Part shown: one piece after another, positions 1-52,493 of the stretch
How positions within the stretch are numbered: position 1 is the first letter of the stretch
Layout: the number at the start of each line of letters is the position of its first letter
Assembly (NCBI GenBank): GCA_947629755.1
Contig: CANREY010000003.1
Coordinates: forward strand, 1 to 52,493
Length of the DNA: 52,493 nucleotides
Source: an uncultured Oscillospiraceae bacterium
GTDB taxonomy: Bacteria; Bacillota; Clostridia; Oscillospirales; Oscillospiraceae
Direction of reading: 5' to 3'
Notes under the pieces: model-generated
The model's input: only the letters and a program-made list of their open reading frames with translations
What the model was told of the DNA's origin: nothing
Databases searched by the model: none
Made by a program: the position numbers and the translations under genes

Positions 1-497
1 CCGAATATGTCGAGAAACTCAAGGGCCGTCTTTTTGGCCTCGTTGTACCTGTCCTGAAGTATATACTGGGGCACCTGCCCCTGTACGCAGGCCGACAGGG
101 CTATGAGCCCCTCGGAGTGCTCCCGCAAAAGCTCCATGTCCACTCTCGGCTTCATGTAAAAGCCCTCCACAAAGCCCATGGACACCAGATGGCAGAGATT
201 TTTATACCCCGTCTCGTCCTTGCAGAGAAGTATAAGGTGGTAGCGCACGGTGTCCTCCCCGTGCTCCTTGTCAAATCTGGTCCTTGGGGCCACGTAGACC
301 TCACAGCCGATTATGGGCTTTATGCCTTCTTTCTTGCACTCCTTATAAAAGGCCACGGCGCCGTACATGACGCCGTGATCGGTTATGGCAAGGCACGTCT
401 GTCCCAGCTCCCGCGCGCGGCGGGGCAGGTCCTTTATCCTGCACGCCCCGTCAAGAAGGCTGTATTCAGAGTGGACATGTAAATGAGTAAAGGACAT
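1..497 (-). CDS. dnaE: DNA polymerase III alpha subunit, N-terminal part (cut by window edge)
   Basis: Only the first 165 codons lie in the window; the gene continues off the left edge. The visible protein opens with the PHP domain typical of bacterial replicative polymerases: HVHSEYSLLDG near residue 7, ITDHGVMYGAVAF near residue 38 and GCEVYVA near residue 62. These are the family's metal-site and core motifs. The ATG is preceded by AAAGGAGAG at good spacing, which fixes the start. It is the last visible gene of the block hprK-murB-rapZ-whiA-dnaE, 47 bases after whiA. The catalytic domain is outside the window, so DnaE is preferred over PolC because there is no N-terminal OB or exonuclease region ahead of PHP. 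Confidence 0.93.
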   Translation of the reverse strand, partial: MSFTHLHVHSEYSLLDGACRIKDLPRRARELGQTCLAITDHGVMYGAVAFYKECKKEGIKPIIGCEVYVAPRTRFDKEHGEDTVRYHLILLCKDETGYKNLCHLVSMGFVEGFYMKPRVDMELLREHSEGLIALSACVQGQVPQYILQDRYNEAKKTALEFLDIF

Positions 498-544
498 ACG
501 CTCTCCTTTCCGCTGCCATACCGGAGCCCTTACGTATACTAAAT

Positions 545-1435
545 TTATTTCTCCCCCGCGAGCTTCCGAAGCTCCCGGAGCCTGTGATTGAGGCCCGATT
601 TCGTCACCTTCGGGTCGCACAGCGCCCCCAGCTCCTCCAAGCTCAGCTCCGGGTTCTCCTCCCGAAGACGCGCGGCCTCCTGAAGCTTGGGGGAGAGATT
701 TTCAAGCTCCCCGGTGCTTCTCAGCTTCCTTATGGCCTCCAGTGTGGCGGCGCTGGCCTCCACCGTCTTTGTGACGTTGGCGGTGTCGCAGTTGACCTTG
801 CGGTTGACCTGATTTGTCATGTCCTTTTCTATCTTCGCCGCCATCACCCGCATTGCCGCCAGCGGCGCGCCCAGAGTGGTCAGCAGGTCCTCTATGAGGT
901 CCGACTGCTTGAAGTACATGATGTAGTTGCCGCCCCTGGCCACGCTCTTTGGCTCAAAGCCCATGTCGTGGAAAAGGGCCGTTATCTCCCGGCTCACCGT
1001 GTAGTGGGCCGTCGCCAGCTCCATGTGATACCGTTTCTCCGGGTCCGTGACGGAGCCCCCCGCCAAAAAGGCCCCCCTCAAAAACGCCGTTCTGGCCTGC
1101 TCGTCCTCAAGTATGCCCAGATTCACGTGGTGGCGCACAAGTCCCCCCACATAGCCGAACTGGTCCAGTATCCTCCCGATACTCTCCGTATTCCTTATGA
1201 CGAAGGCCCTCCCCCGTCCGTTCTCCGGCGTCTCATCGAAGCTTAAGGAGAACGCCTTCATCAGGAGCTTCGGCAGTCTCTGGGCGAAGCACTCCGACCT
1301 TGTCTGGATACGTATCTCCCGGCTGTCGAAGGTGTTGCAAAAGAGCATCACGCCGTAGCACTCCGCCAGCGCCTGGGAGCGGGCGCTCAGGCTCACGCGG
1401 CACAGCTCGGCCTTTACCTCCGCTGAAAAAGACAT
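545..1435 (-). CDS. whiA: Sporulation/division regulator WhiA
   Basis: A 296-residue protein of the usual WhiA length. The N-terminal two thirds carry the degenerate LAGLIDADG homing-endonuclease-like fold (FLRGAFLAGGSVTDPEKRYH near residue 119). The C-terminus is a helix-turn-helix segment (LEELGALCDPKVTKSGLNHR). In actinobacteria WhiA is a sporulation transcription factor; in Firmicutes it affects division and chromosome segregation. It starts 12 bases after rapZ and is followed by dnaE. In many Firmicutes yvcK lies between rapZ and whiA; it is absent here. Confidence is high from the ends of the protein and the context. Confidence 0.95.
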   Translation of the reverse strand: MSFSAEVKAELCRVSLSARSQALAECYGVMLFCNTFDSREIRIQTRSECFAQRLPKLLMKAFSLSFDETPENGRGRAFVIRNTESIGRILDQFGYVGGLVRHHVNLGILEDEQARTAFLRGAFLAGGSVTDPEKRYHMELATAHYTVSREITALFHDMGFEPKSVARGGNYIMYFKQSDLIEDLLTTLGAPLAAMRVMAAKIEKDMTNQVNRKVNCDTANVTKTVEASAATLEAIRKLRSTGELENLSPKLQEAARLREENPELSLEELGALCDPKVTKSGLNHRLRELRKLAGEK

Positions 1436-1447
1436 GGTCCCACCCCG

Positions 1448-2305
1448 TTACATCTTCGCTATGTCCCGGTGTATGCACTCCACCTCGTGGCCCCGGCCCT
1501 CAAGGTACCGCGCCAGCGCCTCGGTGACCGCCACGGACCGGTGGTGGCCGCCTGTACAGCCGATGCACACCGTCAGGTTCATCTTCCCCTCCTCCTGATA
1601 ATTGGGCAGGAGGAAGTCTATAAGCTCCTCTAATTTCCCCAAAAACTCCTTTGCCTGGTCGGAGCTGAACACGTAATCGTAGACGTCGTCGTCAAGGCCG
1701 TTTTTCTCCGTGAGCTCCGGCACGTAGAAGGGGTTGGGCAAAAATCTCACGTCGAACACAAGGTCCGCCTCTATGGGTATGCCGTACTTGTAGCCGAAGG
1801 ACATGACCGACACCCTCAGCTTCTCCGCGTCCCCCACGCCGAAAAGCCGCTGGAGCGTCCGCTGGAGCCGTCCCAGCGTGAGCCCCGTGGTGTTTATAAC
1901 GAAGTCCGCCCTGGCCCTTACGCCCTCCAGCATCTTTATCTCCCGCCGGACGGCGTTCTCAAGCCCCCCGCCCTCGGTATCAAGTGGGTGGCGGCGGCGT
2001 GTCTCCTTGTAGCGCTTGACTATTGTGTCAACTGAGGCGTCAATGTAGAGTATCTTGTACTCAAACCCCGCCGCCCCCAGCTCGTCAAGGGCCTTGAAAA
2101 GCTCGTCAAAGCCCTCTCTCGACCTGATGTCCGACACCAGCGCCACACGCTCATAGCGCCCCCTTGTGGCGGCGCACAGCTCGGCGAATTTAGGTATCAG
2201 CGCCACGGGCATATTGTCCACGCAGTAAAAGTCCAGATCCTCCAGCGCCGCGGCCACCCGGCTCTTGCCGGCCCCGGAGAGCCCTGAGATTATCAGCATA
2301 TCCAT
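1448..2305 (-). CDS. rapZ: RNase adapter / nucleotide-binding protein RapZ (YvcJ)
   Basis: This P-loop protein has a Walker A motif GLSGAGKS at residues 8-15 and the family's C-terminal CIGCTGGHHRSV segment. I chose the ATG that follows GAGGTG with a 6-base spacer (285 residues) rather than the in-frame GTG three codons upstream, which overlaps the ribosome site itself. In E. coli RapZ senses UDP-GlcNAc-pathway metabolites and guides RNase E; in Bacillus YvcJ is a GTPase/ATPase linked to competence. It sits 45 bases after murB in a tight minus-strand operon, so a tie to cell-wall precursor supply is plausible but inferred. Confidence 0.95.
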   Translation of the reverse strand: MDMLIISGLSGAGKSRVAAALEDLDFYCVDNMPVALIPKFAELCAATRGRYERVALVSDIRSREGFDELFKALDELGAAGFEYKILYIDASVDTIVKRYKETRRRHPLDTEGGGLENAVRREIKMLEGVRARADFVINTTGLTLGRLQRTLQRLFGVGDAEKLRVSVMSFGYKYGIPIEADLVFDVRFLPNPFYVPELTEKNGLDDDVYDYVFSSDQAKEFLGKLEELIDFLLPNYQEEGKMNLTVCIGCTGGHHRSVAVTEALARYLEGRGHEVECIHRDIAKM

Positions 2306-2350
2306 CGGTATCACCTCAAAACGCGTATGTTTGTTTTTTACGCCTTTACG

Positions 2351-3259
2351 TCACTTTATTATCCTGACCTCAGGCTCCAATGCCACGCCGGAGCTCTCAA
2401 ATACTCTCTCCTTTACCGTCTCCATAAGCCCTAAAACGTCCTCAAATGTGGCCTCCCCCGTATTTACGATGAACCCGGCGTGCTTTTCCGACACCTGAGC
2501 CCCGCCCAACGTAAGGCCCTTGAGCCCCGCCTCGTCTATGAGTTTCGCCGCAAAGCCGTTCTCCGGCCTCTTGAAGGTACTCCCGGCGGAGGGCAGATTT
2601 AGGGGCTGTTTTTCACGCCTCATACCGTCCAGCTCCTCCATGCGCTCACGTATCTTCGCTGGGTCTCCGGGCCTTAAGCGCAGCGTGGCCGAGAGTATGG
2701 CCTCACCCGTGCCCTCAAACCTGCTGTGGCGGTAGGAAAAGTCGCACTCCGCCCCGGTCACGGTCCTGAGAGTGCCCATGGCGTCAAGGTACGTCACGGC
2801 CTCCACCACGTCCCGTATCTCCCCGCCGTAGGCCCCGGCGTTCATATATATGCCCCCGCCCAACGAGCCCGGTATGCCGTGGGCAAACTCAAGGCCCGTG
2901 AGCCCCTCCTTCGCCGCGCCGGAGGACACCCTTGAGAGCAGTACCCCCGCGCCGGAGATCACCGTGTCCCCGGCAAAGCGCAGAGTATCGAGCCTCGCCG
3001 TGCCCAGCACCGCCAGCTCATGCCGCCTGTCGGAAAAGAGCACGTTTGAGCCGTTGCCGAGTATCATGTACTCTATTTTCCGCCGCTTTAGCTCCCTGAC
3101 GGCCCAGACGAATGCCTCTATGCTCTTGGGCTCGGCGTATAAGCTCACCGCCCCGCCTATACGGAAGGTGGTGTGCTTCCTCATTGGCTCGCCAAAAAAT
3201 ATTCCCGTTCCGGGGTAGCCTGAGTTCAGCTCCCGCGCGAACGCTTCAATAGGCTCCAT
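2351..3259 (-). CDS. murB: UDP-N-acetylenolpyruvoylglucosamine reductase
   Basis: MurB uses FAD and NADPH to reduce enolpyruvyl-UDP-GlcNAc to UDP-MurNAc in the cytoplasm, the second committed step of peptidoglycan synthesis. The 302-residue protein shows the FAD-binding signature GNGSNVLFSD near residue 88 and the catalytic-loop motif SAGSTFKRP that carries the proton-donor serine. The conserved C-terminal glutamate is visible in LEPEVRII. Its ATG overlaps the hprK stop by one base (TGATG), so the two are probably translationally coupled. In many bacteria murB lies in the division cluster; here it is in the hprK operon, as is common in Clostridia. Confidence 0.96.
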   Translation of the reverse strand: MEPIEAFARELNSGYPGTGIFFGEPMRKHTTFRIGGAVSLYAEPKSIEAFVWAVRELKRRKIEYMILGNGSNVLFSDRRHELAVLGTARLDTLRFAGDTVISGAGVLLSRVSSGAAKEGLTGLEFAHGIPGSLGGGIYMNAGAYGGEIRDVVEAVTYLDAMGTLRTVTGAECDFSYRHSRFEGTGEAILSATLRLRPGDPAKIRERMEELDGMRREKQPLNLPSAGSTFKRPENGFAAKLIDEAGLKGLTLGGAQVSEKHAGFIVNTGEATFEDVLGLMETVKERVFESSGVALEPEVRIIK

Positions 3260-4200
3260 CAGTTATTCTCCAGACTGTCAAAATAGTCGTCAAGCTGCTC
3301 GGCGAAGTCCTTGCCGGAGTTGAGGCCCATGCGCTTTTGCCTGTTGTTCATGGCCGCCACCTCGATTATGACCGCAAGGTTCCTCCCCGGCCTTATGGGC
3401 ACCACGATGTATGGCACCTTCACGCCAAGTATGTCTATCTCCTCGGTGTCCGTGCCCATGCGGTCGTAGGCGTTCTCGGCGTTCCAGTTTTCGAGCTTTA
3501 TGACCAGGTCCACCTTCTCGCTCCACTTGACGGCCCCGTTGCCGAATATCCTGCGCACGTCCACCACGCCGATGCCCCGAAGCTCGATGTAGTTGCGTAT
3601 GAGGTCCGGCGCCGTGCCCGTGAGGGTGGTGGAGTTCACCTTCTTTATTATCACCGCGTCGTCGGATATGAGGTGGTGTCCCCGCTTTATGAGCTCTATG
3701 GCCGTCTCCGACTTGCCCATTCCGCTCTCGCCCAGTATGAGCACTCCCTCGGAATAGACCTCCAAAAACACCCCGTGGCGCATTATCTGGGGCGCCAAGG
3801 CGTTATTGAGCTTCGTTGTGAGCTCGATTATGAGCTCCGATGTCTCCCGGTGGGACTTGAGTATAGTAATGTCGTGCTCGCGGGCCGAGTCCAGCGTCCC
3901 CTCCGGTATGTTCACGTCGTGGGCGATAATTATGGCCGGCACGCCGCTTGCCATGAGCTTGTCGAGCTTGGTCCGGCGCTCCTCCTCGGAAAACTGCTGG
4001 AGGTACGCGTCCTCGTTCCAGCCCAGTATCTGGAGCCGGTCCGTGGCGAAGTTCGTGTAAAACCCGGTGAGCTGAAGTCCGGGCCTGTTGATGACGGCGG
4101 TGGTTATGAGCTTCTTGGCGTAGTCGGTGGAAGTGAAAAGGGGCTCTAAGCCGATCTGCTCGGCCAAAAGCTTCAGCGGCATTCCGTGCAATGTATCCAT
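3259..4200 (-). CDS. hprK: HPr kinase/phosphorylase
   Basis: This bifunctional enzyme phosphorylates and dephosphorylates Ser46 of HPr or Crh in response to glycolytic metabolites, driving CcpA-type catabolite control. The P-loop GESGMGKS is at residues 157-164 and is followed by the SDDAV segment. The family signature RGIGVVDVRRIFG lies about 55 residues further on. Length (313) is standard. GGGAGG stands 9 bases before the ATG. It is the first gene of the operon and has its own sigma-A-like promoter. Its likely partner in this window is the HPr-like protein at 35.9 kb, which keeps Ser46 but not His15. Confidence 0.96.
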   Translation of the reverse strand: MDTLHGMPLKLLAEQIGLEPLFTSTDYAKKLITTAVINRPGLQLTGFYTNFATDRLQILGWNEDAYLQQFSEEERRTKLDKLMASGVPAIIIAHDVNIPEGTLDSAREHDITILKSHRETSELIIELTTKLNNALAPQIMRHGVFLEVYSEGVLILGESGMGKSETAIELIKRGHHLISDDAVIIKKVNSTTLTGTAPDLIRNYIELRGIGVVDVRRIFGNGAVKWSEKVDLVIKLENWNAENAYDRMGTDTEEIDILGVKVPYIVVPIRPGRNLAVIIEVAAMNNRQKRMGLNSGKDFAEQLDDYFDSLENN

Positions 4201-4252
4201 ATGATTCGCCCTCCCGTTATCGGATAATCATTTGCTACAATCAGCTACTATA

Positions 4253-4281
4253 ATTTTATACAAAAACTGTCGTTTTGGCAA
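4253..4281 (-). promoter_or_regulatory. Promoter of the hprK-murB-rapZ-whiA-dnaE operon
   Basis: On the minus strand, TTGCCA and TAAAAT are separated by exactly 17 bases. The site lies about 55 bases upstream of the hprK start in an AT-rich gap. This is a good sigma-A match, but transcription is inferred. Confidence 0.7.
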
Positions 4282-4326
4282 TAGTTTACGCAATATAAAT
4301 ATTTTCTTCTCACGCAAAAATTTTTC

Positions 4327-4355
4327 TTGCATTTTTCGTTTGGTTCTGCTATTAT
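4327..4355 (+). promoter_or_regulatory. Promoter of rpmB
   Basis: TTGCAT, 17 bases, then TATTAT on the plus strand, about 40 bases before the rpmB ribosome site. It is divergent from the hprK promoter in the same gap. Confidence 0.7.
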
Positions 4356-4402
4356 ATATAGGCTTATGTCAGACATAAATTTTCTGCAAGGAGGTGCAGC
4401 AG

Positions 4403-4591
4403 ATGGCTAAGTGTGAATTTTGCGGCAAGGGCGTCTCATTTGGTATTCAGGTGAGCCACTCCCACAGGAGATCCAACCGCACCTGGAAACCGAATGTAAA
4501 GCGTGTCAAGGCCGTGGTAGACGGCTCCCCCCGCCACGTTTACGTCTGTACCCGTTGCCTCCGCAGCGGCAAGGTCACCCGTGCGGTGTAA
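4403..4591 (+). CDS. rpmB: 50S ribosomal protein L28 (bL28), zinc-binding form
   Basis: A 62-residue basic protein beginning MAKCEFCGKG and ending CTRCLRSGKVTRAV. The two CxxC pairs form the zinc-binding (C+) version of bL28. I chose the ATG after AAGGAGGTG (7-base spacer); a GTG three codons upstream overlaps that ribosome site and is rejected. It is monocistronic, with its own promoter and a strong intrinsic terminator. Zinc-ribbon L28 implies that the organism may also carry a zinc-free paralogue elsewhere, but none is seen here. Confidence 0.97.
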   Translation: MAKCEFCGKGVSFGIQVSHSHRRSNRTWKPNVKRVKAVVDGSPRHVYVCTRCLRSGKVTRAV

Positions 4592-4623
4592 GTAAATTTT
4601 CTGAATTTACAGTTGATAAGTCG

Positions 4624-4660
4624 ATCCCCGTCCTTTCGGACGGGGATTTGCTTTTTATTT
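4624..4660 (+). terminator. Intrinsic terminator of rpmB
   Basis: A perfect 10-bp stem ATCCCCGTCC / GGACGGGGAT with a TTTC loop, followed by TTGCTTTTTATTT on the plus strand. Confidence 0.9.
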
Positions 4661-6224
4661 ATTCCTCGCTGAGCTTCACGGTTATTATCCCGTTTATCCT
4701 CCTTACGGACCCGCCGGCGGGATAGGCGGGCATGCTTTTAAATTCCTCCGTGGCCTTTATGCCCTCCGTCTCCTGCGGGCTCACCCACGCGGAGCTGAAG
4801 CCTAAGTAGTACTCAAAAAGCCGCCCGCGGGAGTATACATTGACAAGCTCGCTTCCCGTAAATATTCCCGTGAGGTGCTCATTCGGTATCACCGCCGGCA
4901 TGGAGGCCCTGCCTATAAGCGCCACCTTCTCGCCGGGTACATACCCCTCCTGCTCCTCCACCCTTGTAAAGAGCCTTGTGAGGTAATTCTGGGCGCTCTG
5001 GCGGCTCAGGTCCATCTCCAGATAGACCTTGTTCGTTATGATGGCCCCCTCGTACCCGGTGACAGCCGTCACCGCTAAGAGCGCCGCGGCGCATATGACC
5101 GCCGCTCCCCTTCTCCACCGGCCCTTTTCGGGAAGCGCTATCCTCTCCGCCGCCGCGGCGGGGAACAGCCACATCATGACCGTGGCGTACATCATGAGCC
5201 AGTGGACGGTGCTTTCATCGGCCATGACGAACTGAAGCTCCATAGCCAGCGGCAGGACCGCCGTCAGCGCAAGGAAAAGGCAAAGGCACGCGGGCCTTTT
5301 CCAGATCTTATTTTTGTATACGAGCCACGCCGCGGCCAGAACCGACACACCGCTTGAGGCCTTCAAAAACACCGGAAAGCTCACATGCGCCGCGCCGAAC
5401 ACCGTACTTGCCGGAAATCCGAGGGCGTAGCCGTAGGCCTTCGCCACACGCTTTACGAGCGTCTTTAAGTCCACGTCCGTCATGCCGTCGATACCGGCGT
5501 AGCCCAGAAGCTCCGTCCCAGTCACAAAAAGGCACAGCTTCAGCACGACGAAATAAATGATGAGCCCCAGTGCAAGGCCCGCAAGGCACTTAAGGCAGTC
5601 GACTATCTCCCCTCTCAGGTCCCGCTCCCGCCCGCCGTCCAGCAGATCGAGTGCCAGCGCCAGCACGCAAAGCGCCGCGGCCAGCGCCAGATACGCCTGA
5701 TAACAGCCCATGCTCATGCCTATAAGCGCGGCCCCCGGCGCGAACCACCGCCAGCCCGGCCGCCTTATGAGCGCCGCGCCCGAAACCGCCATGAACATGG
5801 CGATAAAGTAGGCCGGAGCCGTGAACATATAGGCCCATGTGCACACCACCGTGGGGTGGGCCGCCATACAGAGCGCCACCGCGGCGGTACCGGGTAGACT
5901 TCGCACCCCCAGCACCCTCGCCACGGTCAATATGGTGAGCGCCAGAAATACCGACCCCACTATCCCGTTGAGCATCGGCGCGCTGATCCTGCCCGTGAGC
6001 TTTATGACGGGATTCAAAAGCCACCGCCCGGAGGGCAGAAAAGACACGCCCCCGAACATCTCGCACAGGTCGTCGTGGTTTATGAGCTTATTCGTAAAGG
6101 CGTAAAAATGCACGGCCAGGACCGCTAAAAGGCATATGAAAAACGCCGCCGTGTCCTTACGTGAAATACGCCTCTTTATCTCCGAGAATACCCTCGACAG
6201 GGCGCTCTCCTCCGGCATTCTCAC
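4659..6224 (-). CDS. Polytopic glucosyltransferase, GtrII-like
   Basis: A 521-residue membrane protein with roughly ten hydrophobic segments and the early motif KLINHDD followed by SGRWLLNP. That pattern fits the GtrII family of polyprenyl-linked glucosyltransferases that act on the outer membrane face. It overlaps the GtrA-like gene by 4 bases (ATGA) and ends the gtrB-gtrA-gtrII cassette. In O-antigen-modifying phages the cassette charges a lipid carrier (GtrB), flips it (GtrA) and transfers the sugar to a polymer (GtrII). In this Gram-positive host the acceptor is probably a wall polysaccharide or teichoic acid; that is inference. The family call rests on motif and context. Confidence 0.75.
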   Translation of the reverse strand: MRMPEESALSRVFSEIKRRISRKDTAAFFICLLAVLAVHFYAFTNKLINHDDLCEMFGGVSFLPSGRWLLNPVIKLTGRISAPMLNGIVGSVFLALTILTVARVLGVRSLPGTAAVALCMAAHPTVVCTWAYMFTAPAYFIAMFMAVSGAALIRRPGWRWFAPGAALIGMSMGCYQAYLALAAALCVLALALDLLDGGRERDLRGEIVDCLKCLAGLALGLIIYFVVLKLCLFVTGTELLGYAGIDGMTDVDLKTLVKRVAKAYGYALGFPASTVFGAAHVSFPVFLKASSGVSVLAAAWLVYKNKIWKRPACLCLFLALTAVLPLAMELQFVMADESTVHWLMMYATVMMWLFPAAAAERIALPEKGRWRRGAAVICAAALLAVTAVTGYEGAIITNKVYLEMDLSRQSAQNYLTRLFTRVEEQEGYVPGEKVALIGRASMPAVIPNEHLTGIFTGSELVNVYSRGRLFEYYLGFSSAWVSPQETEGIKATEEFKSMPAYPAGGSVRRINGIITVKLSEE

Positions 6225-6670
6225 TCCCCCTTATCGTCGGGCTTTTTCTCGGCGAAGGCGAAAAACCGCTGGCCGATGTAATTGAGCACCACAAAAAGCC
6301 CCATGCCCACGAGCATGGCCACGTTGTCCCGTACCTTCACCGACGCGCCGGAGAGTATGAGCCTCACCAAAGGCCGCGCCGCGCCGTAGGCGATGAGGTA
6401 GCACACGCTTATCTCCAGCGCGAAGCGCAGTACGGTCTTTGCTCCCTTTTCCTTATTTTTAAAGGTGAAGTGCTTATTGAGGAAGTAGCTCAATATACTG
6501 CCGAAAAAATAGTTGGCGGCGCTGGACACCCAGTAGCTTAGGTGCAGGAGATTATAAAAGGCGAACATTATGGCCGTGCCGAAAAGCGTGTTCACCACGC
6601 CCACCAGTATAAACTTAAGGAAGGTCCTGTCAAAAAACATCATGACAAAGCCACGAAGCTTCTCTTTCAC
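6221..6670 (-). CDS. GtrA-family flippase-like membrane protein
   Basis: A 149-residue protein with four transmembrane helices and the GtrA hallmarks: FLKFILVGVVNTLFGT at the N-terminus and SYFLNKHFTFKNKEKG in the middle. GtrA proteins are thought to flip undecaprenyl-phosphate-linked glucose or related sugars. It overlaps both neighbours by 4 bases, so all three gtr genes are co-translated. Length is normal for the family. Confidence 0.88.
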   Translation of the reverse strand: MKEKLRGFVMMFFDRTFLKFILVGVVNTLFGTAIMFAFYNLLHLSYWVSSAANYFFGSILSYFLNKHFTFKNKEKGAKTVLRFALEISVCYLIAYGAARPLVRLILSGASVKVRDNVAMLVGMGLFVVLNYIGQRFFAFAEKKPDDKGE

Positions 6671-7590
6671 CTTATATCACCGCACTCCCTTGAGATTATA
6701 TATCTGGGCCTCCCCAGACTCTGGCGGTATATCCTGCCTATATAGTACCCCGCCACGCCCAGGCAGGCGAGTATCACGGCCACGCCCAAAGTCCCAAGGC
6801 ACCCCAAAAATACGAGCCACCCGCCGGGGGCGCTCCCCAGTACGGCGTAGAGTATCCCCGTTATCACCGCCGCAAGAGCGAAGATGACGGCAAAGACCGT
6901 GGCCAGCTGCATGGGAGCCGTGGAAAAGGCCGTGACGGAGGATATGGCGTACCTTACAAGGCTCTTGAAGGACCACTTTGACTTCCCCGCGGTCCTCTCG
7001 GCCACGGAAAACTCAAGCTCCGTCCGCTTAAAGCCCACGAAGGCCGTGAGTCCCCGGAAAAATACCTCCTGCTCCGGGAGGGTCAACAGCGTGTCCACCA
7101 CCTTCCGGTCAAGGACCATGAAGTCAGAGGACCGCTTCATGTCCAGCCCCGCTAAGCGGCTTATGACGGAGTAAAACCCGTTGGCGCAGACCTTGTGGAA
7201 AAGCGACTCCTTTCCCCTGTCGGCCTTCACGCCCTCCACCACCTCATAGCCCCGCTCCCACAGCCCGTAGAGCTCCGGGAGCTTCTCCGCCGGGTGCTGA
7301 AGGTCGCAGTCCATCACCGCGGCACATTGGCCACTCACGCGTGAAAGCCCCGCGAACACCGCCCGGTCCTTTCCGAAATTCCGGGAAAAGCTGACGCCCC
7401 GGACATGTATGTCCCTCTCATGGGCCCGCTCTATGGCCTGCCAGGTGCCGTCTACGGAGCCGTCGTCCACGAAGATAAGCTCGTAGGGTATATTGGCGTC
7501 CCTAAGCACCCCGGCCACCGTGGCCGCGGCCTTCTCCACCATGGCCTCCTCGTTGAAGGCCGGGATAACCACCGACATGAGCTTGTCCAT
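6667..7590 (-). CDS. Polyprenyl-phosphate glycosyltransferase, GtrB/DPM1-like (GT2)
   Basis: A GT2-type N-terminal catalytic domain (MSVVIPAFNEE, then FVDDGSVDGTW and VMDCDLQHPAEKLPEL) is followed by two C-terminal membrane helices and the RIYRQSLGRPRYII tail typical of bactoprenol glucosyltransferases. It should move a sugar from a nucleotide donor onto undecaprenyl phosphate at the inner membrane face. In-frame GTG and ATG codons lie just upstream, but the ATG chosen has AAGGGG about 8 bases before it. It is the first gene of the gtr cassette. Confidence 0.88.
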   Translation of the reverse strand: MDKLMSVVIPAFNEEAMVEKAAATVAGVLRDANIPYELIFVDDGSVDGTWQAIERAHERDIHVRGVSFSRNFGKDRAVFAGLSRVSGQCAAVMDCDLQHPAEKLPELYGLWERGYEVVEGVKADRGKESLFHKVCANGFYSVISRLAGLDMKRSSDFMVLDRKVVDTLLTLPEQEVFFRGLTAFVGFKRTELEFSVAERTAGKSKWSFKSLVRYAISSVTAFSTAPMQLATVFAVIFALAAVITGILYAVLGSAPGGWLVFLGCLGTLGVAVILACLGVAGYYIGRIYRQSLGRPRYIISRECGDIR

Positions 7591-7614
7591 ACCCATCACC
7601 CCTTTTTATATCAT

Positions 7615-7643
7615 ATTAAACTACCAAAGAGCCGGAAAAGCAA
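7615..7643 (-). promoter_or_regulatory. Probable promoter of the gtr cassette
   Basis: TTGCTT, 17 bases, TTTAAT on the minus strand, about 25 bases before the gtrB start. A moderate match. Confidence 0.5.
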
Positions 7644-7681
7644 GTATTAATTCAAATTGTCAAAAAACTCAAATTCAAATA

Positions 7682-7750
7682 TTTTTCGCAAGGACATGCG
7701 CCTTGTGAAAAATACCTTTTGTCGGAAAAGGCCGCAGGCCTTTTTCGACA
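7682..7750 (+). repeat. Dispersed structured repeat, copy R1 (short form)
   Basis: Two hairpins lie directly after the der stop codon. The first has stem TTTTTCGCAAGG / CCTTGTGAAAAA (7682-7712) and the second has arms TGTCGGAAAAGGCC / GGCCTTTTTCGACA around GCA (7720-7750). The first is almost identical to hairpins at 35.7 and 47.5 kb, including the acatgcg loop. The second matches their flanking GGCC palindromes. The middle core present in R2-R4 is missing, so this is a reduced copy. Confidence 0.8.
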
Positions 7751-7760
7751 GGCTGAAGTA

Positions 7761-9086
7761 TTAATTCTCCCGCTCTCCCCGCTCCCGGATAATTATCCTT
7801 ATGGGCGTGCCCTCAAGGCCGAATACCGACCTTATCTGGTTTTCCAGGTACCGCTGATAGGAGAAATGAAAAAGCTCCGAGTCGTTGCAGAATATGACGA
7901 ACGTGGGCGGCCTTACGCTGACCTGGGTCATGTAGAATATCTTGAGCCTGCGCCCCTTGTCGCTGGGCGGCTGTACCCTCGCCTGAGCGTCGGCCAGAAC
8001 GTTATTGAGCTGTCCTGTGGTAATACGCCTGTTGGCCTGCTCGTTTACGGAATTGGCCAGAGCGAATATCCTGTCCACCCTCTGCCCCGTGAGAGCCGAG
8101 ACGAAAAGTATGGGCGCGTAGGGCATGAACGACAGGTCCCTTCTTATGTCCGCCTTCAGCTTGTCCATGGTCTTGCCGTCCTTCTCCACAAGGTCCCACT
8201 TGTTGACAAGTATGATACTGGCCCTTCCGGCCTCGTGGGCCATACCGGCCACCTTCGTGTCCTGCTCGGTGACGCCGTCTCTGGCGTCAATCATTATAAG
8301 GCACACGTCGCACCGCTCTATGGCCAGCTGTGCCCGCATTACGGAAAATTTCTCCACCCTGTCGTCAACTCTCGACTTCCGGCGCATACCGGCGGTGTCT
8401 ATGAGCACGTATTTTCCGAACTCGTTCTCAAAGGGCGTGTCCACCGCGTCACGGGTGGTCCCGGCCTCGTCGGAGACTATGACCCGCTCCTCCCCCAGTA
8501 TCCTGTTGACGATGGAGCTCTTGCCCACGTTGGGCTTGCCGATGAAGGCGAGCTTCACCGCGTCGCTGTCCGCCTCGTCCTCCTCGGCGGGGGGAAAATA
8601 CTTCATGCACTCGTCAAGAAGGTCCCCCGTCCCGTGGCCGTGGAGGGCCGACAGGGCTATGGGGTCCCCAAGTCCGAGGGCGTAGAACTCATAAATATCC
8701 GGGTTTACGGGCCCCACGGAGTCCATCTTGTTCACCGCCAGCACCACGGGCTTGCCGCTCCGCTTGAGCATATCCGCAACCTCCTGGTCCGCGGCGGTGA
8801 CGCCGGTGGATATGTCCCCCACGAACACGACGACGGTGGCCGTGTCTATGGCGATAAGGGCCTGCTCGCGCATGAAGGCCAGTATCTCGCTGTCGGCGGT
8901 AGGCTCTATCCCCCCGGTGTCGACTATGTCAAAGCTCCGCCCGGCCCACTCGCACTTGGCGTAGAGCCTGTCGCGGGTGACCCCCGGCGTGTCCTCCACT
9001 ATTGACAGCCTTGCCCCTGCAAGCTTATTGAATAAAAGGCTCTTGCCCACGTTGGGCCGGCCCACTATGGCAACTCGCGGTCTCAT
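7761..9086 (-). CDS. der: Ribosome assembly GTPase Der (EngA)
   Basis: Two tandem GTPase domains are visible: G1 motifs GRPNVGKS at residues 9-16 and GKPNVGKS near residue 185, each followed by a switch segment (DTPGVTRDR; DEAGTTRDA). NKMD and NKWD specificity motifs follow. The C-terminal KH-like domain ends with GTPIRIIIRERGERE. Der is an essential factor in 50S maturation. Length 441 is typical. GGAGGT precedes the ATG, and it begins 16 bases after the DUF512 gene. Confidence 0.97.
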   Translation of the reverse strand: MRPRVAIVGRPNVGKSLLFNKLAGARLSIVEDTPGVTRDRLYAKCEWAGRSFDIVDTGGIEPTADSEILAFMREQALIAIDTATVVVFVGDISTGVTAADQEVADMLKRSGKPVVLAVNKMDSVGPVNPDIYEFYALGLGDPIALSALHGHGTGDLLDECMKYFPPAEEDEADSDAVKLAFIGKPNVGKSSIVNRILGEERVIVSDEAGTTRDAVDTPFENEFGKYVLIDTAGMRRKSRVDDRVEKFSVMRAQLAIERCDVCLIMIDARDGVTEQDTKVAGMAHEAGRASIILVNKWDLVEKDGKTMDKLKADIRRDLSFMPYAPILFVSALTGQRVDRIFALANSVNEQANRRITTGQLNNVLADAQARVQPPSDKGRRLKIFYMTQVSVRPPTFVIFCNDSELFHFSYQRYLENQIRSVFGLEGTPIRIIIRERGEREN

Positions 9087-9102
9087 TTCTACCTCCGTTT
9101 TC

Positions 9103-10410
9103 TTATGAGAGGAACACTCTCAAAAGCTCCCCTCCGCCGTTATCCATGGGTATCACCGGCACGCCGAGAATTTTCGCGGCCTCGTCGGTGGTCATATCGT
9201 CAAGAAATACGTTCTCTCCGTCCCGGAGCATTCTGTTCGTTATATAAACTCTCTCCCCCAGATCCCGGCCCTTGAGCTGACCTGTCAGGTCCCCGCCGGT
9301 TATGAGCCCCGCCACATCGATGGTGTGGCCGAAAAAGTCGTTGACTATGGGGTAGACCCTCACGTCTATATTGGGAAATTTCTCTTTTGCCAGCGCCAGC
9401 AGCTTCTCTATGGTCCCGGCGGCCGAAACCCCCGTGGCAATCGACGCCGGCGTACCCGCGGCGGGGCCGTCCGCGTCCTCAAGGGCCTCCTGAAACTCCG
9501 AATATAGAAGCCTCAGCATACCCACGCCGTTTTCAAGCTGAGGGTAGCCCTCGTAAAAATCCTCCTCCGGCACATCTCTCCCGGCCTTCAGGTACATCTC
9601 GTCCGAGCAGAAGAATATCCTGCTCCCGTGTCGCTTAAGGCACCTTTCCGAAAAGGCCTCCACCCTGTCCACGGTCTCGGACGCCAGCTCCTTATCAAAG
9701 GGCTTTAAGGGGTAGAGCCCCTCCCTGAATTTCGTCAGTCCCACTGGTATCACGGAACAGCTACGGACCTGAGGGGCTAAACGCGCCAATTTTCTCATGG
9801 TCTTATCCAATTCGTGCCCGTCGTTGAGCCCCGGACAGCAGACTATCTGGCAGTTGAGCTCGATGCCCGCCCTCGCGAACCTTTTCAGTATCTCTATCCC
9901 CCGCCCGGCGTTTTTGTTGCCCAGCATCTTACACCGAAGCTCCGGGTCCATCGTGTGCACCGACACGTTTATGGGGGAAATTTTAAGGTCGATGACTCTC
10001 TGCACCTCCCTCTCCCCCATGTTGGTGAGGGTGAGGTAGCTCCCCGTCAGAAAGGACAGCCGAACGTCGTCGTCCTTGAAATAGAGCGTCTCCCGCATTC
10101 CCGGCGGCATCTGATCCACGAAGCAGAAAACGCAGTTATTGGCGCAGGAGCGCATTCCGTCCATCAAATACTCCTCAAAGTCGAGCCCCGCGTCCTGTCC
10201 CGGCTCCTTCTCCACCGTACATGTGAGCTCCGCCCCGTCCCTCTCCACGGTGAAATCGCTTTCCTCGTCGTAGGCGTAGTACATGTAGTCCAGCACGTCC
10301 GCGACCCGGTTGCCGTCAATGGCAAGGAGCCTGTCCCCCGGCCTTATCCCGGCTGTCTCCGCCGGGGAGCCGGGCGCCACCGTCTTTATCCTGTTTCTCT
10401 CTCCGGACAT
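9103..10410 (-). CDS. DUF512 radical-SAM-like protein with N-terminal PDZ domain
   Basis: The first 70 residues form a PDZ-like domain (VAPGSPAETAGIRPGDRLLA). The cysteines at 89, 93 and 96 give the CxxxCxxC cluster motif of radical SAM enzymes (SCANNCVFCFVDQMPPGM). A long DUF512-type C-terminus follows (VRVYPIVNDFFGHTIDVAG; TGGDLTGQL). The substrate is unknown. It precedes der with a 16-base gap, an arrangement common in Clostridia, so a link to ribosome or RNA biology is possible but unproven. An rpmF terminator lies upstream and no clear promoter was found, so it may depend on read-through. Confidence 0.85.
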   Translation of the reverse strand: MSGERNRIKTVAPGSPAETAGIRPGDRLLAIDGNRVADVLDYMYYAYDEESDFTVERDGAELTCTVEKEPGQDAGLDFEEYLMDGMRSCANNCVFCFVDQMPPGMRETLYFKDDDVRLSFLTGSYLTLTNMGEREVQRVIDLKISPINVSVHTMDPELRCKMLGNKNAGRGIEILKRFARAGIELNCQIVCCPGLNDGHELDKTMRKLARLAPQVRSCSVIPVGLTKFREGLYPLKPFDKELASETVDRVEAFSERCLKRHGSRIFFCSDEMYLKAGRDVPEEDFYEGYPQLENGVGMLRLLYSEFQEALEDADGPAAGTPASIATGVSAAGTIEKLLALAKEKFPNIDVRVYPIVNDFFGHTIDVAGLITGGDLTGQLKGRDLGERVYITNRMLRDGENVFLDDMTTDEAAKILGVPVIPMDNGGGELLRVFLS

Positions 10411-10449
10411 TCCCGCTCCTCCCCTCGCGCCGGACTTCTCAATAACGAA

Positions 10450-10477
10450 AAAGCGGCGGGTTTATGCCCGCCGTTTT
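10450..10477 (-). terminator. Intrinsic terminator of rpmF
   Basis: Read on the minus strand, CGGCGGG and CCCGCCG form a hairpin with a 6-base loop, followed by CTTTTTCG. It lies 15-40 bases beyond the rpmF stop. Confidence 0.8.
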
Positions 10478-10491
10478 TCTAAAGCTCGCTA

Positions 10492-10674
10492 TTACTCGTT
10501 CACAGATACGACTTCACGGCCATTGTATGTGCCGCAGGCCTTGCAGGCTCTGTGGGGCAGATGGAGCTCGCCGCACTTCGGGCAAGCCACGAGAGCGGGA
10601 ACGCTCAGCTTCCAGTTGGAGCCGCGCCTCTTGTCTCTCCTCGCCTTGGACACTTTCCCCTTCGGTACCGCCAT
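10492..10674 (-). CDS. rpmF: 50S ribosomal protein L32 (bL32), zinc-binding form
   Basis: A 60-residue protein with the classic start [17 protein letters not shown] and two zinc-ligand pairs ([18 protein letters not shown]). TAGGAGGTG lies at ideal spacing before the ATG. The upstream YceD/DUF177 gene is its standard partner across bacteria and is co-transcribed from one strong promoter. Confidence 0.98.
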
Positions 10675-10695
10675 AATGACACCTCCTACGAAAAT

Positions 10696-11193
10696 TCATT
10701 CTTCTTCCAGAAGCTGACTTAAAGCAGCCATTCTGGGGTCCAGGTCCTCAGCGCAACCGCAGGGCCCTTCGTTTAGATCCTTGCCGCATTTCGGGCAGAG
10801 GCCCCTGCAATCGCTCTTGCAGAGCACCCTCGGCTCAAAATTGAAGATCATCGCGTCTCTGGCTATCTCGTCGAGATCGGCAAAGCCGTTATCTAAAAGA
10901 TAGTAGTCCTCGTTGTCCTCATCCTCAAGCTCCCCGGTGAGGTATGCGGCGCCCTCGTACCGAAAAGTCCTTGAAAACTCCTTAAGACATCTGGCGCACT
11001 GGCATAGCATGTCCGCCTCGATGTCGTACCGCGCCTTTAAAAGTCCCGCGTGGTTCTCCACCCGCCCCCGAACGGTGATGGGCGTCAAATATTTAAGGAC
11101 CCCGTCGAAGGTCAGCCCCTCCCGGTCAAGCTCGAACTCAAAGTCCTCGCTCTTTCCCGGCGAGACGATAAGCTCCCTGAGATCCATTCTCAT
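10696..11193 (-). CDS. YceD/DUF177 family protein (probable 23S rRNA accumulation factor)
   Basis: A 165-residue acidic protein with the DUF177 pattern: a central CQCARCLKEF, a negatively charged stretch, and the C-terminal cysteine cluster CKSDCRGLCPKCGKDL. The start chosen is the ATG after GGAAGGGG with a short spacer; longer versions begin inside the promoter. In E. coli and plants relatives are needed for 23S rRNA accumulation, and the gene almost always precedes rpmF, as here. The exact role in Firmicutes is unproven. Confidence 0.9.
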   Translation of the reverse strand: MRMDLRELIVSPGKSEDFEFELDREGLTFDGVLKYLTPITVRGRVENHAGLLKARYDIEADMLCQCARCLKEFSRTFRYEGAAYLTGELEDEDNEDYYLLDNGFADLDEIARDAMIFNFEPRVLCKSDCRGLCPKCGKDLNEGPCGCAEDLDPRMAALSQLLEEE

Positions 11194-11224
11194 AAAGCCC
11201 ACCCCTTCCAAGTCGCGCCCTGAT

Positions 11225-11253
11225 ATTATAATAAATCCTGACGAAATTGTCAA
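11225..11253 (-). promoter_or_regulatory. Promoter of the DUF177-rpmF operon
   Basis: Perfect consensus TTGACA, 17 bases, TATAAT on the minus strand, about 30 bases before the start codon. Among the strongest promoters in the window. Confidence 0.85.
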
Positions 11254-11316
11254 TATCTTTTTTAAAACAACAATAAAAAAGAAATGAAAATCCCACCTTT
11301 TGCCGCGCCTATCCAG

Positions 11317-11351
11317 AAAGTGAGCCGTCTTGCGGTAAGACGGCCCACTTT
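11317..11351. terminator. Hairpin after the WG-repeat/SLH gene, probably a terminator
   Basis: Arms AAAGTG-a-GCCGTCTT and AAGACGGC-c-CACTTT pair with one mismatch, 8 bases past the stop codon. The T-rich tail (TATTTTATT) is on the plus-strand side, so minus-strand termination is less certain. Confidence 0.55.
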
Positions 11352-11358
11352 ATTTTAT

Positions 11359-13158
11359 TCAGCTTGCGAATTTAGTAAGCGCCCTGTATACCATTGTCGC
11401 GGCTTGGGCGCGGGTGGCGGGGCCCTTGGGGTCGAGAAGCCCGTTGTTGCCGTTTATTATGCCGTTGTCCACGCACCAGTTGACGGCGGTCACGGCATAG
11501 CTTTCAACGGAGGACACGTCGGGGAAGTCCGGCGTCTTGTCGCAGGCCGGCTCGTCAAAATACCGCCAGAGCATGGTGGCGATCTCCTGACGGGTCACGG
11601 TGGCCTCCGGCCTTGTGCCGTCGGAGACTTTAGCGCCCACACACCACTCCATACCGGCCTTGTACCATGGGTCCCCGGCGGTATCCACGCCGTCGGCACG
11701 GGCGAGTATCGTCATGAGCATACCCCGTGTGGTGGTCACGTTGGGCGAGAATTTCCCCGCGCCGGTCCCGTTCATAAGATTATGCTCCGCCATATACTCC
11801 GCCGCCTCCGCGCACCACTCCGGCACGTCGGTGAGGGCAGGCGCAGTGGGAGTATCGGGAGTATCGGGAGTGGCGGCCTCGTCGGAATAGGGGTTGACAA
11901 AATACCCAAGCTTACCGTCCTTGAGTACGGCCACGTATGTGCCGTAGCTGTCATCTAAAAGGTCTCCCGAACTGTAAGCGAGGCAAACATCGTCAAAATC
12001 ATTCGGTTCGATCACCCTGTTGCCGTCCCGGTCGACGTAAATGTGGCCTTCATCTCCATAGACCAGCGCAAGGCCGCTGTTAAATTCCATCATGCGCGTT
12101 GAAGCAATTCTCGGCATTATCTCCTTGCCCGTAAGGTCGAGTAGCGTCACCAGAGGCTCGTTATTTACAACGGTATAAGCCCGTATGCGATCTTCACTTA
12201 TCCAACTGGAGTACCCATAGTCGTACTCTTTTCTGGAGAAGGTCCCCACGGTGTTCCCGGTCTTATCTATGACCCTGACGGTATCGCCCTCGGAGACTAA
12301 CGCGTGGCCACCGTTGAAATCTCCCGCGCTGTCGTATTTAATCGGAATGACGGTTTTACCGCTCTTGTCCACATAGCCGTATTTCAGCGCCTTTGTTTCG
12401 TCCCTTTTTCCCACGGCAATAAGGCCGTCGTAACAAAGGCTCATCGAATCGTATTCGCAGGGTATGACCTCCTTGCCAGTTGAGTCTATAGCCCCGTACT
12501 TCATGCTATCATTCCTTACAGCCGCTATGCCGTCATTAAACGGTTCAATATAGTTATATTTCCCCGGCTTCACAAGATAGTTAAATTTTGTGTCTAAGAC
12601 CGCGTAGCCGTCATTAGAAGAATGGACGAGGGCGGCGCCGTTTTCAAAGGGCATGGCAAGCCAAAGCTCGTCTGTGTACATCGGATTTCCATTGGTATCT
12701 ATATACCCGTCTTTATAACCTGTTTTTTCCGAATTTGAGTGAACCGCCGCGTACCCATCGTAGAAGGGAGTCGCGTCATAATATACAGGTTCCAGAATCA
12801 CCTTCCCGGAGGTGTCCATAAAGCCATAAGCGTCAATATCTACATTTTCACCGGCAACCCCTATCATCGCCCGGCCTTCCTTGAAAGGATAAATGAAATA
12901 ATCTCCGTATTTGTCCGTCCGGCGTCCCGTCGCCACGTCAATGTTCATCACACTGTACCCTTCATCGCCGATAAGCAGCAGAGAGAATATCCCAAACTCC
13001 TTTACGTAGCTTGCGTCGACCACATTATGGTCGCCAACCGTCTCATTGAACCATTTTACATCGAGCTTTTTCCCTCCCGCCGCCAAGGCCGGGGTCGCGA
13101 CCGCCGCGCAGAGTATGAGCGCGAGGGCCAGAGCCAAAATGCGTTTTTTTGCTTTCAT
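11359..13158 (-). CDS. Secreted WG-repeat protein with C-terminal S-layer homology domains
   Basis: The 599-residue protein starts with a signal peptide (MKAKKRILALALALILCAA, then ATPALAAGG); AAGGAGG precedes that ATG, so the longer reading frame upstream is rejected. Residues about 40-420 hold repeated WG-type units of the form YGYVDKSGKTVIPIKYDSA, a likely beta-propeller-like scaffold. A Thr/Pro linker (AATPDTPDTPTAP) follows. The last about 170 residues carry three SLH units, each with the FSP/TRGM or TRAQ type signature, which should bind pyruvylated wall polymer. It is surface-anchored; its ligand is unknown. It has its own promoter with a long leader. Confidence 0.88.
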   Translation of the reverse strand: MKAKKRILALALALILCAAVATPALAAGGKKLDVKWFNETVGDHNVVDASYVKEFGIFSLLLIGDEGYSVMNIDVATGRRTDKYGDYFIYPFKEGRAMIGVAGENVDIDAYGFMDTSGKVILEPVYYDATPFYDGYAAVHSNSEKTGYKDGYIDTNGNPMYTDELWLAMPFENGAALVHSSNDGYAVLDTKFNYLVKPGKYNYIEPFNDGIAAVRNDSMKYGAIDSTGKEVIPCEYDSMSLCYDGLIAVGKRDETKALKYGYVDKSGKTVIPIKYDSAGDFNGGHALVSEGDTVRVIDKTGNTVGTFSRKEYDYGYSSWISEDRIRAYTVVNNEPLVTLLDLTGKEIMPRIASTRMMEFNSGLALVYGDEGHIYVDRDGNRVIEPNDFDDVCLAYSSGDLLDDSYGTYVAVLKDGKLGYFVNPYSDEAATPDTPDTPTAPALTDVPEWCAEAAEYMAEHNLMNGTGAGKFSPNVTTTRGMLMTILARADGVDTAGDPWYKAGMEWCVGAKVSDGTRPEATVTRQEIATMLWRYFDEPACDKTPDFPDVSSVESYAVTAVNWCVDNGIINGNNGLLDPKGPATRAQAATMVYRALTKFAS

Positions 13159-13311
13159 GTCTTTTCCTCCTTGATAATAATTATTTTTCTCCCGGCATAC
13201 CGGGGAAGTATCGCCGCTCCCCCGGTATCTTTCGCCGTGAGAAAAAACAAAAATCGCGCGTGGCGGGCAAGGAGACCCCGACACACACGCGAACATAGCA
13301 ACACGAGCCTA

Positions 13312-13339
13312 ATTATACTTGCAAAAATTCAAGCTACAA
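13312..13339 (-). promoter_or_regulatory. Promoter of the WG-repeat/SLH gene
   Basis: TTGTAG, 16 bases, TATAAT on the minus strand. It implies a leader of roughly 147 bases before the ATG, with a small hairpin (CCCGGtatgccGGG) in it. No known riboswitch was recognised. Confidence 0.65.
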
Positions 13340-13398
13340 GTTAAAATAGACATGGTGCAGAGTAATTCTGTTGTGTGGGTGGTTCGTGCACCCGCGCA

Positions 13399-13429
13399 GG
13401 AGTGAAGGGGCCGCAATCCCCTTCACTCC
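13399..13429 (+). terminator. Strong hairpin in the gap before the pseudouridine synthase gene
   Basis: The gap between the two divergent genes (13159-13543) holds the promoter above and this perfect 12-bp stem GGAGTGAAGGGG / CCCCTTCACTCC with a 7-base loop, followed by a T-rich stretch on the plus strand. It may be a terminator or attenuator of a short leader for rluA. No small ORF with a ribosome site was convincing here. Confidence 0.5.
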
Positions 13430-13543
13430 GCCGCTATTTTGTTTTCCTCGTGCTTATTCTACCGCATTTTATCATAATTGGCAAGAGTTTTTTGAGCTTT
13501 ATGGCATTGCCACAGCTACTCCTTTCGGAAGGAAGATCGCGAC

Positions 13544-14494
13544 TTGAGAGAATTCACCATCAACCAAAACGACGCGGGCCAGCGGCTGGACAGGTTCGTC
13601 GGGAAGGCCGTGCCGCTGCTGCCGGAGGCGCTTTTACAAAAATATATACGCTTAAAACGCATAAAGCTCAACGGCAAGGGCGCGAAGCGGGACGTGAGGC
13701 TCTCCGCCGGGGACGTGGTCTCCATGTATATTAACGATGAGTTTTTTGAAAAGCCCACGGAGGACAACGCTTGGCTCCGGATAAACACGCCGAAGGTGAA
13801 CGTGGTCTACGAGGACGAAAATATCCTCCTCGCCCACAAACCCGCCGGGGTGCTGTGCCACTCCGGGGACGGGTGGGAATACAACACGCTCATCTCAAAC
13901 ATAAAGGCGTACCTCTATAAAACCGGCCAGTGGGACCCCAAGGCCGAGAACTCCTTCTCCCCCGCCCTTTGCAACCGCATCGACCGGAACACCGAGGGGC
14001 TGGTCATTGCCGCCAAGACCGCCGAGGCGCTCCGTATTTTAGACGAAAAGATACGCGCACGGGAGATAGACAAATTTTATCTCGCCGCCGTCCACGGAAG
14101 GCTTGATCCCCCTGAGGGGGAGCTTACGGGCTTCATCTTTAAGGACAGCTCCAAAAACCGGGTCTACGTCCGTGAAAAGCCTGAGCCCGGAGCCCGCTCG
14201 GCGAGGACAAGATACAGGACCCTCCAATATAAAAACGGCCTCTCCCTCATTGAGTGCCAGCTCCTCACCGGCCGCACCCACCAGATAAGGGCCCAACTCT
14301 CCCACGCCGGCCACCCCCTTTTAGGGGACGGCAAGTACGGCAAGGACCGGCCCGACGGGGACATGCCCGGTCAGGCGCTGTGCTCATATAAGCTAAAATT
14401 TTCCTTTAAAACCGACGCCGGTTCGTTAAATTATCTGAAAGACCGTGAGTTTACGGTCCCGAAACCGTCTTTTGTCGAAAAATATTTTAATTGA
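13544..14494 (+). CDS. RluA-family 23S rRNA pseudouridine synthase
   Basis: An N-terminal S4 RNA-binding domain (RLDRFVGKAVPLLPEALL onward) is followed by the RluA catalytic domain. The catalytic aspartate is Asp147 in CNRIDRNTEGL, the family's HRLD motif with Asn-Arg-Ile before Asp. A further conserved block is LLTGRTHQIRAQLSHAGHPL. The start is a TTG preceded by GGAAGGA at about 10 bases; no in-frame ATG is plausible. Length 316 suits RluC/RluD types, but the exact target uridines cannot be read from sequence. Confidence 0.92.
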   Translation: MREFTINQNDAGQRLDRFVGKAVPLLPEALLQKYIRLKRIKLNGKGAKRDVRLSAGDVVSMYINDEFFEKPTEDNAWLRINTPKVNVVYEDENILLAHKPAGVLCHSGDGWEYNTLISNIKAYLYKTGQWDPKAENSFSPALCNRIDRNTEGLVIAAKTAEALRILDEKIRAREIDKFYLAAVHGRLDPPEGELTGFIFKDSSKNRVYVREKPEPGARSARTRYRTLQYKNGLSLIECQLLTGRTHQIRAQLSHAGHPLLGDGKYGKDRPDGDMPGQALCSYKLKFSFKTDAGSLNYLKDREFTVPKPSFVEKYFN

Positions 14495-14506
14495 CCGAAA
14501 TATTTG

Positions 14507-14535
14507 TTGACATTCCTGAATATTATCTGTATATT
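14507..14535 (+). promoter_or_regulatory. Promoter of the pot operon
   Basis: TTGACA, 17 bases, TATATT just after the rluA-family gene. It predicts a transcript start near 14542 and a leader of about 100 bases. Confidence 0.8.
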
Positions 14536-14544
14536 TATTTCGAT

Positions 14545-14587
14545 ATCCGTGAGGAGTCTTGGTTGGAAGCTGGGGGTCTTCACGGAT
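14545..14587 (+). promoter_or_regulatory. Leader hairpin upstream of potA
   Basis: ATCCGTGA and TCACGGAT pair as a perfect 8-bp stem closing a 27-base G-rich loop at the very 5' end of the predicted leader. It is followed by 55 unstructured-looking bases before the ribosome site. It could be a regulatory RNA element or only a protective 5' stem; no known riboswitch class was recognised. Confidence 0.4.
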
Positions 14588-14642
14588 TTACTAATCTGTT
14601 CGTGTGTCTCCCAATGGCATACGAGAAAAGAGGGGGAGGATA

Positions 14643-15830
14643 ATGTCCAAAGAACTCATACGTCTCAAAGACGTGACCATGACCTTCGACGGCGAGACCG
14701 TCTTAAAGGACATCAACATCTATTTTAATGACAAGGAATTTCTCACGCTGCTCGGCCCCTCAGGCTGTGGCAAGACCACAATGCTGCGCATAATCGGCGG
14801 CTTCCAGACGCCGACAAGCGGGGACGTGCTGTTTGACGGCGTGAGGATAAACGACGTTCCTCCGCACCTGCGGCAGGTGAACACGGTGTTCCAGAAGTAC
14901 GCCCTTTTTCCCCATCTGAACGTCTACGACAACGTGGCCTTCGGCCTTCGCATACCCCGTGAGACCGAGGGACCCGACGGCAAGAAGCAGAAGGTGAAGC
15001 TTCCCAAGGACGAGATAGACCAGCGCGTCCGGGAGATGCTTGAGGTGGTGTCCCTGAAGGGCTTTGAGCACCGCTCCATCGCCTCCCTCTCCGGCGGCCA
15101 ACAGCAGCGCGTGGCCATTGCCCGCGCCCTCGTGAACCGCCCCAAGGTCCTTTTGCTTGACGAGCCCCTTGGCGCTCTTGACATGCGCCTTCGCAAGGAC
15201 ATGCAGCAGGAGCTCAAGCGCATACAGCAGCAGATGGGCATAACCTTCATAAACGTGACCCACGACCAGGAGGAGGCTCTGGCCATGTCCGACACCGTGG
15301 TGGTCATGAACGAGGGCGTCATACAGCAGATAGGCACGCCGGAGGACATATATAACGAGCCCAAAAACGCCTTCGTGGCGGATTTCATCGGCGAGAGCAA
15401 CATAGTCGACGGCATAATGCGCGCCGACGGCGTAGTCGAGATATTCAACCGCCGCTTCGCCTGCTTAGACGGCGGCTTTGAGAAAGATGAGCCCGTGGAC
15501 GTGGTCATAAGGCCGGAGGACGTGGACATCGTCTCCGAGGCCGAGGGCCAGCTTCGCGGCGTTGTGACCTCCGTCACCTTCAAGGGCGTCCACTACGACA
15601 CCATAGTCGACTTCTACGGCTTTAAGTGGCTCATAGAGACAACCGACTACTGCCCCGTGGACAGCCGTATCGGCATAAAGATAGACCCCGACGGGATACA
15701 CGTCATGAAAAAGAGCAAGTATTCCGGCATGTTCGGCGACTACTCCTCCTACTCCGAGGAGTACGACGAGATAAACGACCCCACCCTTATTGACGATGAT
15801 GAGGCGGAGGGCACGGCAGATGAGGAATAA
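14643..15830 (+). CDS. potA: Spermidine/putrescine ABC transporter ATP-binding protein
   Basis: A 395-residue ABC ATPase: Walker [10 protein letters not shown] near residue 40, signature [15 protein letters not shown], Walker [12 protein letters not shown], and the H-loop [11 protein letters not shown]-terminal TOBE-type domain contains [10 protein letters not shown]. It powers import of polyamines. The ATG with GGGGGAGG just upstream is preferred over one 13 codons earlier. The last 11 bases overlap potB, so the two are translationally coupled. The long acidic tail (EEYDEINDP onward) is somewhat longer than usual. Confidence 0.95.
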
Positions 15831-16695
15831 GCGCTCCCTTTTCGCCGTCCCCTACGTTATCTGGATGGCGCTTTTCGTGGTGATACCCATTATCATAATG
15901 CTCGTCTACTCCCTCACCGTCCCTGTTGAGACGGCTCAGGGCGACGTGCTCCATGGCTCCCTTGAGAATTTCACCGGCATGACACTCTACGCCGGCGTAT
16001 TCGGCAGGTCCTTCTGGCTTGCCCTCGTCGCCACGGTAATATGCCTTTTCATCGGCTACCCGGTGGCCTACCTCATGAGCCGTGAAGGCCCCGGCTTTCA
16101 GCGCGTGGCAATGGCCCTCATAATGCTCCCCATGTGGATGAACTTCCTCCTTCGCACCTACGCCTGGATGTCCATTCTTGAAAATAACGGCCTTCTAAAT
16201 CAGCTTTTCGCGAAATTAGGCATAATCTCCCTCTATAACCGCCTGACCGGCAGCGACATAGACCACTTCCAGATGATACGCACCTCCGGCGCGGTGGTGC
16301 TGGGCATGGTCTACAACTACCTGCCCTTCATGATACTTCCCATCTACACCGTCCTCGTGAAGCTCGATAACCGCCTCATCGAGGCGGCGGCGGATCTTGG
16401 GGCCAACTCCGCCACGGTATTCAGGCGCGTGACGCTGCCCCTGTCTCTCTCCGGCATAGTCTCCGGCGTCACCATGGTGTTCGTCCCCTCCGTGTCCACC
16501 TTCGCCATCTCCCGCCTTCTTGGCGGCGGCAAGGAGACCATGCTTGGCGACCTCATCGAAAATCAGTTTCTCGGCGGGGCCTACAATCCCCATCTCGGCG
16601 CGGCCATATCAATGGTCATGATGGTCATTGTCCTTATCTGCATGGTGGTAATGAACCACTTCGGCGACGGTGAGGAGGAGGCGATGATGCTCTGA
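15820..16695 (+). CDS. potB: Spermidine/putrescine ABC transporter permease PotB
   Basis: A 291-residue permease with six membrane helices and the EAA coupling loop [20 protein letters not shown]. The ATG at the potA stop, with GGCGGAGGG upstream, is taken as the start. Its stop overlaps the next ATG by one base (TGATG). It forms the channel with the permease half of the fused PotCD protein. Confidence 0.94.
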
Positions 16696-18704
16696 TGAAG
16701 AAAAACGGCTTCGGAGGGCGCTCGCTTATCGGCCTGTGCTTCCTCTTTCTCTACCTCCCCATATTCCTTCTCATCTTCTTCAGCTTCAACGCCGGGGAGT
16801 CCTCCGCCGTCTGGCGTGGCTTCTCCCTTCGCTGGTATGGGGAGCTATTTCAGAATAGGCTTGTCATTGAGAGCCTCGCCACTACTCTCTTAGTCTCCCT
16901 CTTGGCCACGGCCATAGCCACTGTGGCTGGGACCTTCGCCGCCATCGGCATATACAGCCTCACGAAAAAGTGGCGGGACCCCATACTTGTTGTCAACGAC
17001 ATTCCCATGATGAACGCGGACATCGTCACCGGCGTGTCCCTCTGCCTTTTCTTCGTGGCCTTTTTCAACGGCTGGGGCGGTATCGCCCGGTGGCTCAACT
17101 CATGGCAGAGCCTCATAGAATTTCCCACCCGCATGACGCTGGGCCTCACGACCCTCATAATCGCCCACGTGTCCTTTGACATACCCTACGTCATTTTGAA
17201 CGTGTCCCCCCGCCTTCGCCAGATGGACAAAAATTTGGTGGACGCGGCCCAGGACTTAGGTTGCACCTGGATGCAGGCGTTCTTCAAGGTGATATTGCCG
17301 GAGATAAAGCCCGGTATCGTCTCCGGCGCCCTTATCGCCTTCACCATGAGCGTGGACGACTTCGTCATAAGCTACTTCACAGCGGGCTCGGCCACCCAGA
17401 CGCTGGCCATGACCATCTACGGCATGACGAAAAAGCGTGTGACCCCGGTGGTCAACGCCGTCAGCACCCTCATGTTCTTAGCGGTGCTCATAGTGCTGAT
17501 AATCAACAACCTCCGCTCGGCAAAGCAGGAAAAGCTGAACGCCAAGCGGGCCTCCTTCGAACCCGTCCGTGAAAACCCCCGCGTGGAGCGCTTCAAGGCG
17601 TGGCTCACCACCCCCCGCGGGAAGCTCACAAAGCGCCTCACCGCCCTTTGCACCTGCGTCGTATTCGTGGGCACCGTGGTGTTCCTCACGGCCTTCACCA
17701 CCTCCCGCCCCGTGGTCAACGTCTGCTCCTGGGGCGAGTACATCGACGAGGACTTAATTGACGAGTTTGAGGCCGAGACGGGCATACGGGTGAACTACCA
17801 GACCACGGACTCCAACGAGACGCTCTACTCCCTTCTCAAATCCGGCGGCGCGGACTACGACGTGGTGGTCCCCTCGGACTACATGATAAGCCAGCTTATC
17901 GAGGAGGGTATGCTGGAGGAGCTGGACTACTCCCAGATACCCAACTTTGAGAAGATCGACCCGCGCTTTCGCAACCTGCCCTACGACCCGGAGAACAAGT
18001 ACACCGTCCCCTACACCTGGGGCACCGTGGGCATAATCTACAACTCCACCATGGTGGACGGCGAGATAACCAGCTGGTCCTCCCTCTATGACGAGGCAAA
18101 CGCCGGTCAGGTCCTGCTCATCGGCAACTCCCGCGATGCCTTCGGCATAGCCTTAAAGTACCTTGGCTACTCCGTGAACACCACAAACGAGGACGAGATA
18201 CGCGCGGCCTACGAGCTGGTGGCCGACGCCAACGAGCGCGGCATATTCCAAGGGAAGGTCATGGACGAGGTATTTCAGGCCATGGAGGGCGGCAACGCCG
18301 CCATCGCCACCTACTACGCCGGCGACTATCTGTCCATGCTGGAAAATAACGAGGACCTCAAATTTGTCGTCCCCGACGAGGGCTCCAACTGGTTCGTGGA
18401 CGCCATGTGCGTCCTGAAGGAGGCCCCCAACTACGACAACGCCATGAAGTGGATAAACTTCATCGCCTCCACGGACGCAAACCTTCGGAACATGGACTTC
18501 ATCTGGTACGCAAGCCCCAACTCCGAGGCCCTTGAGAAGTACCCCGCCTGGTACGAGGAGCAGTACGGCGAGGAGCTGGACCCGGAGATCTACGAGATAA
18601 TGGCCGCCCCCCAAGAGGTCCTTGACCGTTGCGAGATGTACACCGTCCTCCCCCGCGCCACCAGGACCCTCTACAACAACCTCTGGATACAGCTGGGCAT
18701 CTAA
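16695..18704 (+). CDS. potCD: Fused PotC permease and PotD polyamine-binding protein
   Basis: One continuous 669-residue protein. Residues 1-275 are a PotC-type permease with six helices and an EAA loop (VDAAQDLGCTWMQAFFKVIL, about 182-201). A linker of about 40 residues leads to a seventh helix (about 316-336). From about 341 to the end comes a PotD-type solute-binding domain (VVNVCSWGEYIDEDLIDEFE; VVPSDYMISQL; VPYTWGTVGIIYN). The extra helix places the binding domain outside the cell, tethered to the channel, so no lipoprotein signal is needed. Acidic and aromatic residues suit polyamine binding; the exact ligand is inferred. No stop or frameshift separates the halves. Confidence 0.94.
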   Translation: MKKNGFGGRSLIGLCFLFLYLPIFLLIFFSFNAGESSAVWRGFSLRWYGELFQNRLVIESLATTLLVSLLATAIATVAGTFAAIGIYSLTKKWRDPILVVNDIPMMNADIVTGVSLCLFFVAFFNGWGGIARWLNSWQSLIEFPTRMTLGLTTLIIAHVSFDIPYVILNVSPRLRQMDKNLVDAAQDLGCTWMQAFFKVILPEIKPGIVSGALIAFTMSVDDFVISYFTAGSATQTLAMTIYGMTKKRVTPVVNAVSTLMFLAVLIVLIINNLRSAKQEKLNAKRASFEPVRENPRVERFKAWLTTPRGKLTKRLTALCTCVVFVGTVVFLTAFTTSRPVVNVCSWGEYIDEDLIDEFEAETGIRVNYQTTDSNETLYSLLKSGGADYDVVVPSDYMISQLIEEGMLEELDYSQIPNFEKIDPRFRNLPYDPENKYTVPYTWGTVGIIYNSTMVDGEITSWSSLYDEANAGQVLLIGNSRDAFGIALKYLGYSVNTTNEDEIRAAYELVADANERGIFQGKVMDEVFQAMEGGNAAIATYYAGDYLSMLENNEDLKFVVPDEGSNWFVDAMCVLKEAPNYDNAMKWINFIASTDANLRNMDFIWYASPNSEALEKYPAWYEEQYGEELDPEIYEIMAAPQEVLDRCEMYTVLPRATRTLYNNLWIQLGI

Positions 18705-18723
18705 AACCCCCAAAAGCACAGAA

Positions 18724-18751
18724 AAACCCTCCCCAAAACCGGGGAGGGTTT
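18724..18751 (+). terminator. Intrinsic terminator of the pot operon
   Basis: Perfect 11-bp stem AAACCCTCCCC / GGGGAGGGTTT, loop AAAACC, followed by TGTTGTTTGCTTTAA. Confidence 0.9.
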
Positions 18752-18768
18752 GTTGTTTGCTTTAACTT

Positions 18769-19173
18769 TCAGGTCTTTCCCGAAAATCTGTTCCCGCACT
18801 TGCGGCAGGTTATCTGGAGCTTCCCCTTGCCTCTTGGGACCCTCAGATATGAGTGGCAGGTGGGACAGCGGAAAAATTTATACTCCTTGCGCTGTGAAAA
18901 CCTGACCCTGCTGTCCGCGAAATACCGCCTTACGCGTTGGGTCTTATCGAGAAACCGCCTTTCCTCCTCCCGCCTCTTATAAACATTGCGGGAGAGCACA
19001 CGGAAAAGCGTGTACACCATGGACACAGTGGTCAGAACGTAGAACACATATCCCACAACGCCCGGTATGAACGAGAGGAGAATAAACGCGAATGTCAGTA
19101 TCCACGTGAATTTTGCGATAGCGTCCATTCCGTTCCGGCCCTGAAAGAAATTATACAAAAACCGTCTTATCAT
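18769..19173 (-). CDS. Membrane protein with C-terminal zinc ribbon, function unknown
   Basis: A 134-residue protein. Two closely spaced membrane helices (about residues 18-60) are followed by a strongly basic cytoplasmic stretch rich in Arg and Lys. It ends with a zinc ribbon built from CPTCHSYLRVPRGKGKLQI and CRKCGNRF. The start follows GAGGAGGG at 6 bases. It stands alone, facing the pot operon end to end. I do not recognise a named family; similar zinc-ribbon membrane proteins are common hypotheticals in Oscillospirales. Confidence 0.75.
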   Translation of the reverse strand: MIRRFLYNFFQGRNGMDAIAKFTWILTFAFILLSFIPGVVGYVFYVLTTVSMVYTLFRVLSRNVYKRREEERRFLDKTQRVRRYFADSRVRFSQRKEYKFFRCPTCHSYLRVPRGKGKLQITCRKCGNRFSGKT

Positions 19174-19269
19174 ATCCCGCCCTCCTCTCTTTTGATACAT
19201 ATATTGTAGTCAAATTTCATACCGGGAGTTTTAATAAACTGTAAATTTTCTCTCAATTATATAAAAATT

Positions 19270-19297
19270 ATACCGCCCCGGTTTACCGGAGCGGTAT
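19270..19297. terminator. Terminator of ftsZ, usable in both directions
   Basis: Stem ATACCGC-c-CCGG / CCGG-a-GCGGTAT with a TTTA loop, T-rich on both sides (TTTTTC on plus; AATTTTTAT on minus). Located 26 bases after the ftsZ stop. Confidence 0.8.
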
Positions 19298-19322
19298 TTT
19301 TCAGTCACAGACTGTCATAGAT

Positions 19323-20441
<1,119 letters not shown>

Positions 20442-20502
20442 GATCTATCCTCCTGATAAACTTGCCGCCCTCGGCAGTTCTTTAATATATAATACCATGA
20501 TT

Positions 20503-20531
20503 ATTTTAAACTCTTTTTTTGCCAAGGTCAA
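20503..20531 (-). promoter_or_regulatory. Promoter of ftsZ
   Basis: TTGACC, 17 bases, TAAAAT on the minus strand, in the 196-base gap between ftsQ and ftsZ. A second AT-rich box (TATATT) lies closer to the gene. It would allow ftsZ expression independent of the upstream cluster. Confidence 0.7.
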
Positions 20532-20637
20532 TAGTTTATATGGAATTTTTGCGCAATTTATCAAATCCGCCGGTCTTTTTCCTCACAAAAACCCTCCGTC
20601 CCCGCGCGATCCGACACGACCCCGCGCAAAATCCGCC

Positions 20638-21384
20638 TCAGGACGTGTAGAGGAGCCTTCCTCCCTGTTCCTCGTCGTATATGACGTTCTGTCCGCTCCC
20701 GGCCTGGGGGTTTTGCTTCGTGAAGTGGTCTAAAAGCTGGAACTTCCTGTCCAGATCCTCCACCCGGCCGAAATTCACGTTGTAGCCGTTATAGTCAAAC
20801 GCCACTGACGAGAGATTGCTCACGTCCAGCCACTTCACCATTCCCAGAACATTGTTGTCCGTCAGGGCCTTCATAAACTCCTTTAGCGACGACAGCCTCG
20901 CGCTCTCGCCGTCCCCAAGGTCCAGGTCCCGCCCCACCTCAGGCTCCACGGGCGTTATGCCCCTGACCTCCACGTTCCCCTCCGGGGCCGCGGCCAGACG
21001 GTCAAGGATACGCAGACTGCTGTCAAGTATGAGATACTCCCCATCGAAGGCCACGGTGACAGCGGGCAGGCTCTCGGTTATCTTTATTATGACCTTCCCC
21101 GGAAGGTCCCTTTTCACGCTCACCGTGTCCACATACGGCAGCGCCTTTTTGATGCTTATTTCAGCGCTCCCCGCGCCGACGAAGAATATGCTGTCGTCCA
21201 GCTCAAGTCCTGAGGCGTCTATGACCTCCTTGGGGGTATACTTCACCGCGCCCTCCACCGTTATCTCCGACACCTTGAAAAAAAGCGCCATAGCCGCAAT
21301 GGCCGCAATGGCGAAGAACGCCACGGCCATGGTGATGTAGAGCGCCGTCCCGCCGGCGCGCCTGTATGTCCCCTTGTTACCCAT
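20638..21384 (-). CDS. ftsQ: Cell division protein FtsQ/DivIB
   Basis: A 248-residue bitopic protein: a short basic cytoplasmic tail, one membrane helix (about residues 14-36), then a POTRA domain (VSEITVEGAVKYTPKEVIDAS) and the FtsQ beta domain. It joins FtsL and the septal synthase in the divisome outside the membrane. The conserved NYNV-like end is seen as DYNGYNVNFG. It starts one base after murA ends. Confidence 0.9.
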   Translation of the reverse strand: MGNKGTYRRAGGTALYITMAVAFFAIAAIAAMALFFKVSEITVEGAVKYTPKEVIDASGLELDDSIFFVGAGSAEISIKKALPYVDTVSVKRDLPGKVIIKITESLPAVTVAFDGEYLILDSSLRILDRLAAAPEGNVEVRGITPVEPEVGRDLDLGDGESARLSSLKEFMKALTDNNVLGMVKWLDVSNLSSVAFDYNGYNVNFGRVEDLDRKFQLLDHFTKQNPQAGSGQNVIYDEEQGGRLLYTS

Positions 21385-21385
21385 G

Positions 21386-22651
21386 TCATTTGTCCTTTCG
21401 ATCTATTCTCTCGGCGCGGCCTCCAAGCATCATGAGGCTGTCCGCTATCTTCCCGTATCCTCTGTCGATGTGGCAAAGCCGGCTTATCTCCGTCTCGCCC
21501 TCGGCGGCCAGCGCCGCCACTATGAGCGCCGCCCCGCCCCGAAGGTCCGTGGCCTCCACCTTTGCCCCGTGGAGCTTTTTCGTCCCCTCGACGATGGCCA
21601 CTCTCCCGTCCACCCTTATGTCCGCGCCGAGCCTTATGAGCTCCGGCACGTGGCGGTATCTGTTCTGAAATACTGTCTCCACAAAGGCCGTGGCCCCTTC
21701 CGCCACCGCCGCGGCCGCCATCAGCACCGGCTGGGCGTCCGTGGGAAAGCCGGGATACGGCCCCGTAATTATTGTCCCCGGCGGTACAGGTCTTTTCTCC
21801 ATGACGCACCGAAGCTCGTCTCCGTTTTCGGTTATCCGCGCTCCCATGCGCCGGAAGGCCCCGATCACCGCCCTCATGTCGCCGGTGTCGGCGTTTACGA
21901 GCGCTATGTCCCCTCCCGCGGCCGTCACCGCCGATATGTACGTGGCCGCCGCTATCCTGTCTGGGATCACCGTGTGCTCCGCGTAAGCCCTCGCGGTCCC
22001 GCCCTCCACTGTTACTGTGGAGGTCCCGGCCCCCGTGACGTTCACGCCCAGCTTTTTAAGGTACTCCCCCAGATCCCGTATCTCCGGCTCTCTTGCGGCG
22101 TTGGTTATGAAGGTCACGCCCTCCGCCCCGGCGGCGGCCAGCATACTGTTCTCCGTGGCCCCCACGCTCGGTATGGGAAGGTCTATCCTTGCCCCCGTGA
22201 GCTTTGCGGCCTTGCATATGAGGTCCCCGCCGTTTTCCTTAACGTCGGCTCCCAGCAGCCTCATTGCCTTAAGGTGCAGGTCTATGGGCCTCGGCCCCAG
22301 CTCGCACCCGCCCGGCATGGACAGTGTGGCCTCGCCGCAGCGGGCCAATATGGGCCCTAAGAATATGACCGACGAGCGCATACGCCGCATGAGCTCATCA
22401 GGTATGTCGCACCGCGTTATTTTCCGGGAATCTACCCGGACGGTGCCGTCCTCAAATTCCGCCTCGCACCCCAGATGCCGCAGAATGTCTATCGCCGCGT
22501 GCACGTCCGTAAGGTCCGGGCAATTTCTTATAACGCTCTCGCCGCCCTCCAGGACAGTGGCGGCCAATACGGGCAGGACGCTGTTTTTCGCCCCTTGGAC
22601 GGCTATCCGCCCGGAGAGCCGCTCCCCGCCCCAAATCTTCAAAACGCTCAT
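21386..22651 (-). CDS. murA: UDP-N-acetylglucosamine 1-carboxyvinyltransferase
   Basis: MurA transfers enolpyruvate from PEP to UDP-GlcNAc, the first committed step of peptidoglycan synthesis and the target of fosfomycin. Lys22-Asn23 is visible in QGAKNSVLP, and the fosfomycin-reactive cysteine is Cys116 in MPGGCELGPRPID. Length 421 is standard. It lies between murG and ftsQ in the division cluster. Firmicutes often carry a second copy elsewhere; only this one is in the window. Confidence 0.97.
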   Translation of the reverse strand: MSVLKIWGGERLSGRIAVQGAKNSVLPVLAATVLEGGESVIRNCPDLTDVHAAIDILRHLGCEAEFEDGTVRVDSRKITRCDIPDELMRRMRSSVIFLGPILARCGEATLSMPGGCELGPRPIDLHLKAMRLLGADVKENGGDLICKAAKLTGARIDLPIPSVGATENSMLAAAGAEGVTFITNAAREPEIRDLGEYLKKLGVNVTGAGTSTVTVEGGTARAYAEHTVIPDRIAAATYISAVTAAGGDIALVNADTGDMRAVIGAFRRMGARITENGDELRCVMEKRPVPPGTIITGPYPGFPTDAQPVLMAAAAVAEGATAFVETVFQNRYRHVPELIRLGADIRVDGRVAIVEGTKKLHGAKVEATDLRGGAALIVAALAAEGETEISRLCHIDRGYGKIADSLMMLGGRAERIDRKDK

Positions 22652-22710
22652 AGTTACCCCCGAAAAGCATGATGTTTTCAGGTCATACTATGCGCCGTCC
22701 GCTTTTCAGG

Positions 22711-23835
22711 TCACTTTTTTAAAAGCTCCGATATAACCTCCACTATCTTCCCCGACGCGTCCCGAACTCCGAGCTTCGCGCTCCCTCTCTCAAGAGCGTC
22801 CAGCCGGGCCCTGTCCCGTATAAGGCTCACCGCCGTATTATAGAGCTGTTCCCCGGTGAGCCCCTCCTCGGATACAAGTATGGCCCCGCCGGCCTTCTCA
22901 AGCTCGCGGGCGTTTTTCGTCTGCTGGTCGTTTGTGACGTTGGGGCTGGGCACAAGTATGGAGGCCCTGCCCAGCGCCGTTATCTCCGCCAGCGTTGAGG
23001 CCCCCGCCCTGCAAAGGATAAGGTCCGCCGCCGTCATAACAAGTCCCATGTCGTCTATATAGGGCCTTAAGTCCACCCAGGCGGGCAGTCCGTAGACCCC
23101 CATCTCGCCCAGTCTCTCTATCATACGCGCAACGCCCGTGTCGCCGTTGCCCGTGGCGTGGAGGTGGTGCATGGCACCGCTTCTGGAATTGAGGCGGATA
23201 AAATCCGCCATCTTGCTGTTCATGTTGTCCGCGCCAAGGCTCCCCCAGAAGGACACGACCAGCGGCTTTCCCGCGATGCCCAGCCGCCTTTTGGCCTCCT
23301 CGCGGCTAAATCGCAGAAAGTCCTCCCTTATGGGCGTGCCGGTTATGACGACCCGCTCCGGCTTTTTGCAGTGCTCCTTTACCGAGGGGAAGGCCGCCAT
23401 CACCCTGTCCACCGTGCCGGAGAGCATCTTCGTGGTGAGCCCCGGCACCGCGTTTGACTCGTGTACGGCCGTGGGTATCCCCCTCCCGGCGGCGGCCTTC
23501 AGCACGGGGTAGCACACGTACCCTCCCGTGCCTATCACCGCGTCCGGCGCGTACACGTCCAGTATCTCCCGGCACTCCTTTTTTGACACCGAGAGATTTT
23601 TCAGCGTAGTCATATTGTGCTTTATATCCCCCGGCTTTATACCGCGGGCAAAGCCCGTTATGGTTATGTTTCGTATCTCATATCCGGCGGCGGGTATGAG
23701 CCTGTTTTCCAGCTCCCGTCCCGCGCCCACGAACAAAAACTCGCTTCCTGGCATGGTCTCCCTGAGCCTGCCCGCAATGGCCAGAGCCGGGTTTATGTGA
23801 CCCGCCGTCCCGCCGCAAACCATCAAAAACTTCAT
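22711..23835 (-). CDS. murG: Lipid II-forming GlcNAc transferase MurG
   Basis: MurG adds GlcNAc to lipid I on the inner membrane face. The N-terminal GGTAGHINPALA glycine-rich loop is diagnostic, and the second half has the donor-binding region (ILCRAGASTLAEITALGRASIL). Length 374 is normal. It overlaps ftsW by 4 bases (ATGA), so the lipid II maker and the SEDS polymerase are coupled. Confidence 0.97.
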   Translation of the reverse strand: MKFLMVCGGTAGHINPALAIAGRLRETMPGSEFLFVGAGRELENRLIPAAGYEIRNITITGFARGIKPGDIKHNMTTLKNLSVSKKECREILDVYAPDAVIGTGGYVCYPVLKAAAGRGIPTAVHESNAVPGLTTKMLSGTVDRVMAAFPSVKEHCKKPERVVITGTPIREDFLRFSREEAKRRLGIAGKPLVVSFWGSLGADNMNSKMADFIRLNSRSGAMHHLHATGNGDTGVARMIERLGEMGVYGLPAWVDLRPYIDDMGLVMTAADLILCRAGASTLAEITALGRASILVPSPNVTNDQQTKNARELEKAGGAILVSEEGLTGEQLYNTAVSLIRDRARLDALERGSAKLGVRDASGKIVEVISELLKK

Positions 23836-25043
23836 TTATCCTTCTCGCCCTTCCTTTTTCTTAACGGAATATCTCTTGATACCGACAGAACTATTCCCAT
23901 CTCTATCAGCTGTATCCAAAGCGCCGTACCGCCATAGCTGAAAAACGGCAGTGAGATACCCGTACACGGAACAAGGTTCGTGACCACGGCCACGTTCAAA
24001 AATACCTGTATGGCCAGAAGGCTCGTTATGCCCGTAATGACCAGGGCTCCGAAGCGGTCCCGCGCGTGGAGCGCCAGCCAGTAGCCGCGGATAATGAGAA
24101 GGGCGAAGAGCACCAAAATGAGCATCGCTCCCACAAACCCCAGCTCCTCGCATACAATGGAGAAGATGAAGTCGTTGTGCTCCTCCGGAAGGTACATATA
24201 CTTCTGATGTCCCTGCCCCAGCCCCAGGCCCAGAAGGCCCCCGGAGCCGATGGCGTAGAGCGACTGGATTATCTGAAGGCCCGTGTCCAGCGGATCGGAC
24301 CAGGGATCGCGCCAGGAGGTTATGCGCGAGGAGGCGTAGGCCATCTTCGTGACTATGAGCCACCCGGCCAGCCCCACCACTATGAGCCCCACGGCGAAGT
24401 ACTGCCAGCGCGTGCCCCCGGCGAACATCATTATTGCCCCTATGGCTATAACGATGACCGAGGCGGATATATGCGGCTCTAAGAGGAGAAGTCCCACTGT
24501 GACCACAAGTATCCCCGCGAAGGGCATAACTCCGTATTTGAAGGTCCCCATGAGGTTACGGTAGTTGCAGATAAGGTCGGCAAAGGCGAGTATAATGGCG
24601 AGCTTTGCAAATTCCGAGGGCTGGAAGGTGGTAAAGCCCAAGTCGAACCAGCGGTTTGCGCCCACCGTGGAGCGCCCCACGCCGAAAAACGGCACCAGCG
24701 CCAGCATCACAAGGGTAAAAAGCAAAAGTGGCATTGCCCAGCGGCGGTAGAAATTCGTGGAAAATCTTGAGGCCACTATCATCATCACAACACCCGTCAC
24801 GGCGAATACGAGCTGCTTTACAAAGTATTCCGTGGCGTTGCCCTCGGAGTAATAGGCTCTGGCGAAGCTGGCCGACAGGACCATCACCACGCCTATCATC
24901 AGTATAAGAAGCGTCAGCAGAAAGAAGGGAAGGTCGATAGGCCCGCGTTGCGCACGGCTCTCGTCGGTCCTGTCCCGGAGCTCACGGGCGGCGTATTTCG
25001 TCTCGCCCCCCACGGCCTCGGCCGCGCTCTGGTATTTGTCCAT
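23832..25043 (-). CDS. ftsW: SEDS-family septal glycosyltransferase FtsW
   Basis: A ten-helix SEDS protein of 403 residues with GANRWFDLGFTTFQPSEFAK, followed later by the conserved VPCTGISLPFFSYGGTAL. SEDS proteins polymerise lipid II together with a class B PBP, here encoded three genes upstream. The ATG after GGGAGGGG is chosen over an in-frame TTG seven codons earlier. FtsW rather than RodA or SpoVE is inferred from the division cluster. Confidence 0.93.
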   Translation of the reverse strand: MDKYQSAAEAVGGETKYAARELRDRTDESRAQRGPIDLPFFLLTLLILMIGVVMVLSASFARAYYSEGNATEYFVKQLVFAVTGVVMMIVASRFSTNFYRRWAMPLLLFTLVMLALVPFFGVGRSTVGANRWFDLGFTTFQPSEFAKLAIILAFADLICNYRNLMGTFKYGVMPFAGILVVTVGLLLLEPHISASVIVIAIGAIMMFAGGTRWQYFAVGLIVVGLAGWLIVTKMAYASSRITSWRDPWSDPLDTGLQIIQSLYAIGSGGLLGLGLGQGHQKYMYLPEEHNDFIFSIVCEELGFVGAMLILVLFALLIIRGYWLALHARDRFGALVITGITSLLAIQVFLNVAVVTNLVPCTGISLPFFSYGGTALWIQLIEMGIVLSVSRDIPLRKRKGEKDK

Positions 25044-25078
25044 TCTCTCCCCTCCCTCGTTCAAAATTCAGATGATCG

Positions 25079-26074
25079 TCAAATGCGGGCCCGCAGATAG
25101 GTCCCGAAAAAGCTCAGTACAGCCATAAGCGCCGAAATACCCACGAACACCGTGAATATCCGCCTCTCGCCCCAGCCGGACAGCTCCAGATGGTGGTGCA
25201 AGGGTGCCATCTTGAAAAAGCGCTTGCCGTGGGTAAGCTTGAAGTACGCCACCTGGATTATATCCGACAGCGTCTCCACGATATATACAAGCCCCAGCGG
25301 CACAAGAATGAGCGGCATGTCAAGGGCGAAGGCCGTGGCGCACACCGCCCCGCCTAAAAAGAGGGACCCCGTGTCCCCCATGAAGACCTTGGCGGGGTAG
25401 AAGTTGAAAACAAGAAATCCCACGAGCCCCCCGGCCAGCGCCGCGCCGAAAAGTCCCACGGAGCTATAACCCCACGCCGCCGCTATGGCCGCGTAGCACA
25501 CCGCCACGGGCGTTGTCACCCCCGCCGCCAGACCGTCGATGCCGTCCGTAATGTTCACGGCGTTGACGCACCCGACTATGATGAACACCGCCAGCGCCAG
25601 ATAGACGGGGTAGGGTATATTCAGGCTTACGTCAAAAAAGGGCACATACAGCGCGTGGAAGTTAAGATGTCCCTCCAGCCTCAAGAGAAGTATGAGCACC
25701 ACCGCGGCGGCCACCTGCAATATGAGCTTCTGCGCCGCCGTAAGGCCAAGATTTTGCTTTTTCTTCACCTTCTCGTAGTCGTCAAGAAATCCTATGAGCC
25801 CGAAAAGGAGCGAGAACACAAGTATTATTATGTGCCGCCAATCCCCGGCCATTATCTCGTCTAAGCCCCCGACTACGCACATAAAGGTCACGCCCGTTAT
25901 GAACATGAGCCCGCCCATTGTGGGGGTCCCCTGCTTTCCTGAGTGCCAGGAGGGGCCGTTTTCCTTTATGGTCTGTCCGGCGTGCATTCGGCGAAGGGCC
26001 GGTATGAGCACCAGCCCCACCGCCACCGTCACCAGGAATGAGCCCGTAAAGGCCCAGATAAGGTCTAAGATCAT
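25079..26074 (-). CDS. mraY: Phospho-N-acetylmuramoyl-pentapeptide transferase
   Basis: MraY makes lipid I from UDP-MurNAc-pentapeptide and undecaprenyl phosphate. The ten-helix protein has the family motifs KQGTPTMGGLMF, DGIDGLAAG, FMGDTGSLFLGG and the histidine motif MAPLHHHLELSGW. The start is the ATG 10 bases past murE (331 residues), preceded by GAGGACGGG. In many relatives murF separates murE and mraY; here it does not. Confidence 0.97.
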   Translation of the reverse strand: MILDLIWAFTGSFLVTVAVGLVLIPALRRMHAGQTIKENGPSWHSGKQGTPTMGGLMFITGVTFMCVVGGLDEIMAGDWRHIIILVFSLLFGLIGFLDDYEKVKKKQNLGLTAAQKLILQVAAAVVLILLLRLEGHLNFHALYVPFFDVSLNIPYPVYLALAVFIIVGCVNAVNITDGIDGLAAGVTTPVAVCYAAIAAAWGYSSVGLFGAALAGGLVGFLVFNFYPAKVFMGDTGSLFLGGAVCATAFALDMPLILVPLGLVYIVETLSDIIQVAYFKLTHGKRFFKMAPLHHHLELSGWGERRIFTVFVGISALMAVLSFFGTYLRARI

Positions 26075-26084
26075 GTTCCCGTCC

Positions 26085-27536
26085 TCACATTGCTTTCGCG
26101 TTTTTGAAATATTCCGCCACGACCTCACGCTCGTCCAGATGGTGCTTTACGTGGTCGATCTCCTGATACGTCTCGTGGCCCTTCCCCGCCAGCACCACCG
26201 TGTCGCCTGCCTTCGCTATGTCAAGGGCCCTCGCTATGGCCTCCCGCCTGTCGCAGATGACCTCAACGGGCTTATTTTCGCCCTTTATGCCCTTCATTAT
26301 CTCGTCGATTATGGCCTCCGGCCTCTCGGTCCGCGGGTTATCCGAGGTCACTATCACGTAGTCCGACAGTCTCTCGGCGATCTCACCCATTATTGGCCGC
26401 TTCACCGGGTCCCTGTCACCGCCGCAGCCAAAGAGGACTATGACCCGCCCCTTTGTAAAGCCCCTGACGGTCTTTAAAATATTCTCCAGCGCGTCCGGCG
26501 TGTGGGCGTAGTCAATGAGCACCGTGTAGTCAGTGCCCGTGGGCACCACCTCCGCCCGGCCCTTCACGCCGGCGCAGTCACAAAGCGCCGCCTTGACCTT
26601 ATCCACCGTCACCCCGGCGCATATGCACGCCGCCGTGGCCGCCAAGGCGTTATATACCGAGAACATACCCGGTATTCCCAGCCTTATCTTCTCAAGCTTC
26701 CCCGTCATCAAAGCGCAGAAGCTCACGGAGCTTGCGTGGAGCTTTATGTCCCTCGCCGTCAGGTCCGCCTCGTCGGATTTCGCGGAGTAGGTGTATATCT
26801 CCCCCGTGGCGGCCTTCAGCATGGTATCGCTCCATGGGTCGTCTATGTTTATTATGGCCCTGTCGCACATGGTGAAGAGCCTTGACTTGGCCTTTGCGTA
26901 CTCCTCCATGGTCCTGTGGAAGTCCAGATGGTCCTCCGTGAGGTTGGTGAATATGCCCTCCATGAACCTTATGCCGTACACCCTGTCAAGGTATAGGGCG
27001 TGGGAGGACACCTCCATCACCACGTACTCACACCCCTCGTCCGCCATCTGCCGGAGTAACGCTTGGAGCTCCAAGCAGTCCGGCGTGGTCCGGTCAGTCT
27101 CAAATTCCTCGGAGCCTATCATGTTCCTGTTTGTGCCGATGAGCCCCACCTTTACGCCCAGCGTCTCCTCCAAGACCGTCTTTATGAGGTTTGTGGTGGT
27201 CGTCTTCCCGTTTGTGCCGGTGACGCCAATCATCTTCATACGCCGGGAGGGGTTGCCGTATAGGTTCCCCGCCGCCGCGGCCATGGCCCTCCGGGAATCT
27301 CGCACCGTCACCGACGGCACGCCCTCAGGGACCTCCTCCCCGATTACCGCCGCGGCCCCGGCCGCGACCGCCGCGTCTATGAACCGGTGGCCGTCGCTCT
27401 CGTAGCCCCTGACCGCCACGAAAACCGACCCCTCGGTCACCTTTCGCGAGTCCGCCACAAGGCCCGTGACCTCGGTGTCGAGATCCGCGCTCACGCTCAC
27501 AATATCAAGTCCAGAAATAAGCTCGCCAAGCTTCAT
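26085..27536 (-). CDS. murE: UDP-MurNAc-tripeptide synthetase, meso-DAP adding
   Basis: MurE ligates the third amino acid of the stem peptide using ATP. The ATP loop GVTGTNGKTTTTNLI and the lysine/histidine motifs of Mur ligases are present. DNPR at residues 399-402 is the meso-diaminopimelate specificity motif, so the wall should be of the DAP type. Length is 483. It lies 30 bases after the class B PBP gene. Neither murF, murD nor murC follows. Confidence 0.96.
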   Translation of the reverse strand: MKLGELISGLDIVSVSADLDTEVTGLVADSRKVTEGSVFVAVRGYESDGHRFIDAAVAAGAAAVIGEEVPEGVPSVTVRDSRRAMAAAAGNLYGNPSRRMKMIGVTGTNGKTTTTNLIKTVLEETLGVKVGLIGTNRNMIGSEEFETDRTTPDCLELQALLRQMADEGCEYVVMEVSSHALYLDRVYGIRFMEGIFTNLTEDHLDFHRTMEEYAKAKSRLFTMCDRAIINIDDPWSDTMLKAATGEIYTYSAKSDEADLTARDIKLHASSVSFCALMTGKLEKIRLGIPGMFSVYNALAATAACICAGVTVDKVKAALCDCAGVKGRAEVVPTGTDYTVLIDYAHTPDALENILKTVRGFTKGRVIVLFGCGGDRDPVKRPIMGEIAERLSDYVIVTSDNPRTERPEAIIDEIMKGIKGENKPVEVICDRREAIARALDIAKAGDTVVLAGKGHETYQEIDHVKHHLDEREVVAEYFKNAKAM

Positions 27537-27565
27537 AAGCTCACCTGCCCGGAAAAACTGACTTA

Positions 27566-29896
27566 TTAATATTCGCCAAGGTTCGTGCTGTCCACCAGCG
27601 TCACGCTTATGACAGCGCCGTAAGGCACCTCAGTGCCCTGCTCCACCGCCTGAGAGGCTATCTTCACCCCTGAGATGGTTGGCGACGCGCCGGAGGTATC
27701 GAGGAACAGGCCCAGATTCTGGAGCTTGTTTCTCGCCTGCTTCACGCTGAGGCCCGTAAGGTCCGGGACCTCCACCTGCTTCTCCTCCGGGCTCTCGCCC
27801 CGGTAGAGTATCAGCTGGCTCCCCGCCGCCACTTGGGCCCCCTGCGTGGGCATCTGGGCGGTGACCGTTTCGCCCTCGCCTATCTCCCTCACCGTCAGGC
27901 CCAGCTCGTTTATCTGCTCCCTTGCCGAGACTATGTCCTTCCCCGTGAATTTGGGCACCGTCACGTCAAGAAGCGCCTCCTCCTCCGGGGTGTAGTGGGG
28001 CTGTACGCCCAGATACGGCAGTACCTCGCCCATTATTTTTCCCACATACGGGGCCGCCATCTGGCCGCCGCCTATGTATATGCCGCTCTCACTGCTGGGG
28101 TTGTCGAGCACTAAGAGCACCGCGATCTCCGGGTCCTCCGTGGGAGCCACGCCGCAGAAGGACACCATGTACTCCTTCACGCCTGTCGCCACGAAAAGCG
28201 GCGTCTTTGTGGTGGTCCCCGTCTTCCCGCCCACGTTGTAGCCGGGGACGTAGGCGTTTGAACCCGTGCCGCCCTCGTCGGCCACCACTGAGCGCAGTAT
28301 ATCGGCCACTAAGGCGCTTGTCTCCTCGCTTATTACCTGCCTTACCACCTTGGGCTCGCGGGAGTACACTACCTCCCCGTCCTCGTTCTCTATCTCCTTT
28401 ACGATGTAGGGCTCCATGAGGTACCCGCCGTTCACCGCGGCGGACACCGCCGTTATCATCTGTATGGGCGTGACGTTGAAGGTTTGCCCGAAGGACGCGG
28501 CGGCCAGGGACGACTTGTCAAGGGGATTTAAAAACTGCTCATCAGTCCACCACTGGCCCTCCGTCTCGCCGGAGAGGTCCACGCCCGTCTTCTCCCTCAG
28601 CCCGAAGGCCCTGACGTAGTTATTGTACGTCTCCGCCCCTATTTTGAGCCCTATGTTCACGAAAGCCACGTTGCACGAGTGCATCGCCGCCTCTCTTAAG
28701 GTCTGGTCCCCGTGGCCTATGCGCTTCCAGCAGTTAAGGTCCGTGTCGCGGCCCGGTATGGTCCCGGCGGGTATTTTCGCGTTACAGCGGAAGTTGTCGT
28801 TTTCGTGTACGACGCCCTCCTCAAGCCCTATGGCCATGGTGATAATCTTGAATACCGACCCCGGCTCGTAGGTATCGGATAGCGCCATATCGCGCCACAT
28901 GGCGTACTGGGCGTCCTGTATGGCCTTGCTTCTCTCCTCCTCGTCCTCGATGAGGGCTATCTCCTTAAGCTTCTCCTCCGACAGCGTGAATGGGTCGTTA
29001 AGGTCGTAGGCGTTGGCGTTGGCAAGAGCCAGTATCTCCCCGGTCTTCACGTCCATGACTATGACGCACCCGCCGTTTTGTATATAGTTTGCCTTCATGG
29101 CCTGCTGGAGATACTTCTCCGCTATGGCCTGTATAGTGCTGTCCAGCGTCAGCGTCACGTCGTTGCCATCGATGGCGTCGTTATAGTTTTGGTAATTTTC
29201 AAAGAGCATCTGCGTGCCGTTCCGGGCCACCAGCCTCACCACCGAGCCGTTGGTGCCCTCAAGCTTTGAGTCATAGAGCGCCTCTATCCCCTCAAGCCCG
29301 TAGTTGTCCGTGCCCACAAAGCCAATGACGTGGCAGGCTAAAGACCCCATGGGGTAATAGCGCTTTGAGTCCTCCTCTATGTGGACCCCGGCGAGGCTGT
29401 TCTCCTTTATGAACTCCCTCACCTCGTCCGTCTTGTCCGCCTCAAGCTTCTTGGCCACGGTCTTGTACCAGCTCTTGGTGTCCTTCATCATCTCCAGCAT
29501 GGTCTCCCGGCTCACGCCCTGGTCGCCCAGTATCCTTTCAAGGCCCGTGGCTATGAGCTCCGGGTCGTCCCCGTAGCGCTTTTCGTTCTCCTTATACTCC
29601 TTGGTTGAGTATAGCTGGATCTCATAAGGCGATATGAACACGTTATACGCCGTGGCGCTCTGGGCCAGGGCGTTTTTGTTCGTGTCGTATATCGTCCCCC
29701 GTGAGGCCGCCACTGAGACGGTCCTTGTCTGCTGGTTCACGGCCTGCTCCTCGTAGAAGTCGTGGTCCACGATCATAAGCTTGTATAGTCTCCCCACCAG
29801 AACGGAAAAAGCAACTATGCCGCACACTAAAGCCAGGACAAGTGTGCGGCCAAGTATCATTTTATTCGGTCTCTGGGTACCCTTGGATCGTGCCAT
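27566..29896 (-). CDS. Class B penicillin-binding protein with two PASTA domains (FtsI/SpoVD type)
   Basis: A septal transpeptidase anchored by one N-terminal helix (about residues 15-37). The catalytic triad of motifs is intact: Ser347-VFK-350, Ser407-Cys-Asn409 and Lys558-Thr-Gly. The dimerisation domain precedes it. Two PASTA domains end the 776-residue chain (VTVPKFTGKDIVSAREQINE and VEVPDLTGLSVKQARNKLQN). Two PASTA units resemble Bacillus PBP2B, while SpoVD has one. With a single such gene in the cluster it probably serves vegetative division, and perhaps also sporulation; that is inferred. Confidence 0.95.
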   Translation of the reverse strand: MARSKGTQRPNKMILGRTLVLALVCGIVAFSVLVGRLYKLMIVDHDFYEEQAVNQQTRTVSVAASRGTIYDTNKNALAQSATAYNVFISPYEIQLYSTKEYKENEKRYGDDPELIATGLERILGDQGVSRETMLEMMKDTKSWYKTVAKKLEADKTDEVREFIKENSLAGVHIEEDSKRYYPMGSLACHVIGFVGTDNYGLEGIEALYDSKLEGTNGSVVRLVARNGTQMLFENYQNYNDAIDGNDVTLTLDSTIQAIAEKYLQQAMKANYIQNGGCVIVMDVKTGEILALANANAYDLNDPFTLSEEKLKEIALIEDEEERSKAIQDAQYAMWRDMALSDTYEPGSVFKIITMAIGLEEGVVHENDNFRCNAKIPAGTIPGRDTDLNCWKRIGHGDQTLREAAMHSCNVAFVNIGLKIGAETYNNYVRAFGLREKTGVDLSGETEGQWWTDEQFLNPLDKSSLAAASFGQTFNVTPIQMITAVSAAVNGGYLMEPYIVKEIENEDGEVVYSREPKVVRQVISEETSALVADILRSVVADEGGTGSNAYVPGYNVGGKTGTTTKTPLFVATGVKEYMVSFCGVAPTEDPEIAVLLVLDNPSSESGIYIGGGQMAAPYVGKIMGEVLPYLGVQPHYTPEEEALLDVTVPKFTGKDIVSAREQINELGLTVREIGEGETVTAQMPTQGAQVAAGSQLILYRGESPEEKQVEVPDLTGLSVKQARNKLQNLGLFLDTSGASPTISGVKIASQAVEQGTEVPYGAVISVTLVDSTNLGEY

Positions 29897-29960
29897 GTCA
29901 AACTCCTAAATCGCGCCCTGATGTGGAATGCCTATAATGCCTATAATAATTTATTGTCCA

Positions 29961-30518
29961 TCAGCTGAAATATTCCGGTATGGACTTTATGAATTTCACA
30001 AATCTGGCCGTCAGCGTGGCCGTCTCGTCCTCGTTCAATATCTGCGCCCTGTCGGAGAGTATCACGTTTGACCTGTCAAGCTCCGAGGTCTCCGCCTTCA
30101 CCATGCCGAGGATATTCACAGCGTAGGTCTCTATCTCCGACATATTGAAAAGCATGTTGTGCTTTATCTCCAGCGCCTCCCGTTGCTGCTCAAGCTCCGC
30201 TATGTCCGTCTCCACGGCCTTTATCTCCCCCGACAGTCCCGCCAGCCTCACGTGGCCTAACAGCACCACCACGAAAAGCGCCGCCACCGCTACGGCTCCC
30301 AGTATCGCCAAGAGCGGGAGCCCGAAGGCCTGGGCCTTCGCCTCCTCCTTGGCCGCGGCGCGCTCGCGGGCCCGCTCACGGGCACGCTCAAGGGCGTATT
30401 CGTCATATGACCGCTCCTTTTGCGGGAGCTCGTACTCCTCGGCCGTCCGGTCAAGGTCGTAGGCCACGTTGCCGTAAACGGCTCCGGAGGCGTATCTCAT
30501 TTGCGCTGTTGCTGCCAT
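29961..30518 (-). CDS. ftsL: FtsL/DivIC-like septum protein
   Basis: A 185-residue bitopic protein in the FtsL position of the cluster. The cytoplasmic N-terminus is long and very charged, with an Arg-Glu-Ala run (ERARERARERAAAKEEAKA). One membrane helix (about 68-90) leads into an extracellular leucine-zipper-like coiled coil (IAELEQQREALEIKHNMLFN). FtsL links FtsQ and DivIC to the septal synthase. FtsL is a low-similarity family, so the call rests on topology and position between rsmH and the PBP gene. Confidence 0.82.
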   Translation of the reverse strand: MAATAQMRYASGAVYGNVAYDLDRTAEEYELPQKERSYDEYALERARERARERAAAKEEAKAQAFGLPLLAILGAVAVAALFVVVLLGHVRLAGLSGEIKAVETDIAELEQQREALEIKHNMLFNMSEIETYAVNILGMVKAETSELDRSNVILSDRAQILNEDETATLTARFVKFIKSIPEYFS

Positions 30519-30554
30519 ATCTTCCGGTCCTTTCGGGTTTTTTCTGTCCTTCGC

Positions 30555-31487
30555 TCAAAGCCTCTGGGCTATCCTGAGCTTGGCGCTCCGTGAGCGGGGA
30601 TTTTCCTCAAGCTCCCGCTCCGACGGCGTTATGGGCTTTCTCGTCACGCTCTCCACCGTCTTTTTAAAGCCGCACACGCACACCGGAAAATCCGGCGGGC
30701 AGGTACAGCCGTTCTCTCTTGCCCTGATGGCGCTCTTTACTATCCGGTCCTCCAGCGAGTGGAAGCTTATAACGCAAAGCCTCCCGCCGGGCGCGAGCCT
30801 GTCCAGCGCCGTGTCCAGCATGTCCCTGAGCGCTCCAAGCTCGTCGTTCACGGCGATCCTTATGGCCTGAAAGCACCTTTTCGCCGGGTGCTGTTTCTCC
30901 CGGAGGGCCGCCGCCGGCATGGCCGACTTTATAACGTCAACCAGCTCCAGCGTAGTCTCTATGGGTTTCTCCGCCCGCCGCCTCGCTATGGCCCCGGCTA
31001 TGCGCCCTGAGTAGCGCTCCTCGCCGTACTCAAAAAATATCCTCCGAAGCTCCGCCTCCTCCCACGAGTTCACAAGCTCGTAGGCCGTCAGCGTATCCTG
31101 CTTGTCCATTCGCATATCCAGCGGCGCGTCCGCCATGTAGGAAAATCCCCGGCTTGGGTCGTCCAGCTGTGGGGAGGACACCCCCAAATCAAAGAGCATT
31201 CCGTCGGCTTTTTGTATCCCAAGCCCGTCCAGTATGGCGCCAAGGTTGCGAAAATTGTCCCTGACCAGCGTCACCCTGTCGGCCCAAGGCCGGAGACGCT
31301 CTCCGGCCTCGTCTATCGCCGCCTGGTCGCGGTCAATGCCGATGAGCCGGCCAGTGGTCAGCTTTTCGGCAATGACCGCGGAATGGCCGCCCCGCCCGAG
31401 CGTGCCATCTACATAGATGCCGTCAGGTCTCAACCTGAGTCCCTCGATACATTCCTGAAGAAGTACCGGCACATGGACTCCGCCCAT
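30555..31487 (-). CDS. rsmH: 16S rRNA m4C1402 methyltransferase RsmH (MraW)
   Basis: The N-terminus HVPVLLQECIEGL and the SAM-binding stretch YVDGTLGRGGHS (near residue 25) are hallmarks of RsmH. The C-terminal block VISFHSLEDRIVKSAIR, then KPITPSERELEENPRSRSAK, is diagnostic. Length 310 is normal. Its ATG overlaps the mraZ stop by one base. Confidence 0.97.
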   Translation of the reverse strand: MGGVHVPVLLQECIEGLRLRPDGIYVDGTLGRGGHSAVIAEKLTTGRLIGIDRDQAAIDEAGERLRPWADRVTLVRDNFRNLGAILDGLGIQKADGMLFDLGVSSPQLDDPSRGFSYMADAPLDMRMDKQDTLTAYELVNSWEEAELRRIFFEYGEERYSGRIAGAIARRRAEKPIETTLELVDVIKSAMPAAALREKQHPAKRCFQAIRIAVNDELGALRDMLDTALDRLAPGGRLCVISFHSLEDRIVKSAIRARENGCTCPPDFPVCVCGFKKTVESVTRKPITPSERELEENPRSRSAKLRIAQRL

Positions 31488-31903
31488 CAGAAGTCGAGCT
31501 CCTGAAGCACCTCGGCGATATTTTCAGGCGTGGTCTCCACCGTGTCAATGGCGTCCCACGCGCTCTCGTCCCAAAGCTCCGCGCACTCGCCCGCGCCGAC
31601 AACGGCCACGTTCTTATCCAAGGCCGCGAAATCTCTCAGCGCCTGAGGAAGGAGTATCCTCCCTTGGCTGTCTATCTCGCATTTGGCCGCGTGGGCAAAC
31701 AGCGGACGCATTTTTATCTGCTTTACTCTGGGCATTGCCTTTATCTTGTCCATGAACCGCTCCCAGCTCTCCGCCGAGTAGGCCGTCAGGCACCGCTCCA
31801 TGGATATGGTCACATAAAAGACCTCGCCCAGCTCCTCCCGGATACGTGAAGGTATGGCAAGACGGCCCTTGGTGTCTATCGTGTGTCTGTATACGCCTGT
31901 CAT
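31487..31903 (-). CDS. mraZ: Division-cluster regulator MraZ
   Basis: A 138-residue protein made of two AbrB-like SpoVT/MraZ half-domains, each with a DxKGR or DxQGR motif (TIDTKGRLAIPSRIREELG and IDSQGRILLPQALRDFA). It binds direct repeats in its own promoter. The second of two close ATGs is chosen because AAAGGAGG lies 7 bases before it. First gene of the division cluster, just downstream of a matching operator. Confidence 0.95.
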   Translation of the reverse strand: MTGVYRHTIDTKGRLAIPSRIREELGEVFYVTISMERCLTAYSAESWERFMDKIKAMPRVKQIKMRPLFAHAAKCEIDSQGRILLPQALRDFAALDKNVAVVGAGECAELWDESAWDAIDTVETTPENIAEVLQELDF

Positions 31904-31938
31904 CGCCATGCCTCCTTTTTCATGTCTTTGTGTGGGTT

Positions 31939-31968
31939 ATTTGTGCACTTCTCCCCACTTCTCCCCAC
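31939..31968 (-). promoter_or_regulatory. MraZ operator: three 10-bp direct repeats
   Basis: On the minus strand two perfect GTGGGGAGAA units follow each other and a third, degenerate unit GTGCACAAAT comes next. All share a 10-bp phase, so they lie on one face of the helix. They start 12 bases after the -10 box, matching the place and GTGGG-type repeats described for MraZ in E. coli. Confidence 0.8.
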
Positions 31969-31980
31969 CGGGTTGGTTTT

Positions 31981-32009
31981 ATTATATGTTCCCCGCCCAA
32001 AAAATGCAA
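31981..32009 (-). promoter_or_regulatory. Promoter of the mraZ division cluster
   Basis: TTGCAT, 17 bases, TATAAT on the minus strand, ahead of the MraZ boxes. Confidence 0.82.
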
Positions 32010-32135
32010 GAGCTAATTTTATGTTTCTCAAAATTTTTTTAAATTTTAGTGTTGACATAATAGTAAAACCACAATATATGCTAAATCCGCCTTTTTCGGC
32101 CCATTTGAGACATGTCGCCAGTGGACATAAAAATA

Positions 32136-32163
32136 GCCCTCAGGGTTATGTAACCCTGAGGGC
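32136..32163 (-). terminator. Terminator of the uvrC-rsmD-coaD operon
   Basis: Perfect 12-bp stem GCCCTCAGGGTT / AACCCTGAGGGC with a 4-base loop, followed on the minus strand by TATTTTTATG. Confidence 0.88.
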
Positions 32164-32201
32164 TTGCCAATATCTGTAATATTTGTTGGCTTTTATTTAC
32201 T

Positions 32202-32714
32202 TTACAGCTCGATGTCCGTCTCATTCACCGGCGACGCGGAGGACTGGGGCATCACGCTGGCTGAGGCGGCCCGGAACCGGGAGCGGGAATCCCTCACCTC
32301 GCCCAAGGCCTCGTTTATGGCCTCCTCCGTGCGCCTCAATGCATCGTCGGCATAGTCGTTGGCTATGCGCCGAAGCTCGTTGGACTTGGACTCGGCGGCG
32401 GAGATTATCTCGTTGGCCCGTATCTTGGCGGCCCTGACTACCTCCTCCTGGTCCACAAGCTGTCTTGCCCTCTGCTCGGCCACCTTGCGCATGGACTCGG
32501 CCTCGCGCTTGGCGTTGTTCACATACTCCGTGCGGGAGGCCACCAGCCTCTTGGCCTCGGCCAGCTCGCCGGGGAGCTGTGCCTTGATCTCGTCAAGGAG
32601 ATCCAGCACCTTGTCCCTCTCGATGACGCACTTCTCCGCCCCCAGGGGCAGTCCCCAGGCGTCGGTGATCATCGAGTACAGCATGTCTATGAGCTCCTGA
32701 ACGTCGTTTCCCAT
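32202..32714 (-). CDS. Coiled-coil protein, DivIVA/ATPase-H-like, function unknown
   Basis: About 170 residues, mostly one long charged helix (roughly residues 45-150, e.g. AEAKRLVASRTEYVNNAKRE) after a short conserved head (DVQELIDMLYSMITDAWGLP). Similar proteins next to coaD in Clostridia are annotated only as ATPase-like or hypothetical. Two ATGs lie six bases apart; the inner one has better spacing to AAAGGA, so it is used. It is the last gene of the uvrC-rsmD-coaD operon. A structural or polar-scaffold role is possible, but I do not assign one. Confidence 0.7.
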   Translation of the reverse strand: MGNDVQELIDMLYSMITDAWGLPLGAEKCVIERDKVLDLLDEIKAQLPGELAEAKRLVASRTEYVNNAKREAESMRKVAEQRARQLVDQEEVVRAAKIRANEIISAAESKSNELRRIANDYADDALRRTEEAINEALGEVRDSRSRFRAASASVMPQSSASPVNETDIEL

Positions 32715-32757
32715 TTTCATTTTCCTTTCTTATATATGTAGGTTCTTTATCCCGTGG

Positions 32758-33240
32758 TCAGTTTTTTGATAACCTTCTCAGCACGTCGGCCGTTATCTCC
32801 CTTGGCACCACCTTTGATATGTCCGCGTTGTAGGTGGCCATCTCCCTTGCGATGGTGGAAGATAAATATGTATACTTCTCGTCCGCCGTGAGAAACACCG
32901 TCTCTATCTCCGGGGCCAGCTTCTTATTTAGAAGCGCTATCTGAAACTCCATCTCAAAGTCAGACACGGCCCTCAGGCCCTTTATTATGAACCCGGCCTC
33001 CTGCTCTCTTGCGAAATCCACCAAGAGCCCGTCGCAGGTGGCCACGTCAACGTTGCCGTACTTTCCCGTGACACGCCGCACAAAGTCCGCCCGCTCCTGA
33101 AGCGTAAAAGTGGGCCTCTTGGCGGAGTTGACCGCCACGCAGACCACCACCCTGTCAAATATCCGGGAGGCTCTCTTTATAATATTCAAATGCCCCAATG
33201 TTATTGGGTCAAAGGATCCGGGGTATACCGCTGTCTTCAT
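32758..33240 (-). CDS. coaD: Pantetheine-phosphate adenylyltransferase
   Basis: CoaD makes dephospho-CoA from 4'-phosphopantetheine and ATP. The nucleotidyltransferase loop GSFDPITLGHLNII lies near the N-terminus and YTYLSST holds the ISST-like phosphate motif. Length 160 is standard. The ATG 2 bases after the rsmD stop is chosen; GAGG lies 8 bases before it. rsmD-coaD is a frequent bacterial pair. Confidence 0.97.
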   Translation of the reverse strand: MKTAVYPGSFDPITLGHLNIIKRASRIFDRVVVCVAVNSAKRPTFTLQERADFVRRVTGKYGNVDVATCDGLLVDFAREQEAGFIIKGLRAVSDFEMEFQIALLNKKLAPEIETVFLTADEKYTYLSSTIAREMATYNADISKVVPREITADVLRRLSKN

Positions 33241-33242
33241 GG

Positions 33243-33782
33243 TCAAATCCTCGTAAACGTCGTAAGCTTTATCCTGCCATAGCCGTACTCACGGGCTGTA
33301 AATCTGTCCTCCGGGAGCTTCAGCAACTCCTTTTCCCGTGGGCTTTCACAAATCATTATACCATTTTTATTCAATATGTCAAACCCTCCGAGAATTTTTA
33401 TCGCTTTTTCCAATAGATCCGTGGCGTAGGGCGGGTCAAGGAACACAAGGTCGAAGCCCTCCGCCGACTCAAGATAGGCTATGGAGTCGTATTTCAGCAC
33501 CTTCGCCGCCGCCTCAAGCCCCGTGGCCCTCAGATTTTCCCGCACTATTTTCAGCGCCTCCGGGCTCCTGTCCACGAACACGCACTCCGAGGCCCCGCGA
33601 CTGAGCGCCTCTATCCCCAGCTGTCCCGTGCCGGCGAAAAGGTCCAGCACCCTTGCCCCCGGTACGGAGAACTGGACTATGTTGAACATAGCCTCCTTCA
33701 CCTTGTCCGTCGTGGGCCGAATGTCGTAATTTTCCGGCTCCCGGAGCCTCCTGCCCCTGGCCGATCCCGTTATGACTCTCAT
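33243..33782 (-). CDS. rsmD: 16S rRNA m2G966 methyltransferase RsmD
   Basis: A 179-residue Rossmann methyltransferase. RVITGSARGRRL opens the protein, DLFAGTGQLGIEALSRGA is the SAM site, and VFLDPPYA is the DPPY catalytic motif of N2-guanine methylases. It overlaps uvrC by 4 bases. Confidence 0.95.
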   Translation of the reverse strand: MRVITGSARGRRLREPENYDIRPTTDKVKEAMFNIVQFSVPGARVLDLFAGTGQLGIEALSRGASECVFVDRSPEALKIVRENLRATGLEAAAKVLKYDSIAYLESAEGFDLVFLDPPYATDLLEKAIKILGGFDILNKNGIMICESPREKELLKLPEDRFTAREYGYGRIKLTTFTRI

Positions 33783-35605
33783 TTTTCTTCCCCTTCGTGG
33801 AAATTGTCGTATACCGCCTTGGCCGCGTTTTTCGGTATGACGGTGGAAAGCTCCTCCAAGCTCGCGCTCTCGATTGCATTCACGCTCTTAAAGTGCCGCA
33901 GAAGCTCCGCCTTTCGCTTCTCCCCCACTCCCTCAATGCCGTCGAGCCGGGACTTCTTCACCCGCTTTGACCTTAAGGAGCGGTGGTACTCAATGGCGAA
34001 CCTGTGCGTCTCCTCCTGTATGTTCCCAATGAACGCGAAAGCCGCCGGGTTTGCCTGTATGCCTATCTCCCGGCCCTCCGGCGTCACAAGGGCCCTTGTG
34101 CGGTGCCTGTCGTCCTTGACCATGCCGAACACCGGCACGTGTACCCCGGTACTCTCCATGGCCTCCCGTGCCGCCTCGGCGTGCCTGTCCCCGCCGTCTA
34201 TGAGCAGCAGGTCCGGAAGCTCCGAAAAGCTCTCGTCGCCCTTCGCGTATCTTACGAACCTCCTCCCCACGGCCTCACGCATGGAGCCGTAGTCGTCCTG
34301 CCCCTCTATTGTTTTCATCTTGAATTTTTTATATTCGCTCTTTTTCGGCTTCCCGTCCACGAACACCACCATGGAGGCCACCACGTCGTCAGCCCCCGTG
34401 TTTGAAATATCGAAGCTCTCCACTCTTTTCGGGATATTCTCAAGCCCCAGCGCCCCCATGAGCCACTGGGCCGTCTTTGAGACCCTCTCGGTGGCGGTGG
34501 TGTTCCGCTCCACCTCCTCCTTGGCGTTGACCCCGGCGGCCAGTATAAACTGCCTGTACATTCCCCTCTGTGGCGTGGTCACATTGACCGCGTGGCCCGC
34601 CTTCTCAGTCAAAAACCTTGAAAGCTCCTCCATATCCTCCGTCTCCACGGGCAGGAGCACCCGCGAGGGTATGAGCTCCGCGTCCATATAGTACTGCCTC
34701 ACAAGGAGCGACACCGACTCCGCCACGTCCCCCATGGGGTCCTCAAAAAGCTCGCAGTCCTTGGCTAAAAGCTGTCCCTGAACATAGTGGAGCACCGCGA
34801 AGGCCGACTTGGCCTCCCCCTCGAAAAATCCCACGGCGTCCGTATCGGAAGCCCCCTTGTTGAGAACCGTCTGACGCGTCTCCAATAGCTCCAGCGCCTT
34901 CACCGTGTCCCGGAGCTTCGCGGCCTCCTCGAACCTGAGCTCCTCCGCCGCCTTTGTCATCTTCTCCGTAAGCTCCGCCGTCAGCTCCCGGCCCCGGCCC
35001 TTGAGCACCATGACCGCCTCCGCCACGCGGGCCTTGTAGTCCTCCTCCGCCGGCACTCCCCGGCACCAGGCGTCGCACACGCCCATGTGGTGGTTAAGGC
35101 ATGGCCGCTCACGGCCTATATCCCTCGGAAACCTCCGGGTGCAGGTGGGGAGCTTCAGCGCCTTCAACAATAGCTCCAGCGCCGTCTTCGTGTTCCCGCG
35201 GGAGCCGAAGGGCCCATAATACTCCGCCCCGTCCTTCCCCCTCCGGGAGGCTATGGAGAAGCGCGGATAGGGGCTTTTTATGTCCAGCCTTATAAAGGGA
35301 TACCCCTTGTCGTCCTTTAAAAGTATGTTGTACTTTGGCTTATAGTGCTTTATGAGGGAGTTTTCCAGCACCAGCGCCTCAAACTCCGACTTTGCGATTA
35401 TGACCTCAAAGTCGTCGATGTTGGAGATCATGGCCTCGGTCTTAAGGTTGTGAGAGCCGTGGAAATAGGAGCTCACCCTGTTTTTCAGCGCCTTGGCCTT
35501 CCCCACATAAATAACCGTCCCGTCAGCGGCGTGCATGATATAACACCCCGGTTTGAGCGGCAGCGCCCCCGCCTTCTCCCTCAATTCATCAAGCTTCCTG
35601 TTCAT
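33779..35605 (-). CDS. uvrC: Excinuclease ABC subunit C
   Basis: UvrC makes both incisions in nucleotide excision repair. Domain order is complete in 608 residues: the GIY-YIG nuclease (PGCYIMHAADGTVIYVGKAK), the UVR domain (EELRFEEAAKLRDTVKALE), the RNase H-like nuclease (ESFDISNTGADDVVASMVVF), and tandem helix-hairpin-helix units (LDGIEGVGEKRKAELLRHFK). AGAGGTG precedes the ATG. First gene of the uvrC-rsmD-coaD-coiled-coil operon. No clear promoter was seen in the 80 bases upstream. Confidence 0.97.
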   Translation of the reverse strand: MNRKLDELREKAGALPLKPGCYIMHAADGTVIYVGKAKALKNRVSSYFHGSHNLKTEAMISNIDDFEVIIAKSEFEALVLENSLIKHYKPKYNILLKDDKGYPFIRLDIKSPYPRFSIASRRGKDGAEYYGPFGSRGNTKTALELLLKALKLPTCTRRFPRDIGRERPCLNHHMGVCDAWCRGVPAEEDYKARVAEAVMVLKGRGRELTAELTEKMTKAAEELRFEEAAKLRDTVKALELLETRQTVLNKGASDTDAVGFFEGEAKSAFAVLHYVQGQLLAKDCELFEDPMGDVAESVSLLVRQYYMDAELIPSRVLLPVETEDMEELSRFLTEKAGHAVNVTTPQRGMYRQFILAAGVNAKEEVERNTTATERVSKTAQWLMGALGLENIPKRVESFDISNTGADDVVASMVVFVDGKPKKSEYKKFKMKTIEGQDDYGSMREAVGRRFVRYAKGDESFSELPDLLLIDGGDRHAEAAREAMESTGVHVPVFGMVKDDRHRTRALVTPEGREIGIQANPAAFAFIGNIQEETHRFAIEYHRSLRSKRVKKSRLDGIEGVGEKRKAELLRHFKSVNAIESASLEELSTVIPKNAAKAVYDNFHEGEEK

Positions 35606-35683
35606 TCCACACCTCTTTCCCCTCGTCCTTGCGCGCTCTGATGTCCGCTGACAAGCTCCAACTAAGCGTACCCTAAATCAAAT

Positions 35684-35857
35684 ATTTTTCGCAAGGACAT
35701 GCGCCTTGCGAAAAATACCTTTTGTCACGCAAGTGTGCCGCTTGCGGCGCGCGCGGCGTGACGGCAGGAAAAATTTGCGAATAGGTCCGCAGACCTTTTC
35801 GCGAATTTTTCCGCACGTTCCCCTTTGTCAGCAAAGGCCCCATGGGCCTTTGCTGAC
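35684..35857 (+). repeat. Dispersed structured repeat, copy R2 (complete, compact form)
   Basis: Four stems lie in order in the gap between ptsH and uvrC. (1) ATTTTTCGCAAGG / CCTTGCGAAAAAT, a perfect 13-bp hairpin. (2) A core closed by GTCACGC (35724) / GCGTGAC (35756) with inner GCCGCttGCGGC and flanking AGTGT and GCGCG. (3) A long hairpin 35767-35812 ending in AGGTCcgcaGACCT. (4) A palindrome GTCAGCAAAGGCCC / GGGCCTTTGCTGAC. The same order recurs at 47.5 kb with different but still paired stem sequences. The remaining bases 35606-35683 hold nothing I can name. Confidence 0.85.
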
Positions 35858-35861
35858 ATTT

Positions 35862-35898
35862 AAAGCGGCCTGTTTCATTTTTTGAAACAGGCCGCTTT
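35862..35898. terminator. Terminator after the HPr-like gene
   Basis: A 15-bp perfect stem AAAGCGGCCTGTTTC / GAAACAGGCCGCTTT starting 16 bases past the stop codon. The T-tract is better on the plus strand (TTTTATAT), so it may act both ways. Confidence 0.75.
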
Positions 35899-35913
35899 TA
35901 TATGCGCATTAAA

Positions 35914-36177
35914 TTACTCGGCGAAGTCGTGGGAGATGAGCTCGCACAGCGTCTCAACGGCACGCTCCTCGTCCTCGCCATCGGCGGAGATGGAGACGGA
36001 CATGCCCTTGATTATCCCCAGAGACAGGACGCCCAGAAGGCTCTTGGCGTTGACGCGCCGCTCCTCCTTCTCTATCCAGACCTGGCACTTGAACTCGTTG
36101 GCTTTCTGGGTGAAAAACGTCGCGGGCCTCGCGCGGAGTCCGACCTGATTTTTGACCTCTACTGTTTTAGCAAACAT
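35914..36177 (-). CDS. HPr-like regulatory protein with Arg in place of His15 (Crh-like)
   Basis: An 87-residue HPr-fold protein. The active-site histidine that accepts phosphate from EI is replaced: positions 12-18 read VGLRARP, with Arg15 encoded by CGC. Ser46, the HprK target, is kept in VNAKSLLGVLSLG. It therefore cannot act as a normal PTS phosphocarrier. It resembles Bacillus Crh (Gln15), which only signals to CcpA after HprK phosphorylation. hprK is also in this window. It has a good promoter, AAGGAGG ribosome site and terminator, so it is expressed alone. Similar Arg15 proteins are, from memory, common in Clostridia and often labelled HPr. Confidence 0.92.
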   Translation of the reverse strand: MFAKTVEVKNQVGLRARPATFFTQKANEFKCQVWIEKEERRVNAKSLLGVLSLGIIKGMSVSISADGEDEERAVETLCELISHDFAE

Positions 36178-36237
36178 GTATGCCCCTCCTTATTAAAGTG
36201 CGTGTAGCCGACGCTTGAGCTTTGTTAGAATAAAAAT

Positions 36238-36266
36238 ATTTTACCAAAGCGCGCCCCGCCCGTCAA
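36238..36266 (-). promoter_or_regulatory. Promoter of the HPr-like gene
   Basis: TTGACG, 17 bases, TAAAAT on the minus strand, 60 bases before the ATG. Confidence 0.78.
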
Positions 36267-36350
36267 TAAATAATAGTGTTGAATATTGAAGATAATTTCG
36301 TGAGGTTTAGCGTCATTTTGACAAATATGTCACATTTACTACAAATCCTC

Positions 36351-38720
36351 CTACTTTATCTCCACGATCGTCACGCCGCTCTCGCCCTCGCCGTACCGGC
36401 CCAGACGGTAGCTTTTCACCTGCTTTGACCGCTTTAAGCAATCGTGTACGGCCTTGCGCAGCACTCCCGTACCCTTGCCGTGTATGACGGTCACCGTGTT
36501 CATGTGTCGCATCTGCGCCCCGTCTATGAACCTCTCTAAGAGCGCCACCGTCTCGTCCGCCGTCATGCCCCGGACGTCGAGCTCCGATTTGGCGCTCTCG
36601 GTCGACATTGGCACCGACACCTGAGCCGGCTTTACCTTGACCTTCTCCTGCTCCACCACCCGGACCTCGCTCTGCTTGGCGGTGACCTTCATTATCCCCG
36701 CCTGGAGGCTCAGCGTCCCGTCGGGATTCACCTCCAACACCGTGGCCTTGGAGCCTATGGATATTATCTCCACCGTGTCGCCCTTCACCGCCGGCCTTGT
36801 GGGCTTTCGCTCAATGGGGGCCTCCCGCTCCGGCGTGACTTTGGCCTCCGCCTCGTTAAGCCCCTGGCGGAGCTTCGTTCTGGCCTCGTTGAGCCTCTGC
36901 CAGTCAGCGTCCGTCGCCGCCTCCCGGCGCATTCTGTCTATCTCCCGGAATGCCTCGTCCGCGGCCCTTTTGGCGTCCTCAAGTATCCTCTCGGCCTCGC
37001 CTCTGGCGTTCTTTGTAAATTTAAGTCTCTCCTCCTCGGCCCTTTTCCGCTCCTTCTCCGCCGCGTCCAGATCCTCCCTGGCCCGTCTCAGCGTCTCCTC
37101 CGTCCGGGCCCTGTGCTCCTCCGCGTCCCGGCGGTTCTCCTCAAGCTTCGTCAGGGCCTCCTCAAAGTCCACGTCCCCCTTGTCCATTCTGCGCCTTGCG
37201 TCCTCTATTATGTGCTCCGGCAGCCCCAGCCTCTCGGATATGGCAAAGGCGTTGGACTTTCCCGGTATGCCCATCAAGAGCCGGTAGGTGGGCTTTAAGG
37301 TCTTAACGTCAAACTCGCAGGAGGCGTTCATAACGCCCCTCTCCGTCATGGCGTATATCTTCAGCTCCGCATAGTGGGTGGTGGCCGCGATGCGGGCCCC
37401 CACGGACCGGGCGTACTCTATTATGGCCACGGCCAGCGCCGCGCCCTCCGCCGGGTCCGTCCCCGCGCCCAGCTCGTCAAAGAGCACCAGCGACCCCTCG
37501 CCGCACTCGGAGAGTATCCCCACGATGTTCGTCATGTGGGAGGAAAAGGTACTGAGGGACTGCTCTATGGACTGCTCGTCGCCGATGTCCGCCAGAATTT
37601 TGTCAAAAAGCGGCACCCGGCTCTCGTCCCCCGCCGGTATGTGCAGGCCGCACTGGGCCATGAGGCATATGAGCCCCAAGGTCTTTATGCTCACCGTCTT
37701 GCCCCCGGTGTTGGGCCCCGTTATGACCAGCGTGTCAAAGTCCCCGCCAAGCTCGATGTCAATGGGCACCGCCTCGGACTTTTTAAGAAGCGGGTGTCTT
37801 GCCTTTTTCAGCACTATCTCGTCCTTATCCGAAAGCTCCGGCGCCACGCACTCAAGGTCATAGCTCAGCTTCGCCTTGGCAAAGACGAGGTCGAGCTGGG
37901 TGAGCAGGTTGTAGTCCAAAATTATGCTCTCGGAAAAATCCGCCGCCTCGGCGGACATCTCCCTGAGTATCCGCTCTATCTCCCGCTCCTCACGGGCCAG
38001 AAGCTCCCGGATCTCGTTATTCGCCTTCACCGCGCTCATGGGCTCGATGAACAGCGTGGCCCCGGAGGAGCTCACGTCGTGGGTGAGCCCCGGCACGGCC
38101 CCCTTGTGCTCGGCCTTCACCGGCACCACGTACCGGCCGTTTTTCATTGTTATTATGGGCTCCTGGAGGGCCTTTTGATAGGTCGGGGAGGTTATTATCT
38201 TCTGAAGCGCCTCCCTCACCCGGCTCCCCGCCACACGCATGGCCCTTCTTATATCCGCAAGCTCCGACGAGGCGGAGTCGGCAAGCTCGTTTTCACCTAT
38301 TATGGAGTTCGTTATCTTCTCCTCTAAATACTTGTTTGCGTGCAGGGAGGAAAATAGATACCCGATACTCCTCGCCCCGCTCTCGTCCCCGGAGGCGTAG
38401 GCTATGGCGCTCCTTGCCTCCCTCAGGACATGGGCGATGTCCATAAGCTCCCTTGTGTTGAGCATTCCCCCGGCGTCGGCCCTCTTTAAGCTGTCGCGAA
38501 TGTCCTTCACCCCGGAAAATGACGGCGACGAGTAGAGCACCATCATCTCCTTAGCGTCCGTCGTCTCCTGAAGTCTCCGCTCCGCCTCGGCCCTGTCCGA
38601 CGTAGGCGCCAGAGCCCTCGCGGCCTCCTTGGCCCCGTCGCTCACCGCCTCCGCCGCCAGCATCTCAAGCACCGCCGGCAGCTCCAATATCCCCTGCGAC
38701 TTCTCATAAAGCGTCATCAT
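36351..38720 (-). CDS. mutS2: MutS2 endonuclease/ATPase
   Basis: A 789-residue MutS2: the MutS core with Walker A GPNTGGKTVSIKTLG, then LVLFDELGAGTDP and ATTHYAELK. A long charged coiled coil (about 520-640) follows, and a C-terminal Smr nuclease domain with LDVRGMTADE and HGKGTGVLR. There is no mismatch-binding domain, as usual. MutS2 limits recombination and, in Bacillus, rescues collided ribosomes. Two adjacent ATGs follow GGGGGTGAG; the first is used. Confidence 0.97.
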   Translation of the reverse strand: MMTLYEKSQGILELPAVLEMLAAEAVSDGAKEAARALAPTSDRAEAERRLQETTDAKEMMVLYSSPSFSGVKDIRDSLKRADAGGMLNTRELMDIAHVLREARSAIAYASGDESGARSIGYLFSSLHANKYLEEKITNSIIGENELADSASSELADIRRAMRVAGSRVREALQKIITSPTYQKALQEPIITMKNGRYVVPVKAEHKGAVPGLTHDVSSSGATLFIEPMSAVKANNEIRELLAREEREIERILREMSAEAADFSESIILDYNLLTQLDLVFAKAKLSYDLECVAPELSDKDEIVLKKARHPLLKKSEAVPIDIELGGDFDTLVITGPNTGGKTVSIKTLGLICLMAQCGLHIPAGDESRVPLFDKILADIGDEQSIEQSLSTFSSHMTNIVGILSECGEGSLVLFDELGAGTDPAEGAALAVAIIEYARSVGARIAATTHYAELKIYAMTERGVMNASCEFDVKTLKPTYRLLMGIPGKSNAFAISERLGLPEHIIEDARRRMDKGDVDFEEALTKLEENRRDAEEHRARTEETLRRAREDLDAAEKERKRAEEERLKFTKNARGEAERILEDAKRAADEAFREIDRMRREAATDADWQRLNEARTKLRQGLNEAEAKVTPEREAPIERKPTRPAVKGDTVEIISIGSKATVLEVNPDGTLSLQAGIMKVTAKQSEVRVVEQEKVKVKPAQVSVPMSTESAKSELDVRGMTADETVALLERFIDGAQMRHMNTVTVIHGKGTGVLRKAVHDCLKRSKQVKSYRLGRYGEGESGVTIVEIK

Positions 38721-38745
38721 CTCACCCCCTGATCATATTTCCCCC

Positions 38746-38774
38746 ATAATACCATATATCCTCCCCCATTTCAA
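38746..38774 (-). promoter_or_regulatory. Promoter of mutS2
   Basis: TTGAAA, 17 bases, TATTAT on the minus strand, 25 bases before the start codon. Confidence 0.75.
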
Positions 38775-38785
38775 GCACATAAAAA

Positions 38786-38807
38786 CCCTCCGCGAAACCG
38801 CGGAGGG
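38786..38807 (-). terminator. Minus-strand terminator between the toxin locus and mutS2
   Basis: Stem CCCTCCGCG / CGCGGAGGG with a 4-base loop, followed on the minus strand by TTTTTATG. The only minus-strand transcripts it could end come from the antisense promoter at 39.2 kb or from ribU read-through. Confidence 0.8.
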
Positions 38808-38828
38808 GCAAAATATTATGTCTACCCA

Positions 38829-38857
38829 TTGACGATGCCGAAAAAAGGCGGTATAAT
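38829..38857 (+). promoter_or_regulatory. Promoter of the small-toxin mRNA
   Basis: TTGACG, 17 bases, perfect TATAAT on the plus strand. It predicts a start near 38864 and a leader of about 126 bases before the peptide. Confidence 0.8.
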
Positions 38858-38927
38858 GTCTATAACCGCGCCCAAGGGGCATGAAAACGAGCGCGGCCGG
38901 GAGCCTGCCAAGACGGTAGGCGGTGCG

Positions 38928-38982
38928 TTCCTCCGGTATTTTCGGAGGAAGCTTCTTGCCTCCTCCGCTAAAAGGGAGGAGG
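38928..38982 (+). promoter_or_regulatory. Tandem hairpins that hide the toxin ribosome-binding site
   Basis: Two perfect 8-bp stems follow each other. The first is TTCCTCCG / CGGAGGAA (38928-38935 with 38943-38950). The second is CCTCCTCC / GGAGGAGG (38959-38966 with 38975-38982), whose right arm is the Shine-Dalgarno site 7 bases before the GTG start. Translation should need opening of this hairpin. Confidence 0.82.
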
Positions 38983-38989
38983 TGGTTGC

Positions 38990-39094
38990 GTGGAGCTTAC
39001 GTTGAACGAGCTTTTCCAGTTCGTCCTTGTGGTCATCGCGATCATAAAGCTGGTACTGTACATAGTCGACAGAAATCAGCCAAAAAAGAAGTAA
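38990..39094 (+). CDS. Small hydrophobic peptide, candidate type I toxin (holin-like)
   Basis: A 34-residue peptide starting at GTG, seven bases after AAAGGGAGGAGG. It begins MELTLNELFQFVL, continues as one membrane helix (about residues 8-26, VVIAIIKLVLYIV) and ends with DRNQPKKK. That layout (short acidic head, single helix, basic tail) fits membrane toxins of type I systems such as the holin-like and TxpA-type peptides; the exact family is not certain. It has its own promoter, a sequestered ribosome site, and a terminator that overlaps its stop codon. A convergent antisense promoter faces it. It is too short for most gene finders. Confidence 0.72.
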   Translation: MELTLNELFQFVLVVIAIIKLVLYIVDRNQPKKK

Positions 39095-39175
39095 CCGCCA
39101 CGGCGTCCAAAGCGAGCGGTTACTTCTATTAACCAATCCGGAGGAACCACCGTCTACCGGCATTCTCCCCTTGTG
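39081..39175 (-). ncRNA. Candidate antisense antitoxin RNA (about 95 nt)
   Basis: Predicted from a near-perfect minus-strand promoter at 39182-39211 to an intrinsic terminator whose tail is TTTTTTG at 39081-39087. It overlaps the last five codons and 3' end of the toxin mRNA, as in TxpA/RatA- and BsrG/SR4-type pairs. Its 5' part carries TTCCTCCGG, complementary to the CGGAGGAA arm of the toxin leader. Read-through could extend it to the terminator at 38.8 kb and cover the whole toxin mRNA. Existence is inferred from signals only. Confidence 0.65.
39088..39126. terminator. Shared two-way terminator of the toxin and antisense RNAs
   Basis: Perfect 11-bp stem GAAGTAACCGC / GCGGTTACTTC with a 17-base loop. 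On the minus strand it is followed by TTTTTTGG, an excellent terminator. On the plus strand the tail is weaker (TATTAACC). The toxin stop codon TAA lies in the left arm. Confidence 0.8.
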
Positions 39176-39181
39176 CCCCCT

Positions 39182-39211
39182 ATTATAGCACCCTCGCCCC
39201 TCCCTTGTCAA
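39182..39211 (-). promoter_or_regulatory. Promoter of the antisense RNA
   Basis: TTGACA, 18 bases, TATAAT on the minus strand. No coding gene lies directly downstream, so a non-coding transcript is the simplest reading. Confidence 0.82.
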
Positions 39212-39238
39212 GTCATTTTAATTTGCTTTCAAGCAGCA

Positions 39239-39265
39239 CCCCTCCGCCATACGCTGACGGAGGGG
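39239..39265. terminator. Hairpin after ribU
   Basis: CCCCTCCG / CGGAGGGG with an 11-base loop, 6 bases past the ribU stop codon. The T-tract is poor on the minus strand, so efficiency is uncertain. Confidence 0.5.
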
Positions 39266-39270
39266 GATTT

Positions 39271-39978
39271 TCATTTGTCCATTCTTATCAATTTCTTGAC
39301 CCGCTTATACAGCGGAAGCGTGATCACCGACACGGCCACGGCTTTTATGAGATTGAAGGGCGCCACGCAAAGGGCGGCCATGGTGTAGACGGAGTTGACG
39401 CTGGCGTTTATGGCATGCGCCGCGTCGATTATGGCCTCTATGGGCATGTGATAGAGGGCGGCGAAGGCCGGTATGAGGTAGAAGGCGTTGAACAAGCTCC
39501 CGAACACCGTCATAATGAGCCCGCCGGATACAAGGGCGATAACGGCCCTCTTGAAGGTGCGCTTGGAATTATAGATTATAGCCGCCGGCAGCACCATGGA
39601 GCACCCCACGGCGAAGTTGGCAAAATCTCCCACGAAGGCCGTTGTGGTCCCCTTCAGGAGGAGCTTTATCACCACCTTCAGAAATTCACACACCACCCCC
39701 GCTGTGGGGCCCATGGAGAAGGCGCAGATGAGCACCGGTATCTCCGAAAAGTCCAGCTTGTAGAAGTTCGGCGCGATGAATACCAGAGACACCTCCAGCA
39801 GCATCAGCACCCCGGCAAGCGCCGCGAACATGCCCATGTAGGCCACGTAGCGGGCGGGCTCTAATTTCCGCCGCTCCTTCACCAAAAACCGCTCGGCCAG
39901 CCACGCCACGGCCACAAGGCCCGCGAAGATGGCCACGCACACGAGGACGAAGGACAGGTTTTCTTTCAGTGTTTGCAT
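39271..39978 (-). CDS. ribU: ECF riboflavin transporter substrate-binding subunit RibU
   Basis: A 235-residue membrane protein with the RibU core LDFSEIPVLICAFSMGPTAG, then EFLKVVIKLLLKGTTTAFVG and DFANF. One extra N-terminal helix precedes the usual six. RibU binds riboflavin and works with the shared ECF module (EcfA/A'/T), which is not in this window. The ATG after AAAGGGGT is chosen because the longer frame runs into the riboswitch terminator. An FMN riboswitch in its leader confirms the vitamin. Confidence 0.93.
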   Translation of the reverse strand: MQTLKENLSFVLVCVAIFAGLVAVAWLAERFLVKERRKLEPARYVAYMGMFAALAGVLMLLEVSLVFIAPNFYKLDFSEIPVLICAFSMGPTAGVVCEFLKVVIKLLLKGTTTAFVGDFANFAVGCSMVLPAAIIYNSKRTFKRAVIALVSGGLIMTVFGSLFNAFYLIPAFAALYHMPIEAIIDAAHAINASVNSVYTMAALCVAPFNLIKAVAVSVITLPLYKRVKKLIRMDK

Positions 39979-40004
39979 AGATAAGACCCCTTTACATGAA
40001 AAAT

Positions 40005-40028
40005 GCGCCTGAACGGACCGTTCAGGCG
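40005..40028 (-). terminator. Terminator of the FMN riboswitch
   Basis: Read on the minus strand, GCGCCTGAACGG pairs with CCGTTCAGGCGC and is followed by ATTTTTC. It lies between the aptamer and the ribU ribosome site, so FMN binding should favour early termination. Confidence 0.85.
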
Positions 40029-40059
40029 CGTTACGCGCAAGGGGAGTGTAGCAATCGTA

Positions 40060-40166
40060 CATCTTCTCTCATCCAGACTTTACTGTCGGTACCGGAATCA
40101 CACCGGTTCAGCTAAACGCTCGCGGACTTTCACCGCCGGTCGGGAATCTCACCCTGCCCTGAAGAC
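40060..40166 (-). promoter_or_regulatory. FMN riboswitch (RFN element) controlling ribU
   Basis: The minus strand carries the RFN consensus blocks in order: TTCAGGGCAGGGTGAGATTC, CCGACCGGCGGTGAAAGTCC, GCGAGC, GTGATTCCGGTACCGACAGT and AAAGTCTGGATGAGAGAAGA. All are close to the Bacillus elements. It represses ribU when FMN is plentiful. Confidence 0.96.
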
Positions 40167-40188
40167 TTTCCGTTCAAGTTATAGTGCC

Positions 40189-40217
40189 ATTATACGCCGG
40201 CGGCATTTGATTTGCAA
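40189..40217 (-). promoter_or_regulatory. Promoter of the FMN riboswitch-ribU transcript
   Basis: TTGCAA, 17 bases, TATAAT on the minus strand, just ahead of the aptamer. Confidence 0.78.
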
Positions 40218-40332
40218 TACATATCAGCAATTTATTTTTCACCTTTACGTGAAATGACCAATTTCATCATTTGACCTGTGTATCATTATGGTAAACCATT
40301 CAGGTTATATTGCACGCAAAGGGGAGTTTGAT

Positions 40333-42606
40333 TTGAAAGAGAACGTAAAGGACGCACCGTCAAAGCTTGACCGGGTGAAGTTAGCTGAGTACGCCGCGAG
40401 GTTCACCATGTCGGCCATGCTGGGGAGCGTCAGGATATTCGGGAGCTTCTCTCCCTTCGGGCCGGCGTTTCTTGGCGCCGCTCCCAAGGGGGCGGCGGGA
40501 GCGGTGACGCTGGCCGGGGCGCTCATTGGCGCTCTTGTCTCCGGCGGTGTCGCCACAAGCGTCAAATACATAGCCGCCGCTATACTTATCTGGTCCACTA
40601 TACACTTTTTCGCCGACTCCTGCCCGGACTGGTTCCCCATGGCGGTCGTATTCGGCGTGATGGCCGTGGTCGGCGCCGTATTCGCCTGGGACACGGGTTG
40701 GGAGCTTCGGGCCACCTGCCTTTGGGTGGTGGAGACCTTTATGGCCGGGGGCTTCGTCTATTTTTACGCCTCCGCCCTCGCCCCCATCGACGGCCCCGCG
40801 CAGACCGAGGCCAGGGCCGCCCAGACGGCGAGCCTTACGATACTGGCGGCCACGCTCTTAATGTCCCTGTCCCCCTTGGAGCTTTTCGGCGTACTGTCCA
40901 TCGGCCGGTGCGCCGCGGTGGTGGCGGTGCTCTTTGTGACCTACCGTGGCAGCATGGGCATGGGCTGTGTCTGCGGCGCGGTGCTGGGGGCGGCCATGGA
41001 CCTTGCCCAGGGTGGACTTCCCTTTTTCACCATGAGCTACGCCTTTTCCGCCGTGATAGCCGGTATCTTCTCAAGGTCCGGGCGGCTCCCGTTCCTCTTA
41101 GGCTATTTTGCCGGGTCGTCCCTGTCCGTACTCTGGTACTGGGGCGGCCACCGGTGGCTGATGGCCCTCTATGAGACCTTCGCCGCCCTTGTGATCTTCG
41201 CCCTCCTGCCGGAGGAGGCCATGACGAAGGCTGCCGTATTTCTGCCCCGGTCCGTCCATGGCTACGGCTTTTTGAAGGCCCGCGAGTACACCCGTGACCG
41301 TGTGGACATGTGCGCCCAGGCATTTAAAAAGCTCTACGATACCGTCCGTGAGTCCGCCGGGGCCGCCGATAACGACAGCGTCGACGTCATATTCGACCGC
41401 GCCGCCGAGGCCGTGTGCCGCTCCTGCCCCCACTCGGCCCGGTGCTGGCAGGAGAAATACGTGGATACGGTGGACGTGATGAACGGCCTTACGCCCGTCC
41501 TCGCCTCCCGCGGGACGGCGGAGCTCTCGGACCTTCCGGAGCACTTCATAAAAAGCTGTGACCGGTCAGAGCGCCTCGTCTCCGCCATAAACGCCGAGGC
41601 CCGGACCGTCCTCACAAGGCGGCAGTACCGTGCCCGGCTCCGGGAGAGCCGCGACGCGGCCTTCGCCCAGTATGAGCACGTATCGAAGCTTCTAAGCTCC
41701 CTCTCCCGTGAACTCGGAAGCGAGATGACCGTTGAGACCGCCCTTGAGCGCAAGCTCCAGAAATATCTTCGCGGTATGGCCATAAGCTCCTCCGTGGCGG
41801 TGTTCCGCGTCCGCGGCGGGCGGCTCCGGGCGGAGATAAGCTCCAACAGCCTTGGACTATTAAAGCGCGACGAGCTGTGGCTGGACAAGCTCTCCCAAGT
41901 CCTTGGCGTGCGGCTGTGTACCGGCGACGGGGACTTAAGCTCCGGCGCGCTGGTGCTCCTTGAGGCCGAGCCGTTGGCGCTGCGCGTGGGCGAGGCCAAC
42001 GCGAAAAAATCCGGCGAGACGGTGTCCGGGGACAGAAGCATGTGCTTTCGCACCGACGAGGGTATGCTCTACGTGATTTTGTCCGACGGCATGGGCTCCG
42101 GCCCTGAGGCCGCACGTATGTCCGGCGCGGCCCTCAATATCCTTGAGCGCTTCCTCAGGGCCGGCGTCACGCCGGAGCTGGCGCTCAGTATACTCTCCGA
42201 CCTCTACCTCCTCCGGGGCGGCGACGGCCTTGAGTGCGCCACAGTGGACCTTTTGCGCGTCAACATGTTCACCGGCGAGGCCTGCCTCTATAAATGCGGC
42301 GCGGCCCCGTCCTACGTAAAGCGCGGCAAGGGCGTAAAGCGCTACGCCTCCCCCGGCGTGAACCTCCGGGGCGGGACGAAAAAGCTCGGCTCAAAGCTCA
42401 CCCTCTCCCCCGGAACCTTGGCCGTAATGGCCTCCGACGGCCTCACCGCCGGCCCCGACGACAGATGGCTTCGCGACGCGCTTGCCGAGCTCGACGCCTC
42501 CGACCCCGGCGCTCTCGCCCGTGAGCTCATCTCAAAGGCCCGTGAGCGCGTCGGCGACGAGGACGACATGACCGTCATAGCCGTCGCCTGCGAGGAGAGG
42601 GAATAA
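40333..42606 (+). CDS. spoIIE: Stage II sporulation protein E (PP2C phosphatase)
   Basis: A 757-residue protein with a long N-terminal membrane domain of about ten helices (residues 25-310), a central region with a cysteine motif (CRSCPHSARCWQ), and a C-terminal PP2C phosphatase domain (MLYVILSDGMGSGPEAARMS; LAVMASDGLTAGPDD). SpoIIE dephosphorylates SpoIIAA to release sigma-F in the forespore and sits at the polar septum. The start is taken as TTG with AAAGGGGAG six bases upstream; an ATG 15 codons earlier has no ribosome site. It is the clearest sporulation marker in the window. Confidence 0.93.
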   Translation: MKENVKDAPSKLDRVKLAEYAARFTMSAMLGSVRIFGSFSPFGPAFLGAAPKGAAGAVTLAGALIGALVSGGVATSVKYIAAAILIWSTIHFFADSCPDWFPMAVVFGVMAVVGAVFAWDTGWELRATCLWVVETFMAGGFVYFYASALAPIDGPAQTEARAAQTASLTILAATLLMSLSPLELFGVLSIGRCAAVVAVLFVTYRGSMGMGCVCGAVLGAAMDLAQGGLPFFTMSYAFSAVIAGIFSRSGRLPFLLGYFAGSSLSVLWYWGGHRWLMALYETFAALVIFALLPEEAMTKAAVFLPRSVHGYGFLKAREYTRDRVDMCAQAFKKLYDTVRESAGAADNDSVDVIFDRAAEAVCRSCPHSARCWQEKYVDTVDVMNGLTPVLASRGTAELSDLPEHFIKSCDRSERLVSAINAEARTVLTRRQYRARLRESRDAAFAQYEHVSKLLSSLSRELGSEMTVETALERKLQKYLRGMAISSSVAVFRVRGGRLRAEISSNSLGLLKRDELWLDKLSQVLGVRLCTGDGDLSSGALVLLEAEPLALRVGEANAKKSGETVSGDRSMCFRTDEGMLYVILSDGMGSGPEAARMSGAALNILERFLRAGVTPELALSILSDLYLLRGGDGLECATVDLLRVNMFTGEACLYKCGAAPSYVKRGKGVKRYASPGVNLRGGTKKLGSKLTLSPGTLAVMASDGLTAGPDDRWLRDALAELDASDPGALARELISKARERVGDEDDMTVIAVACEERE

Positions 42607-42643
42607 TGCCGATATAATACAAATTTAAGATGAGACGCCCCCT

Positions 42644-42667
42644 TTTTGACAAAGGCCTTTGTCAAAA
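42644..42667. repeat. Perfect GGCC-centred palindrome after spoIIE
   Basis: A 24-base perfect palindrome with half-site TTTTGACAAAGG, 37 bases past the spoIIE stop. It resembles the fourth stem of the dispersed repeats (AAAGGCC / GGCCTTT), so it may be a solo remnant. It could also act as a terminator. Confidence 0.65.
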
Positions 42668-42735
42668 GTAAAATATGCCCTTTTCGTGTATATCCTTCCA
42701 CCGAACGGGAAAAGCTTTCATATAGAGGTGATTTG

Positions 42736-43005
42736 ATGGTAAAGGGTATATCGCGGCGTGTGGTGCTCATAAAATCGCCGGATCCGAAAATATTTGACGA
42801 GGCCATATTTCTTGTCCGTGAGGAGACCGCCAAAAAGCCGGGGGTGACCTACGAGCAGATACTTCACGAGGCCGCCGACGTGGCGGAGGCTTTTGTAAAA
42901 AACAAGTTCTCCCCCGTCCGCCGCGCCGCCCTCCCCCGCTGGGTCTGGGCCGGTATCGGCGCGCTGGCGGTGGGGCTTTTGTGGCTTGCCACCGTGATTT
43001 TCTGA
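42736..43005 (+). CDS. Small tail-anchored protein, function unknown
   Basis: An 89-residue protein. The N-terminal part is soluble (MVKGISRRVVLIKSPDPKIF, then EEAxFLVRE-like DEAIFLVREE and VTYEQILHEAADVA). The C-terminus is one membrane helix (about residues 68-88) after a basic stretch RRAALPR. The ATG after GAGGTGATTTG is used. It lies between spoIIE and wecB with its own terminator. I recognise it only as a conserved small protein of Oscillospirales-type genomes; no function is assigned. Confidence 0.75.
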   Translation: MVKGISRRVVLIKSPDPKIFDEAIFLVREETAKKPGVTYEQILHEAADVAEAFVKNKFSPVRRAALPRWVWAGIGALAVGLLWLATVIF

Positions 43006-43016
43006 CAAAAAATATC

Positions 43017-43044
43017 GGTTGGGGGTGGTATTCCACCCCCAACC
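43017..43044 (+). terminator. Hairpin terminator after the small tail-anchored protein
   Basis: Perfect 12-bp stem GGTTGGGGGTGG / CCACCCCCAACC with a TATT loop; the tail TCTTGTAA is only moderately T-rich. Confidence 0.75.
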
Positions 43045-43046
43045 TC

Positions 43047-43075
43047 TTGTAATCCGGGGAAAAAGCTGATACAAT
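43047..43075 (+). promoter_or_regulatory. Promoter of wecB
   Basis: TTGTAA, 17 bases, TACAAT, starting right after the preceding hairpin and about 70 bases before the wecB ATG. Confidence 0.7.
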
Positions 43076-43142
43076 ATATATTAAGGGCTGTATGGCCCGT
43101 GATGACAGACGTGAGAGTTTTTTACATACATAAGGTGAAGCT

Positions 43143-44249
43143 ATGAAAAAAATACTTTTAGTCTTCGGCACCCGCCCGGAGGCAATAAAGATGTGCCCGC
43201 TGGTAAATGAGCTCAAGTCCCGCCACGGCGTGGAGACCTTAGTGTGCGTCACCGGCCAGCACCGGGAGATGCTCCGGCAGGTGCTGGACGCCTTCGGTGT
43301 GGAGCCGGACTACGATCTGGAGGTCATGAGCCCCGGCCAGACGCTTTTTGACGTGACGGGCCGGGTCCTCACCGGCATGAAAAAGGTGCTGGAGGAGGTA
43401 AGACCCGACGTGGTGCTGGTCCACGGCGACACAACCACCACCTTCGCCTCGGCTCTGGCCTGCTTTTACCTCAATATCCCCGTGGGCCACGTGGAGGCCG
43501 GTCTTCGGACCTACAACGTCCGCGCCCCCTACCCGGAGGAATTTAACCGCCAGGCCGTGGGCTCCATAGCCGACTACAACTTCGCCCCCACCGCCCTGGC
43601 CCGCGACAACCTCCTCCGTGAGGGCAAGCTGCCCCAGTCCATCTACGTAACCGGCAACACGGCCATCGACGCCCTCGGCACCACGGTGGTCAGCGACTTT
43701 GAGCACCCGGAGCTCAGCTGGGCCCAAGGCTCCCGGCTCGTTATCCTCACCGCCCACCGGAGGGAGAATTGGGGCGAGCCCCTTCACCACATCTTCCGGG
43801 CCGTCCGGCGGGTGGTGGAGGAGTTTCCCGACGTGAAGGTCCTCTACCCTATCCACCTAAACCCCCTCGTCCGTCAGGCCGCCGAGGAGGAGCTGGCCGG
43901 TTGCGACAGGGTCCGGATAATCGAGCCGCTGGACGTGATAGCATTTCACAACTTCCTGGCCCGCTCCTACATGATACTCACCGACTCCGGCGGCATACAG
44001 GAGGAGGCCCCCAGCCTCGGAAAGCCGGTTTTGGTCCTCCGTGACGTGACGGAGCGCCCTGAGGGCGTGAAGGCCGGCACCCTTCGGGTAATCGGCACCC
44101 GCGAGGACGTCATCTACGACGAATTTCGTACCCTCCTCACCGACGAGAAGCGCTACAACGACATGTCCCGCGCCCAGAACCCCTACGGCGACGGCCTGGC
44201 CTCCCACCGGATAGCCGATATTCTCACCAAGGGCCGCACCACCGTGTGA
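43143..44249 (+). CDS. wecB: UDP-N-acetylglucosamine 2-epimerase (non-hydrolysing)
   Basis: It converts UDP-GlcNAc to UDP-ManNAc, a precursor of wall polymers such as teichoic-acid linkage units. Family motifs are FGTRPEAIKMCPLV at the N-terminus, VHGDTTTTFASALA, GHVEAGLRT, NRQAVGSIADYNFAPT, and the C-terminal LTDSGGIQEEAPSLGKPVL. Length 368 is standard. AAGGTG precedes the ATG. It stands alone, with promoter and terminator. The product could feed the same surface polymers that the gtr cassette may decorate; that link is inferred. Confidence 0.96.
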   Translation: MKKILLVFGTRPEAIKMCPLVNELKSRHGVETLVCVTGQHREMLRQVLDAFGVEPDYDLEVMSPGQTLFDVTGRVLTGMKKVLEEVRPDVVLVHGDTTTTFASALACFYLNIPVGHVEAGLRTYNVRAPYPEEFNRQAVGSIADYNFAPTALARDNLLREGKLPQSIYVTGNTAIDALGTTVVSDFEHPELSWAQGSRLVILTAHRRENWGEPLHHIFRAVRRVVEEFPDVKVLYPIHLNPLVRQAAEEELAGCDRVRIIEPLDVIAFHNFLARSYMILTDSGGIQEEAPSLGKPVLVLRDVTERPEGVKAGTLRVIGTREDVIYDEFRTLLTDEKRYNDMSRAQNPYGDGLASHRIADILTKGRTTV

Positions 44250-44269
44250 CGTAAACCTGTAAAGCATAA

Positions 44270-44345
44270 GCCCCCTCTTAAGTCCGTTATACTCCCCCTC
44301 ACTTTGGGGGTGCATGGCGGGCTTAAGAAGGGGCCTGTTTTTTAT
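44270..44345 (+). terminator. Terminator of wecB
   Basis: A long hairpin: GCCCCCTCTTAAGTCCG pairs with CGGGCTTAAGAAGGGGC with a few mismatches, and an inner CCCCC/GGGGG stem caps it. CTGTTTTTTATTT follows. Confidence 0.85.
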
Positions 44346-44353
44346 TTGAAAAA

Positions 44354-45340
44354 TCACCTTGGGAACATATCCACCGCCACGGGAGTATAGAAAAGCCCGG
44401 CGACCTCGTCAGGCGCGCGCGTCTTGCCCAGTATCCACATGAGCTTGGCTATGACCGACTCGGTGGTCATGTCGTAGGCCTCCATCACGCCGAGCTCCCG
44501 CTTTAAGCGGTTGCCAACGTGGTAGACCACCAGATCCGAGCCCTCGTTCTCCACCTGAGTGGTGAGGACCGCTATCTTCCCCTTTGCCCGCCACGTGCCG
44601 ATGCAGTCATAAAATCCCCCGGCCTCAGGAAGTCCCCCCACGCCGAAGCTCTCTATGACCACCGCATCGTTGCGCTCAAAAAGGAAGTCCAGCGCCTCCC
44701 GGCCGGCGCCGGGAATTAGCTTCAAAAGCGCCACCTTCGTGTCGAGCCGCGTTGAAAACTCCGGCCTTAAGGCGCACTCCTGGCGGATAAACCTCAGCAC
44801 CTCCCCGTCCCTTATGACGCCCAGCTCCGGGTAATTTATGCTGGAAAAGGCGGAGAAGCTCTTGGATCTTGTCTTCTTCGCTCTCGTGCCCAATATGACC
44901 TTGTGGTCAAATACTATTGACACCCCCGGCATATCCGACGAGGCGCACAAAAAAGCGTCCTCCAAGTTCATCATGGAGTCCGTGGAATCCACCCCGATGG
45001 GCTTCTGTGCCCCGGTGAGCACTATGGGCTTGGGGCTCCCCTTCACCATGTAGCTCAGTGCCGCCGCCGTGTAGGCCAACGTGTCCGTGCCGTGGGTTAT
45101 GACAAAGCCGTCGTAGTTTGCGTAATTCTTTTCTATGCACTTGGCTATCATGACCCAGTGCTCCGGCCTTATGTTTGTGCTGTCAAGGGCCAGAAGCTCC
45201 ACGGTGTCCACCTTATGCTCCCGGCCCACCTTCGGCGTCCGGCTCAGCAATCCCTCCGCCGAGATCCCCGGCGCCAGCCCCTCCCCCGTGTCCTCGGAGG
45301 CTATGGTCCCGCCGGTGGCTATAAGCAATATCCTTTTCAC
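44354..45340 (-). CDS. Type I (cytoplasmic) L-asparaginase
   Basis: Hydrolyses asparagine to aspartate and ammonia. The two catalytic threonine motifs are present: ATGGTIAS near residue 9 and HGTDTLAYTAAAL near residue 84. There is no signal peptide, and the length of 328 fits the cytoplasmic class. It overlaps the HD-domain gene by 4 bases. Substrate choice between asparagine and glutamine cannot be set from sequence alone. Confidence 0.93.
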   Translation of the reverse strand: MKRILLIATGGTIASEDTGEGLAPGISAEGLLSRTPKVGREHKVDTVELLALDSTNIRPEHWVMIAKCIEKNYANYDGFVITHGTDTLAYTAAALSYMVKGSPKPIVLTGAQKPIGVDSTDSMMNLEDAFLCASSDMPGVSIVFDHKVILGTRAKKTRSKSFSAFSSINYPELGVIRDGEVLRFIRQECALRPEFSTRLDTKVALLKLIPGAGREALDFLFERNDAVVIESFGVGGLPEAGGFYDCIGTWRAKGKIAVLTTQVENEGSDLVVYHVGNRLKRELGVMEAYDMTTESVIAKLMWILGKTRAPDEVAGLFYTPVAVDMFPR

Positions 45341-46041
45341 GTCTCTCTCCCCCTCCGCCCTTCACCGTTAAGCATCTCATCGAGGACCGGCCGGCCCACG
45401 ATATACGGCCCCCTGCACTCCTCAAGCAGAGCTTTATAAAACGCCTCCGCCGCTTTTTTCCGCGTCGCGGCAAGCTCCCTTCCCCTTTTAGTGTAAAACC
45501 CGTCGTACAGCCTCTCCATCTTGAATTTATACTCGTGGAAAAAGGAATTGACCGTGTCCCCAGCCCCGTCGGAGGGTATGCCGTCAGGGCCCATGTTATA
45601 TAATGGGTCCCCAACCTGTCCTTTGTAGTTGAGGGTCCTTGCTATCCCCATGGTCCCCACCGCGTCCAGTTTGTCCGCGTCAAAGAGGATCTTCGCCTCC
45701 GTGCTCTCCGGGGGCCTTGCCTTTCTGAAGCGGTGGGTCAGCACGCAGTCTCTGACGTGGGCAGCAAAGCCCTCCGCAAACCCGTGGCCCATCAGGAAAT
45801 CATAGGCCTTTTCCGCCCCCACCTCGGCGTGGCATACCGTTGGATTGGCAAACTGCTCACGCCTTCCCACGTCGTGTAGAAGGCAGGCGGCGACGAGCAC
45901 GTCAAGGTCCACGCCCTTTTCATATGACGCGATGTCCACGGCGTTATATAGCACCCTGTATATATGCTCCCTGTCGTGGGCCGCGTCGTCCATCTGGCTT
46001 TGCATATACTCATTTAAAAGCCCGTATGTCTCTCTCGTCAC
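45337..46041 (-). CDS. HD-domain phosphohydrolase, YedJ-like
   Basis: A 234-residue metal-dependent HD protein. The ligands are seen in DREHIYRVLYN, LLHDVGRREQF (the HD pair), VLTHRFRK and DADKLDAVGTMGIAR. The substrate is unknown; relatives are uncharacterised or act on nucleotides. The start is a GTG preceded by AAAGGAGG at 9 bases, preferred over a far upstream reading without a ribosome site. It leads a two-gene operon with the asparaginase (ATGA overlap). No strong promoter was identified. Confidence 0.85.
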   Translation of the reverse strand: MTRETYGLLNEYMQSQMDDAAHDREHIYRVLYNAVDIASYEKGVDLDVLVAACLLHDVGRREQFANPTVCHAEVGAEKAYDFLMGHGFAEGFAAHVRDCVLTHRFRKARPPESTEAKILFDADKLDAVGTMGIARTLNYKGQVGDPLYNMGPDGIPSDGAGDTVNSFFHEYKFKMERLYDGFYTKRGRELAATRKKAAEAFYKALLEECRGPYIVGRPVLDEMLNGEGRRGRET

Positions 46042-46172
46042 CCGCTGTCGCCTCCTTTTTTGCCATTGTACCAAATTTCGCTGAAAAATGGTAGTCCCGC
46101 GCAAAAAAATAATGACTTTTCCCAGCGGACGTGGTAAAGTTTAAGCATAAAAATCCGTGAGGTGACCGTAAA

Positions 46173-47276
46173 ATGGAGCTAAACGCCAAAAAAACAGCCG
46201 AAGCGATCTACGAAAAGGCCCTCGCCAGCGTAAAACGCAACGGCGACAAAATCCCCTACATCGCCGAAAACGGCGTATTTGACGACAGGACCGACGACAT
46301 CTGCTGGTGGACCAACGGCTTCTGGGCCGGTATGCTCTGGCAGCTCTGGGGCTACCGGGCCGACCCGGCCCTTATGGAGACCGCAAGGAGCATCGAGCGC
46401 AAGCTCGACAAAAATTTCCTCATGGCCTCCGGCATGGACCACGACAGCGGTTTTAAATGGCTCCTGACCTCCGGGGCCAGCCTGCGCCTCACCGGCGATT
46501 TATCCTCCAGAAACCGCCTCATTCTGGCAAGCGCCGACCTTGCGGGGCGCTTCAATCCCAACGGCCGCTTTATCCGCGCGTGGAACGACTCCGGCGACGG
46601 GTCCATGTCCGGCCTTGCCATCATCGACTGCCTCATGAATCTGCCACTCCTATACTGGGCAAGCGAGAACCTCCACGACCCCCGCTTTCGCGCCGTCGCC
46701 CACGCCCACGCCAAAACGGCCCTCCGGGCCTTTTTGCGGCCCGACGGCTCGGTAAACCACATCGTCGTATTTGACCCGGAGACCGGCGCAGTCCTCGACG
46801 CCCCCGGCGGTCAGGGCATTTCCCCAGGCTCGGCCTGGGCCCGCGGCCAGAGCTGGGCGATCTACGGCTTTACCCTCTCCTATATCCACACCGGCGATGC
46901 GGAGCTCTTGGCGGCGGCAAAAAAATGCGCCGACTACTTCATATCCAAGCTCCCGCCCTCCTTCCTCGTCCCCTCGGACTTCCTCCAGCCGCCGGAGTCG
47001 GAGCTTGAGGACGACTCCGCCGCCGCCTGCGCCGCCTGCGGCCTCATTGAGCTCAGCCGCATAACAGGCGAGGAGCGCTACCTCTCGGCGGCAAAACGCC
47101 TCCTGCTGGCCCTTTTGGAGGACCGCTGTGACATGGACCCCTCCCGTGACGGTATCCTCACCCACTGCACCGTCGCCTACCACGACCGCCGCCACAACCA
47201 CAACCTCATCTACGGCGACTACTTCCTCACCGAGGCCATACTGACCCTCTGCAACGCCTCCACCTTCCTCTGGTAA
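46173..47276 (+). CDS. GH88 unsaturated glucuronyl hydrolase
   Basis: A 367-residue alpha/alpha-barrel glycosidase. Asp89 in MDHDSGFKW and Asp152 in AIIDCLMNL match the catalytic pair of Bacillus GH88 enzymes. The WARGQSWAIYGFTLSYIHTG block is also diagnostic. It lacks a signal peptide, so it acts in the cytoplasm on unsaturated oligosaccharides made by polysaccharide lyases. No lyase or transporter lies nearby, so the source glycan (host glycosaminoglycan or plant uronan) is unknown. GTGAGG stands just before the ATG. Confidence 0.93.
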   Translation: MELNAKKTAEAIYEKALASVKRNGDKIPYIAENGVFDDRTDDICWWTNGFWAGMLWQLWGYRADPALMETARSIERKLDKNFLMASGMDHDSGFKWLLTSGASLRLTGDLSSRNRLILASADLAGRFNPNGRFIRAWNDSGDGSMSGLAIIDCLMNLPLLYWASENLHDPRFRAVAHAHAKTALRAFLRPDGSVNHIVVFDPETGAVLDAPGGQGISPGSAWARGQSWAIYGFTLSYIHTGDAELLAAAKKCADYFISKLPPSFLVPSDFLQPPESELEDDSAAACAACGLIELSRITGEERYLSAAKRLLLALLEDRCDMDPSRDGILTHCTVAYHDRRHNHNLIYGDYFLTEAILTLCNASTFLW

Positions 47277-47326
47277 CCCCTCGCCCCCAACCACCCCACC
47301 GCACTCCCAACAAAACGCAAAATATG

Positions 47327-47503
47327 CCCCTCCCTTGGGAGGGGTGGCCGAGCGCAGCAGGCCTAAGTGGGCCGAATATCCGCCCCACAAAAAGGTTGCG
47401 CCTTTCGGCGCTTATTCCAAAGCGGGAGGGTTTAGAACCCTCCCCTACGCCATCTATGGAAAATCCCCCGTTCACCCCGTAGGGGCGGGTCCCAGACCCG
47501 CCC
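47327..47503. repeat. Cluster of GC-rich palindromes (REP-like)
   Basis: Three unrelated hairpins: CCCCTCCC / GGGAGGGG at 47327-47344, GGGAGGGTT / AACCCTCCC at 47424-47444 and GGGCGGGT / ACCCGCCC at 47483-47503. They resemble small palindromic repeats that are frequent in Oscillospirales genomes. With R3 they fill the whole 536-base gap between two convergent genes. I see no coding sequence there. Confidence 0.6.
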
Positions 47504-47543
47504 GCTCCCCCCGTCCCGCCCGCAGGCGTCCCTCTCATCAATA

Positions 47544-47816
47544 TTTTTCGCAAGGACACGCGCCTTGCGAAAACCCCTCTTGTTTTGCGGAGTGTGCCAT
47601 GGGGCCCCCGGCGGGCTGTTGCCCGCTGGGGAGAGGAGGAGCGATGCCAGCGCCTGAGCCCGACCGCAGGGAGGGCGAGGTAAAGCGGCATCAGCGACGA
47701 CGAGGCCGTGCGCGGAGCAAAACGGCAGAAAAAAGTCACGAATAGGTCCGCAGACCTTTTCGTGACTTTTTTCGCACGTTCCCCCTTGATCACGAAGGCA
47801 AAGCCTTCGCGATCAA
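47544..47816 (+). repeat. Dispersed structured repeat, copy R3 (long form with insert)
   Basis: The same four stems as R2, in the same order. (1) TTTTCGCAAGG / CCTTGCGAAAA. (2) Core closed by GTTTTGC (47582) / GCAAAAC (47717). (3) AAAAAAGTCACGAA / TTCGTGACTTTTTT around AGGTCcgcaGACCT, a perfect 14-bp stem. (4) TTGATCACGAAGGC / GCCTTCGCGATCAA, whose right arm contains the stop codon of the next gene. The core here holds about 130 extra GC-rich bases. Stems 2 and 3 differ from R2 on both arms at once, keeping their pairing. Confidence 0.82.
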
Positions 47817-48988
47817 AATGTATATATCCCGCAATTAATGCTCACCGTGTCCGGGTCCTCGTCCCCGTTCTCACCGTTTCCGTCCTCTCCTCCGATGTAG
47901 TACACGTTCTCGGACACCTCCCGGACGGCCTTGATCTGCTCAGCTTCGCAGAGGACCGCGTCGCAGTAATGTACGGCAAGGCCCGTCCTTATCTCCCCGT
48001 CGGTGAGCCTCCCGTCCAGCTTCACCGCGTCGCAGTCCAGCACCGTCACAAAGCCGTACCGTGACAGCATCGTCTTGTCCACGACCACCAGGTCCTGCCC
48101 TGATATGAGCTCTCCCCGGTAGGTGAACACGTCCTCGCACTCCGGCGCGAGCTTCAAAAAGCTCTCCTCCAGCTCCTCCGGTATCGCGGCTCTCCCCTCC
48201 ACATACAGGTACTCAAGCTTTGACAGAAGCTCCGCCTCCCGGCGCTCCACCGTCAATCCCCCGTCTATCCACAGCCTGTTTTCCCTTCTCAAAAGGCCCT
48301 TCGTCAGCGTCCTGTCGCCGCCCTTGTAGACCACGCCCTCCGGGACGACCGTAAGCTTCCCGTCACCCGAAAGCTCCAAAAGCTCCATGGCCTTCCGGGC
48401 GAGCCCTTCGGGCACGACCGCCTTTTCGCAGGCGAAGACCGCGCCGGACTTTATAAGAGCGTCCAGATCCGCCCCCTCGTCGATGATGACCGCGCGCTCC
48501 GTAAAGACCTTCTTCCCCGCCCAGCGAAGGCCGGAGACCTTGTCGAGCTTCACGTCGTCATCAGTAAGGACATACCCGTCGGGGTAGACAGTCTCGTTCC
48601 CCGTCACATGTACCCTGTTTGCCAAAGACCTTGGGCAGGTGACGCTCCCTATCCCATAAACGGCAGCGTAGCCGTCCAGCGTCTCACCCGCGCCCTCCCT
48701 GACCGTCAGGCTCCCCGTCACGATAAGCACCGTCGGCTCCTTCGGCGCCTCCCCCGGCTCGATGGTGAAGCTCCCGGTTTTTATCACCATCTTCACCCCT
48801 TCGGGCACGCTTATCACCGATCCCGTGTCGACCTTCACCCCGCTGTTCAGCAGTATCCTGTTGGACGCGGAAGTTACCGCCATGGCTCCGCAGTTTATCC
48901 TTATCCCGTCATACCCCACCAGCGTCTCCTCGGTGACGTTGGTGGCGTCGCAGAACCCGCAGTCTATTTTAAGCTGTTTTCTTCCCAT
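47813..48988 (-). CDS. Repetitive beta-solenoid-like protein, function unknown
   Basis: A 391-residue protein with no signal peptide or membrane helix. It consists of short alternating strands with frequent Val, Gly and Asp and repeated phrases such as ITVxEG/VPEG (VISVPEGVKMVIK; LTVVPEGVVYKGG), which suggests a beta-helix. The motif INCG occurs near residue 31 and again ten residues from the end (SINCGIYTF). It follows the ECF sigma gene by 6 bases and its ribosome site (GAGGAG) lies in the end of that gene, so the two form an operon. I do not recognise the family; a self-assembling or surface-stress role is only a guess. Confidence 0.7.
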   Translation of the reverse strand: MGRKQLKIDCGFCDATNVTEETLVGYDGIRINCGAMAVTSASNRILLNSGVKVDTGSVISVPEGVKMVIKTGSFTIEPGEAPKEPTVLIVTGSLTVREGAGETLDGYAAVYGIGSVTCPRSLANRVHVTGNETVYPDGYVLTDDDVKLDKVSGLRWAGKKVFTERAVIIDEGADLDALIKSGAVFACEKAVVPEGLARKAMELLELSGDGKLTVVPEGVVYKGGDRTLTKGLLRRENRLWIDGGLTVERREAELLSKLEYLYVEGRAAIPEELEESFLKLAPECEDVFTYRGELISGQDLVVVDKTMLSRYGFVTVLDCDAVKLDGRLTDGEIRTGLAVHYCDAVLCEAEQIKAVREVSENVYYIGGEDGNGENGDEDPDTVSINCGIYTF

Positions 48989-48994
48989 TTCGAT

Positions 48995-49486
48995 TCACTC
49001 CTCAAAATAATTTTTCCTTATTTTCGCCCTTGCGGACCTTAACCGCGACCTGACCGTGGAGGGCTCCATGCCGAACACGCGCCCCAGCTCTTTGGAGTCG
49101 AACCCCGCGAAATACCGAAGGTAGAATAGCTTACGCTCCGTATCCGGGAGCCTTCCTATCTCCGCGAGCACAGCCCCCCGGTCAAAGTCCTCCTCAAAGG
49201 GCCTCTCCGGTATCTCCACGTCCACGGTCCTCGCCCTGCGGCGCTGGTCTATGAATATGTTCCTGGCCGTCTTTTTGAGCCACGCCCTTTTGCCCCGGTC
49301 GTCCAGTGGCGCGAGGACATTATAATTCGCCATTGCCCGCAAAAAGGCCTCCTGGGCGATGTCCTCCGCCGCCTGTCTCTCCCCGACGAGCCTCTCAGCA
49401 AAACCTACGAGCCACAACCAGTATTTTTCATAAAGCTCCGGCGTACTATCACCGTCCTTTTCTCCGCTTTTTTCGAGCGCTCTCAC
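48995..49486 (-). CDS. ECF-type RNA polymerase sigma factor
   Basis: A 163-residue sigma-70 family protein with region 2 (VGERQAAEDIAQEAFLRAMA; KTARNIFIDQRRRA) and region 4 (LPDTERKLFYLRYFAG; LGRVFGMEPSTVRSRLRSA) and nothing between, as in ECF factors. No anti-sigma gene is next to it; its partner is the solenoid-like protein. The GTG start has no good Shine-Dalgarno site but lies just after a possible ECF promoter, so the mRNA may be leaderless. It is unlikely to be a main sporulation sigma by size and context. Confidence 0.88.
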   Translation of the reverse strand: MRALEKSGEKDGDSTPELYEKYWLWLVGFAERLVGERQAAEDIAQEAFLRAMANYNVLAPLDDRGKRAWLKKTARNIFIDQRRRARTVDVEIPERPFEEDFDRGAVLAEIGRLPDTERKLFYLRYFAGFDSKELGRVFGMEPSTVRSRLRSARAKIRKNYFEE

Positions 49487-49492
49487 CTAATA

Positions 49493-49517
49493 GACGTTTT
49501 AAAAAGGTCAAGTGTTG
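49493..49517 (-). promoter_or_regulatory. Possible ECF-type autoregulatory promoter
   Basis: On the minus strand, CAACACTT and CGTC are spaced about as in ECF promoters (AAC to CGTC 17 bases), ending six bases before the sigma gene start. A weak motif, supported mainly by position. Confidence 0.35.
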
Positions 49518-49537
49518 ATTTAAATTTATCAAAAAAC

Positions 49538-49558
49538 GGGGCCGCCAGCGGCGGCCCC
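49538..49558 (-). terminator. Terminator of the phosphofructokinase transcript
   Basis: Perfect 9-bp stem GGGGCCGCC / GGCGGCCCC with a 3-base loop, followed on the minus strand by GTTTTTTGAT. It lies about 180 bases after the pfkA stop, beyond repeat R4. Confidence 0.88.
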
Positions 49559-49574
49559 AAAAAGCATCGCAGAT

Positions 49575-49735
49575 TTCGCGTCCGCAGACGCGAATAAGTT
49601 TCAATAATTTTTCCGGCGGCATGTACGTCGGAAAAATTCCCGCTCAGGTCCACGGAGTGTACGGGCTTCGCCCGTGCGCGGAGTGGACCGGCAAAATCTC
49701 TACTGGATTTGAAGGCCGGAACGGCCTTCAAATCC
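49575..49735 (+). repeat. Dispersed structured repeat, copy R4 (divergent form)
   Basis: Stems: TTCGCGTC / GACGCGAA around CGCA (49575-49594); AATTTTTCCGGCG / CGTCGGAAAAATT (49606-49638); core closed by GGTCCAC / GTGGACC with inner ACGGGCttcGCCCGT (49647-49689); and palindrome GGATTTGAAGGCCG / CGGCCTTCAAATCC (49705-49735). The core keeps AGTGTRC, GYGCGCGGA and the trailing GGCA seen in R2 and R3. It starts 3 bases past the pfkA stop and should be transcribed as its 3' UTR. Confidence 0.8.
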
Positions 49736-49738
49736 AAG

Positions 49739-50968
49739 TCAAGCCTCCGGGCAGTAGATGTGATACGGCTGGCCCTCAATGTAGATAGGCGTGAGCTCTG
49801 CCTGAATGAGGGGACGGGCGTAGTTTAAAAACGCCGGGAGCATGTCGGTGTAGGTGTCGTTGACCCACTCTAAGGGGACCTTCTTCTCCAGATTTGCCAC
49901 CTCGGAAATGGGGTGGAGCTCCGTCAGGCACTGATAGGGCTTGTTGGATACGCGCCTGAGGGCCACCATCTCTCCCGTGTGCCCCTGGAAAGCCGCCTGA
50001 GCCGCCGCGCCGCCCACCTGATATGCCTCGGTGATGTCCGTGCGGGAAGTGAGATGCGAGGCGCACCGCTGAAGGGTGGACAGCTCGATGGAACGCGTCT
50101 TTGTGTCAAGGTTGCGCTCCACAACTCCCGCCAAGTACCTCGCCGTACCGGTCAGGTTCTTGTGGCCGAAGGCGTCCACGCGTCTGGGGTCGTCGGAGAG
50201 CTCGCAGACGTACCTTCCGTCCTCAAGCTTCACGCCCTCGGAAACGGCGATGACGATGCTGGGCTTTGTCTCCTGCATCTTGCGTACCTTCTCCACAAAG
50301 CGGTCCACATGGAAGGGCACCTCAGGAAGGCAGATCATGTCCACGCCCTCGCAGTCCTCGCCCCTCGCCAGAGCGGCGGCGGCGGTGAGCCAGCCCGCGT
50401 TGCGGCCCATTATCTCAACGATGGTCACGTATTTCGAGCCGTAGACCGTGGCGTCGCGGATTATCTCCTTCATGACCACGGATATGTATTTGGCGGCGGA
50501 GCCGTAGCCGGGGGTGTGGTCGGTTACCATCAGGTCGTTGTCGATGGTCTTGGGCACGCCCATGAAGCGTATGTCGGAGCACACATGCTCGCCGTAGTCG
50601 GCCAGCTTGCCGATGGTGTCCATGGAGTCGTTGCCGCCGATGTACATGAAATAGCCCACGTCCAGCTCATCTAAAAGCGCCATGAGCTTCTTGTACGGGG
50701 CCTCGTCCTCCCGCCAATCCGGGAGCTTGTAGCGGCAGGAGCCCAGGTAGCTTGAGGGTGTGCGCTTTAAAAGCTCTATCTCCAGCCCGGTCTTGAATTT
50801 CTGCGAAAGGTCCACATACTTGCCCTGGAGCAGTCCCTCCACCCCGTGGAGCATACCGTATACGTGCTCGACGCCCCTGGCGCGGGAAGCCTCGTACACG
50901 CCCGCGAGGGAGGAGTTTATGACCGAAGTGGGACCGCCTGACTGACCTACCATGACGTTCTTACCCAT
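49739..50968 (-). CDS. pfkA: 6-phosphofructokinase, probably pyrophosphate-dependent
   Basis: A 409-residue phosphofructokinase. The substrate loop reads GGNDS at 111-115 and the catalytic segment PKTIDND at 139-145. Lys in place of Gly in PKTIDND, and Asp in place of Gly after GGN, are the marks of PPi-dependent enzymes; ATP enzymes read GGDGS and PGTIDND. The reversible PPi reaction would save ATP in glycolysis. The ATG after AAGGAGG fixes the start and removes a long upstream frame. Monocistronic, with a promoter 70 bases upstream and repeat R4 in its 3' UTR. Confidence 0.92.
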   Translation of the reverse strand: MGKNVMVGQSGGPTSVINSSLAGVYEASRARGVEHVYGMLHGVEGLLQGKYVDLSQKFKTGLEIELLKRTPSSYLGSCRYKLPDWREDEAPYKKLMALLDELDVGYFMYIGGNDSMDTIGKLADYGEHVCSDIRFMGVPKTIDNDLMVTDHTPGYGSAAKYISVVMKEIIRDATVYGSKYVTIVEIMGRNAGWLTAAAALARGEDCEGVDMICLPEVPFHVDRFVEKVRKMQETKPSIVIAVSEGVKLEDGRYVCELSDDPRRVDAFGHKNLTGTARYLAGVVERNLDTKTRSIELSTLQRCASHLTSRTDITEAYQVGGAAAQAAFQGHTGEMVALRRVSNKPYQCLTELHPISEVANLEKKVPLEWVNDTYTDMLPAFLNYARPLIQAELTPIYIEGQPYHIYCPEA

Positions 50969-51040
50969 GCTGTTGCCTCCTTGATAATATTTTAATTGAT
51001 TTTGCCCTAATTCCGTGGGCCGGATTACCCAGTTTTGTAT

Positions 51041-51069
51041 ATTATAACAGAATAAATGTAAATAATCAA
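51041..51069 (-). promoter_or_regulatory. Promoter of pfkA
   Basis: TTGATT, 17 bases, TATAAT on the minus strand in an AT-rich gap. Confidence 0.78.
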
Positions 51070-51148
51070 CAACCATTGTTGAAAAAATCCGCAAATTTAT
51101 GATATTTTGACGTATTTTACATATTTATTGTTTTTCAATAAATTTTTA

Positions 51149-51177
51149 TTGACATTCGCTATTCGCTGTGGTATTAT
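51149..51177 (+). promoter_or_regulatory. Promoter of the DUF2975/HTH operon with a direct repeat in its spacer
   Basis: TTGACA, 17 bases, TATTAT. The spacer region holds a perfect tandem 7-bp repeat ATTCGCT ATTCGCT (51154-51167), a possible operator for the HTH protein encoded two genes on. Confidence 0.75.
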
Positions 51178-51200
51178 CTCGGTGAAAGGAGCTGAAAAAT

Positions 51201-51704
51201 ATGGGACAAAAGGAATTATCCCTTCTTCTCCGGGCGGTCGTCGCCCTTTTGGCGGTATTTTTGGCGTGCGCCATTATCTTCTTCCTGCCGCCGCTTACAC
51301 GGGAGGTGGAGCTATTTTGCCTCGACCGGGGCATGAGCGGGCTTCTGGCCTCCACTCTCGGCGGGTGCGCCTTCCCCGCCGTCATAGCCCTGTCCGCCGT
51401 GCCCTGCTTTGCCGCCCTGTGGTTGGCCTTCGCCATATTCACCGAGATCGGCAAAAACAACAGCTTTTGCGATAAGAACGCCCGCCGCCTGCGTATAATT
51501 AGCCGCCTTGCCCTGACGGACACCTTCGTCTACGCCGTGCTTGCGGTGTTCCTCTTTGCCCTGGGCGCGAGGCACCCCTCCATCGTCTTAGTGTTCGTCT
51601 CCATCGTCCTTTGCGGCGCGGCTGTCACCGTCTGCGCGGCGGCATTGAGCCACCTTACCCAAAAGGCCGCCGACCTAAAGACCGACAGCGACCTTACCAT
51701 ATGA
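51201..51704 (+). CDS. DUF2975-family membrane protein
   Basis: A 167-residue protein with four membrane helices and the family's middle segment IFTEIGKNNSFCDKNARRLRII. DUF2975 proteins are regularly followed by a small YozG-type HTH regulator, as here. Function is unknown; a membrane-sensing role has been proposed for such pairs only by context. GAAAGGAG lies 8 bases before the ATG. Confidence 0.88.
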   Translation: MGQKELSLLLRAVVALLAVFLACAIIFFLPPLTREVELFCLDRGMSGLLASTLGGCAFPAVIALSAVPCFAALWLAFAIFTEIGKNNSFCDKNARRLRIISRLALTDTFVYAVLAVFLFALGARHPSIVLVFVSIVLCGAAVTVCAAALSHLTQKAADLKTDSDLTI

Positions 51705-51713
51705 GGTGACGCC

Positions 51714-51917
51714 ATGATAACCGTAAATTTAGACGTGATGCTGGCAAAGCGCAAGATGTCCCTGACGGAGCTGGCCCAAGCGGTTGACATAACTATCGCT
51801 AACCTGTCCATACTGAAGACCGGCAAGGCCAAGGCCGTGCGTTTCTCCACCCTTGACGCCCTCTGCCGGGCCCTCAACTGCCAGCCGGGGGACATATTGG
51901 AGTGGAAGGAGGATTAA
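51714..51917 (+). CDS. Small Cro/C1-type HTH regulator (YozG-like)
   Basis: A 67-residue one-domain DNA-binding protein: helix-turn-helix SLTELAQAVDITIANLSILK, then the STLDALCRALNCQPGDILEW tail typical of the YozG group. GAGGTGACGCC precedes the ATG. Its gene follows the DUF2975 gene by 9 bases and precedes the next by one base, so the three are one operon. It may bind the ATTCGCT repeat in the operon promoter. Confidence 0.92.
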   Translation: MITVNLDVMLAKRKMSLTELAQAVDITIANLSILKTGKAKAVRFSTLDALCRALNCQPGDILEWKED

Positions 51918-51918
51918 A

Positions 51919-52493
51919 ATGGACGAAAAGGAAGAAAAGCTCACTCAAGCCTCGGAAGACAGCCTTACACCCGCGCGATCCCTCCCGCCCACGGTCCCCG
52001 ATCCTCCGAAGCTCGAAAGGGGCGACATTTTGGCCCTCATATTGGCCCTCGCCCTGTCGGCCCTGTGGTTTTACGTGTTCTCCTTTGAAAATCTGCTCCG
52101 CGTCCCGGCTTGGGGCACCACCGCCTTTGTGCTCTCGGCCCTTGGAGCTGAGGCCATTTACCTGCGCGGCAGTCTCCGCCCCACAAGATCCGGCGTTTTC
52201 CTCACGGTCTCCACCGTCCTGCTCGCCGTGGCCCCCGCCATATTCCCGGACAGAGCCCTCAGAATGCTGGACCTTATGGCCCTCTCCCTCCTCACCCCCG
52301 CCTCCGCTCTGGCCCTCGCCGGGAGGGACTTCCCCGCCATGTCCGCCAACCTCATACCTGAGACCCTTCGTCTCTTTATCCCCAATCTCTTTCGCCATAT
52401 CCCGGTGCCCTTCCGCTCCCTTCGCCGAAAGGGCAGGAGCTTCAACGGCTTCTGGACGGTGGTGCTGACCCTTGTGGTCCTCCTTCCGGTGCT
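51919..52493 (+). CDS. DUF4153/DUF4173-like membrane protein (cut by window edge)
   Basis: The reading frame is open to the window end: 191 codons are visible. The start follows GGAAGGAGG at a good distance, directly after the HTH gene. A proline-rich soluble head of about 35 residues (PARSLPPTVPDPPKLERGD) leads to several membrane helices and a conserved-looking loop (FRHIPVPFRSLRRKGRSFNG). The layout fits the DUF4153/4173 membrane proteins often encoded beside DUF2975/HTH pairs. The C-terminal part is missing, so the family call is moderate. Confidence 0.72.
   Translation, partial: MDEKEEKLTQASEDSLTPARSLPPTVPDPPKLERGDILALILALALSALWFYVFSFENLLRVPAWGTTAFVLSALGAEAIYLRGSLRPTRSGVFLTVSTVLLAVAPAIFPDRALRMLDLMALSLLTPASALALAGRDFPAMSANLIPETLRLFIPNLFRHIPVPFRSLRRKGRSFNGFWTVVLTLVVLLPV

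Follow-up and report, generated by a model that had tools for sequence, protein, structure and literature searches.

What is the role of an HPr-family protein that has lost the catalytic histidine but kept the serine targeted by HPr kinase? This question is raised by a gene in the genome of an uncultured gut bacterium of the Oscillospiraceae (Clostridia), within the window (the whole stretch of 52,493 nucleotides that was analyzed). The protein could be a carrier of the sugar phosphotransferase system (PTS), a dedicated signaling protein or a gene product on its way to loss.

An HPr-family protein with arginine at position 15

The ORF is located on the minus strand and encodes 87 amino acids (MFAKTVEVKNQVGLRARPATFF...RRVNAKSLLGVLSLG...); the plus-strand frame at the same positions is unrelated to HPr. 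The gene and its surroundings include the following features:

33779..35605 (-), uvrC, the conserved downstream neighbor of the HPr gene
35862..35898 (-), 16-bp hairpin directly 3' of the HPr gene (fold z-score -6; short U tail)
35914..36177 (-), HPr-family protein with Arg15 and Ser46, the sole HPr detected in the genome
36040..36042 (-), codon 46, AGC (Ser, the HprK target site), within the NAKSLLG loop
36133..36135 (-), codon 15, CGC (Arg, replacing the catalytic His); relatives use CGC, CGT or AGA
36183..36191 (-), ribosome-binding-like sequence AAGGAGGGG upstream of the ATG of the HPr gene
36238..36266 (-), promoter-like site by consensus match only, TTGACG-17-TAAAAT, with a TG preceding the second hexamer
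36351..38720 (-), mutS2, the conserved upstream neighbor of the HPr gene

The protein scores far above the curated cut-offs of the HPr family in profile searches (103.2 bits with PF00381, cut-off 23; 96.5 bits with TIGR01003, cut-off 47.9) and falls within the length range of the family, about 85-90 amino acids. Judging by homology to solved HPr and Crh structures, its fold can be considered fixed. Residues 12-18 read VGLRARP, so that the GLHARP motif with His15 that characterizes PtsH is replaced by GLRARP, whereas Ser46 is surrounded by VNAKSLLGVLSLG and its loop is conserved. The lack of His15 together with the retention of Ser46 is a feature of Crh. Both residue assignments agree with the initial annotation of this locus, to which only the strand has to be added.

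The promoter-like site, about 60 bases upstream of the gene, the ribosome-binding-like sequence and the 3' hairpin, which is probably the transcript end, together make the HPr gene look independently transcribed. The standard gene order in the relatives is mutS2 - HPr - uvrC - rsmD - coaD, which is found also in Pseudoflavonifractor. Given the conserved mutS2 - HPr - uvrC synteny, the window gene is the ordinary HPr of the family, with the histidine replaced, and not an acquired extra copy.

Several other features of this region can be mentioned. Between uvrC and the HPr gene, there is a hairpin of 14 pairs with a T-rich stretch after it (35683-35717, plus strand). Beyond mutS2, the window encodes a putative membrane subunit of an ECF transporter (39271-40062, minus strand), with weak matches only, to the MPN527 and folT families, and a SpoIIE-like protein (40288-42606, plus strand; 327 bits compared with the equivalog cut-off of 491), which suggests that the lineage is spore-forming or was so formerly.

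Arginine 15 is genuine and maintained by selection

Because CGC is only one base away from the histidine codon CAC, the substitution might reflect a sequencing or assembly error, the very finding that, according to the initial annotation, would undo the case. However, Arg15 is present in all three sampled genomes of the genus (the window genome, G020 and G118) and in eight loci of the genome_contigs set, and the independent assemblies encode it with three different codons, CGC, CGT and AGA. An error is thereby ruled out for all practical purposes, its probability being negligible. The closest relatives in genome_contigs, uncultured Oscillospiraceae of the 'Lapin' series (presumably from rabbit gut), show 93-97% identity, and all have Arg15. 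Pairwise dN/dS values for the window gene and the loci L162-L165 are between 0.02 and 0.12 (the misaligned L038 was left out). Thus, both the gene and Arg15 are subject to purifying selection.

A single HPr, no detectable PTS and an intact HPr kinase

The window genome (2.2 Mb in 130 contigs) is 97.5% complete, and the absences reported for it rest on family searches. The PF00381 search yielded a single match, the Arg15 gene itself, and no second HPr. The N-terminal domain of enzyme I (EI) that binds HPr, PF05524, has no match in this genome, nor does the PTS EIIC domain of the PF02378 type, so that the EI and EII that accompany a genuine PtsH were not detected with these models. The only match to PF02896 (PEP-utilizers_C), on contig C88, was considered as a hidden EI and rejected: it covers the C-terminal region of a pyruvate phosphate dikinase, which scores 560 bits with TIGR01828 compared with 115 bits for the EI model. 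The EI N-terminal domain was not found in G020 (100% complete) or G118 (99% complete) either, and both these genomes encode the Arg15 protein as well as HprK. An EI gene could be hidden in the few percent that the assembly of the window genome lacks, but this is implausible for all three genomes of the genus.

The kinase is encoded by a single gene, located in the window as originally reported, in a cluster about 30 kb from the HPr gene:

3259..4200 (-), hprK, HPr(Ser) kinase/phosphorylase, 313 aa (TIGR00679, 349.1 bits, cut-off 240)
545..3259 (-), murB (2351-3259), rapZ (1448-2314) and whiA (545-1435), downstream of hprK

The signature and catalytic motifs of HprK are intact, starting at residues 142 (HGVF), 157 (the Walker A motif GESGMGKS), 179 (SDD), 208 (RGIGVVDV) and 270 (RPGRNLA), and the gene order hprK-murB-rapZ-whiA is shared with G020 and G118.

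The initial annotation had predicted a signal-only protein and had proposed looking for EI, EII and a second HPr. The outcome of this search, a sole HPr with neither PF05524 nor a PF02378-type EIIC detected, conforms to the prediction and, along with the HprK with its catalytic motifs, gives good support to the view that the protein is signal-only and not a PTS carrier.

HPr without enzyme I across the Oscillospiraceae

Among 151 Oscillospiraceae genomes, 98 of them of good quality, PF00381 is represented in 141 (97 of the 98) and HprK in 146 (again, 97 of the 98), compared with only 40 genomes (34 of the 98) for the EI N-terminal domain. About three quarters of the 151 genomes have no detectable EI, HPr and HprK are nearly universal, and most of the EI-less genomes keep His15.

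Residue 15 was read in 153 HPr copies from 122 genomes, leaving out 19 of the 141 HPr-bearing genomes, in which the matches were weak or were not among the matches listed. The orthologues of the window gene, with their NAKSLLG-type loop, number 114 copies, which have His (99), Tyr (5), Arg (4), Phe (3) or Gln (2) in this position, with one copy unread. Of the 14 genomes with a His15-less orthologue, 12 are EI-less, and the other two have EI along with a second HPr that contains His15.

The orthologues from EI-less genomes with the exact NAKSLLG motif form a set of 83, all with Ser46, in which N43-G49 are invariant by the selection of the set; the only EI-less orthologue excluded by this filter has NGKSLLG. 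In these orthologues, Gly13, Leu14 and Ala16 are each conserved in 82 of 82 and Arg17 in 81 of 82 sequences, compared with 70 His, 5 Tyr, 4 Arg, 2 Phe and 1 Gln at residue 15 (n=82). Residue 15 is the sole loose position in the active-site loop, which is frozen elsewhere. Among all 153 copies that were read, the 14 without His15 uniformly have Ser46; 21 copies with His15 lack Ser at position 46, and these are mostly EI-linked paralogues.

The association between the loss of His15 and the absence of EI is not significant (Fisher p = 0.35). About 70 EI-less genomes retain His15, so that the loss of EI alone is insufficient to explain the change of residue 15, and the His15 of these genomes must either have another use or be subject to slow loss. 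A tree of 183 HPr sequences, built with column 15 omitted, places the window protein among the His15 orthologues of Oscillospiraceae and implies about 10 changes of residue 15, two of these to Arg; these are rough counts, the tree being poorly resolved, with too few columns for a rooted history of residue 15.

Comparison with Crh, PtsH and incomplete PTS

The window protein resembles Crh of B. subtilis and its relatives in the HPr fold and length, the lack of His15, the conserved Ser46 loop and the presence of HprK in the genome, and in a phmmer search it is more similar to Crh structures (72 bits) than to B. subtilis HPr (57 bits). The differences are, however, substantial. The window protein has Arg where Crh has Gln, scores 93.9 bits with the Crh model NF010354 (PRK13782), below the equivalog cut-off of 123, and is nested among family orthologues that have His15; no other HPr was found in its genome, whereas Crh is a paralogue that coexists with an ordinary HPr and a complete PTS. 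The genomic contexts differ as well. The B. subtilis crh gene belongs to the rapZ/whiA operon (yvcJKL-crh), whereas the window gene lies between mutS2 and uvrC, outside any such operon, in a genome without a recognizable CcpA.

As for HPr/PtsH, the window protein shares with it the membership in PF00381 and TIGR01003, and its closest match among solved structures is an HPr with His15 (3le1, 93 bits); it differs in having no catalytic His15 and in coming from a genome in which EI and a PF02378-type EIIC were not found. HPr-type proteins without sugar permeases or without EI are known from the incomplete PTS of Brucella, Bartonella, Ureaplasma and C. cellulolyticum. In the genomes of 2004, HPr without EI was reported to be rare (PMC2405797). 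C. cellulolyticum is described as having no HPr orthologue or cognate EII but a Crh-like protein (PMC3656788), namely, Ccel_0806. Unlike in these cases, HPr without a detected EI is the majority state in Oscillospiraceae, and residue 15 has been replaced several times. Lack of His15 is known from the HPr proteins called Crh, with Gln15 in Parageobacillus (PMC9631020; see also PMC3526391); literature searches on Oscillospiraceae or Ruminococcus retrieved no specific report of HPr without EI.

The designation of the protein as a Crh analogue in the initial annotation thus holds with respect to function, inasmuch as this is predicted from residues 15 and 46, but not in the sense of Crh itself, given the score below the equivalog cut-off and the independent loss of His15. 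With the sub-threshold Crh score, the status of the sole HPr and the His15 ancestors within its own family, the window protein is classed apart from Crh: it appears to be an independently arisen, signal-only HPr of a lineage without a detectable PTS, Crh-like in residues 15 and 46.

Candidate readers of the Ser46 state

In Bacillus, both HPr and Crh phosphorylated on Ser46 act on CcpA. Across the 151 Oscillospiraceae genomes, matches to the CcpA model TIGR01481 do not exceed 219 bits, the best in the window genome being 163 bits; among 245 Clostridia genomes, about twenty scores of 290-375 bits come from other families. The curated cut-off of 442 is reached in none of the 245 Clostridia and is therefore unusable alone, so that the score groups were compared instead; this comparison is suggestive of the absence of CcpA. 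Accordingly, the term 'Crh analogue' does not imply a CcpA co-repressor, in either this genome or this family.

Classical catabolite repression, in which the Ser46-phosphorylated protein would bind a CcpA-like LacI protein and repress catabolic genes, nevertheless deserves consideration. The window genome encodes three LacI-type regulators, and, as read from the alignments, the two top-scoring ones can be aligned with CcpA and retain the Arg at the position that in CcpA contacts Ser46-P (PMC4591507). Both, however, lack the Tyr-Asp of CcpA, some eight residues before that Arg, and their scores fall short of the 290-375 bits seen in other Clostridia families. By inspection of translations, all three genes adjoin those for sugar ABC transporters or glycosidases, as is typical of local regulators. 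Thus, a classical CcpA in this genome is unlikely on the evidence of these alignments and scores, and we regard repression of this type as improbable. Without a recognizable CcpA, the candidates for the effector would be a LacI-type local regulator, an ABC transporter of sugars or methylglyoxal synthase (MgsA).

The last of these corresponds to a more specific mechanism, in which the unphosphorylated HPr-like protein would inhibit MgsA, as Bacillus Crh does, and phosphorylation of Ser46 by HprK at high levels of glycolytic intermediates would free the enzyme, providing for carbon-overflow control without CcpA or PTS. That Crh controls MgsA through the state of Ser46 is established for B. subtilis (Landmann 2011, according to PMC9631020), the window genome encodes an MgsA homologue above the NF003559 cut-off (G000 C40; 114.6 bits, cut-off 84), and MGSA matches are present in 144 of the 151 Oscillospiraceae genomes. 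Such co-occurrence is no proof of contact, however, because both genes are nearly universal in the family. The homologue, furthermore, is below the cut-off of the stricter TIGR00160 model (110 compared with 147 bits), and its gene is located away from hprK and the HPr gene. On balance, inhibition of MgsA is an unlikely, if concrete, form of the proposed signaling. The homologue itself is short (L246:2675-3076, minus strand; C40 in the window genome), and its neighbors are a MinD-like gene and an ORF resembling HisS. The MGSA matches of Oscillospiraceae are mostly under the TIGR00160 cut-off, so that the homologue may differ from the classical MgsA.

A probable signaling protein rather than a carrier

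Relaxed decay of the protein after the loss of EI, with Arg15 a neutral step on the way to the loss of the gene, could be thought to account for the diversity of residue 15 in the EI-less relatives (His, Tyr, Arg, Phe or Gln), with about 10 changes on the poorly resolved tree. This scenario is hard to reconcile with the strong purifying selection on the rest of the protein, the invariant Ser46 loop of all 83 EI-less orthologues selected by the exact NAKSLLG motif, the retention of Arg through synonymous codon changes and the persistence of an HPr gene in nearly all good-quality genomes of the family. We therefore consider decay highly improbable.

Most likely, the HPr-like protein is a dedicated HprK reporter, that is, a signal protein and not a PTS carrier. 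Under this interpretation, HprK would phosphorylate and dephosphorylate Ser46, and the ratio of Ser46-P to Ser46 would be read by a partner protein. In Firmicutes, HprK proteins answer to glycolytic intermediates and phosphate, and the Ser46 state of the HPr-like protein would track the glycolytic flux. With Arg15 in place and no EI or PTS permease detected, the protein could not serve in the transfer of phosphate from PEP to sugars, and there would no longer be the antagonism that usually exists between His15-P and Ser46-P. More tentatively, and with some doubt, it can be proposed that Oscillospiraceae in general run HprK and Ser46 of HPr as a stand-alone metabolic switch, mostly without EI and without CcpA, that the effector is either methylglyoxal synthase or a protein new as an HPr partner, and that, in the genus represented by the window, Arg15 has joined the effector-binding surface.

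In routine annotation, such a gene is named ptsH or "phosphocarrier protein HPr", which implies a sugar PTS; none was found in this genome. The pattern in Oscillospiraceae amounts to a natural experiment that parts the two jobs of HPr, with the transport residue 15 varying and the signaling residue Ser46 staying invariant. It poses a testable question, namely, which protein reads HPr-Ser46-P in bacteria without a detectable PTS or a recognizable CcpA, including many abundant gut anaerobes.
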